This document shows, piece by piece, positions 1 to 35,860 of a DNA stretch of 35,860 bases (position 1 is its first letter; each line of letters begins with the position of its first letter). Where the stretch lies: positions 1 through 35,860 of the IMG/VR virus record IMGVR_UViG_3300003882_000001; one strand, given 5' to 3'. The notes beneath the pieces were generated by a model. The model made no database searches. It saw only the letters and a program-made list of their open reading frames with translations, and had not been told where the DNA came from. This DNA comes from a virus. A program made the position numbers and the translations under genes.

Positions 1-10
1 TAAGGGGGGT

Positions 11-35
11 AGATAGAAAGATACGATAAAAAAAG
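11..35 (+). promoter_or_regulatory. Left-end putative transposase site L1
   Basis: The stretch GATAGAAAGATACGATAAAA starts at 12. Its GATAGAAAG core recurs at 113, and AAAGATACGA recurs exactly at 1070-1079 in the operator region. Repeated sites at element ends are what Mu-type transposases bind. That this is such a site is inferred from position and repetition, not from a known consensus. Confidence 0.45.
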
Positions 36-51
36 ACGCGAAATTTTGTGG

Positions 52-84
52 AAAACGGTCTGTGTGCGATGCATAGGCCGTTTT
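52..84. terminator. Left-end hairpin A (insulator or terminator)
   Basis: Bases 52-60 (AAAACGGTC) pair with 76-84 (GGCCGTTTT), nine pairs with one T-G wobble, and TGTG (61-64) can pair with CATA (72-75). On the plus strand the stem runs into a short T tract (80-85), so it could stop transcription entering from flanking DNA. It is a diverged copy of hairpin B: both share the AACGG...GGCCGTT arms and a GAATGG tail. Confidence 0.5.
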
Positions 85-112
85 TGACGTTGAATGGGGA
101 AAATGCGTGTTT

Positions 113-136
113 GATAGAAAGGTATAATTTTTTCCA
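113..136 (+). promoter_or_regulatory. Left-end putative transposase site L2
   Basis: The stretch GATAGAAAGGTATAATTTTT begins at 113. Bases 118-133 match the inverted right-end copy at 35806-35821 at 15 of 16 positions, and 122-134 match the inverted copy at 35828-35840 exactly over 13 bases. An inverted arrangement at the two edges of the window is expected of transposase end sites. Confidence 0.55.
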
Positions 137-183
137 AAGTAGGTAAAAAAAGCCTTACCATAGCTGCCAGATCGAGTTTATAT

Positions 184-218
184 GTAAAAAAACGGCTCAT
201 ACGTGATGTATGGCCGTT
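184..218 (-). terminator. Terminator hairpin B after repressor gene
   Basis: AACGGC (191-196) pairs with GCCGTT (213-218) and CATAC (198-202) with GTATG (208-212), with one bulged T at 197 and the loop GTGAT. Read on the minus strand the stem is followed by a run of T (complement of 186-192). This is an ordinary intrinsic terminator placed 36 bases beyond the repressor stop codon. Confidence 0.7.
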
Positions 219-253
219 GAATGGTGTGTGTATGCTAGTAGTCTAGAGCTTTT

Positions 254-994
254 TCATGAAGCTAGGGCTATGTCTCCTAGCGAGGTTTCTCCCGACTCAT
301 CTGAATCGCCTGGTTCGTCGAAAGCCCTCTCTATTAGTTTGTCATAGCGGCTTATCATTTCTCTCATGTCTTGCAGATGACTCTCTTTTTCCGCTATGAG
401 CTGTCTCTGTAACTCTATGATCATCTGCAAGTTCTGATCAGTACTACTCATCGTGTCTTCATTTGTGTGATACACAGTATTCTCTTCTTCTAATATATCA
501 CTTTTCGTATAATTTGTACTATAATATTTATTTTTTTCGATCGAAGTATTTTTTTCGTCCTCTTTTGGACCATCACCCCCTTCCTGAGAAAAAATTATAT
601 CATTCTGTCCAACATTGGGGGGTGAAGAGGTGATTGGGTGTGCATTTGGGTGTGCATTTGGGTGTGCGTCATCTTCGCTTATAGCAGTATCTTTTTGCTG
701 ACTGTCTTTCCTCGCCAAATACCCATCATTTGTTGGGTATCTAGCTTCAGGTGAAGAAAGAATGTCAACACTTAAGTTAGGGTCTCCAAGCAGTAGCCAA
801 GATGGGTCAGCATTTGTTACCTTCAATATTTTCGTCAGTAAGTCATAAGAAGGCTTACTCTGCCTACCTTTCAAGTCTGCTATGTTGTAGATAACAGTCT
901 GAGACACACCTAACCTCTTTGCAAAGGAATAATTATTTAGTTCCAAAGCATTCATGATCAGGCGAATGCGATCATTGATTTCATTTGATTGCAA
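254..994 (-). CDS. Mu-type repressor, HTH protein
   Basis: This 246-residue protein is the probable lysogeny repressor, the counterpart of Mu c. An XRE-like helix-turn-helix occupies about residues 8-60 (SFAKRLGVSQTVIYNIADL is the recognition part). The middle is low-complexity, acidic and Asn/Ser-rich, with a short NAHP repeat near residues 110-120. Residues 190-225 (LQMIIELQRQLIAEKESHLQ onward) form a likely coiled coil for oligomerisation. It is transcribed leftwards, divergent from the Ner/transposase operon, and is followed by terminator B. The role is inferred from the fold and the divergent position. The start at 994 keeps the HTH complete. Confidence 0.75.
   Translation of the reverse strand: MQSNEINDRIRLIMNALELNNYSFAKRLGVSQTVIYNIADLKGRQSKPSYDLLTKILKVTNADPSWLLLGDPNLSVDILSSPEARYPTNDGYLARKDSQQKDTAISEDDAHPNAHPNAHPITSSPPNVGQNDIIFSQEGGDGPKEDEKNTSIEKNKYYSTNYTKSDILEEENTVYHTNEDTMSSTDQNLQMIIELQRQLIAEKESHLQDMREMISRYDKLIERAFDEPGDSDESGETSLGDIALAS
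636..668 (-). repeat. 12-bp tandem repeat inside repressor gene
   Basis: The unit GGGTGTGCATTT occurs at 636-647 and 648-659, with a partial third copy at 660-668. It encodes the NAHP repeat in the repressor linker and stays in frame because the unit is a multiple of three. Copy number could vary by replication slippage. Confidence 0.85.
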
Positions 995-1083
995 AATATT
1001 GCCCTCATTTGTTTGCTATAGTAATCTTTTGTTGCTATGTTTGTGTTGTTGGTACGAAACAAAGCAATCAAAGATACGAAAAA
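995..1083. promoter_or_regulatory. Divergent operator and early promoter region
   Basis: The 89 bases separate the repressor from the Ner-like gene. On the plus strand TATGTTTG (1036-1043) matches the Bacteroidota -7 box TAnnTTTG, with TTTG at 1012-1015 about 20 bases upstream as a -33 element, placing a start point near 1050. On the minus strand TATCTTTG (complement of 1069-1076) is a second -7-like box facing the repressor, without a clear -33 box. AAAGATACGA (1070-1079) is identical to part of left-end site L1, suggesting a regulator or transposase site here. Activity is inferred. Confidence 0.55.
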
Positions 1084-1317
1084 ATGAAATTAGAGGAAAT
1101 TAGAGCAGAGCTAATTAGAGGTGACTACAGTATCATTGCTGCTGCGACAGGTAAAAGTGTTCCATATGTAGGGCAGGTATTGAGAGGCGTGAGGTTTAAT
1201 CAAAAGATCATCGACACTGCTCGCAAGCTGGCAGAGTCACGCAAGCAGCAACGAATTGCCAATATTGCTGCTTTTTTAACGGAGTCGGACAGAGTAGAGT
1301 TACTAAAGGCTAGCTAA
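1084..1317 (+). CDS. Small Ner/Cro-like DNA-binding protein
   Basis: The product is a 77-residue basic protein with a compact helix-turn-helix: ELIRGDYSIIAAATGKSVPY, then a VGQVLRGVR recognition helix, about residues 8-35. By position, first gene of the transposition operon and divergent from the repressor, it corresponds to Mu Ner, which turns down early transcription. I take the ATG at 1084. A longer in-frame reading from 985 would overlap the repressor start and add a hydrophobic Cys-rich leader encoded by promoter DNA. The transposase start is five bases after its stop. Confidence 0.65.
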   Translation: MKLEEIRAELIRGDYSIIAAATGKSVPYVGQVLRGVRFNQKIIDTARKLAESRKQQRIANIAAFLTESDRVELLKAS

Positions 1318-1322
1318 CATAC

Positions 1323-3353
1323 ATGCAGTATGAGGGAAACATATTATGGCTGGAAGCCAAGGAACTGCTTGCGCTAGGATTAAGTGAGAACCTAATCAAA
1401 AATGGCATCTACCGAGCGCGCAATGGCGGTTTTTCTTGGCAAAACAAGCCTGACCCGATCGACGCAAGACGGAAGCTGATCAATTATGACACGATCCCGT
1501 CAACTACGATTGAGAAATATGGCATCCCCTCAAAGGCGCATTATCTAGCTAAACTGGAGCAGGATGCGCATCAAAACTCGAAGCACGAACTACGTGCGAT
1601 TGTGGGCAGATATGTGAGTCGTGAGGACATGGACTATTTCATCTCCGAAGGCTACTCGCCTGAAGAATCGAAAGGATTTGCCCAAACTGCCGCATGGCTG
1701 AGTCTCCTGGCAAATGTGCGAGGAAAGAATGATGTAAAAAACCTCGGGATAGAGGGTCTCAAGACAAAACTAGATGTGCTGAATCTGTCACTCGCTACGA
1801 TCATGGAAGATCCGCCTCACGGCCTGCACAACTGTACAAACGTGCAGGTGCTAAGAAAGAAGATGAGCCGATTCAGAGAGGCAGTAGAGGCAAGCCGTGC
1901 AGATGGTCTACGCACGCTGCGACACGGACTGAAAGGAAGAGCGAGCAACAAGCGCAAGATAGACGATCGAGTAGCTAAGATCCTCACCGCACTGTATGTG
2001 AATGAGGATAGCGACATAAAGCTGAACTATCAGCAGATCTTTGAATCATACGAATTGTGTGTCCTTAATAATGCTGTAGATGCAAGCAGTGGGGAGGTCT
2101 ACACGGACCTTCCCCATCTTCACCCATCGACGGTGAGGGCCTTCCTCGCAAGACCCGAGATGCGGATGCTGGACCACCTCCGACACGGAGACAAGCACTT
2201 CCGCGACGCTGTGAGACCTTATATAAAAGGACAGCGTGCGAAGTTTTCATTCTCCTTTACGTCTAGTGACGGCTTTGTGATGCCGTTTTGGTTGAAGAAG
2301 TCAGAGGTAGGCGCAGCGTGGAAGAGACCTTACTGCTATGTGATATTTGATACGCATAGCATGGCGATCCTTGGCTGGGCGATCGGGATGCAAGAGAACT
2401 ATGAGCTGATGCAGCGCGCATTCATAGACATGATACAGCGTACAGGTGGGAGAATGGCTGTGCACAATCAGCTCGACAACTTCAACAAGTTCTTCAAAGA
2501 TGAACTAGATCTCATCTCAGGCACGAAGTTCACAGCTCCCTACAATTCGCAGAGTAAGTATGCCGAGACATACATCGGTACACTCAAGTACACTGTCATG
2601 AACACCTATGAGGGATTCACGGGCAGGTACAGCAACAAAGACGCGAAGAACAGAAGGAACCCTGACAAGCCCAATCCAGCCACAGACGCACAGATGGGCT
2701 ATACATGGGAAGAGATGAATAAGCTGATGGAGTCGGCGATGAAAGTCTACAACTCCCGAAAGGAGAAAGGCAGCAGGTACACACGTGAGCAGATGCTACA
2801 GATGCACATCAATCCGAGTGCACCACAGCCTACAAACCTACAGCTTACACTAGCGTTGGGTTACCGCTCCAAGGCGACGATCGAGCGCGGGTACATCATC
2901 AAGGAGTACGAGGGTCAGACATACACGTATCAGATCCCAGACTATGCGACGGTACTCACCAAGCTCTCGCGACAGAGCCAGCGCGTGAGGGTACGATGGC
3001 TACCGCACCTACTCGGACAAGAGATACACGTGTACGACTACGACGGCAAGGATGATCCTGCACATGACACATTCATCTGCACGGCGATCTACCAAGAGGG
3101 TACGCAGCGCGCACCCACTGAGCAGAGCAAGGACTCAGGTAGAAACCTCGGGCGACAGCTACGCTGGCAAAGAGAGTTTGATGAAGCAGTAGCGGCACAA
3201 GAGGCAGCTATAAAAGACGCGAAGATCCTACCGCTGACTCCAGATGAGGCAGAAGATGTGCTCGCAGCAGGATATACAGATAAGCATGAGATGCAGGAGG
3301 CTGCGGATGTAGCCGAGCAATCAGAAAAAAGAAAAGTAAGCAGATGGCAGTAA
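1323..3353 (+). CDS. Mu-like DDE transposase (MuA type)
   Basis: This 676-residue protein catalyses strand cleavage and transfer for integration and replicative transposition. The retroviral-integrase fold lies at about 300-430. Candidate catalytic residues are D316 (SSDGF), D385 (QLDNF) and E415 (KYAETY), with the supporting strand IFDTHSMAILGWAIG between the first two. The N-terminal third (LWLEAKELLALGLSENLIKN) resembles the Mu-type DNA-binding start, and a C-terminal beta domain at about 500-600 fits the Mu-transposase C-terminal region. The acidic, Ala-rich tail (about 615-676) is where MuA contacts MuB and ClpX. Length is close to MuA (663). It is followed directly by a zinc-ribbon ORF and the B homologue. 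Confidence 0.93.
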   Translation: MQYEGNILWLEAKELLALGLSENLIKNGIYRARNGGFSWQNKPDPIDARRKLINYDTIPSTTIEKYGIPSKAHYLAKLEQDAHQNSKHELRAIVGRYVSREDMDYFISEGYSPEESKGFAQTAAWLSLLANVRGKNDVKNLGIEGLKTKLDVLNLSLATIMEDPPHGLHNCTNVQVLRKKMSRFREAVEASRADGLRTLRHGLKGRASNKRKIDDRVAKILTALYVNEDSDIKLNYQQIFESYELCVLNNAVDASSGEVYTDLPHLHPSTVRAFLARPEMRMLDHLRHGDKHFRDAVRPYIKGQRAKFSFSFTSSDGFVMPFWLKKSEVGAAWKRPYCYVIFDTHSMAILGWAIGMQENYELMQRAFIDMIQRTGGRMAVHNQLDNFNKFFKDELDLISGTKFTAPYNSQSKYAETYIGTLKYTVMNTYEGFTGRYSNKDAKNRRNPDKPNPATDAQMGYTWEEMNKLMESAMKVYNSRKEKGSRYTREQMLQMHINPSAPQPTNLQLTLALGYRSKATIERGYIIKEYEGQTYTYQIPDYATVLTKLSRQSQRVRVRWLPHLLGQEIHVYDYDGKDDPAHDTFICTAIYQEGTQRAPTEQSKDSGRNLGRQLRWQREFDEAVAAQEAAIKDAKILPLTPDEAEDVLAAGYTDKHEMQEAADVAEQSEKRKVSRWQ

Positions 3354-3463
3354 AAGAAACTAACGACGCAGGCAAGTACTACTGCTCCAAGTGTGGGCGA
3401 CTACGCGCAAAGTGCGGATGTCCAGTACCCACGCGGAAGGCGAAGCAATCTTCTAAGAAGTAA
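3344..3463 (+). CDS. Mini zinc-ribbon protein, 39 residues
   Basis: The short frame starts with ATG inside the last codons of the transposase gene (10-base overlap) and stops six bases before the MuB-like start. The peptide has a CxxC...CxC cluster (C14, C17, C24, C26; YYCSKCGRLRAKCGCP) and a very basic tail, which looks like a minimal zinc-binding, nucleic-acid-binding module. It exactly fills the gap between two co-transcribed transposition genes, which supports expression. I recognise no named family. A role as partner of the transposase or ATPase is a guess. Confidence 0.55.
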   Translation: MAVKETNDAGKYYCSKCGRLRAKCGCPVPTRKAKQSSKK

Positions 3464-3469
3464 CTCACT

Positions 3470-4378
3470 ATGGAAAACCTACTCAAACAAGAAATACAAG
3501 CGAAGGTGCGCGAGTACCTGGGCATACAGGAGGACGGCAGTGTATTGGCTGGACACCCATCACAGAGCCAGTTTGCCCACAAGCTAGAGATCGACAAAGG
3601 ATATGTATCCAAGATCGTGAATGGCAAGTGGACTGATACAGCACCGTCTGCCTCTGTGTGGTCCGTATTGGCGCGGTTCTTTGATATGAGCGCACATATC
3701 GATAGCGAAAACTATCTGAATATCACAGCAGCCTGTAAGATGTTTCAAGAGCAGGCGCGCAATGGCTGTATAGATGGCTACACAGGAGCTGGCAAATCCT
3801 ACGCGCTTGACAGATATGAGCGCATGAACAAAGGAGTATATCTGATCCGCACACAGTCCTACATGAATAAAGCTGACTTACTACACGTCATATCAGACAA
3901 GCTAGGAGTGACGCAGCACACACATACGAGCTACTTCAAGTATAAGTACATCATCAATAAGATCAAGTCGTCTCCCCATCCAGTGCTACTGATCTTCGAT
4001 GAGATAGAGTATCTCAAGCCGCACTTGTGGCATGACATCAAAGCACTCATGGATGAGCTAAAGCAAATCTGCGGCATCGTGATCTCTGGCATCTTTATGG
4101 AGAATCTGGAAGCTTGGGCCAAGAAAGAAAAGAAGGGTATGCCTCAATTCCTCCGCAGAATCAAGCACTCTAGAGTCATCATGTCACCTGTGAGTAAGCC
4201 AGATGTGCGATCGATCTGTAGTCAAAACGATATAGCTGATAGAGAGGTCATCACATGGCTCTACAAACATGCAGATAACTACGAGACGCTGGTGATGTAC
4301 GTCACAGACCTCGCAAGGCTTCAGCAAGGCGGGAATACTATCACGATCGAACTCTGTGCAGAACTATTTCAAGACTAA
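3470..4378 (+). CDS. MuB-like AAA+ ATPase, target-DNA activator
   Basis: The protein has 302 residues. Residues 1-75 carry a helix-turn-helix (SQSQFAHKLEIDKGYVSKIV), as in MuB. A P-loop NTPase follows, with Walker A GYTGAGKS (103-110, K109) and Walker B PVLLIFDEIEYL (171-182, D177/E178). RRIKHSRVI (229-237) could supply an arginine finger. In Mu the B protein polymerises on target DNA, stimulates the transposase and gives target immunity; the same job is inferred here from sequence and from the A-B gene order. Size matches MuB (312) and bacterial TnsC-like AAA_22 relatives. Confidence 0.88.
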   Translation: MENLLKQEIQAKVREYLGIQEDGSVLAGHPSQSQFAHKLEIDKGYVSKIVNGKWTDTAPSASVWSVLARFFDMSAHIDSENYLNITAACKMFQEQARNGCIDGYTGAGKSYALDRYERMNKGVYLIRTQSYMNKADLLHVISDKLGVTQHTHTSYFKYKYIINKIKSSPHPVLLIFDEIEYLKPHLWHDIKALMDELKQICGIVISGIFMENLEAWAKKEKKGMPQFLRRIKHSRVIMSPVSKPDVRSICSQNDIADREVITWLYKHADNYETLVMYVTDLARLQQGGNTITIELCAELFQD

Positions 4379-4383
4379 TCACT

Positions 4384-4647
4384 ATGACTTTTGAACGAAT
4401 GACCAATTACAACATAGAGCCTACACACTCTCGCAAAAAGTGGCAGCAGCGGCGAATCATCCAATGGGTATTTGTAGTCATGCTTGTATTGGGCGTCTCA
4501 TCCTGTGTAGTTACAGATTTAAATGACCGCCTAGAGAAGCTCGAAAGAAACAGCGGATATCCTGTAGAAATGCAGACGGACACCATCAAAAAAGGCGACA
4601 GTACGATCATCATTCAAAACTTTTACATCAAACAGAGAAGGCGATGA
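4384..4647 (+). CDS. Small membrane protein or lipoprotein
   Basis: An 87-residue protein with a charged N-terminus (SRKKWQQRR), one hydrophobic segment at about 26-41 (IIQWVFVVMLVLGVSSC) and a short polar C-terminal domain. VSSC ending at C41 satisfies a lipobox, so it could be a lipoprotein with a long n-region or a simple single-pass protein. The gene lies five bases after the MuB-like gene and its stop overlaps the next start (ATGA type), so it belongs to the early operon. Function is not recognised; a spanin-like lysis or superinfection role is possible but unsupported. Confidence 0.6.
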   Translation: MTFERMTNYNIEPTHSRKKWQQRRIIQWVFVVMLVLGVSSCVVTDLNDRLEKLERNSGYPVEMQTDTIKKGDSTIIIQNFYIKQRRR

Positions 4648-5333
4648 GCATCTTAGGAAAAATAATCAAGCAGCTATCAGGTGATGCATCGGCTGCGAAT
4701 CCAGACGTAGTGATAGAGCAACTACCAGAAGAGCAAAAAGAGTTTTTGGATCGCTTGGTAGATGCACGAATGGAGCAGACAAAAGGTATCCAGAGTAAGC
4801 GAAAGCATGAGTACGAAGCCAAGCGTGAAGAATTTGTAGAGCAGCTATTTGGTCAGGCAAAGGATATGTCTTTGCGTCTCCAAGAGTTTCAGGATCATGT
4901 AGCGGAGAGATTGGCAGAGTGGGAGCAAGTGATGACAGTCTATGGCGAGGACCCCAATGCAACAGGTAGCTACACGCTCACAGCAGGCGACATGCGCATA
5001 GAGGTCAAGTACAAGCGACAGTATGGATATGATGAGCGAGCCAACATCGCAGCGGAGAGAGTCAAGCAGTTCTTAGGCACGCGAGTCAAAGACACCACGA
5101 CATTCAACCTCATCATGTCATTGCTGGAGAGGAGTGATGACGGGCAGTTTGACCCACGCAAGATTCAGAAGCTGTACGGATATGAGACAGACTTCAATGA
5201 TCAGGATTATTCTAAGGCGATGGAGTTCTTTAAGGAGTCCTACGTGGTCCAAAAGACGCAGACTTATCATCACTTCAAGCATCGATCAGACAGCGGCAAG
5301 TGGGAGTATCTCCCGCTCAAGTATACAGCATAG
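4644..5333 (+). CDS. DUF3164-like early protein
   Basis: A 229-residue soluble protein. The first half (about 25-95) is a charged, probably coiled-coil helix rich in Glu, Lys and Gln. The second half contains DMRIEVKYKRQYGYDERANI followed by a helical segment ending in GTRVKD, which resembles the DUF3164 family found in Mu-like phages between the B gene and the Gam/GemA region. Biochemical function of that family is unknown to me. It closes the first early gene run; 40 bases downstream the tRNA island starts. Overlap with the upstream small membrane gene indicates translational coupling. Confidence 0.6.
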   Translation: MSILGKIIKQLSGDASAANPDVVIEQLPEEQKEFLDRLVDARMEQTKGIQSKRKHEYEAKREEFVEQLFGQAKDMSLRLQEFQDHVAERLAEWEQVMTVYGEDPNATGSYTLTAGDMRIEVKYKRQYGYDERANIAAERVKQFLGTRVKDTTTFNLIMSLLERSDDGQFDPRKIQKLYGYETDFNDQDYSKAMEFFKESYVVQKTQTYHHFKHRSDSGKWEYLPLKYTA

Positions 5334-5357
5334 TAGTAGTATGGTTTTTCATGGGCT

Positions 5358-5371
5358 CGCCCATTTGGGCG
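5358..5371 (+). other. Hairpin before tRNA-Met
   Basis: CGCCC (5358-5362) and GGGCG (5367-5371) form a five-pair stem with loop ATTT, ending three bases before the tRNA-Met 5' end. There is no T tract after it, so it is more likely a leader or processing element than a terminator. Confidence 0.5.
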
Positions 5372-5374
5372 GGT

Positions 5375-5446
5375 TGCGGGGTGGAGCAGTGGTAGCTCGT
5401 CGGGCTCATTACCCGAAGGTCGCAGGTTCGATTCCTGCCCCCGCAA
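5375..5446 (+). tRNA. tRNA-Met (CAT), initiator-like
   Basis: A complete cloverleaf: acceptor TGCGGGG (5375-5381) with CCCCGCA (5439-5445), D stem GAGC/GCTC, anticodon stem TCGGG/CCCGA with loop CTCATTA (anticodon CAT at 5407-5409), T stem GCAGG/CCTGC with loop TTCGATT. Discriminator is A5446 and CCA is not encoded. The GGG/CCC pairs at the base of the anticodon stem are the initiator hallmark, and the body resembles Bacteroidota initiator tRNA. Two features are odd: position 1 is T and can pair with A72 (initiators have a mismatch), and position 37 is T instead of a purine. It may be an initiator decoy or supplement. Confidence 0.9.
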
Positions 5447-5501
5447 CTGGTTAACAATGTTTTTTCCCTCGTTCTTTTCAAATGTTTAGATAGCATGTTC
5501 T

Positions 5502-5515
5502 CAGCCTTCGGGCTG
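5502..5515 (+). other. UUCG tetraloop hairpin
   Basis: CAGCC (5502-5506) pairs with GGCTG (5511-5515) around the very stable loop TTCG. It ends one base before the tRNA-like element starting at 5517. No T tract follows, so it is likely a fold element of the RNA island. Confidence 0.6.
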
Positions 5516-5516
5516 G

Positions 5517-5570
5517 GTCGTGGGGTGATCAGTTGGAGAGATAGCGAGTTCGATTCTCGCCCTCACGACA
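5517..5570 (+). ncRNA. tRNA-like element lacking an anticodon arm
   Basis: A 54-base element with a nine-pair acceptor-like stem, GTCGTGGGG (5517-5525) with CCTCACGAC (5561-5569, one G-T wobble), a small D-arm-like hairpin ATC/GAT with loop AGTTGGAGA, and a perfect T arm GCGAG-TTCGATT-CTCGC (5544-5560). A5570 sits at the discriminator position. The anticodon arm is missing: the D-like arm is followed almost directly by the T arm. It cannot decode a codon; it is either a deletion remnant of a tRNA or a minimal tRNA mimic recognised by RNase P or other tRNA-binding enzymes. Confidence 0.55.
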
Positions 5571-5577
5571 AAATCCT

Positions 5578-5651
5578 GCGGAGGTGACTTGCTCCGTGGG
5601 TGGAGTATCGGTACGGTAGTGTGTGCATGGCGCCTATCGGTTGCTGCCGAT
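5578..5651 (+). other. Two hairpins between tRNA-like elements
   Basis: CGGAG (5579-5583) pairs with CTCCG (5592-5596), extended by a G-T pair, and ATCGG (5636-5640) pairs with CCGAT (5647-5651). These add to the structured character of the spacer. No coding signal is seen in these 70 bases. Confidence 0.45.
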
Positions 5652-5659
5652 GCTTATCA

Positions 5660-5745
5660 GACAGGGACTCACACTTGGAGTCTGTAGCGCGCAGCGGACA
5701 AAAAGCAGAAATGGTGTGGTGGGGGTTCGATTCCCTCTCCTGTCT
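5660..5745 (+). ncRNA. Aberrant class-II-sized tRNA-like element
   Basis: GACAGGG (5660-5666) pairs with TCCTGTC (5738-5744) as an acceptor stem with one G-T, and GGGGG-TTCGATT-CCCTC (5721-5737) is a good T arm. The interior is not canonical: ACTC/GAGT (5667-5670, 5678-5681) could be a D stem, but no seven-base loop with T33 is found. The best anticodon-like hairpin, CTG-TAGCGCG-CAG, has A where T33 must be. Overall length (86 bases) is that of Leu/Ser tRNAs. I call it a degenerate or repurposed tRNA and assign no anticodon. Confidence 0.5.
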
Positions 5746-5778
5746 CATAAAATCGCAATCAAAAATGCAGCTGAAAGC

Positions 5779-5804
5779 CCCAGCAAAGAATCTGCTTTGC
5801 TGGG
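5779..5804 (+). other. Perfect 10-bp hairpin in RNA island
   Basis: CCCAGCAAAG (5779-5788) pairs without mismatch with CTTTGCTGGG (5795-5804) around AATCTG. No T run follows, so it is not a standard terminator. It is among the strongest stems in the island. Confidence 0.7.
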
Positions 5805-5853
5805 TATGAACGAGAACATGTGCTAGGTGATGATAGATGCACTAGGTAGTAGT

Positions 5854-5882
5854 GGCTCCGAGCTAGTCCAACTCGGAGAGCC
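5854..5882 (+). other. Hairpin preceding tRNA-Thr
   Basis: CTCCGAG (5856-5862) pairs with CTCGGAG (5872-5878), extended across a small AG bulge by GG (5854-5855) with CC (5881-5882). It lies ten bases before the tRNA-Thr 5' end. Confidence 0.6.
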
Positions 5883-5891
5883 TAAAGGACA

Positions 5892-5965
5892 GCCGAAGTA
5901 GCTCAATTGGATAGAGCACCTGTTTTGTACACAGGTAGTTGCGGGTTCGACTCCTGCCTTCGGCT
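5892..5965 (+). tRNA. tRNA-Thr (TGT)
   Basis: Canonical cloverleaf: acceptor GCCGAAG/CTTCGGC, D arm GCTC-AATTGGATA-GAGC, anticodon stem CCTGT/ACAGG with loop TTTGTAC (anticodon TGT, reads ACA and other ACN codons), T stem GCGGG/CCTGC with loop TTCGACT. Discriminator is T5965 and CCA is not encoded. All conserved positions look intact, so it is probably functional. Confidence 0.93.
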
Positions 5966-6203
5966 CTAGGTTTGTTTGGGTTATGATGAGTCCCCAGTCG
6001 CGAGGCTGGGGGCATTTAAACAGCCAAGAAAAACCAGACGAAGCCCTGTCTTAGGTGGTTTGGATCTAGATGTTTGTCATTGGGCATCGAGAAAACTGGA
6101 AGTAGGATGTTGCGCACCGAAACCTTTGAAGCCATACAATGACCCTAGCGAAACAGGGCACTAAAAGCAGCGCATGACGGCTCGGAAAGACGAGCAACTT
6201 TTT
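5966..6203 (+). ncRNA. Putative structured RNA with pseudoknot
   Basis: The 238 bases after tRNA-Thr fold well by eye. GTCCCCAG/CTGGGGGC (5990-5997, 6006-6013) is a strong hairpin. GCCCTGT (6043-6049) pairs perfectly with ACAGGGC (6153-6159) and encloses a domain in which GTCATTG (6076-6082) pairs with CAATGAC (6137-6143), while GGTTT-GG (6057-6063) pairs with CC-AAACC (6117-6124). The last two helices cross, giving a pseudoknot. GCTCG-GAAAGA-CGAGC (6180-6195) followed by TTTTT (6199-6203) may end the RNA. I do not recognise a known family; group I intron, tmRNA and RNase P motifs were looked for and not found. Confidence 0.45.
6180..6203 (+). terminator. Weak terminator-like hairpin
   Basis: GCTCG (6180-6184) pairs with CGAGC (6191-6195), loop GAAAGA, then AAC and five T. 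It lies ten bases before the next gene, so it may partly terminate the RNA island or act as an attenuator for the genes behind it. Confidence 0.4.
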
Positions 6204-6213
6204 AAACTGAGAA

Positions 6214-6621
6214 ATGAAAGTTATGAGTCTTAATCAAATACAACTGATATACACGCGTGCTTCGATGCTAGATATGGATCGAGCGGCTACCAAAGAGTGG
6301 GCGGGTTATCTGCTCGGTAGAGATGTGGAGAGTCTGAAAGACTTAACCTTCATTGAGCTAGCAGAGGTCGCAGATAATCTCAAGTTGACGATCGAGGAAC
6401 AGATGAAGCCCATGCGCAATAAGATATTGAGGATGTCCGATGAGATGGGCTGGAAGCTGCCAAACGGTAAGCTCGACTATCAGCGGATAAACAATGTGAT
6501 CATGAATCTGGGCACTACCAACCCACGCGAAAAGAAGCTATACGATCTCAAGAAGTCAGAACTCACAGCAGTACATCGTCAGATACGTGCGATGCACTCC
6601 AAATCAAAAGTCAATGCCTAA
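6214..6621 (+). CDS. GemA-like regulatory protein (DUF1018-like)
   Basis: This 135-residue, mainly helical, basic protein starts with a segment (LNQIQLIYTRASMLDMD) and a C-terminal module (KILRMSDEMGWKLPNGKLDY, then repeated LxxLKKSEL-type helices) that recall the GemA/gp16 family of Mu-like phages, which modulates host gene expression and DNA supercoiling in Mu. The resemblance is partial and judged by eye. The position in the early region of a Mu-like phage fits. ATG codons at 6214 and 6223 are both possible starts. The gene overlaps the following one by eight bases. Confidence 0.45.
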   Translation: MKVMSLNQIQLIYTRASMLDMDRAATKEWAGYLLGRDVESLKDLTFIELAEVADNLKLTIEEQMKPMRNKILRMSDEMGWKLPNGKLDYQRINNVIMNLGTTNPREKKLYDLKKSELTAVHRQIRAMHSKSKVNA

Positions 6622-7453
6622 GAAGAACGATATATCACTGCAAGAGATGATCGACTGTGCGCAGCGCGAGCTTGAAATGCGCAAGAAGGTCTATCCTGGA
6701 CTGATCCAGAGCGGACGCATGAAGAAGTTTGAGGCAGATAAGGAGCGTCGTCGTATGAAAGCGATCGTACAGAAGCTACAGTTTTACAAGCTTCAGGAAA
6801 ATGGTGTCGTCACGGATTCTACAGACTTTGGGTTGGGAGCGGTAGAGCGGTACATGCTCAAGATTAAGCAGCACGACATCGCCATCCAGGTCATCTTTGT
6901 GAATGGCATCATGCACACGATCTCAGATCTTACAGCATATGCAGCTTTGCGCACAGAGTTCAAAATGCCGTTGCCACTCAAGCACAATGAATTTTTGAGA
7001 TACTGTGCAGACCATGGTACATACATTGAGCTTGAGCCGCTACAGACCTTACGCATAGAGCAGCGAATCGCCGCATTTAAAGCCGCCTTTCAACGCCAAT
7101 TCAACACCCGATATACAGTCGTACCACGTGAGGTCGCTCAGTGGAACGGCAAGTATAAGACTATCCCTGCGCGCACAGCAGAGCTAGACTTCTACATGAG
7201 GTTTCAGAGCTTTCCTTTGAATGGACCTAAGACCATCGGAGACTACCTGATGCACTACAGTAGCATAGGTCAGCTCATGAGCAAGGAGCAAAAAGTAGAT
7301 GAGTTTGGTCTACCGAACGACTTTAATCTGAAGCTCTACAATCGCCTCGCGAAAGAAGATGCAAGCCTGTGGCAAGCCTACAGGGTCAAGCTCACGCAGC
7401 TAGGCTACAGAGAAACGACAACGACAAAAGGTAAAATCTGGAAAAAAGACTGA
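6614..7453 (+). CDS. Unknown early protein, 279 residues
   Basis: No family recognised. Residues 1-60 are strongly charged and helical (QRELEMRKKVYPGLIQSGRM followed by a Lys/Arg-rich helix), the middle has a mixed alpha/beta look (KIKQHDIAIQVIFVNGIMHT), and the C-terminal part is basic and ends in KGKIWKKD. There are no membrane segments or cysteine clusters. I chose the ATG at 6614, overlapping the upstream stop, rather than the one at 6587, which would lie deep inside the preceding gene. The basic ends suggest nucleic-acid contact; this is only an impression. Confidence 0.6.
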   Translation: MPKKNDISLQEMIDCAQRELEMRKKVYPGLIQSGRMKKFEADKERRRMKAIVQKLQFYKLQENGVVTDSTDFGLGAVERYMLKIKQHDIAIQVIFVNGIMHTISDLTAYAALRTEFKMPLPLKHNEFLRYCADHGTYIELEPLQTLRIEQRIAAFKAAFQRQFNTRYTVVPREVAQWNGKYKTIPARTAELDFYMRFQSFPLNGPKTIGDYLMHYSSIGQLMSKEQKVDEFGLPNDFNLKLYNRLAKEDASLWQAYRVKLTQLGYRETTTTKGKIWKKD

Positions 7454-7454
7454 T

Positions 7455-7973
7455 ATGCCAGCACTGAATTTTAAGAAGGAGTTTGTACCTGCGGTACTCA
7501 GAGGAATATATGGTTCTGACCGTCACACTTGTTACCAAGGGCTCAAGTTGATCAATAAAAATACAAAGTGGGCAGCTCCACTCTCAGAAAGGGAATATCT
7601 CATCGAGATCAATAAGTTCATTGATACACACTTCGTCGGTGAAAGTATGCCAAAGAAGCAGACCATTAGAGCTACTCGCAAACGGCCATTCAAGCAAGAT
7701 GATACGCTTTATCTATACACGGGTATGCGGACGAAGAACTGCGTCAAGCTCGGATCAGTCTCAGCTAAAAAAGTCAGAAATGTTTTCATGATACATGAAA
7801 TGTTTGGATTACAGATAAAGGTCGGTTTTGATGATCTGATTGTAGAAGATTTTGAATCTCCCACACTGCTTAGAATTGCAAATGCAGCTGGATTCGATAC
7901 GATAGATGAGATGCGCAATTTTTTTGTCAAGGATAAGTACGACGAATTTGAAGGACAGCTCATCACATGGTAA
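7455..7973 (+). CDS. ASCH-like domain protein
   Basis: A 172-residue protein whose central part, KKQTIRATRKRPFKQDDTLY followed by LYTGMRTKNCVKLG, resembles phage proteins of the ASCH/PUA-like superfamily (TIR..R......GD.l.lYtG.R...C), a beta-barrel that binds RNA or modified nucleic acid. The N-terminus (MPALNFKKEFVPAVLRG) also fits that pattern. The C-terminal half (IVEDFESPTLLRIANAAGFD onward) has a helical tail typical of these proteins. The partner RNA or base is unknown. It starts just after the preceding stop and overlaps the next gene by seven bases. Confidence 0.55.
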   Translation: MPALNFKKEFVPAVLRGIYGSDRHTCYQGLKLINKNTKWAAPLSEREYLIEINKFIDTHFVGESMPKKQTIRATRKRPFKQDDTLYLYTGMRTKNCVKLGSVSAKKVRNVFMIHEMFGLQIKVGFDDLIVEDFESPTLLRIANAAGFDTIDEMRNFFVKDKYDEFEGQLITW

Positions 7974-8314
7974 AGCAGCAAATGACATACACTTGGGATA
8001 AGCTGATTGTGATCAAAGGTGCGCTGGCATGGTGGTGGAGAGATGCGCAGTACTACCAGCACTATGAGCTCTCTATGCTGGCATACATGGTCGCAGTGGA
8101 GCTGTGGCACAAGCTGGACAAGAAGACAGCAGGCGTGCAGAGAGAAACAGTCACCATGAGTCTGAAGAAAAGCGAGATGCTGATGCTGGATATGGTACTC
8201 AAAGACTTCACACTCGCACACACAGACGAGAATGGGCATCTGAGCCTACCACCTGATCAGCACAGCCTACTCTTACAAGCATCTGGAGAACTAGATCAAC
8301 TCATCAAGCAATGA
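7967..8314 (+). CDS. Unknown small helical protein
   Basis: A 115-residue protein, probably all-helical, with an aromatic N-terminal stretch (LAWWWRDAQYYQHYELSMLA) and an amphipathic middle. No family is recognised, and no catalytic motif, cysteine cluster or clear membrane span is seen. It overlaps the ASCH-like gene by seven bases and the membrane-protein gene by four bases (ATGA), so it is translated as part of a tight cluster. The start may also be the ATG at 7982. Confidence 0.6.
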   Translation: MVKQQMTYTWDKLIVIKGALAWWWRDAQYYQHYELSMLAYMVAVELWHKLDKKTAGVQRETVTMSLKKSEMLMLDMVLKDFTLAHTDENGHLSLPPDQHSLLLQASGELDQLIKQ

Positions 8315-9279
8315 CGACTTATATCATCATACTCATCATCGGAGGACTGGCAAAAGCGATCATGTGGAAGGTACAGTTTCACAGCTTCGTCCCATCATGG
8401 GCACAGGCTCACGATGAGCAAGAGTGGAAGGCTATGAAGTTTGTGTCCCCGCTGGCTGTGGAGTGGTGGCATAGTGGGATCAGTCACCGCAACAAGTATC
8501 GTCGCCGCTATCATACGATGGGGAGAGCATATGTAGGATCTACCACTTGGCTTGTCTGGATCACCGATGCCTTTCACTTCTTCCAACTGATATACGAAAC
8601 AAGCTTGCAGCTCATACTTGCGCTTGCCATCGCTCCCGAGGTACCCGTTGAATCCGCGTTGATCTGGCGTGTACTGGCCCTTGTCTTTCTCATCAAATTT
8701 ATTCACTCAGGCTCATTTGAGCTCACGTTTAAATACCTCTTAGAAATGAAATTCGAATCCGTTAAAAACTATTTTAAGACGATGTTCGCGGAGGCTCCTG
8801 TGCTTCTGAGCATCATCGCGATTCTAGTCGGTGGCATCATGCTGCTTGGCGTGAATGAGATCCTCGGACCCGTTGCAGGTCCCTATGTAGTCACTGGACT
8901 GATGCTGAGCACTTGGCTTCTTGCAGTCTATATGACTAGCGTACGCCATCTGGTCAAGAGACAGAAGCAACTGACATACGCACGTATCTATCAAGAAAGA
9001 AATACTGGTCCATTTATAGCCAACTGGGTAGATAAGCTTGTGGAAGAAGTGAGTATGCTTGACGATTACTTCCTCGCCATCGTCAAGAAGTATCCCAACC
9101 TCACGATCATGGGCTCGCTTATTCTACTGGCCATCATCGCCCAGTTTTGGGCTCAGCCTGGCAATGTAGCCGAGTTGCTCAGCGGCATCTTTTTCGCTGC
9201 GGGATGGCTACTAGGTATCTACCTCATATTTAGAGCAAAGTATCATGATGATACGCCTACAAACTTTCGAGAAGAATAG
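8311..9279 (+). CDS. Polytopic inner-membrane protein, unknown
   Basis: The 322-residue protein has about seven hydrophobic segments: roughly 4-20, 75-95, 97-109, 118-133, 162-181, 189-208 and 264-280, plus 290-307 at the end. A conserved-looking polar region with HDEQEW and EWWHSG (34-56) and the motif STTWLVWITDAFHFFQL (77-93) precede a second, separate membrane domain. This looks like a fusion of a short Bacteroidota-phage membrane protein with an additional transmembrane module; no named family is recognised. Holin, superinfection-exclusion or transport roles are all open. It is the last gene before a hairpin and a small gap. Confidence 0.6.
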   Translation: MTTYIIILIIGGLAKAIMWKVQFHSFVPSWAQAHDEQEWKAMKFVSPLAVEWWHSGISHRNKYRRRYHTMGRAYVGSTTWLVWITDAFHFFQLIYETSLQLILALAIAPEVPVESALIWRVLALVFLIKFIHSGSFELTFKYLLEMKFESVKNYFKTMFAEAPVLLSIIAILVGGIMLLGVNEILGPVAGPYVVTGLMLSTWLLAVYMTSVRHLVKRQKQLTYARIYQERNTGPFIANWVDKLVEEVSMLDDYFLAIVKKYPNLTIMGSLILLAIIAQFWAQPGNVAELLSGIFFAAGWLLGIYLIFRAKYHDDTPTNFREE

Positions 9280-9304
9280 CTTCCAGTTTTTCCCTCTTCT
9301 TAAA

Positions 9305-9323
9305 GGGGAGCCTTGTGCTCCCC
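9305..9323 (+). terminator. Hairpin between membrane gene and HTH gene
   Basis: GGGGAGC (9305-9311) pairs perfectly with GCTCCCC (9317-9323), loop CTTGT. Only a poor T stretch follows (ACCTTTA), so termination would be partial. It marks the boundary between two gene clusters. Confidence 0.5.
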
Positions 9324-9341
9324 ACCTTTAAGCCTACAAGG

Positions 9342-9776
9342 ATGAAAAAACACATCACACTTTCAGATTCAGATAGAGACGCTCTTGAGGAGATGATTTG
9401 CAAGCAGATTATCAAGGAGATTCCTAAACGAATAGTGCGTCGTGCAGGCGCATTGATCGCCCTAGACTCAGGCAAAAGCTATGCAGCAGTAGCAAGGCGC
9501 GCAAAAGTAAAGTCTGATACTGTACAGGCTTGGGCAAAGAGGTATAGGGAAGAAGGCTTAGGGGGACTGGAAGACAAGCCGAAGTCAGGCAGACGCTCCA
9601 AGCTACCTGAGGACATAGATCAGAAGATTGCAGAGCTAGAGGCATCACCTCCGCCTCCAGGATGCGCACGATGGTCAGATAGATTACTATGTGATGCGCT
9701 GGTCATGGAGGGATCAGTGGATAGCATCACGCGTCGCCAACTGAGATACTTAAGGAGTAAAAGAAACCAAAACGCT
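9342..9776 (+). CDS. IS630-type transposase DNA-binding domain, nuclease absent
   Basis: Residues 34-72 form a homeodomain-like helix-turn-helix (ALDSGKSYAAVARRAKVKSD, then TVQAWAKRY), and residues 88-138 match the second winged-helix module of IS630/Tc1-like transposases, including the linker SPPPPGCARW and an SxRxLRYLRS end. The DDE catalytic domain is completely missing and the frame ends cleanly after 145 residues. The next gene starts immediately. A domesticated DNA-binding protein is more likely than a broken insertion sequence, because no IS remnants flank it. Mu carries its middle activator Mor in a comparable place. The stop codon is at 9777-9779; a GTG start at 9315 is an alternative. 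Confidence 0.6.
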
Positions 9777-9778
9777 TA

Positions 9779-10000
9779 ATGCCGCGAGAGACCCAGCTCA
9801 AGAAAGAAAATGATATGACTGCGATGTTCGCTGAGTGGGTAAATAAACGTACCGAGAAAGGTACGCGCATCTACACCTATGACTACATCTATGAGCTGAT
9901 CGCCGAAAAATTTTACTGTCGTCCGTCGACAGTAAAACAGATAATCTATGGATACAATGAGCAGCGTCGCGCACGCGCAAAATCACAACAATCACAATGA
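9779..10000 (+). CDS. Small HTH-like basic protein
   Basis: A 73-residue protein whose ATG shares one base with the preceding TAA. Residues 30-65 (YIYELIAEKFYCRPSTVKQI onward) look like a helix-turn-helix with a basic tail (RRARAKSQQSQ). It may bind DNA together with, or independently of, the IS630-like protein upstream. No family named. A second Met at residue 13 is a possible internal start. It overlaps the next gene by four bases (ATGA). Confidence 0.55.
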   Translation: MPRETQLKKENDMTAMFAEWVNKRTEKGTRIYTYDYIYELIAEKFYCRPSTVKQIIYGYNEQRRARAKSQQSQ

Positions 10001-10284
10001 AACAGATACTAGCCAAATATGGCCTTTATATAATCCTAGCTTTGGCGAGTGCCTACACAGGCTCTATCGTCAGTCACATGATCGCTCCTGAGCTAGTCTG
10101 CAACTGTCCTGATGTACCTCCCTGCCCAGACTGTGAGCAGATGAAAGTACAGACGCTGGACCTGTCAGAATTGAAGCGCGTCAAAGGCAAACGCCTCACA
10201 TTTACCTACGCTCCGACGTACTCAGGCAACATAACTCATATCGAATGCGAAACAGATACTTCAACCTTACCGATTCCGAAGTGA
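9997..10284 (+). CDS. Single-pass membrane protein with Cys cluster
   Basis: A 95-residue protein with an N-terminal hydrophobic segment (about 8-30), then four cysteines in CNCPDVPPCPDC (35-46) and a short polar, probably periplasmic, domain. The topology (N-in signal anchor) and small size recall phage spanin or lysis accessory proteins, and the cysteines could form disulfides in the periplasm, but no family assignment is possible. The start overlaps the upstream stop. Confidence 0.55.
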   Translation: MKQILAKYGLYIILALASAYTGSIVSHMIAPELVCNCPDVPPCPDCEQMKVQTLDLSELKRVKGKRLTFTYAPTYSGNITHIECETDTSTLPIPK

Positions 10285-10376
10285 TCCTAGGAATGATTCC
10301 AGACAGGCCCTTCCAGTATGCTACATGGATGACCCCTACAGGACTTTTAGTATACTATTGTTTCACTCTCAATTAG
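10245..10376 (+). CDS. Possible 43-residue ORF
   Basis: A short frame starts inside the end of the preceding gene (40-base overlap) and stops four bases before the next ATG, filling the only gap in this tightly packed region. The peptide begins MRNRYFNLTDSEVILGM and is not obviously random, but it matches nothing I know. The snug fit between neighbours is the only support. Confidence 0.35.
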   Translation: MRNRYFNLTDSEVILGMIPDRPFQYATWMTPTGLLVYYCFTLN

Positions 10377-10380
10377 CATT

Positions 10381-10680
10381 ATGACACGGCTTTTGGCTCG
10401 CTTGATTATACAGCAGATCTGTAGTGATTTGGGAATCACGATTGAAGAGTTAAACTCTGATTCTAAGAAGCTTAGCCTTGTACAGATCAGATGTATCGTC
10501 GCCTGTAGCCTCATAAAACACGGACTAGATCTATATGAGGTTGCGGACATTCTACACAGGAGCACAAGAAACATTAGTTACTATTTAGCCACTTACAGGG
10601 ATCGGATTAGATATAGAGAGTTCCATCTTCTAGATAGTGCCCTCTCCTACAGATTCGAAATCGTCAACTATTTAACCTGA
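10381..10680 (+). CDS. Stand-alone DnaA domain IV-like protein
   Basis: In this 99-residue protein, residues 8-70 follow the pattern of the DnaA C-terminal DNA-binding domain: IIQQICSDLGITIEELNSDS, then KKLSLVQIRCIVACSLIK, then LYEVADILHRSTRNISYYL. In DnaA this part (helix-turn-helix plus basic loop) binds DnaA boxes; the usual D-H-S/T-T-V signature is replaced by RSTRNIS, so specificity must differ. No AAA+ domain is present. Such single-domain proteins occur in phages and could regulate transcription or touch host replication. The start at 10381 is the first ATG after the preceding frame. Confidence 0.6.
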   Translation: MTRLLARLIIQQICSDLGITIEELNSDSKKLSLVQIRCIVACSLIKHGLDLYEVADILHRSTRNISYYLATYRDRIRYREFHLLDSALSYRFEIVNYLT

Positions 10681-10684
10681 AGCT

Positions 10685-11215
10685 ATGAAAAAGCGATGGA
10701 CCCCTTTCGAGGTTGCCTATTTGTGCGCCCACTATGGCAAGAACTTTTTTGGTCGAGAAATCGCGGAGCACTTGGGTAGGACTTATCACTCGATCGAACG
10801 AAAAGGCACCAAACTCGGACTAAAGAGCAAGCTGCGATCGGGTTACATTCCCCCACGTAGGTATAAGACTGATCATCACACATACCGTGTACCGATGCAG
10901 CCTTATGTAAGAAGTGGAAGGATGATGATCAAGCTGGCTGATGGCACACATCCGATACCTTATGCTCGCTACTTGTGGCAACAGACATATGGAGAGATTC
11001 CTGCGGTTCACATCATCACTCATGCTGACAACAACCCACTTAACTGCGATCTTTCAAACCTCATCTGTCTATCCCGCCGTGAGCAGCGCAGACGCAATGC
11101 CATGAGCAGTAGGGATGAGGCGACCATGACATTTAAGAATACAATCCAAGCGGAGAAGGTCCGCCTCAAGTATGGGTATCCACAGCGCACTGGACTGAAA
11201 CTAAAGCATTACTGA
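10685..11215 (+). CDS. HNH endonuclease with Myb-like N-terminus
   Basis: The protein has 176 residues. Residues 3-48 (RWTPFEVAYLCAHYGKNFFG, then an EIAEHLGRTYHSIERK helix-turn-helix) are a SANT/Myb-like DNA-binding module. Residues 75-135 are an HNH nuclease of the HNH_3 type: PIPYARYLWQQTYGEIPAVH, then IITHADNNPLNCDLSNLICLS, with H109, H113, N120 and N125 as candidate metal and catalytic residues. A C-terminal basic tail follows. It may be a free-standing homing-type endonuclease or a nicking enzyme of the phage. It is the third short plus-strand gene in a row with a DNA-binding look. Confidence 0.8.
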   Translation: MKKRWTPFEVAYLCAHYGKNFFGREIAEHLGRTYHSIERKGTKLGLKSKLRSGYIPPRRYKTDHHTYRVPMQPYVRSGRMMIKLADGTHPIPYARYLWQQTYGEIPAVHIITHADNNPLNCDLSNLICLSRREQRRRNAMSSRDEATMTFKNTIQAEKVRLKYGYPQRTGLKLKHY

Positions 11216-11219
11216 TATA

Positions 11220-11507
11220 ATGAAAGGTATGATCTACATAGACAAAGAAATCGTCGCGCAGGGAATCAGAAAATTTACTGGAACGATTCAGGCATTGAAG
11301 GCCGTCGAGGAAATGAGCGAGTTGTCAGCAATCCTTGTAAAGCAGACTATACACTCGGAAAGGGACCTGACCGATAAGATAGCTGAAGAGTTGGCAGATG
11401 TTTACATAACCCTAGAGGCTATTAAGGATCATTACAAAATAGCAGATGATCGTCTTAGCCTTTTGGTTTATTACAAGCAAAAAAGGTTCAAGGAAAATCA
11501 TCTGTAA
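11220..11507 (+). CDS. MazG-like nucleotide pyrophosphohydrolase
   Basis: A 95-residue all-alpha NTP-pyrophosphatase-like protein. It has the two metal-binding motifs of the MazG/dUTPase-like superfamily, EExxE (E30, E31, E34 in AVEEMSELSA) and ExxD (E57, D60 in AEELADVYI), and a typical end LLVYYKQKRFKENHL. Such enzymes hydrolyse non-canonical or excess dNTPs, or lower (p)ppGpp-type alarmones, to NMP and pyrophosphate. The phage substrate is unknown. A start at 11229 (MIYIDKE) is also plausible. Confidence 0.8.
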   Translation: MKGMIYIDKEIVAQGIRKFTGTIQALKAVEEMSELSAILVKQTIHSERDLTDKIAEELADVYITLEAIKDHYKIADDRLSLLVYYKQKRFKENHL

Positions 11508-11510
11508 CCA

Positions 11511-11525
11511 CAAAGGAGAATTAAT
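11511..11525 (+). promoter_or_regulatory. Strong Shine-Dalgarno sequence
   Basis: AAAGGAGAA (about 11512-11520) sits six to eight bases before the ATG at 11526. Clear Shine-Dalgarno sequences are rare in this window, so this gene may be translated at a higher level or have been acquired separately. Confidence 0.6.
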
Positions 11526-11879
11526 ATGAACGAAGGAGTAAGAATAACAGATTCTTTCACTGTGGATGAATCAACTACATGGCAGATGGTTGCCGTGCAG
11601 CTTCACGAAGGCAATATGAACTTCGCCCAAATGCGGAAGGCTATAAAAGTATATGACGACTTTGCTGCGCATCGCAACGAATCAGAAGAAAAGCCTAAGC
11701 ATGTGGTAGCTCGATTCGATGGGGACCTGTACTTATGGAAAGTTCTTAGTAATAAAGCGCGTCCAGGAAATTATGTACTAGCCGATAACGGAGAAGTAAT
11801 TCGATGTAATCAATCAACCTGTATTCATTTCGATCGCATATTGATAGCGCAGAGCGTCCTAACAGAAGAGAAATCATGA
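11526..11879 (+). CDS. Unknown protein, 117 residues
   Basis: No family recognised. The N-terminal half is helical and polar (TWQMVAVQLHEGNMNFAQMR), the second half is beta-like (KHVVARFDGDLYLWKVLSNK) and resembles a small barrel. There are no membrane segments. It has the only strong Shine-Dalgarno of this cluster and overlaps the following gene by four bases, so the next two genes are probably coupled to it. Confidence 0.6.
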   Translation: MNEGVRITDSFTVDESTTWQMVAVQLHEGNMNFAQMRKAIKVYDDFAAHRNESEEKPKHVVARFDGDLYLWKVLSNKARPGNYVLADNGEVIRCNQSTCIHFDRILIAQSVLTEEKS

Positions 11880-12130
11880 ATGTATCACTAAATGGGCTAC
11901 AGGCAAGCCTCTACGCCTCCTCCAACAAGCTAAACAAGTTTTTGCAAGAGTACGAGCCTGATGAAATGTATCAGCTCAAAATACACGATGCCTACCGTCT
12001 GCAAGAAATCGTCAATGAGTTGACAAATCACATTGTGATGGCTTGTGCCATCATCGACCCTAAAACAGGTAAATCCTTCCTTGATGATGAAACTGTCAAA
12101 GTAGAACACCTTGACTATGACTTAGACTAA
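11876..12130 (+). CDS. Unknown small acidic protein
   Basis: An 84-residue helical acidic protein (VSLNGLQASLYASSNKLNKF at the start, DLD at the end) with no known motif. It overlaps the preceding gene by ATGA and is separated by 21 bases from the Acb2-like gene. Small acidic phage proteins next to anti-defence genes are often inhibitors of host enzymes; nothing in the sequence proves this here. Confidence 0.55.
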   Translation: MNVSLNGLQASLYASSNKLNKFLQEYEPDEMYQLKIHDAYRLQEIVNELTNHIVMACAIIDPKTGKSFLDDETVKVEHLDYDLD

Positions 12131-12151
12131 TTTAATTATAACATCAACTAT

Positions 12152-12346
12152 ATGTATTTACTACAATTCTTTTATTATGGGCATCTGCCCGAGCATTTGC
12201 AAGTAATCTCTAAGCCTTTTTGTGATGCTGCTCATCATCTGGCAAAGACATTGCCTGAGAACCCAGAAAGCGAGGCAGCGTTGCGAAAACTGCTAGAAGC
12301 CAAAGACTGCGCAGTTAGATCTGTGTTTTTCAAATCAGATGAATAG
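12152..12346 (+). CDS. Acb2/Tad1 hairpin-domain-like protein (anti-CBASS type)
   Basis: A 64-residue protein made of two helices after a short strand: FYYGHLPEHLQVISKPFCD, then AAHHLAKTLPENPE, then AALRKLLEAKDCAVRSVFF. The pattern (HLP..LQ.iS.pFc..A..l...LP.npE...aLrKLLEAKDcAVR) matches, from memory, the small phage proteins assigned to the Acb2/Tad1 helical-hairpin superfamily, whose studied members sequester cyclic di- and trinucleotide or gcADPR signals and block CBASS or Thoeris defence. Family membership is judged by eye only, and ligand-binding residues were not mapped. It is followed directly by another small gene (stop-start junction 12346/12347). Confidence 0.5.
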   Translation: MYLLQFFYYGHLPEHLQVISKPFCDAAHHLAKTLPENPESEAALRKLLEAKDCAVRSVFFKSDE

Positions 12347-12676
12347 ATGAGCGGCACAACAACCATCTTTATACAGACAATGCCAGACGGGACCGAGGTA
12401 GTAAAATATCGGGTCCCGTATGGGTCAAAGGATGCACTAGAGATGATGAATCAGTGCAAGTACCTTCCTAACTACAGCTACAAGCATGTGGAAGAATCAC
12501 ACTGGAAAGTAAAGATATGCGAAGGAGGGTATCTGTCAGTGAAAGATGAATGGTCAGGCATCGCTCCTGTAGATCTAGCTACAAGGTACAAGACGAAGTC
12601 TGCGGCACTCAAGGATATAAAGCTTTGCAGATTTTTCGAAAATGCTAGTGTGGAGTACTTTGAATCTGAGGTTTGA
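12347..12676 (+). CDS. Unknown protein, 109 residues
   Basis: An unrecognised 109-residue soluble protein, mixed alpha/beta (TTIFIQTMPDGTEVVKYRVP at the N-terminus, KTKSAALKDIKLCRFFENAS near the end). It starts on the base after the Acb2-like stop and ends two bases before the methyltransferase ATG, so all three are co-translated. No catalytic motif or membrane span is visible. Confidence 0.55.
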   Translation: MSGTTTIFIQTMPDGTEVVKYRVPYGSKDALEMMNQCKYLPNYSYKHVEESHWKVKICEGGYLSVKDEWSGIAPVDLATRYKTKSAALKDIKLCRFFENASVEYFESEV

Positions 12677-12678
12677 AA

Positions 12679-13362
12679 ATGATTGATCAAAAGGCATTGA
12701 ATATAGATTGTATGGAGTATATGGGGCAATTGGAAGATAATTCTTTTGATCTTGCGATCGTCGACCCTCCATACTTTTCAGGTCCTGATAGACTAGGCTA
12801 TTATGGGCAAAGGATCTCTGCTACAGGAGTCAAGCGAAAGCAGTATAAAAAAATTGGCGTATGGGATGTGCCTACTCATGATTATTATCAGATGTTGACA
12901 CGAGTATCAAGGCATCAGATAATATGGGGAATCAATTACTTTGACTTCCAATCGGGTCCTGGGAGGATTATTTGGGACAAGTGTAACGGACAATCTTCTT
13001 TTTCAGACTGTGAAATTGCATCAATAAGTCTAATTGATTCGGTCCGAATGTTTCAGTTCCTCTGGAACGGTATGATGCAGGGAGTTTCAATCAAAAATGG
13101 AGCAATACAGCAAGGCAATAAAAAGCTCAATGAAAGAAGAATACACCCTACGCAAAAGCCAGTGAAACTCTACGAGTGGATACTTGACAATTTTGCAGAA
13201 AAAGGCTGGAAGATCTTAGACACACATCTAGGATCGGGTAGTAGTAGGATAGCCTGTTTCAATAAGGGATTTGACTTTGTTGGGTGTGAGATGGATACTC
13301 AATACTATGAGGCTGAGGAAGAGAGATTTCTTGAGCATACACGGCAGTACAGACTTTTCTAA
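12679..13362 (+). CDS. DNA methyltransferase, N6-A or N4-C type
   Basis: This 227-residue enzyme transfers a methyl group from SAM to an exocyclic amino group in DNA. The catalytic DPPY motif (29-32, in LAIVDPPYFSG) precedes HPTQKP (156-161) and the SAM-binding DTHLGSGSS (181-189), the beta-class order. The target-recognition region is the short stretch between about 40 and 150. The motifs are intact and there is no partner restriction gene, so it is a solitary phage methylase, probably protecting phage DNA from host restriction or HNH cleavage. The start is the ATG at 12679; an upstream TTG would overlap the preceding gene. Confidence 0.85.
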   Translation: MIDQKALNIDCMEYMGQLEDNSFDLAIVDPPYFSGPDRLGYYGQRISATGVKRKQYKKIGVWDVPTHDYYQMLTRVSRHQIIWGINYFDFQSGPGRIIWDKCNGQSSFSDCEIASISLIDSVRMFQFLWNGMMQGVSIKNGAIQQGNKKLNERRIHPTQKPVKLYEWILDNFAEKGWKILDTHLGSGSSRIACFNKGFDFVGCEMDTQYYEAEEERFLEHTRQYRLF

Positions 13363-13372
13363 TCCAAGAATT

Positions 13373-13651
13373 ATGAAACTACGATTTCCTGACGACGATT
13401 TCTATGTCTATACCAATCCACTATTCTGGATTACAAGTATGCTAATTTCAGCTAAGGAGTTGGTGAGTTTTATGCTACTAGCTCGAAGAGTTATTAGGTA
13501 TCCGTATAAGTTCGCGAAAAAGAATCCACCACTTGAAAAGGTTGAATACTATAAACAATTATTAAGGAAAGATATAAAAAGAGGTGGCTTACTTAAGTAC
13601 GCTTTTATGATCGCTCTCAGGAGGATAGAGAGATTGTTCCCCAATACTTAG
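13373..13651 (+). CDS. Unknown small basic protein
   Basis: A 92-residue basic protein starting MKLRFPDDDFYVYTNPLFW, with a hydrophobic amphipathic segment (ITSMLISAKELVSFMLLARR) followed by many Lys/Arg residues. It may associate with the membrane. No family recognised. It is the last plus-strand gene before the convergent minus-strand block; the two stops are separated by only three bases (13651 and 13655). The ATG at 13373, after the methylase stop, is preferred to an upstream one inside the methylase gene. Confidence 0.5.
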   Translation: MKLRFPDDDFYVYTNPLFWITSMLISAKELVSFMLLARRVIRYPYKFAKKNPPLEKVEYYKQLLRKDIKRGGLLKYAFMIALRRIERLFPNT

Positions 13652-13654
13652 TTT

Positions 13655-13987
13655 TCAATATGATGTCTTAATTCCCTCTTCTTTGCGCCCAGAAACATTT
13701 ACAAGTATATCAAATTGGATTCTACTGTAGGTTTGATTTTGTGTTTGTAATTCACTACCTAGACTTACATCTACAATTGGAAGTACTTTAATTGCTACGC
13801 CAGCTTTGGCATCAGCTCCTTGCATGGTGGTAACAGAGAGGTCAAACTTTACTGTTGTGTAAATTTTGTGTTTATCCCCTTTGAGCCCCTCTTTCACTCC
13901 CGTTTTGTCGTGTATGTATTGTCGACTATCATCAGTAGCATCTACAATCTGCTTAATCGTCTCCTTTACAAATTCTTTTATATCCAT
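13655..13987 (-). CDS. Trypco2-like protein (trypsin-co-occurring domain)
   Basis: The protein has 110 residues. The N-terminal helix MDIKEFVKETIKQIVDATDD and the beta-rich remainder (VKFDLSVTT..., GVAIKVLPIVDVSLGSE, SRIQFDILVNV) follow the pattern of the Trypco domains found beside effector enzymes in bacterial conflict systems. The domain itself has no known enzymatic role. It lies alone behind a strong hairpin, at the very end of the minus-strand block, and looks like cargo (a moron) rather than a virion gene. The assignment is by pattern only. Confidence 0.5.
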   Translation of the reverse strand: MDIKEFVKETIKQIVDATDDSRQYIHDKTGVKEGLKGDKHKIYTTVKFDLSVTTMQGADAKAGVAIKVLPIVDVSLGSELQTQNQTYSRIQFDILVNVSGRKEEGIKTSY

Positions 13988-14000
13988 ATGAAAAAATTAG

Positions 14001-14027
14001 AAGCCCTGGTCGACTAGACCAGGGCTT
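14001..14027 (-). terminator. Perfect 11-bp terminator hairpin
   Basis: AAGCCCTGGTC (14001-14011) pairs perfectly with GACCAGGGCTT (14017-14027), loop GACTA. On the minus strand it is followed by CTAATTTTTTC, a good T tract, so it ends the unit containing 14037-20907. The T tract lies just 13 bases before the start codon of the next minus-strand gene. There is no T tract on the plus-strand side. Confidence 0.85.
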
Positions 14028-14036
14028 GATGTATCT

Positions 14037-14483
14037 TTATATACCAAGTAATTGCTTTTTCTTCGCTGCGAACTCTTCCTGTGTGATAACCCCTTCGTCT
14101 AGGAGCCGTTTGAAATTTCGGATCTCGTCTGCGCTACTTTGTTCGTTTACTACTTGAGATGTGCCTTTGGAGTTAATCTTTTGCTCTATAAAGTCTCTAA
14201 CTGCTTCAAACTCTGCCAGCTTCTTTTTAGGAAATGCTACAGTATTTTTGTCGTTAGGAGGCGATATAGCTGTCGCCTGTTTTAGCTCTGCACCTGGATA
14301 GTCAAACTGTATGTACCCAAGGGTCCAAGCGTTCGGTTTCTTAAAATGTATGCCTGTGAGCTTAGAGATATTGATCTTGTATTCACCCTTGAAAGTGGGG
14401 ATACGCATCTTTACAGAGATCGTATTTTCATACACTTGGATCGTGCCTGTGCGACCTTTCGCCTCAAGTATAGGTGTAGACAT
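14037..14483 (-). CDS. DUF4429-like / SHOCT domain protein
   Basis: The protein has 148 residues. The N-terminal about 95 residues (RTGTIQVYENTISVKMRIPT, then a TGIHFKKPNAWTLGYIQF strand) resemble the DUF4429/PH-like beta domain, and residues 117-147 (ADEIRNFKRLLDEGVITQEE, then FAAKKKQLLG) are a SHOCT domain, a short oligomerisation helix pair found at protein C-termini. This combination is common in Bacteria of many phyla, and its molecular role is not established. It is placed between the tail-completion gene and a terminator and looks like accessory cargo. Confidence 0.75.
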   Translation of the reverse strand: MSTPILEAKGRTGTIQVYENTISVKMRIPTFKGEYKINISKLTGIHFKKPNAWTLGYIQFDYPGAELKQATAISPPNDKNTVAFPKKKLAEFEAVRDFIEQKINSKGTSQVVNEQSSADEIRNFKRLLDEGVITQEEFAAKKKQLLGI

Positions 14484-14551
14484 ATGGGGGAGGTTGTTAT
14501 GATTGAATAATCGTTGATTTGGCTATATCTACGCCTTACGTGACTGGAATG

Positions 14552-15103
14552 TTACAGGTCTGGAAATCTTTTTGTGAGAGGTACAATAGGTGTCGGAAGC
14601 TGAAAGACTGGCTCAGCATCTAGCTCCTGAGTTACGGTTTGACTGATCGCAGCATCTTCGTAGTAGTCGAGTTGGAAGTTTTGGCGATAGATTATGAGGT
14701 TATTAGCTGTACGGACAGGCTCGAAGGATACACGTCGTAGCTTACCGCATACCTCTGTGTGCTCGTATCCATGTAGCAGCACATGAATACTCTCCAGCAT
14801 TTCGAGATACGCCAGTGTCGGATCATTCGCTGCATTGTTCATGTCTGTGCGATAGAAATGATTTTGCGCGAGATAGACACTGATGAGGAGTACTACGTGC
14901 TGCGAGTGTAGCCCTAGATCCTCTATCGTCTGCGTCTGAAACTGTATGAAGGCCGCAGGGTAGGCGATGGCCTCTGTGAGCTGAGGAAACTCCGTCTGCT
15001 CATACCACAGGTCTACGTGTCTTAGTACAGGCTGAGACGCGAGTTGCACACCATCTTTAAGCAGTGTCGCGAGGTGCTTGTATATCGTCTTGATTGACTT
15101 CAT
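14552..15103 (-). CDS. Tail-completion (terminator)-like protein
   Basis: A 183-residue protein (MKSIKTIYKHLATLLKDGVQ at the start; AAFIQFQTQTIEDLGLHSQH onward forms the core). Its length, alpha/beta look and position next to gpG agree with the tail-terminator/head-tail joining proteins that cap the tail tube in Mu-like phages (gp37/DUF1834 type). I infer the role from context; the family signature is weak. It shares one base with the gpG stop/start (ATG at 15103). Confidence 0.5.
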   Translation of the reverse strand: MKSIKTIYKHLATLLKDGVQLASQPVLRHVDLWYEQTEFPQLTEAIAYPAAFIQFQTQTIEDLGLHSQHVVLLISVYLAQNHFYRTDMNNAANDPTLAYLEMLESIHVLLHGYEHTEVCGKLRRVSFEPVRTANNLIIYRQNFQLDYYEDAAISQTVTQELDAEPVFQLPTPIVPLTKRFPDL

Positions 15104-15636
15104 TAGACTAGCTTTTGCATTTCTTCAAAAAACGCCTTCTCTACCTCATCCATGAGCGCGGCGCTATCGCCCATGAACTGTCTTTTGGGCATATCAATCT
15201 TGTGTGGTCGGGTAAATCGTACATACTTACCCTGCCTCGCTCTACGCGCAGCAGTCGTCTTGCGGATAAAAGTCGGTCCCTTCTTGGTGATGATGTAGGG
15301 AGATCCTCCAGGGTGACTGATCGTCCCTCCTTCATTATGTATGCGCGCATAGGGTGCGCGTGTGTCTCCCGCCTGTATGGTCACTGCCGCAGGTGTGCGA
15401 CTTTTACCTCTTATACTTCTTCGTAAGTATCCTCTTTTGATGAGGATCGCTCTGCCTGGATCAGATCCATCCTTGCGCGCTGGCCATGGCTCAAGGGACT
15501 TATCAAGGAAGCCTTGGCGGTCAAAACTCTTTTGAAAGAAGTCTACGCATAGATTCTCCACGACGGCAGGCCATGTACGCGCGCGCCATGCAGTATATTT
15601 TTTCTTGAACTGATTGAATGATGCTTTTCTACTCAT
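15103..15636 (-). CDS. Phage virion morphogenesis protein (gpG-like)
   Basis: A 177-residue basic protein. The central segment GDTRAPYARIHNEGGTISHP and the C-terminal signature PHKIDMPKRQFMGDSAALMD, then EVEKAFFEE, are typical of the Mu gpG / phage_tail_S family needed for head-tail assembly. The N-terminus is rich in Lys/Arg and Trp. Length is close to the family norm. Its end meets the tail-completion gene and its start overlaps the portal-MuF stop by eight bases. Confidence 0.85.
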   Translation of the reverse strand: MSRKASFNQFKKKYTAWRARTWPAVVENLCVDFFQKSFDRQGFLDKSLEPWPARKDGSDPGRAILIKRGYLRRSIRGKSRTPAAVTIQAGDTRAPYARIHNEGGTISHPGGSPYIITKKGPTFIRKTTAARRARQGKYVRFTRPHKIDMPKRQFMGDSAALMDEVEKAFFEEMQKLV

Positions 15637-18259
15637 TATAGATTAGTAGTCCTTGTCTCATGCTGTCGATGTTTTCGAGATCAGTGAGGATCTGCCAGCC
15701 ATATAATTGATGCCGCTCTATGCTCAGCTCCACGAATCCCACTACTACAGCGTCCTCAAATGCTTTGATGTACTTGTACGTGTGCTGTTCTTCATCGAAC
15801 AAGAAGTACACTTCGTCTGGATGATTGATCAGCTCTACAAGATCATCTAAAGCGATCGGGCGATCTCGCATCGCTTCCACAGCTTGCTGATCGATCCACA
15901 TAGGCGCATTCTCCCAGTCCTTGAGTTCTACTCTGTTGCCTGCATCTTTGATCTCATCGAACTGATCGAGCATCTCGTACGCAGCAGTCTGCGTGAGCGC
16001 AGGGTGTGTGTAGTTCGTCTCTGCCCAAGCTTTCAGCCCTTGATCCGCAAATGAATAAGTCGACATTGCTTCTAGTGTGAAAGGATTATCTACATCTTGT
16101 GGTAAGTCGCTGAGGTAGTACTGCGTGTCGGTAAATAGCTCCTTGGTGTCGGCACGGTTCACAAGGAAACCAGCCTTTTCGATTCTTTCTCGCTCTTTAG
16201 GTTCGATGCCCTGCATAGCTTGATCAAAAGTCGTGATCTCCTCTGCGTCAACACTTCTGCGTCTTCTGCGGATACATCGGCAGTTGAATCCTAATGGTGG
16301 ATTCAATTTTTCCGCTTCGGCATCTCCTGTACGAAATATTAGTCCATGCAAGGACCTATGATCCTCACGAGTCCGCTCGTCCAATGTCGCTCTATACTCC
16401 CAGTATGGGAACGTCTCCGCGTCACGCATATGCTCTAGCTGTCGAGCTGTGCCTTGTGCAATAGCCTGAGCCGTCTCGAACTCTGTGCGCAGATAGTTCT
16501 CATTGAGAATCGTTATAGTCGCTCCTGCTGCGTCTCTAAAATCTCGCCAGCTCTGCGCATCTGCGGCGAGTCTATTGAGCTCTAAGACTTGCCATGCGGT
16601 TTTTTCATAGCCAAATCTGTGGACATTCATTCGAAACATTGAACGAGTTAGATGATCAGGCTGATCATATTCGATGTTCATCTCCTCTACTGGCCAGCCA
16701 TCGTTTATGGACTTGAGTAGCTCAAGGTGCGTCTGCTTGAAATAGTCAAACGCAAATCCTCGCGCATTTTCATCATCGTAAAATGCTCTCAGGTATGCTT
16801 CATCCTCTGGCGTGATCTTACTCTGTACTGTTGCGACTTGCTCTAGATAGTGAGCTTTGTAGGAGTCGCAGTCGTGATGTACTGTCAGGATTTTTTTTTT
16901 AGGAACTGCCTTTGCTTTCATCATAGCTTCGGTGAGCACTTCCTCTACTTCCTGCTGCTCCTTATTTGCGATCATCTCCTCGGGCATATCGAACTGATCA
17001 GCGATATAGGCAGGATCTACCTTGTAGTGTGTTAGTAGAAGCGTGAAGATATTCACTTGCTCTTCGATCGTCAGCTCTCGCTTGTCGTCGATCTCGTAGA
17101 TATATCCTTCGAGCGGATAGCCCATCTTGATGAGTCTCGGGATCAGCTCCGTATTATTGATATACTCGATGAACTGTGCATCAGCTCTATGGATGATCTC
17201 ACCCTCTCCTTGGTGAATGATACCCTGTGCGAATGTCCCGCGTTGGCCATCATCAGTAGTCAAGGTCTGACCCAAGACGATTTTACTCATCGCCCGATCG
17301 CAGTACATCAGTAGCTCTTGAAATACCTTGTAAGGGTCAGAGTTGCCTTGCTGGAGCATGTTCACCTCTTCGTCTGCATTGAGGACCGCCCAGCCAGCAG
17401 CACCCATCTTCGCCATGATTTCACCTAGCAGTTTCTGACGTTTTTTGTTCGTACCCCTTTGATTCACCCATCTGAAAGGAATACCCATCTTTTCATTGAA
17501 ATCGGCCCAATGACCTTGAGTATACCTCTTTGCGAGTGCAACGGGTGCAATCTTCATCAGTAGCCCTAAGTCAAACCGTTCTCCAACGGGTAAATAATAT
17601 GTGTTGTAGGGTTCATCTTCGTAGCTAACACCTTCTTGCTGCCAGTCCTGATTTAGCCATTCGCCTCGCTCTGGCTTTACATGTTCTCTGCGTATCAGCG
17701 TCGCTACCTTGATTGGGCAGTAGGTACGTCGTCCTGCATTCGTCTCTACAGGTATCTCATCCTCACTCATCTCCCATAGCTCGATGAGCGAGTGTCCATA
17801 AAACTTAGATAATATCGCCTCCTGTATATACTTATCGTACCAGATCCCTGCGAGCATCCGAGCAGCTCCTCGGTCGATCTCTCCTTCAGCATCTATGAGG
17901 TTGAACTGTACAGACTGCGCACGCATGACGCGCTTGTCTATGATGCTGCTCAGGTGCAGATCGAGCATGACATTCCAGTATATCCTATATAGATCGCGAC
18001 GGTCATACTGCGTGTGTGGACTCATCGCGAGGTCTACGGCCTGTGTCCACTCTCGCAGCGAGACTTTGCGTATGGGAATGTAGCTCGGGACGATCCTGGC
18101 ACTCACGGGATCTTCTCCTCGTCTGCGCTCACGCTGTGCATTCTCGACTATGATCTGCTGATCTGATGCCGACCGCAAGAATCGCTTTGTAAGCGACGAT
18201 CTTACCCTATCGACGTACAAAGACAGCGAAAATGTATTTGATGCTCTTAGATTTGCCAT
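15629..18259 (-). CDS. Portal (DUF935)-MuF fusion with toxin-like C-terminus
   Basis: This 876-residue protein joins three parts. Residues about 40-450 match the DUF935 portal of Mu gp29 (YDRRDLYRIYWNVMLDLHLS, then QLIDRRVMRA-type helices, GQTLTTDDGQ near 340). Residues about 560-670 are the MuF minor-head domain (YWEYRATLDERTREDHRSLH at about 620 and LNPPLGFNCRC at about 655). Residues about 735-876 form an extra module (EVYFLFDEEQHTYKYIKAF, then VVVGFVELS and a WQILT strand) that recalls the barnase/EndoU/ColE5/RelE-like nucleases often attached to MuF proteins. Portal and MuF are separate genes in Mu; here they are one frame. The last assignment is the weakest. Confidence 0.85.
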   Translation of the reverse strand: MANLRASNTFSLSLYVDRVRSSLTKRFLRSASDQQIIVENAQRERRRGEDPVSARIVPSYIPIRKVSLREWTQAVDLAMSPHTQYDRRDLYRIYWNVMLDLHLSSIIDKRVMRAQSVQFNLIDAEGEIDRGAARMLAGIWYDKYIQEAILSKFYGHSLIELWEMSEDEIPVETNAGRRTYCPIKVATLIRREHVKPERGEWLNQDWQQEGVSYEDEPYNTYYLPVGERFDLGLLMKIAPVALAKRYTQGHWADFNEKMGIPFRWVNQRGTNKKRQKLLGEIMAKMGAAGWAVLNADEEVNMLQQGNSDPYKVFQELLMYCDRAMSKIVLGQTLTTDDGQRGTFAQGIIHQGEGEIIHRADAQFIEYINNTELIPRLIKMGYPLEGYIYEIDDKRELTIEEQVNIFTLLLTHYKVDPAYIADQFDMPEEMIANKEQQEVEEVLTEAMMKAKAVPKKKILTVHHDCDSYKAHYLEQVATVQSKITPEDEAYLRAFYDDENARGFAFDYFKQTHLELLKSINDGWPVEEMNIEYDQPDHLTRSMFRMNVHRFGYEKTAWQVLELNRLAADAQSWRDFRDAAGATITILNENYLRTEFETAQAIAQGTARQLEHMRDAETFPYWEYRATLDERTREDHRSLHGLIFRTGDAEAEKLNPPLGFNCRCIRRRRRSVDAEEITTFDQAMQGIEPKERERIEKAGFLVNRADTKELFTDTQYYLSDLPQDVDNPFTLEAMSTYSFADQGLKAWAETNYTHPALTQTAAYEMLDQFDEIKDAGNRVELKDWENAPMWIDQQAVEAMRDRPIALDDLVELINHPDEVYFLFDEEQHTYKYIKAFEDAVVVGFVELSIERHQLYGWQILTDLENIDSMRQGLLIYNE

Positions 18260-18290
18260 TCAACGGCTATTCAACGGTGATAGAATAAAG

Positions 18291-18920
18291 TCAGTAGTAG
18301 TAGTTTTGTTGATCTGCCGAATTTCCATAGGGGATGTCATCCACAGAGTCATCCACAGGTAGTAGTCGCGGCAGGTCAGGATTGATGAGATCATCGCGTA
18401 TATCACGCAGCCATTCTTTGACTTCATCATAGCATTGCTTTCTTACTTCAGGTATCTGCCTCGGCGCGACTCTGCGAAATAGATAGAAGATCGTCACGTC
18501 TACGGTGTACTGAACTACGAGCGGCTCGCGAGGATCTAGCTCTGTCCAGTCTTCGCCCTCTACAGGCTCGACATTCGTATTGTCTCGTCGGGCCTTCCAA
18601 AACTTTGAGTTGTGGTAAGCGAAGTTTGTGACAGCTCCCATCGGTTCTCGTGTGTACAGCGGAGTGAATGTGTAGTCCGTGCTTTCGACGGTCACTGTTT
18701 GCTCTGTAGGGATGACATATGCGCGAGTCGCGGACCAGTCGTATATATCAGGGAATACATCCTCTACGACATAGTTTTGATTGAGTCCTGACTTCATCAG
18801 TCCTATCGCTGCTCTTTCCGCATCACGTAGGAAGTTGATATTACCCTCTGTGAGCTGCGTGACATAGTCCGCAGGTAGGGAGGCATATATATTTTCGTCT
18901 GTTAAGAATCTGTACAACAT
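18291..18920 (-). CDS. DUF1320 head-tail protein (Mu gp36-like)
   Basis: The protein has 209 residues and begins with the family start MLYRFLTDENIYASLPADYV, then helices (NINFLRDAERAAIGLMKSGL) and a C-terminal helical region (VRKQCYDEVKEWLRDIRDDL). DUF1320 proteins sit between terminase/portal and gpG genes in Mu-like phages and act in head completion. The middle (PLYTREPMGAVTNFAYHNSK) contains an inserted beta region compared with short family members. The start shares one base with the terminase stop. Confidence 0.75.
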   Translation of the reverse strand: MLYRFLTDENIYASLPADYVTQLTEGNINFLRDAERAAIGLMKSGLNQNYVVEDVFPDIYDWSATRAYVIPTEQTVTVESTDYTFTPLYTREPMGAVTNFAYHNSKFWKARRDNTNVEPVEGEDWTELDPREPLVVQYTVDVTIFYLFRRVAPRQIPEVRKQCYDEVKEWLRDIRDDLINPDLPRLLPVDDSVDDIPYGNSADQQNYYY

Positions 18921-20446
18921 CAGTATATAGATTGAGATTCTAAATTTTCTCCAAGTTGAGGCTCGAAGTCATCAAAGATGTCATCTTCGTCCAGTAGTCT
19001 GCGGCAGCCATCCAGCGCATCAGGGAAGTCATCCTTCCCTCTATAGCCCTTCTCTATGCCTCTTAGTTGCTTCATGCCAGTACGATACATAAGGTTGTAC
19101 TCAAGCTGCTCGTCCGTGTACCACTCATATCGCTGATATGCAGGCAGCAAGCGCATAATCCTACTGAACTTGTTACCAGGATTATCCAGCACGATCATGG
19201 GTATAGGTGCGCATCGTCCTGCATACTCCTTCGTGACCTTATCAAATGCCAGTCGGGTAGGATCATCCCAAAACTGCCTTTCCATGTACCACTCGATCAC
19301 TGCCGAATCTCTCACTTTGATCTGCTGCTCATACATCCATGCGATCGCCTCTTCCATCTTACACTGTTTACAAAAGGCTTCGATGATGTGTCGTTGTGCG
19401 CCTTTCTTTCCTACGATCGGCATGGCGTTGAAGTCGGCAGTCGCACTATCGCTATATGCAGGGTCCCACCATGCGACGATTCTATCATATTCACCTAATT
19501 GTAGTCTAGGAATAAATTGCTCGTACTTTTTGAGAAAGTGCTTACCTGCTTTTGTTGGTGTGTTTTGAAACTCCGTACCGAAGTATGCAGGTCCCATCTC
19601 CACCTGTAAGTCGTGGTAATACTTCTTTGTGTACTTCTCTCTCCAGTTTGGCTCTCCGCTGGCATCGAGTGCATTTACTTTGAGATGATCATACGCAGGA
19701 TTGGCAGCAAACTGTCCCATAATGGTGTAGTCTTCTATGCGGTTGTTCACAACGATAAACCTTGCTACACCTATATCCATACTTGCACGAGCCGCACGCA
19801 TGATGCGCTTATAGCTCTTGTCTACCATGACAGGATTCTCGACCTCTACATCATCATCGATGTCATCTAGTACGAAGTAATCAGGTCGATTAGGACCGTT
19901 TCGTATCCCGCGTCGTAATCCCTTCTTTCCCATCGCCAAAAAGAAAGAACCGTTTGCGGTCTTGAATGCTCCCTCTTTCCAGTCTCCATGTACTGCCAGC
20001 TCACCGAAGTCGTGCTTGAGCTGTGCATTGGCTTCAAGCTCTGCTTGTAGATCTGCCAAGAGTCCGACTGCGTTGTCTTTCGTAGCACTGATCAGTGCCA
20101 TGAACTTCATCTGGTCATGAAACAACATCAACCAGACAGGCATGAAGATCGTGAAGTGTGTAGACTTCGCGAGTCCACGTGCCCACTCCATCACCCCTTT
20201 ATAGTTTAGATCGTCTAAGACTCTCCTAGATGCTTCGATATGAAACCAGGCACATGCATAGGTCGCATAGTGAGGAAAGTACGTCTTGACGAAATAGGCA
20301 TAGTCATACTTTGCACGCTTCTTCCTAGCGCGCTTATCTTCTTCACTTTCGAGATAATTAACAGCAGTATTTTCCTCGATGAGTTTGAGGGTCGCGAGGT
20401 ACTGCTCTGTGATGCGCTTGGTTTGCGCTTTTGTCAGTTTGCTCAT
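18920..20446 (-). CDS. terL: Large terminase subunit (Mu gp28-like)
   Basis: A 508-residue packaging motor and headful nuclease. The ATPase domain has a Walker A-like motif ARGLAKST (89-96), with the classical GxxxxGK shifted as in many terminases, and Walker B DYFVLDDIDDD (189-199). A coupling motif is probably near 235. The RNase H-like nuclease follows with D328 in AWWDPAYSDS and acidic residues in KDDFPDALDG (471-480). It overlaps the small subunit by four bases. The motor docks at the portal encoded just downstream. All signatures look intact. Confidence 0.92.
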   Translation of the reverse strand: MSKLTKAQTKRITEQYLATLKLIEENTAVNYLESEEDKRARKKRAKYDYAYFVKTYFPHYATYACAWFHIEASRRVLDDLNYKGVMEWARGLAKSTHFTIFMPVWLMLFHDQMKFMALISATKDNAVGLLADLQAELEANAQLKHDFGELAVHGDWKEGAFKTANGSFFLAMGKKGLRRGIRNGPNRPDYFVLDDIDDDVEVENPVMVDKSYKRIMRAARASMDIGVARFIVVNNRIEDYTIMGQFAANPAYDHLKVNALDASGEPNWREKYTKKYYHDLQVEMGPAYFGTEFQNTPTKAGKHFLKKYEQFIPRLQLGEYDRIVAWWDPAYSDSATADFNAMPIVGKKGAQRHIIEAFCKQCKMEEAIAWMYEQQIKVRDSAVIEWYMERQFWDDPTRLAFDKVTKEYAGRCAPIPMIVLDNPGNKFSRIMRLLPAYQRYEWYTDEQLEYNLMYRTGMKQLRGIEKGYRGKDDFPDALDGCRRLLDEDDIFDDFEPQLGENLESQSIY

Positions 20447-20907
20447 TCGATCCCTGCTTTACTCTGTATAAACTTGCGCTGCCACTTCGCCATAAACTTG
20501 TAGAAGGGTTCTGCTTCCTGCCCTCTATTGTCTGCGACGTATTGCATGAACTCTTTGAGCACACCGATCACTTCAGGCAGTGATGTCTTGTTATCGAATG
20601 CCTTCATCGCGTTCGCGAGCTTCGAGAGTTCATCGCCTGCATTCTCTATCTCTTCTCCTGCCTCAGCTTTTTCTAGTAGCCGCTGTGCAGTGATATGGTA
20701 GAGCTTTTGCGTCGCGTCACGCGCTTTCTGAGGAGTGATCATCTCAGAGGCACGTATCATGTCCCAGTTACCCTCTTGTGCCCATGCAGTTATAGTTTTT
20801 GCAGCAACTCCGACGTATTCCGCAATCTCTCCTTTCTTCATCCCTCCTTTGAGATAAAGAGCCTCTGCAAGTACCTTCTCTTTCTGTTTTGTTGTCGGCA
20901 TTGGCAC
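20443..20907 (-). CDS. Small terminase subunit-like protein
   Basis: The protein has 154 residues. The N-terminal helix-turn-helix (about 12-50: KVLAEALYLKGGMKKGEIAE, then YVGVAAKTITAWAQEGNWD) binds DNA, followed by a long helical oligomerisation region and a basic tail (KWQRKFIQSKAGIE). The architecture, size and position immediately before the large subunit match small terminases and the DUF1804 type of Mu-like phages. It is the first gene of the minus-strand late unit. Confidence 0.75.
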   Translation of the reverse strand: MPMPTTKQKEKVLAEALYLKGGMKKGEIAEYVGVAAKTITAWAQEGNWDMIRASEMITPQKARDATQKLYHITAQRLLEKAEAGEEIENAGDELSKLANAMKAFDNKTSLPEVIGVLKEFMQYVADNRGQEAEPFYKFMAKWQRKFIQSKAGIE

Positions 20908-21046
20908 AAGTATAGCCGTTGATTGGCCGTTTTTTCAGTGCCGAATTGAGGTGCGATAGAATCGTATCATTTTTGCGAACTAAATAGATAGTCAGTGCTA
21001 TCTGTCGTTTTTTTGCTAGTAGATAGCCTTTCATATTGCCTGCACA
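20908..21046. promoter_or_regulatory. Divergent late control region
   Basis: These 139 bases separate the minus-strand packaging unit from the plus-strand capsid/tail unit, so both late promoters should lie here. GATAGAATCGTATCATTTTT (from 20955) matches left-end site L2 at 18 of 21 positions. AGATAG/CTATCT (20986-20991, 20998-21003) is a small inverted repeat with a T run after it. The dyad-like GCCGTT...GGCCGTT at about 20917-20934 resembles the arms of the left-end hairpins. I see no convincing -7/-33 pair. Confidence 0.5.
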
Positions 21047-22147
21047 ATGACGCAGGGATACCAGATTCAAGCCAATTCAAGCAAAGCTACTATTCGTCTC
21101 ATCGGTGGGATCGGATGGTGGGAAAATGACAGTGAGGATTTCACTCGTCAGGTGGATGAATTGCTAGAGGCAGGAGTCAAAGATGTCGATTTATATATAA
21201 ACTCTTCTGGTGGAGATCTCTTTCATGGTAAGGAAATCCAAAACCAAGTCATTAGGTTTCCAGGGACGAAGACAGGTATAGCAGGTGCACTATGTGCTTC
21301 GGCAGCTTCAGACCTTCTCCAGATTTGCGATGATCGGCAGATGTACAAAAATGGGCAGCTCATGATCCACAACCCCGTCACAGGGGCATGGGGAGATCGT
21401 CGTGTCATCAAGTCTCGCTTGCAGATGCTCGACAATGAGCACGAGCTAGCGATAGATCGTTACACAGATGCCAATACTAAAGGCAAAACCCGAGATGAGA
21501 TAGCTGAATTGATGGATGTCGAAACGTGGATGACGGCTGAGCAAGCTCTAGAGATGGGGTTTATTGATCAAGTCATCGACAAAAAAGACAAGCAAGCTCC
21601 AGCGGTAGACAATAGCCTCCGAAAATTTAGAAATCCTCCTGTTGCTGTCTTGAATCTACTCTCACCCGCGGAAGAAACTCACTCAATAATGAAACAATCT
21701 CTAACAGAGGTGCTCGGGATGGCTCCCAGTGCCACAGACCTACAAGTACAGAACAAGGTTTCTGAACTGGTGCGCGAGAACACTCGACTCAAAGAGGAGC
21801 GTAATCAGCAGATCCAAAATGCTGCTCAAGAGAAAGCGAAGCTACTCGTAGACAATGCCATCACTGCTAAGCAAATCCCAGAGGCAGATCGTGAACTTTG
21901 GATGAAGGATGCAGTCGACAACTACGATCTAGTCCAGCGCACAATCAATCGCATTCCTAAGCCTGTGCAGCTCAGTAAATCGCAGGGATCTACAGGTCCC
22001 GACGCAGCAATGTCAGGAATGAAGGGTAAGAAGTTCTCAGAAATTCAGAAGGAAGATCCTGAAACACTGGTGAAGCTTCGTAATGAAAATCCAGAACAAT
22101 ACAAAGCCTTATTCCAGGCTGAATTTGGCGTCGAACCAAGCCTCTAG
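21047..22147 (+). CDS. Head maturation protease (ClpP-like) fused to scaffold
   Basis: The protein has 366 residues. Residues 14-180 are a ClpP-fold (S14) prohead protease: the oxyanion strand YINSSGGDLFHGKEI, nucleophile S85 in ALCASAASDLL, H108 in LMIHNP, and E159 at the third-residue position (MDVETWMTAEQA). The rest, about 215-366, is a charged coiled region (NKVSELVRENTRLKEERNQQ) with a Pro/Gly hinge and a C-terminal helical hook, as expected of the internal scaffold (Mu gpI/gpZ fusion logic). It would cleave itself and scaffold during head maturation. First gene of the plus-strand late unit. Confidence 0.87.
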   Translation: MTQGYQIQANSSKATIRLIGGIGWWENDSEDFTRQVDELLEAGVKDVDLYINSSGGDLFHGKEIQNQVIRFPGTKTGIAGALCASAASDLLQICDDRQMYKNGQLMIHNPVTGAWGDRRVIKSRLQMLDNEHELAIDRYTDANTKGKTRDEIAELMDVETWMTAEQALEMGFIDQVIDKKDKQAPAVDNSLRKFRNPPVAVLNLLSPAEETHSIMKQSLTEVLGMAPSATDLQVQNKVSELVRENTRLKEERNQQIQNAAQEKAKLLVDNAITAKQIPEADRELWMKDAVDNYDLVQRTINRIPKPVQLSKSQGSTGPDAAMSGMKGKKFSEIQKEDPETLVKLRNENPEQYKALFQAEFGVEPSL

Positions 22148-22212
22148 TCCGAGACAATAGAATAGAATCACCTCCCCACCGATTCAACATTCATTCATCA
22201 AATTAAGGCATA

Positions 22213-23094
22213 ATGCCACAGGTATATACAGAGCTATTTACGGGTCAGATGATAGAGAAGCTACGCTTCGTCGGTCGCTGGCCTGGACTCTTGCAAAATG
22301 CAAATGAGTTCGTGGGGAACAAGGTGATTCACATCGCTGACATCGGAGATGATCCCGCAGTATTGATTAATGCGACAGGAGGATTCACAGCAGTCGCTTT
22401 GGATGATGACGAGCTGACCTACTCGCTTGTCAAGTTTGATACTGTGAGTACGAAGATTACGGATGACGAGCTATATGCAATTGCATATGACAAGGTAGGA
22501 TCTGTCGTCAACCGTCACCGACGGGCTATGGAGCAGCAGATGCGTAAGTACGGCTTGCACAATCTTGCTCCGAACTCCAATGTAGCCGCAACTCCAGTGT
22601 TGCGCACTACAGGTGCAGATGATGGTACAGGCCGTAAGCGCCTTACTGTATCTGATGTAGTCGCCCTCAAGAAAGAGTTTGATGACCGTGAAGTCCCTGA
22701 AGAAGGACGTGTACTCGTTCTGAATAATGAGCACATTTCTGACTTACTTTTGATCAATGAGAGTTTTGAGCGTCAGTACATGAATATCCGCGAGGGTAGG
22801 GTACTACAACTACACGGCTTCATGATCTATCAAGACGTGTATGCTCCACGCTACAACCGTACGACTTTAGCAAAAGTAGCCTTTGGAGCTGCCGCAGCAG
22901 GTACAGACGGCTCAGCGTCTACAGCATTCTGGGCACCTGACTGCCTACGAGCAGTAGACTCGATCAAGTTCTACTACTTGCCCGAGACCCTCAATCCAGA
23001 AGGCCGCGAGCAGATCGCAGGTTTCCGAGGCTACCACCTAATCGCGCCTTACAAGCGTCGCTCACAAGCAGCGATCGTATCAGACGCAGCATAG
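22213..23094 (+). CDS. Major capsid protein
   Basis: A 293-residue HK97-fold-type capsid protein like Mu gpT. It begins with the N-arm (VYTELFTGQMIEKLRFVGRW), has the E-loop/A-domain segments VIHIADIGDDPAVLINATGG and KVGSVVNRHRRAMEQQMRKY, and the C-terminal region with APDCLRAVDSIKFYYLPETL and FRGYHLIAPYKRR. Position directly after the protease-scaffold gene supports the call. It is likely the most abundant late product; a strong hairpin follows. A 65-base gap in front has no recognisable feature. Confidence 0.85.
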   Translation: MPQVYTELFTGQMIEKLRFVGRWPGLLQNANEFVGNKVIHIADIGDDPAVLINATGGFTAVALDDDELTYSLVKFDTVSTKITDDELYAIAYDKVGSVVNRHRRAMEQQMRKYGLHNLAPNSNVAATPVLRTTGADDGTGRKRLTVSDVVALKKEFDDREVPEEGRVLVLNNEHISDLLLINESFERQYMNIREGRVLQLHGFMIYQDVYAPRYNRTTLAKVAFGAAAAGTDGSASTAFWAPDCLRAVDSIKFYYLPETLNPEGREQIAGFRGYHLIAPYKRRSQAAIVSDAA

Positions 23095-23103
23095 AAAAAC
23101 TAG

Positions 23104-23140
23104 GAGCTTGCACTTAAGCAGTGCAAAGGTGCAGGCTCTC
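23104..23140 (+). terminator. Hairpin after capsid gene
   Basis: GAGCTTGCAC (23104-23113) pairs with GTGCAGGCTC (23129-23138) with one T-G wobble, and TTGCAC/GTGCAA can form an alternative inner stem. The stem is followed by TCTTTATT. It could partly terminate or stabilise capsid mRNA, raising capsid output over the tail genes. Confidence 0.6.
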
Positions 23141-23167
23141 TTTATTCACTACTAAAGACTTTCGATC

Positions 23168-23482
23168 ATGTCTACAATTTCTCTCGATAAGTTGGCAGGA
23201 TTGGCTCAGACTCATTTTGATGAGAATGAAGAGCTGACAGAGGTATATGCTACGCAGGATGGCAATATCTTTTATCCCAATAAGCTCAATCTTGCGAAGC
23301 AGCACGCACGCGTCTCAAGCCAGAAGCTTCATAAAATCACACGCCCACAGGTGAATGTGAATGTGGATGATGAGGAAGCCCAAGAAGAAGAGACACCGCC
23401 TACGCCGCCAGCTCGTAAGACACGAAAGAAAAAGTCTACACCACAAGTAGAGACACTTGATCCAGAACGACGCGGGGAGTAG
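23168..23482 (+). CDS. Unknown small head-region protein
   Basis: The protein has 104 residues. A short folded N-terminus (ISLDKLAGLAQTHFDENEEL, then EVYATQDGNIFYP) is followed by an acidic Pro-rich and then Lys-rich linker tail (EEETPPTPPARKTRKKKSTP). Its position between capsid and sheath genes suggests a head-decoration, head-completion or capsid-associated role, but no family is recognised. Stop and next start are 42 bases apart. Confidence 0.55.
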   Translation: MSTISLDKLAGLAQTHFDENEELTEVYATQDGNIFYPNKLNLAKQHARVSSQKLHKITRPQVNVNVDDEEAQEEETPPTPPARKTRKKKSTPQVETLDPERRGE

Positions 23483-23524
23483 GCACCCACTGTATACATC
23501 ATTCATCGATAAAAATACACCGCA

Positions 23525-24814
23525 ATGGCTAGTGAATTTACAGGGCCAGTATTAACAAAACAGCGCGGCGGTCTCACCCGTCGCAATCCATCGACCGATA
23601 ACGTCTTTGGGTTGATCATGGGCGGCGTGACGACCACAGAATACGCCACGCTTGGGGAGGTGGTGGCGTTGACATCGGCATCTGATGCTGATACCTATGG
23701 TTGGAATGCCGCCTATGATGCTAACAATAGCGTCCTTGTTCGCCATCATATTGACAGGTTCTTCTTTTACAATCCAGATGGCCAGCTCTATGTGATGATC
23801 GTCGCCCAAGGGACGACACTAGCAGCTATGTGTGACAAGAACAACCAAAACCTCCTCAAACTATTCACTCAAGAGAGCATCTTCGGCAAGGTGCAGCACG
23901 CAGGAGTCGTGCTCAATCCTGCCAGTGGATACACCCCTACATACACAAACGGATATGAGGATGACGTGCTAGCAGCTATCCCCAAAGCGCAGGAGCTGAT
24001 CCAGGCACTCGCTTCAGATCATCAGCTATACAAGAGTGGCATCGTCATAGAGGGAAGGATGGAGGCAAACGCGACGATCGCGACACTTCAGGATTTCTCA
24101 ACATATGCTTCTGAAGGCGCGACCATTTTCTCAGGAGCAGAGCCAGCCGTACAGGGTGCAGATACCTTATATGCAAACTATGCTTGCGTGGGTAGCTTCT
24201 TAGGTATGCTAGGCGTCCGCAAAGTCTCAGAGTCTGTAGGCTCTACTGCCTTGCAAAATGTCCCAGTCTCCAAGCAGTCAGCTAGAGAAACATATCCTTT
24301 GACGGATCTGGCAAATGAATACTGGCTGAGTGGCGCGCTATCATCAGGCAAGCTCTACAGTGAGCTGACAGAGGCCGAGAAAAGCAGCATAGGCACCAAG
24401 CGGATATGCTACGCAGGGAAGTATAGCGGATTGGATGGCTACTTCATTAGCGACAGTCATACCTGTACGACCTTTGCAGACGACTACGCATATGTAGAGG
24501 ATAACCGCATCTGGGCAAAAGCTGCGACACTTGTGCGCACGGCATTGCTACCGATCATGAAAGGAGAGGTAGAAACTGACTTAGATACGGGTTTCATTAC
24601 GGCCTCTCAGATCGCGTATTACCAGTCACGCGCTCAGCGCGCACTCATAGACATGGTTAACAATCGAGAGATTGCAGGACCTCCTACGATCATCATCGAT
24701 CCTGCACAGGATGTCGCTAGTACGTCCAGTGTGAATATGAGCCTTTCGTATGTGCGAAATGGGATTTTAAGAAAATTAAACGGCTCCATCGCTGCGACAT
24801 CTGCGGCATCATAG
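23525..24814 (+). CDS. Contractile tail sheath protein (DUF2586-like)
   Basis: A 429-residue protein with the DUF2586/sheath pattern seen in Bacteroidota Mu-like phages: N-terminal NVFGLIMGGVTTTEYATLGE, central mixed alpha/beta regions, and the conserved end DDYAYVEDNRIWAKAATLVR followed by a TALLP helix and a C-terminal strand (VNMSLSYVRNGILRKLNGSI) that donates to neighbouring subunits. A sheath means a contractile (myovirus) tail. The tube gene follows after nine bases. Confidence 0.8.
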   Translation: MASEFTGPVLTKQRGGLTRRNPSTDNVFGLIMGGVTTTEYATLGEVVALTSASDADTYGWNAAYDANNSVLVRHHIDRFFFYNPDGQLYVMIVAQGTTLAAMCDKNNQNLLKLFTQESIFGKVQHAGVVLNPASGYTPTYTNGYEDDVLAAIPKAQELIQALASDHQLYKSGIVIEGRMEANATIATLQDFSTYASEGATIFSGAEPAVQGADTLYANYACVGSFLGMLGVRKVSESVGSTALQNVPVSKQSARETYPLTDLANEYWLSGALSSGKLYSELTEAEKSSIGTKRICYAGKYSGLDGYFISDSHTCTTFADDYAYVEDNRIWAKAATLVRTALLPIMKGEVETDLDTGFITASQIAYYQSRAQRALIDMVNNREIAGPPTIIIDPAQDVASTSSVNMSLSYVRNGILRKLNGSIAATSAAS

Positions 24815-24823
24815 TAAAACGCA

Positions 24824-25252
24824 ATGGCAAGACAAGTATTAAAGAACCGATTCGGAGTCATGCAAGGCTGGAATAGCCTTACAGTGAATTTGTTTGGTAG
24901 GGAGCTAGAAGGGATCACAGAGCTTCAGTACTCTGACAATGTAGAGATAAATTCCTCTATGGGTAGAGGTCAGTATGCCCAAGGTACGGAGATTGGTAAT
25001 TATGAAGCTGAGTGTAGCATGAATGTCAAACTGGAGGAATGGCAAGCCATGTCATCACAGTTGCCTCCAAACACTCGAATACATGAAGCCCTTACCGATG
25101 TACCTGTGACATATGAGGCAAACGGACAGATCTACACTGATATGATTCGCAACTTTAGAATCACTGGTACAGCTCGTACCATCGCACAAGGCGACGGCAG
25201 TATAGACGTAGAGCTATCATGCTTCTGCACACACATCGACTACAACGTGTAA
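24824..25252 (+). CDS. Tail tube protein
   Basis: A 142-residue beta-rich protein: LTVNLFGRELEGITELQYSD at the N-terminus and TDMIRNFRITGTARTIAQGD near the end, consistent with the tube-protein fold. Position directly behind the sheath is the conserved order for Mu-like phages (sheath, tube, chaperone, tape measure). Family signatures are weak, so the call relies on size, beta content and synteny. Confidence 0.8.
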   Translation: MARQVLKNRFGVMQGWNSLTVNLFGRELEGITELQYSDNVEINSSMGRGQYAQGTEIGNYEAECSMNVKLEEWQAMSSQLPPNTRIHEALTDVPVTYEANGQIYTDMIRNFRITGTARTIAQGDGSIDVELSCFCTHIDYNV

Positions 25253-25272
25253 TCATATAATCATTCTCCCCA

Positions 25273-25602
25273 ATGAAGTTTAACAAGAAGCCATCGGAAT
25301 TGTCTCAAGAAGAGATCGCGGCCTGGCAAGACAAAGACAAGTACCGTCGCAAAATCAACTCGGCAACTTTCGAGGATTTTGAAGGTAATGAAGTGACTTA
25401 CTTCTTCGTACTACCTAATCGCCGTCAATCCGCTGCGATTGCAGAGAAAAAAGGTATCCTTTCACAAAATGAGCTCTTGGTAAACACCTGTGTATTAGCG
25501 GGCCCTATGGACAAGCTAGAGTACGATGATGATCTACTCGCAGAGCTTTTTGAGGCTATGGACGAAGTACAGGCATCGAAAAAAAAGCGAAGGATCAAGT
25601 AG
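25273..25602 (+). CDS. Tail assembly chaperone, short form
   Basis: The zero-frame product is a 109-residue protein (FNKKPSELSQEEIAAWQDKD at the start; FFVLPNRRQSAAIAEKKGIL in the middle) ending in KKKRRIK. It lies between tube and tape measure, the position of lambda gpG and Mu gp41-type chaperones. The eight adenines at 25579-25586 near its end contain a canonical slippery heptamer, so a longer frameshifted protein is also made (see the next entry). The short form is expected to be the major product and to coat the tape measure during tail assembly. Confidence 0.85.
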   Translation: MKFNKKPSELSQEEIAAWQDKDKYRRKINSATFEDFEGNEVTYFFVLPNRRQSAAIAEKKGILSQNELLVNTCVLAGPMDKLEYDDDLLAELFEAMDEVQASKKKRRIK

Positions 25603-25850
25603 TCGAATCCTTACAACTTGTCCGATGGGCAGGTCAAGAGTACATAGAACTAGAAGGCCCTGAGCGTGCTATACAGAAGCGTGACGCAATAATCAGGTTT
25701 AATTACGGAATAGACCCCGAGAGCCTCAGCGATGAGGAGCACGAAAAGCTTTACCAAGAGTTTCTTTTCAATAGATACCTAGAGAGAGATCTTTTACTAG
25801 GGGCTTTGCGACAAGTAATAAGCGAAGCCTTTTCGAAGCAAAGCAAATGA
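25273..25850 (+). CDS. Tail assembly chaperone, -1 frameshift long form
   Basis: At A AAA AAG (25581-25587), in the correct register with the zero frame, a -1 slip joins the first 105 residues to 87 more codons that stay open up to a TGA at 25848-25850: residues AKDQVVESLQLVRWAGQEYI, then ELEGPERAIQKRDAIIRFN, ending EAFSKQSK. The extension has no start codon of its own, and the tape-measure ATG overlaps its stop (ATGA). This is the arrangement of lambda G/G-T and of most long-tailed phages; the 192-residue fusion would link chaperone to tape measure. Ribosomal slippage is inferred from this pattern. Confidence 0.9.
25579..25587 (+). promoter_or_regulatory. Programmed -1 frameshift slippery site
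   Basis: Eight A followed by G place AAA AAA AAG in the zero frame, so the heptamer A AAA AAG (25581-25587) can re-pair after a one-base backward slip. The downstream bases GCGAAGGATC show no clear stimulatory hairpin by eye, and no Shine-Dalgarno stimulator is obvious. Confidence 0.85.
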
Positions 25851-27499
25851 GCAATCGCGTAGCCACATTCGTCATGAAGCTCGTAGATCGAGTTTCTGCC
25901 CCTGCGAAGATTATCGCAAGGGGTGGCGCGAGTGTAGCTGCTAGTTTCAACAAAGCCAGTGCGAGTATCACGCGAAGTGCTGGAGCAGCGCAAAAAGCAA
26001 AGCCCAGCTTTCAGGGCCTTGGCTCGGTCATGCGCAACGCATTCGCAGGACTAGCCATAGGAGCCGCTATCACAGGGATCACCAAGCTACAGGCTCAGGT
26101 CGACGGACTCGACCGAGCGATTGAGTTTGCTTCAGGCAAGGATGCCGCAGCCAATCTCTCGACCTTAAACGGCACAATCAACCGTCTTGGATTGAATGCA
26201 ATCGCAACGAAAGAGGGGTATACTACCCTACTGGGGTCGTTCAAAGACACAGCCTTACAGGGTAAGCCTGCACGCGATGTATTCGTAGGCGTATCCTCTG
26301 CTGTCTCGGCACTGAACCTTTCAGGAGAGCAAGCAAAAGGTACGTATCTCGCCCTCGGACAGATCATGTCTAAAGGCAAGGTGCAGGCTGAGGAACTTAG
26401 GGGACAGTTGGGTGAAAGAATACCTGGCGCGTTCCAGATCGCTGCTCGCGCTATGGGCATGACTACCCAGGAGCTCGATAAGCAGCTATCTACAGGCAAA
26501 GTCCTTGCAGAAGACTTCCTGCCAAAGTTTGCCGCCGAGCTGCAAAATACATTCGGACCTGCTGCTCAAGCCAATGCCCAGAGTCTGCAAGCTAGACTCA
26601 ACCGCATGGGCAATGCATTCCTAGAGCTAAAGCTGAAGGCATTTAATGTGCTTGAGCCATTTATAAATGAAGGGATCAGGCTAGGTACAATCTTCTTACA
26701 GATGCTTATTCCTGCGCTAAACACAGCTAAGCGAATTTTTGGCTCACTGGGCGCTTTTGTACGGAAGTACTCAGTCGCAATAGGTGCGGTAGTCGCTGTG
26801 CTCGGTGCCTATATATTGGTGACAAGGACGATCGTAGTAGTAACAAGGGCATGGGCAGCGGTACAGGCTGTGCTTACAGCCCTATTTGCAGCATCGGGTA
26901 TTCCCTTACTAATAGGCTTGGTCGCAGCACTAGCAGCAGGTGTCGTTTATGCTTACACACAAGTAGACAGTTTCCGAGGGACACTTTGGGGATTATGGGC
27001 AGCAGCTAAGCAGGTCTTTGGCAATATCGGAGGTTATGCCAAGGCTTTAGGTAGAATATTGTTGGGACTGACTACTATGAATGTGGCATCGGTCCGCAAA
27101 GGGATCGAGGACTTCAAGAATGTAGGGAAGAACTTCGGTAAAGCCTTTACAAAAGGCTATGAGGAAGGGGTGAAGAATAAGCCTAAGATGCCTGCTTTTT
27201 TGAAGCAGTTCATGGAGGGTAGTCCTGTTGTAGGCGTAGGTGCTGCACCTATACCTTCTCTTAGCGGAGGACTGCCTACTACGCCTACAACAGGAGGAAC
27301 GTCTGATGCGATCACATCCTCACCTACTAACGTATCTGGTGGCTCAGGTCGCATCGTGAATACCTCCATAGATAAGATCGAGGTAAATGTAGCAGTAGCA
27401 GATAGCTCAGGATTGAGCTTGAATGATATAGCTGACGAAGTCGCACGCGTCATCGTCGGATCGGTAAGGGACTCTGAACTCGCGTTGTCATATGGCTGA
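25847..27499 (+). CDS. Tape measure protein
   Basis: The protein has 550 residues. The N-terminal helical part leads into a tape-measure domain (about 80-250: LNAIATKEGYTTLLGSFKDT, then KGKVQAEELRGQLGERIPGA, then GKVLAEDFLPKFAAEL). Two strongly hydrophobic regions at about 310-335 and 345-370 (AIGAVVAVLGAYILVTRTIV) are the membrane-active segments, and a Gly/Pro/Thr-rich C-terminus follows. Length predicts a short tail; using the usual 1.5 angstrom per residue rule, roughly 80 nm. It overlaps both the chaperone long form and the next gene. Confidence 0.88.
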   Translation: MSNRVATFVMKLVDRVSAPAKIIARGGASVAASFNKASASITRSAGAAQKAKPSFQGLGSVMRNAFAGLAIGAAITGITKLQAQVDGLDRAIEFASGKDAAANLSTLNGTINRLGLNAIATKEGYTTLLGSFKDTALQGKPARDVFVGVSSAVSALNLSGEQAKGTYLALGQIMSKGKVQAEELRGQLGERIPGAFQIAARAMGMTTQELDKQLSTGKVLAEDFLPKFAAELQNTFGPAAQANAQSLQARLNRMGNAFLELKLKAFNVLEPFINEGIRLGTIFLQMLIPALNTAKRIFGSLGAFVRKYSVAIGAVVAVLGAYILVTRTIVVVTRAWAAVQAVLTALFAASGIPLLIGLVAALAAGVVYAYTQVDSFRGTLWGLWAAAKQVFGNIGGYAKALGRILLGLTTMNVASVRKGIEDFKNVGKNFGKAFTKGYEEGVKNKPKMPAFLKQFMEGSPVVGVGAAPIPSLSGGLPTTPTTGGTSDAITSSPTNVSGGSGRIVNTSIDKIEVNVAVADSSGLSLNDIADEVARVIVGSVRDSELALSYG

Positions 27500-28121
27500 T
27501 ATTGTCTTTGACATAGCGTCAGCTTTCGTGAGTGAGTTCCCTACGGAGCTTAGAAATGGATTTGGTGCGCTGCCAGGAGCGACACAGTTGCTCACGCGTG
27601 AGCAGCAGCAGTTTCCTGGTCTGCAAGCGATACAGGCACGTGATGTTGAAGAGTATAATGCACTAGGGCTCCCGATTTTTGATCTAGTTACATTCAGAGG
27701 AGGGATCTATGACACGATTGAGAACGGCCAGGTAGTGCCGATAGAGATTCCAGATAGAGAGTTGCCTTTGACTTCGATGATCTCATGTAGTCGTAGCAAG
27801 CAGATCACTAAGAGTACTCCATCTGGTGCGACTGGATCAGTAAAGGAGCTGTGGGCTTTTCAGGACTGGAAAGTCCAGATTCGAGGCTTGATCATGGGAG
27901 ACGATCCCTTGAGCTTTCCTGAGCAGGAAGTAAGGCAGATCAAGCAGCTAGAAACAATCGCTGATAGTATAGAAGTCAGCTCTGAGCTGTTCTACATACT
28001 CGGCATCAAGAGACTTGTGATCACTCAGGCGCGTTTTGCGACTAAGCAGGGATCACCCTATGTACTACCATTTTTTTTGAGTTGTGAATCAGATGAACCT
28101 ATCGAATTGCAGGATTTATAA
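27492..28121 (+). CDS. DUF6046-like tail/baseplate protein
   Basis: The protein has 209 residues. The region LPLTSMISCSRSKQITKSTP followed by GSVKELWAFQDWKVQIRGLI and a C-terminal KRLVITQARFATKQGSPYVL agrees with the DUF6046 family seen behind the tape measure in Bacteroidota Mu-like phages. It probably joins the tube to the baseplate hub. The eight-base overlap with the tape measure and one-base overlap with the next start indicate coupled translation. Assignment is from memory of the pattern. Confidence 0.6.
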   Translation: MADIVFDIASAFVSEFPTELRNGFGALPGATQLLTREQQQFPGLQAIQARDVEEYNALGLPIFDLVTFRGGIYDTIENGQVVPIEIPDRELPLTSMISCSRSKQITKSTPSGATGSVKELWAFQDWKVQIRGLIMGDDPLSFPEQEVRQIKQLETIADSIEVSSELFYILGIKRLVITQARFATKQGSPYVLPFFLSCESDEPIELQDL

Positions 28122-28324
28122 TGAAAGATCTACAGGGCATTTTCCACGGGAGCTATATGCTTCTAGTAAGTTCTCTCGCGAATATTTTGACTGAATGGCT
28201 AGGTATTGTCACCGCCATCATCGGTATCATATCGGGCATCTTGATCGCACGATACTATTACTTCAAAGGCAAAAATGAACGCCTCACCTACAACGAAAAT
28301 AAGGATGAGGCAGAAACTGAATAA
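28121..28324 (+). CDS. Small single-pass membrane protein, holin candidate
   Basis: A 67-residue protein with one hydrophobic segment at about 27-47 (LGIVTAIIGIISGILIARYY) and a charged, mostly acidic tail. An upstream amphipathic segment (GSYMLLVSSLANILTEW) might form a second span. The topology fits a class II/III holin, but location among baseplate genes is unusual for one. No family recognised. Confidence 0.5.
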   Translation: MKDLQGIFHGSYMLLVSSLANILTEWLGIVTAIIGIISGILIARYYYFKGKNERLTYNENKDEAETE

Positions 28325-28327
28325 TCA

Positions 28328-29317
28328 ATGAAGCTTATCAAACTTATCGCAATGCTGATCCTCACATGTACGCTCACGCTCCCGAGCACGGCGCGGCACG
28401 GTGAGATCGTCCTTCAGAAAGTGAACCAAGTAGAGATCGAATCAAGCTGGCAGTCCCTCACAGATACCGCCACCGTTTCTATTCCCTCACGCTACACCTT
28501 CCAAGAAGAAGAGATCAACATCAAGGACTATCTCAAAGTAGGAGATCCTATTCAGATTGACCTCGGATATGGAGCAGAAAACACCACTCGATTCACAGGC
28601 TACATCACCCGCATCAAGCCAGGCCCACTGGTCACGTTAGAGTGTCAAGATGAGATGTATAGCCTAAAGAAAAAGAGAGTCAACGTCAGCTATCAGTCTA
28701 CCACGCTACCACAACTCCTGCAAGAGCTCGCCAGCGGCTACAATATTGACGCAGCAAATGTAGATCTAGGAGCATTTAGAGCATCAAATGCTACTGTCGC
28801 TCAAGTATTGAAAAAAATTAGAGAGAAATGGGGGCAAGTGGCATACTATCAAAACAGTACACTCTATGTCGGCAAGGTCTACAGTAGAGGCATTAATCAG
28901 GCCGTCATTCCGAGGTTTGACCTTGATCAAAATGTAATTAAGCATCGACTTGAATACTTAACCGAAGCTGATCGACCGATTAAGGTAAAAGCAATCTCTA
29001 ATCTCAGTACTGGCAAAAAGCTCACCGTAGAGCTGGGCGATCCAGACGGAGACTTACGCACATTGAACTTTTTCAATATTAAGTCCCAAACAGACCTTCA
29101 AGCCCTAGCAGAAGCAGAGTTTAGTAAGCTACAGCGTCCAGGGTTTCAAGGTAGTATGACCGTCTACGGTGTGCCTCTAATCGAGCATAGCCATGTAGTC
29201 GACATCACAAGTAGTACTTATCCCGAGAGATCAGGTAGATACTACATCGATACAGTCAATACATCATTTAGTAAATCAGGATTTAGACAGCGTCTACAGG
29301 TAGGCGCACAAGCATAG
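28328..29317 (+). CDS. Baseplate hub protein (gpD-like, late control D)
   Basis: The 329-residue protein follows the gpD/gp44 hub pattern: a first beta domain with VNQVEIESSWQSLTDTATVS and IQIDLGYGAENTTRFTGYIT, an alpha/beta insertion (TLPQLLQELASGYNIDAANV), then a second barrel (KAISNLSTGKKLTVELGDPD) and a C-terminal region (YYIDTVNTSFSKSGFRQRLQ). The first 22 residues (MKLIKLIAMLILTCTLTLPS) mimic a signal peptide, which would be unexpected for a cytoplasm-assembled hub; more likely this is the first beta strand, with Met 9 as an alternative start. Next gene begins on the base after its stop. Confidence 0.75.
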   Translation: MKLIKLIAMLILTCTLTLPSTARHGEIVLQKVNQVEIESSWQSLTDTATVSIPSRYTFQEEEINIKDYLKVGDPIQIDLGYGAENTTRFTGYITRIKPGPLVTLECQDEMYSLKKKRVNVSYQSTTLPQLLQELASGYNIDAANVDLGAFRASNATVAQVLKKIREKWGQVAYYQNSTLYVGKVYSRGINQAVIPRFDLDQNVIKHRLEYLTEADRPIKVKAISNLSTGKKLTVELGDPDGDLRTLNFFNIKSQTDLQALAEAEFSKLQRPGFQGSMTVYGVPLIEHSHVVDITSSTYPERSGRYYIDTVNTSFSKSGFRQRLQVGAQA

Positions 29318-29866
29318 ATGAGCAATCAAGCAAGCATCAGAGAGGCACTTTTGAGACAGGTCGACCAGCAGGTCACAGCGCAGTTGATTCAAGGTGCTGT
29401 CACTGCGGTCGACACAGCCTCTCGTCTTATCGACATTCGCCTCTCTGATGACTTGATTTTGCATGATGTGAGGATGCAGGCAGAGCCTGAGCAGAGTACA
29501 GGGTTTGTACTTATACCAAAGATTGAATCGACCGTTACTGTAGGATTCGTCGACAAAGACACATACCCTGTACTACTTCAGGTCAGTGAGGTAGATAGTG
29601 TTGAAATGATAGTACAAGGTACTACGTTCAATGTCGATTCAACAGGTATCCTACTAGCAGCTAATAGCCAGAATCTAAATTCTCTCTTGAATCAAATCCT
29701 TGGTCTATTGCGTAGTACGCTCAACGGCATATCGGCACTTACAGTGACCTGCTCCGCTCCAGGAGCTCCCAGTACACCACCGATTAACCTCGCGAGTTTC
29801 ACGTCGTTGATCGCCCAGTTACCAGCCGTTGAACAGAAGTTGAATAGCCTACTTAAGTCTAACTAA
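29318..29866 (+). CDS. Baseplate spike protein (gpV-like)
   Basis: A 182-residue protein. Residues about 20-95 form an OB-fold (LIQGAVTAVDTASRLIDIRL, then GFVLIPKIESTVTVGFVDKD, TYPVLLQVSEVD), the N-terminal domain of gpV-type spikes that trimerise at the tail tip. The C-terminal part is short and Ser/Leu-rich rather than a long beta helix, so the spike is blunt or completed by another protein. Gene order hub-spike-gp25-gpJ supports the call. Confidence 0.75.
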   Translation: MSNQASIREALLRQVDQQVTAQLIQGAVTAVDTASRLIDIRLSDDLILHDVRMQAEPEQSTGFVLIPKIESTVTVGFVDKDTYPVLLQVSEVDSVEMIVQGTTFNVDSTGILLAANSQNLNSLLNQILGLLRSTLNGISALTVTCSAPGAPSTPPINLASFTSLIAQLPAVEQKLNSLLKSN

Positions 29867-30163
29867 ATGAGCTACACAGATCTTTTACGAAACACTGACG
29901 GAGATTTGGATATTCAAGACGGCGACTTCGTCATTGGACCGAGTGAGGAGCAGGAGATCGATTTTATCATCAGATCTCAAAAGGGGGAATGGAGGCAATG
30001 GCCACTTATTGGTTTTGGTGTCATCAAGTGGATTAGATCTGTATTTCGCTCTTCTGCATTCAAGCAGCAGCTCGATACAGAGCTGCGCCAAGATGGGTTT
30101 AGTGAGGTAAATATTCAGTTTGGTGATCAAGGTAAATTTCGAGTAGCAGCATATAGAAACTAA
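29867..30163 (+). CDS. Baseplate wedge protein (gp25/gpW-like)
   Basis: The protein has 98 residues with the gp25-like signature: LDIQDGDFVIGPSEEQEIDF followed by IIRSQKGEWRQWPLIGFGV and a C-terminal strand (FSEVNIQFGDQGKFRV). In Mu this is gp46; the protein links the hub/spike to the gpJ wedge. It starts right after the gpV-like stop and its last base is the first base of the next start (TAATG). Confidence 0.8.
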   Translation: MSYTDLLRNTDGDLDIQDGDFVIGPSEEQEIDFIIRSQKGEWRQWPLIGFGVIKWIRSVFRSSAFKQQLDTELRQDGFSEVNIQFGDQGKFRVAAYRN

Positions 30164-31032
30164 TGGCACGAACGATACAGGAGATATACGATTCGATCAT
30201 TCAGGAAAAAGAGACGCTCTCTAGTCTCTCTGGCTTACTGCCAGTAGGGACAAGCTATGCGACGCTGTTATCCGACCTATCCTCTGCCAGCAAAGTCGCA
30301 ATTTGGAGGCTGATCGCTTATGTGGTAGCAGTATCAACCAGCACGCTCGAAAAGCTATGGGACGCATTCAAGTCCGAAACGACCGCTACGGTCCAAAATA
30401 TTCGCTACGCGTCGCTAGATTGGTTCGCAGACAAAGCCCTAAAATTTCAGCAAGGTTATACACTCACGATCGATCCCGTCACGCGCTTACTAGGCTACGC
30501 CACGATAGATACATCTGCCTACATCGTCACCGCTGCCAGCGCAAACGAAGTCGGTAGAATCATCAACCTAAAACTAGCAAAGGGAACAGCTCCTAACCTA
30601 GAAGCTTTGACATCCGCAGAGCTAGCTAGTGCCACATCTTACATAAGCCGTATCAAGATACCAGGTCAGCAAGTACAAGTCACTTCGCTTGCTGCTGATC
30701 AGTTGCAGATAGATCTCAAGATCAAAGCACAGGCCGTGCTGACAAGTAACGAGACGGCCTTGCGTGCATCGATTGTTTCAGCGATCAATACCTACGTACA
30801 GGGCTTTCGCACGAGTGCTGATGTGACAGCATTCAACTTCGACCCCACTTTTAAGCGTTTAGAATATGAGGATATTTTACAGGCGTTGGACGGAGTAGTG
30901 GGACTAGAAAACAACAGCATGATCGCTGTACAAGCGACTACACAGACGACTATCACACAAGACTACGTCAGTCTAGCAGGTTACATGCAGCTAGATGAGG
31001 CGAATAGTACCATCACCATCGAGTATGTATGA
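30163..31032 (+). CDS. Baseplate protein J-like (wedge)
   Basis: The 289-residue protein has the J-like pattern: an N-terminal helical region (GTSYATLLSDLSSASKVAIW, then RLIAYVVAVST), a beta middle, and a C-terminal repeat region (QLQIDLKIKAQAVLTSNETA, then LRASIVSAINTYVQGFRTSA and YEDILQALDGV). Mu gp47 counterpart; forms the baseplate wedge around the hub. Four-base overlap with the next gene. Confidence 0.8.
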   Translation: MARTIQEIYDSIIQEKETLSSLSGLLPVGTSYATLLSDLSSASKVAIWRLIAYVVAVSTSTLEKLWDAFKSETTATVQNIRYASLDWFADKALKFQQGYTLTIDPVTRLLGYATIDTSAYIVTAASANEVGRIINLKLAKGTAPNLEALTSAELASATSYISRIKIPGQQVQVTSLAADQLQIDLKIKAQAVLTSNETALRASIVSAINTYVQGFRTSADVTAFNFDPTFKRLEYEDILQALDGVVGLENNSMIAVQATTQTTITQDYVSLAGYMQLDEANSTITIEYV

Positions 31033-31529
31033 GCTACTTGTGGAACATATTGAACTGGATCTATCAGCTTCTGCCGACCTTTCTCCGTCGCCCAAGGGTG
31101 ACATCTTATATATATGCCCTACATAAGCCCATCAGAAGACTCAAGCTAGACTTTGATACCTATCGTGGTTTCATCCGTGATGAGGTAAGTCAGAGTATTG
31201 TCTCGGTTGAGTCGATGCAGTACTGGCTGAACTTTTACTTTGACCCTACAGGTCAAGGTATACGCGTACTAGATGGAACAAATACGATCAATCATCCTGT
31301 CCTCTGGTACCCAGAGGAGGTAGCTCAAGACATTCATCCCGTGCTTTGGTATCCCTCAGAGTCCAGTGCTCATTTACAGCTCTGGTATCCTTACGAGGTA
31401 GATGCTCAGCCTGACTTTATCGTACAGTTGCCTTTGGGCATCAATATCACACCTCAGCTCACAGCATTTATCAATAAACTCACGCTTCCAGGGTTCAGTT
31501 GGGAGTATCAATTCGCAGGCGTACAGTAA
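31029..31529 (+). CDS. Tail protein in gpI position, LWYP repeats
   Basis: A 166-residue protein in the gpI/gp48 position (between J-like and fibre genes), which in Mu-like phages connects fibres to the baseplate. The N-terminus has an aromatic segment (LWNILNWIYQLLPTFLRR). The middle has three near repeats: NHPVLWYPEEVAQ, IHPVLWYPSESSA, LQLWYPYEVDA (about residues 87-122). No family signature was recognised; the internal repeat is unlike typical gpI. It overlaps neighbours by four bases and one base. Confidence 0.55.
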   Translation: MSYLWNILNWIYQLLPTFLRRPRVTSYIYALHKPIRRLKLDFDTYRGFIRDEVSQSIVSVESMQYWLNFYFDPTGQGIRVLDGTNTINHPVLWYPEEVAQDIHPVLWYPSESSAHLQLWYPYEVDAQPDFIVQLPLGINITPQLTAFINKLTLPGFSWEYQFAGVQ

Positions 31530-32263
31530 TGAATTTCAGAATACTTCAAAATTTTGACCAAGGCCGCAGATTGACGAATCGAGACATCGAATCGATTCAA
31601 AGTCAACTCGACCTATTGTACATGATGCTGCCTGTAAAAGGTCCTTTTGTCATACAGGGCTGTGAGGTAACAAAGCAGACAAATACAGTCACGGTCGCTC
31701 CAGGTTTCATTTGCCTAAATGGAAAAGTCATCGAGATCACATCTCCTGTGACAGGCATTTCAGGCACCGCACTTGTAAGTGATCTAGATGAGCAGCTCTA
31801 CGCGCTGCCCTACGGCCAGCCTGTGACGAAGTTTACACAGAAGCGGACCCGTGCAAAGGTCGTCGTGACAAGCAATACGACGACTAGCTTCGGTGATATG
31901 CTGTACATCTTAGAGGAAGGTATGCGCACGATGGCAGAAGCGGTGCAGGAAGCTACGACCGCTCTAGGGGACATCAAGCTTGTTGATGATGTATCAAATT
32001 TTGATAGCTCAGGAATTGGATTTGGTCCTCAGCGAGGCTGGCGCATCCCCAGTACGACTTTCATGAGCCAAGCTTTAGATAAAGAGCTTATGATCGGCAA
32101 CCCTCCGAGCATTCCTGTAGGGACAGGGCTACAGAGAGGACGATTCTATGTAACATCTAGCGCAGGCAATATTCAGCAATCTGGCTATTCGGTCATGTTG
32201 GCGAAGTTCGTCGGCACAGGGCCTAATGCAGACAATCCCAACCCCTTATATAGAGTACAATGA
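31529..32263 (+). CDS. Unknown tail/fibre-associated protein
   Basis: The start is the ATG overlapping the preceding TAA (31527-31529). The 244-residue product opens MNFRILQNFDQGRRLTNRDI and has a beta-rich core (NTVTVAPGFICLNGKVIEIT, VRAKVVVTSN-type strands), a helical middle, and a WRIPSTTFMSQALDKEL region. The region resembles virion proteins that connect baseplate and fibres (gp-like 'structure at the tail tip'), but I cannot name a family. It overlaps the LysM-like gene by four bases. Confidence 0.5.
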   Translation: MNFRILQNFDQGRRLTNRDIESIQSQLDLLYMMLPVKGPFVIQGCEVTKQTNTVTVAPGFICLNGKVIEITSPVTGISGTALVSDLDEQLYALPYGQPVTKFTQKRTRAKVVVTSNTTTSFGDMLYILEEGMRTMAEAVQEATTALGDIKLVDDVSNFDSSGIGFGPQRGWRIPSTTFMSQALDKELMIGNPPSIPVGTGLQRGRFYVTSSAGNIQQSGYSVMLAKFVGTGPNADNPNPLYRVQ

Positions 32264-32571
32264 TCGAGGTAAGCGAAGGCCAAAGCATCATAGACATAGC
32301 TATTCAGGCGGCTGGCAACCTTGAGGGCGTGATCGAACTAATCGCAGCAAATGCGTTTTCGCTAGATTTGCAGCTTACAGCAGGTCAAGAGATTGATATT
32401 CCTGCTTTCTCAGCCTCCTCGCCTACCATCGTAAAGTATTTAAGCAGACGTGGTATCGTCGTCAATACAGGCGATACAATGATACAGTCTCTATCAGACC
32501 TTGAACCAACTGAGCCGACGGCAGACGGCGACTTTGATACATCAGACTTTGATTCACAAGATTACGACTAA
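32260..32571 (+). CDS. LysM-like baseplate protein
   Basis: The protein has 103 residues. The N-terminal about 50 residues (VSEGQSIIDIAIQAAGNLEG, then a VIELIAANAFSLDLQLTAGQ segment and EIDIPAF) follow the LysM pattern, a beta-alpha-alpha-beta fold that binds peptidoglycan or stabilises baseplates. The end is a very acidic, Asp-rich tail (DFDTSDFDSQDYD). LysM-bearing baseplate proteins occur in contractile-tail systems. One-base overlap with the fibre gene. Confidence 0.65.
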   Translation: MIEVSEGQSIIDIAIQAAGNLEGVIELIAANAFSLDLQLTAGQEIDIPAFSASSPTIVKYLSRRGIVVNTGDTMIQSLSDLEPTEPTADGDFDTSDFDSQDYD

Positions 32572-34325
32572 TGCCTACACAGCAACAATTACAAACTGCA
32601 TTTAATGACCTCTACACATCGCGATCAGGTAATCCTGACAAGATAGATGCCGCTGAGGTACTACCCGTTTTTACTGATCTGATCCAGCAGGTTTATTCTC
32701 AGCTCACACTGGCCGAGGTGCAAACAGGCACCGCGACTGATGCAAAATCCATCAGTGCAGCAGTACTGAAGCAGGCAATTGAATCACTGAGCCTTCAGGG
32801 AAATGTCAATCTGAACAGTACAGGTACAAGCATCGAAACACAAACTGTGGGCGATGTTACGTATATGAGATTTAAGATTGAAGGCACGACAGTCTTAGAG
32901 CTCATTCGTAATGCTCAAGATCAGCATACACTCAATGTGTACGACCAGTTTGGTGACAGCTACTTTAGTTATGAAGAAGCGAGTAATCAGGTTTTGGTCG
33001 GTGGGGATGGTAGTACTGTTACGCTCTCCTTGGGTACCCTAGAAGCAGACAATAATGAGGTGAGGGTAGAGCGACGGCTCATTTTAAATGACGTAACAGA
33101 TTTAGGCGTAGTCCAGCCTCAAGCGTTGGTGTTAGGGCCTAATAATCGCGTCTACAAAGCAGACATTGCCGCTCAAAATCCCGTAGAGTCACCCAATACG
33201 ATCATCGCAAGCAACATTCTCACCTTTCAGCACAGAGAGTCCTACAAGGGACTACCGACGAACTATTTCTCAGGTCCTCTCACGGACTCAAACTTTACTA
33301 TCAATGTAAGTGGATCTGCTCGGCCTGGATATACTGAGATCGTACGATATAAATCGCCTACGCCTCCAACGATTACAGTAAATGGTGATAATCCACGAGC
33401 GGCTGTGCAGCTTATGGATGATCTAAATGCGCTCTGGCCAGGAGACGTAGATGTAGACTTGATTTTCATCCTCCGAGCAGCAGGTAGTAATGTATTTTTT
33501 GTAGATGTGCATCTTGACGTTGTTGCGACTCCAAATCACATCGCACCACGAATCGAGGATATTGAATTTACTGAGTCACCCATTTTGCCAACTACATCAG
33601 GGATTGAGGCAGAGTATAGCTATGTAGGGTCTTTCCCTGAGCGGATCGGAGGATCTGTCGAAACTTGGGAGAAGCAGGTTGCTGGAGTATGGGAGCCTAT
33701 GACTCCTGAAAGTGACGGTACCTACAGTGTAGCAGCTCAGACACCTACTCCCGATCGTATACGCGTGACCTTCATACCTGAATCCGTCGCGGGTGAGACT
33801 TCTACTGCTGTACAGTATGAGGTAGTAGTCGGAGCGACTGCTCAACCTGTAACATGGAGCAATCTTTTGAATATGACACAAAGCGGTAATTCATTGACTT
33901 CCGCCCCAACAAACACGACATACGATGCTGGTGCATTCTCAAATGAAAGTATCATTGATGGACAGACTGGCTACTTCGAATGGCAACATTCGGAGTTGGT
34001 AGATATGTCTATCGGACTGTCTAGGATTGCAAAATCAGGCGACTATGACAGTGCAGATGATCCAGAATATCAAGTACGACTCAATGAAAGCGGGGAAATC
34101 CAGCAATGGAGCCCAGGCGCATTTAATGGAGTGATAGGAACTTATAGCCCTAATGACCTGATCAGATTGGAGCTCGACCAGTCAGGTGCTAGTGCTGCAT
34201 TTAGTGTGAAGCTAAATGGTAGCACGATTTACAGTGCCACTTTTACGAAGGATGCATTTTTCCTACACATCGCGACACGTCGTCCATCTGAGACGATAAA
34301 TGAGGTATTTCAACTAATCCAGTAA
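32571..34325 (+). CDS. Tail fibre protein 1
   Basis: A 584-residue beta-rich structural protein. The N-terminal helical part (TQQQLQTAFNDLYTSRSGNP) probably attaches to the baseplate, then long beta stretches, a Pro-rich hinge (RPGYTEIVRYKSPTPPTITV), an Ig-like region near 335-420 (EAEYSYVGSFPERIGGSVET) and a C-terminal domain (SGNSLTSAPTNTTYDAGAFS onward). It is the likely receptor-binding fibre or its shaft. No enzymatic motif is visible. Two bases separate it from the second fibre gene. Confidence 0.65.
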   Translation: MPTQQQLQTAFNDLYTSRSGNPDKIDAAEVLPVFTDLIQQVYSQLTLAEVQTGTATDAKSISAAVLKQAIESLSLQGNVNLNSTGTSIETQTVGDVTYMRFKIEGTTVLELIRNAQDQHTLNVYDQFGDSYFSYEEASNQVLVGGDGSTVTLSLGTLEADNNEVRVERRLILNDVTDLGVVQPQALVLGPNNRVYKADIAAQNPVESPNTIIASNILTFQHRESYKGLPTNYFSGPLTDSNFTINVSGSARPGYTEIVRYKSPTPPTITVNGDNPRAAVQLMDDLNALWPGDVDVDLIFILRAAGSNVFFVDVHLDVVATPNHIAPRIEDIEFTESPILPTTSGIEAEYSYVGSFPERIGGSVETWEKQVAGVWEPMTPESDGTYSVAAQTPTPDRIRVTFIPESVAGETSTAVQYEVVVGATAQPVTWSNLLNMTQSGNSLTSAPTNTTYDAGAFSNESIIDGQTGYFEWQHSELVDMSIGLSRIAKSGDYDSADDPEYQVRLNESGEIQQWSPGAFNGVIGTYSPNDLIRLELDQSGASAAFSVKLNGSTIYSATFTKDAFFLHIATRRPSETINEVFQLIQ

Positions 34326-34326
34326 C

Positions 34327-35754
34327 ATGAGTTACCTGCGAGTTACACAAGCATATGCGAGTCAGGGAGGCAGCCAGGCGGCTGTCGTCCCTGCTTCGTC
34401 ATCTGTGCCTGTCGTCACAGGCACCACTGTACAAGGCAATGTGCTTACCTGCTCTACTGGAGAGTGGGCAGGCACAGCACCATTTTCATTCACTTACCAG
34501 TGGAAGCGCAACGGCTTGAACATCGCAGGAGCTGCAAACAACACCTATTTACTGACATCTTCGGATGTCAATAATAATATCACCTGTGATGTGACTGCTG
34601 CGAACTCCGCAGGTTCTGCGACAGCTACATCAAATCAAATAGGACCTATCACTGCACCTGCTCAAGGCCAAGGTGAGCAGGTGTATGCTTTGCCTTACTT
34701 CTATCAAGCGAGTCGTCAGAATGATATGAGGACCGATACAGGCAATTATGTCAGTCCTCAGCCACTCATAGACGCTGCTGATCAAATCGGACTTTGGCAC
34801 AATATTGATGAGCATCATTATTGTGCCATCACTACGCGACAGGGGAAAGGAATCATAGATTATATTCCCGCGACATCTTCCCAAAATCACCTAGGAGTTT
34901 TGTGTCCTTGGGGACAGCTCGGCAACGCCACAGACGGTACGCTTTACACTCCGCAAAACGTCCTCCGTGCAGGTCTAGAGATCCAGCCTGTAGAGTCACA
35001 TCAGTCACTAAATCGTCGCGTAGAGATTGCCTCGCGGGAGAATCATCCGTTTTGGTTTAGAGGCATCACTTATCCAAATCGGAGACTCTTTTTGCAAGCG
35101 ATTGCCATCGCCCCAGGCACAACCTTCAGGTCGACAAAAGGCCCTGCTTCAGCAGGCGACAATGACCAGATAGGTATGGTCCAGGACCACGATAGAGGAT
35201 ACCTAGGAGATAAGACACCACCTCACAAGGTAAGCCTTGATCAAAATCGAATCATCTACAAGTCTAAGATCCCTGCGAATGCAGATCAGACCATAGTCGC
35301 TGATGCTGCGGCCATGGCGAACGACTTAAAATGGTTAATCATGTTCAAAGATGTGCTGTGGAGTAAAAACTCCGACGGTCACTACAAGGTGAAAGCGTTC
35401 ATTCTAGATCCGCGTAACCCTGTACCTGTAACGTGGACCACTGTCGTCGATATACCAGGCCCATCTCTACACCCCAATAATCCTACCCAGCGCGCTGATG
35501 AGGAAGGTTACACGCCGTATGAGCGCCAAGCAATATATGGCTGGAACTTGAGCGATGCCAACAAGAATATAGACTTCAATAATGACAACTTTGGGGTCGA
35601 TTTCAATGGTAAGCGCTACTTCATCATGTACACAGCTCCAGACTACTCCATCGATCTAACAACACACACAGATCCCATCATGGGCGTATCGCCTCAATCT
35701 TTAACAGAGTCCCAAATCGAGACTATTATGACTCCGCAGTTGGTGATGTTGTAA
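34327..35754 (+). CDS. Tail fibre/adhesin 2 with Ig-like domain
   Basis: The protein has 475 residues. An Ig-like domain occupies about 25-115 (VPVVTGTTVQGNVLTCSTGE, then FTYQWKRNGLNIAGAANNTY and TCDVTAANSAGSATA). A large C-terminal region of unknown fold follows (VYALPYFYQASRQNDMRTDT, HPFWFRGITYPNRRLFLQAI), rich in His, Tyr and Asp. Ig-like domains on phage tails help bind polysaccharide. It is the last gene before the right end, as the tail fibre is in Mu-like phages with terminal host-range modules. Role inferred. Confidence 0.65.
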   Translation: MSYLRVTQAYASQGGSQAAVVPASSSVPVVTGTTVQGNVLTCSTGEWAGTAPFSFTYQWKRNGLNIAGAANNTYLLTSSDVNNNITCDVTAANSAGSATATSNQIGPITAPAQGQGEQVYALPYFYQASRQNDMRTDTGNYVSPQPLIDAADQIGLWHNIDEHHYCAITTRQGKGIIDYIPATSSQNHLGVLCPWGQLGNATDGTLYTPQNVLRAGLEIQPVESHQSLNRRVEIASRENHPFWFRGITYPNRRLFLQAIAIAPGTTFRSTKGPASAGDNDQIGMVQDHDRGYLGDKTPPHKVSLDQNRIIYKSKIPANADQTIVADAAAMANDLKWLIMFKDVLWSKNSDGHYKVKAFILDPRNPVPVTWTTVVDIPGPSLHPNNPTQRADEEGYTPYERQAIYGWNLSDANKNIDFNNDNFGVDFNGKRYFIMYTAPDYSIDLTTHTDPIMGVSPQSLTESQIETIMTPQLVML

Positions 35755-35860
35755 TATGTATTGAATTGCTGTTGATTCGTATAATAATGGCCGTTTTAAG
35801 TCGCCAAAAAATTATATCTTTTCTGCTGAAAAAATTATACGAATTTATCGCGCGAATATA
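35755..35860. other. Right-end region
   Basis: These 106 bases contain no gene. ATTCGTATAAT (35775-35785) and ATTATACGAAT (35834-35844) are a perfect 11-base inverted repeat. AAAAAATTATATCTTT (35806-35821) and GAAAAAATTATAC (35828-35840) are inverted copies of left-end site L2 motifs. GGCCGTTTT at 35789-35796 resembles an arm of the left-end hairpins. This fits the right terminus of a transposable phage; the exact cleavage point and host flank cannot be set. Confidence 0.6.

Follow-up and report, generated by a model that had tools for sequence, protein, structure and literature searches.

Anticodon-arm-less tRNA-like units as candidate operon punctuation in Mu-like phages of Bacteroidota

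RNase P cuts hairpins made from an acceptor stem, a T stem and a T loop (review, PMC11143913), and is described as measuring the T-stem-loop/acceptor domain like a ruler, so that any RNA presenting this domain should be recognised and the D loop is dispensable (PMC4919913). Its substrates on record include phage C4 RNA, T4 gene 32 mRNA and operon mRNAs. The elements described here resemble the model substrates and external guide sequences of this enzyme, in which the acceptor is stacked on the T stem, with a T loop and no anticodon arm; however, the model substrates are synthetic and known to be cut (PMC11143913), whereas our minihelices are natural, repeated within phage operons and endowed with a conserved GG linker and an RCAA tail. 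tRNA punctuation, the precursor of the P1/P7 C4 antisense RNA and E. coli operon mRNAs likewise contain, within a longer transcript, a structure that is tRNA-like or can be cleaved; a processing role has been reported for the C4 precursor and the E. coli mRNAs, whereas we infer one for the phage minihelices. The tRNA-like domain of tmRNA also combines an acceptor with a T arm in the absence of an anticodon arm, but our units lack a tag reading frame, pseudoknots, G3.U70 and CCA, and the tmRNA model of Rfam matched just one T arm (13.6 bits). GOLLD and ROOL, as structured non-coding RNAs near phage tRNAs, share the setting of our locus but are much larger, with unrelated folds. In the literature searched, we found no description of an element of the minihelix kind, nor of a recurring 40-46-nt family located 5' of the MuA gene or past the DUF3164 gene, and no Rfam match was found for this family.

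The locus lies in a 35.9-kb virus record, analysed whole and referred to as the window, of a transposing Bacteroidota phage that we call Mu-like because it carries a MuA-type transposase gene. Its gene order runs from the MuA-type gene through MuB-type and DUF3164 genes to later head and tail genes, and the island under study is the gap at 5334-6213 between the DUF3164 gene and the following early gene; the short open reading frames in this gap are at most 69 aa and overlap the RNA units. The features discussed below are:

1323-3353, plus strand: MuA-type transposase gene (PHROG 310 transposase, E 1.3e-39)
3470-4378: MuB-type ATPase gene
4644-5333, plus strand: DUF3164 gene, directly 5' of the island (Pfam PF11363, E 4e-15; PHROG 846)
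5375-5447, plus strand: tRNA-Met (CAU), initiator-like (ARAGORN; Rfam RF00005, 67.3 bits)
5502-5515, plus strand: UUCG hairpin of 5 bp (fold of 5498-5516, z -3.4)
5519-5567, plus strand: TLE1, tRNA-like unit without an anticodon arm (structural scan 11.5 of 12; shuffles 0)
5575-5655, plus strand: two strong hairpins, 5575-5600 and 5603-5655 (fold of 5571-5658, z -4.2)
5660-5744, plus strand: TLE2, tRNA-like unit with an abnormal 54-nt middle (structural scan 11.0 of 12)
5779-5804, plus strand: 10-bp hairpin (surrounding segment z only -1.4)
5856-5878, plus strand: 7-bp hairpin
5892-5966, plus strand: tRNA-Thr (UGU) (ARAGORN; Rfam, 67.9 bits)
5967-6030, plus strand: hairpin centred on 5990-6013 (fold z -4.2)
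6180-6195, plus strand: terminator-like hairpin followed by T5, 5' of the next gene (not significant)
6214-6621, plus strand: next early gene, 135 aa, no family

The gap as a whole folds at -330.8 kcal/mol vs. -297.6 +- 6.5 in dinucleotide shuffles (z -5.1, 0/20), bearing out the comparison with shuffled sequence that an earlier note on this DNA had proposed, and the stretch between the two tRNAs (5448-5891) is likewise more stable than its shuffles (z -3.4, 0/100). This excess is uneven, being concentrated in 5498-5516, TLE1, 5571-5658 and 5967-6030, with the fold of 5747-5891 being unexceptional (z -1.4). The UUCG, 10-bp and 7-bp stems listed in that note are present where it placed them; the 8-bp stem it gave for 5990-6013 is also a hairpin but folds as 10 bp. 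As for other candidates in this region, a separate structured RNA at 6031-6175 was ruled out (fold z -0.1), a hammerhead-type reading of 5980-6013 plus 6150, suggested by GATGAG and CGAAAC words, was rejected on account of misfitting flanks and a silent Rfam, and terminator-like hairpins were as frequent as in shuffles (2 found vs. 2.0 expected), leaving the one at 6180-6195 not significant.

Searching Rfam 15 at curated thresholds, as the note had advised, returned only the two tRNAs from the gap, and the extra matches in a permissive search of the window were all sub-threshold. Both tRNAs (5375-5447 and 5892-5966) are canonical, with acceptor, D, anticodon and T arms (RF00005; ARAGORN and Rfam), so the note's placing of the island between two good tRNAs stands as far as the tRNAs are concerned, but tRNA-Thr sits inside the interval it reported rather than at the edge. 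The tRNA-Met owes its initiator look to GGG/CCC in the anticodon stem; it has U1:A72, and its anticodon loop, CUCAUUA, puts an unusual U at position 37. When the island was compared with phages and plasmids at the DNA level, tRNA-Met was the only part matched among the matches listed. The likeness to GOLLD and ROOL raised in the note fell away, with no Rfam 15 match even at E<=10 and with the recognisable units being tRNA-derived. No tmRNA was detected in the window by ARAGORN -m or Rfam, and a tRNA with an intron was rejected since ARAGORN with introns gave low-quality alternatives only. The note's idea of several uncharacterised non-coding RNAs proved right, in the form of two acceptor/T-arm units in which the anticodon arm is missing or abnormal.

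These two units, TLE1 and TLE2, are missed by the tRNA finders and were not called as canonical tRNAs by ARAGORN or by Rfam, the permissive search included, but on reading the gap four T-arm motifs, not two, are visible. We scanned both strands of the whole 35.9 kb for acceptor/T helices of 12 bp capped by a TTCRANY loop and obtained exactly four units, namely tRNA-Met, TLE1, TLE2 and tRNA-Thr, all within the gap and on the sense strand, as compared with 0-0.02 in shuffled windows. In TLE1, the acceptor (CGTGGGG/CCTCACG) has 7 bp, extendable to 9; an 18-nt linker, TGATCAGTTGGAGAGATA, which includes TTGG, replaces the D and anticodon arms; and the T arm (GCGAG-TTCGATT-CTCGC) is followed by the tail ACAAAA. 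The TLE1 segment is more stable than its shuffles (z -3.3), with the minimum free energy fold being an alternative hairpin (-23.7 kcal/mol) that is 3.3 kcal/mol more stable than the tRNA-like fold (-20.4 kcal/mol) in a calculation that ignores tertiary contacts. TLE2 comprises the acceptor GACAGGG/TCCTGTC, the T arm GGGGG-TTCGATT-CCCTC and an odd middle that includes a D-arm-like hairpin, and gives a weak, sub-threshold tRNA-Sec match (17.5 bits). Common to both are perfect or near-perfect acceptor and T stems forming a 12-bp helix, the TTCRANY loop, GG in the linker and the sense strand.

Close relatives of the window phage were found neither in single-protein scans (DUF3164, MuA, terminase and a 288-aa protein) nor among 395 genomes of the phylum. 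The wider family came from an alignment of DUF3164, which yielded 80 loci from viral contigs, followed by 30 more and 10 from genomes; scanning these loci revealed anticodon-arm-less tRNA-like units in the slot past DUF3164 and just 5' of MuA. The commonest form is an acceptor/T minihelix of 40-46 nt whose helix spans 11-12 bp, whose GG lies three bases away from the acceptor and whose tail reads R-CAA. In a length-restricted scan of 1.48 Mb there were 17 matches, 14 of them on the sense strand with a linker GG, vs. 0-1 GG-bearing matches in shuffles. A scan blind to the tail collected 62 distinct minihelices, in which 1) the helix measured 11-12 bp in 60/62; 2) GG lay 2-4 nt past the acceptor in 61/62; and 3) CAA began 12-14 nt past the T loop in 58/62. 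The base 5' of the acceptor and the discriminator do not pair in most cases (28 of 42). In tRNA, G18-G19 dock on the T loop. At L178 14045-14090 and L189 2596-2641, the TTCGA of the T loop has become AGGCAGGT and the linker GG is lost along with it, which would follow from GG docking there in the manner of G18-G19, although these are two related cases only. Forms of 54-116 nt (54 nt in L005, 56 nt in L082, 88 nt in L053, and L032) link the minihelix to tRNA-sized units such as TLE1, while a 76-nt unit at L059 is actually a 42-nt minihelix. The L032 unit (6358-6473, same as L110) is a composite: its 5' part resembles tRNA-Leu and has a T arm to itself, after which come another T arm and the strand that closes the acceptor, as if a tRNA had been fused into the punctuation slot.

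With respect to neighbouring genes, the minihelices lie on the MuA strand in the regions compared, and copies within one phage precede different genes, their T stems differing by compensating changes. In 48/60 elements the next open reading frame has its first ATG 10-40 nt downstream, as compared with 5.6% of random sense positions, and 33 of 68 elements start no more than 25 nt from the upstream stop codon; given that many thus have little promoter room, the minihelices are most likely transcribed within polycistronic messages. In slot, strand, helix length, T loop and GG, TLE1 and TLE2 agree with the family. TLE1 matches it in the N-CAA tail as well (CAAAA at 13 nt past the T loop, where TLE2 has CAT instead). 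Neither unit has the start codon of an annotated-size gene 10-40 nt downstream, the next such gene being that at 6214, 470-650 nt away, and the family's covariance model R2 matched only T arms in the window (up to 14.6 bits; those of TLE1 and TLE2 at 9-13 bits), with neither unit reaching the score of a full-length member. We treat TLE1 and TLE2 as tRNA-sized relatives in anatomy and position, not as scored members of the family.

Two covariance models were built, R1 from 9 sequences and R2 from 51. Covariation, for which the note had asked, came out strongly positive in the minihelix family: in the R2 alignment of 51 elements, 94% of cells are paired and the covariation score reaches 0.62 vs. 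0.13 when shuffled and at most 0.09 with slid partners. As the first seeds were chosen by pairing, part of this covariation is built in, and the genome search thus serves as the independent test. A blind R1 search of 197 genomes of the Epilithonimonas family found 24 positives, each of which carries a full-length MuA (a PHROG 310 frame of at least 600 aa, counted from the search output), a feature of only 47 of the 197 (hypergeometric P 4e-18). Around RNA matches from this draw and two further ones we fetched 40 regions, of which 36 contain MuA or DUF3164, three belong to other tailed phages (L190, L217 and L221) and one (L216) is the end of a contig and has an S24 repressor of phage type upstream; the element is therefore a phage element, mostly of Mu-like phages. 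It is also patchy, since positives numbered 1/395 genomes in the phylum draw (searched with R1; its centre genome only), 9/344 in the order of Carboxylicivirga and 7/296 in the order of Epilithonimonas, and since 64 hankyphage-type Bacteroides and other DUF3164 loci lack it, bar one weak partial match. This latter absence indicates that it is not essential to Mu-like phages.

Several individual loci deserve mention. L190, from a non-Mu phage, has two minihelices 66 nt apart (5194-5351) in an early region with SSB, Erf and primase/helicase. At L149, a DUF805b RNA (593-625; RF02914, 38.3 bits, above threshold) begins 4 nt past a minihelix at 550-589, bringing two different cis RNAs together in one leader. 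A gut group (L053, L080, L116 and L121) has past DUF3164 a common RNA stretch, GGTCGGTGT..CCCAGAC..GGAGAAAAGGGAACACGG, with no Rfam match, and then a last structure that varies between a tRNA-like unit, a minihelix and a plain hairpin, 5' of the same CAATGGCATAAGCCAGAAAC leader. ARAGORN calls of tRNA-Arg (L049 174-254) and tRNA-Asn (L053 5742-5822) fall on minihelix or tRNA-like units, and such elements may therefore be mis-annotated as tRNAs in phage records.

Starting from what was computed, namely the structure, slot and strand of the units, the rules for their tail and caliper, and their association with Mu-like phages, we surmise, with about an even chance of being correct, that the units are tRNA-like operon punctuation cut by host RNase P, possibly together with RNase Z. 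We favour this reading because the conserved features are those read by the enzymes that process tRNA 5' and 3' ends. The island would then be an array of tRNA-type processing units within an early polycistronic transcript, in which TLE1 and TLE2 may have retained only the parts read by RNase P and RNase Z, i.e. the coaxial acceptor/T helix, the T loop and the elbow GG. Cutting at the units by host tRNA-processing enzymes would free the tRNAs and part the MuA-MuB-DUF3164 message from the downstream genes, with the resulting pieces presumably gaining defined ends and differing stabilities; in related phages, a minimal 40-46-nt minihelix just 5' of start codons would do the same job. More broadly, we hold a tentative view, at slightly under even confidence, that Mu-like and a few other tailed phages of Bacteroidota use dedicated anticodon-arm-less minihelices of 40-46 nt as cis punctuation of their early operons, read by host enzymes that process tRNA, with the window representing an ancestral or elaborated form that includes tRNAs.

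A structural role independent of RNase P is conceivable, given that L116 of the gut group has a plain hairpin in place of the element. Along this line, the minihelix might be an uncut, tRNA-shaped 5'-UTR element that shields the mRNA or adjusts how the next gene is translated in hosts relying little on Shine-Dalgarno sequences, a proposition that accords with the closeness of the start codon (median 22 nt), the A-rich CAAA stretch separating the helix from the ATG and the hairpin substitution in L116; we nevertheless consider it unlikely, as the T loop, GG and 11-12-bp caliper are held far tighter than a generic stability hairpin requires, and TLE1 and TLE2 do not adjoin a start codon. For the window only, it is also distinctly improbable that TLE1 and TLE2 are decaying pseudo-tRNAs left from a longer phage tRNA array: while they are flanked by two intact tRNAs and TLE2 retains its D-arm-like hairpin, both have intact acceptor and T stems (11.0-11.5 of 12) with loss confined to the anticodon part, many unrelated phages show this pattern at the same slot, and TLE1 follows the N-CAA tail rule. 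Least probable of all, and rather doubtful despite the tRNA elbow features and the real tRNAs adjoining the window units, is that they are released, perhaps CCA-tailed, tRNA mimics acting in trans to decoy nucleases that target tRNA, modification enzymes or EF-Tu, since a phage has several copies, different in sequence and each linked to particular gene starts, which fits a cis role, the tail is R-CAA and not CCA, and the aligned acceptors show no common aminoacylation identity such as G3.U70.

If punctuation by host RNase P is indeed the function of these units, they would constitute a bacterial-virus counterpart of mitochondrial tRNA punctuation, reduced to the smallest RNase P substrate, as well as a portable natural element for cutting operons. 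They would also provide an RNA marker that locates Mu-like prophages without recourse to any protein, and would open to direct testing, in laboratory strains of Chryseobacterium or Elizabethkingia, how transposable phages adjust MuA post-transcriptionally relative to its neighbouring genes.
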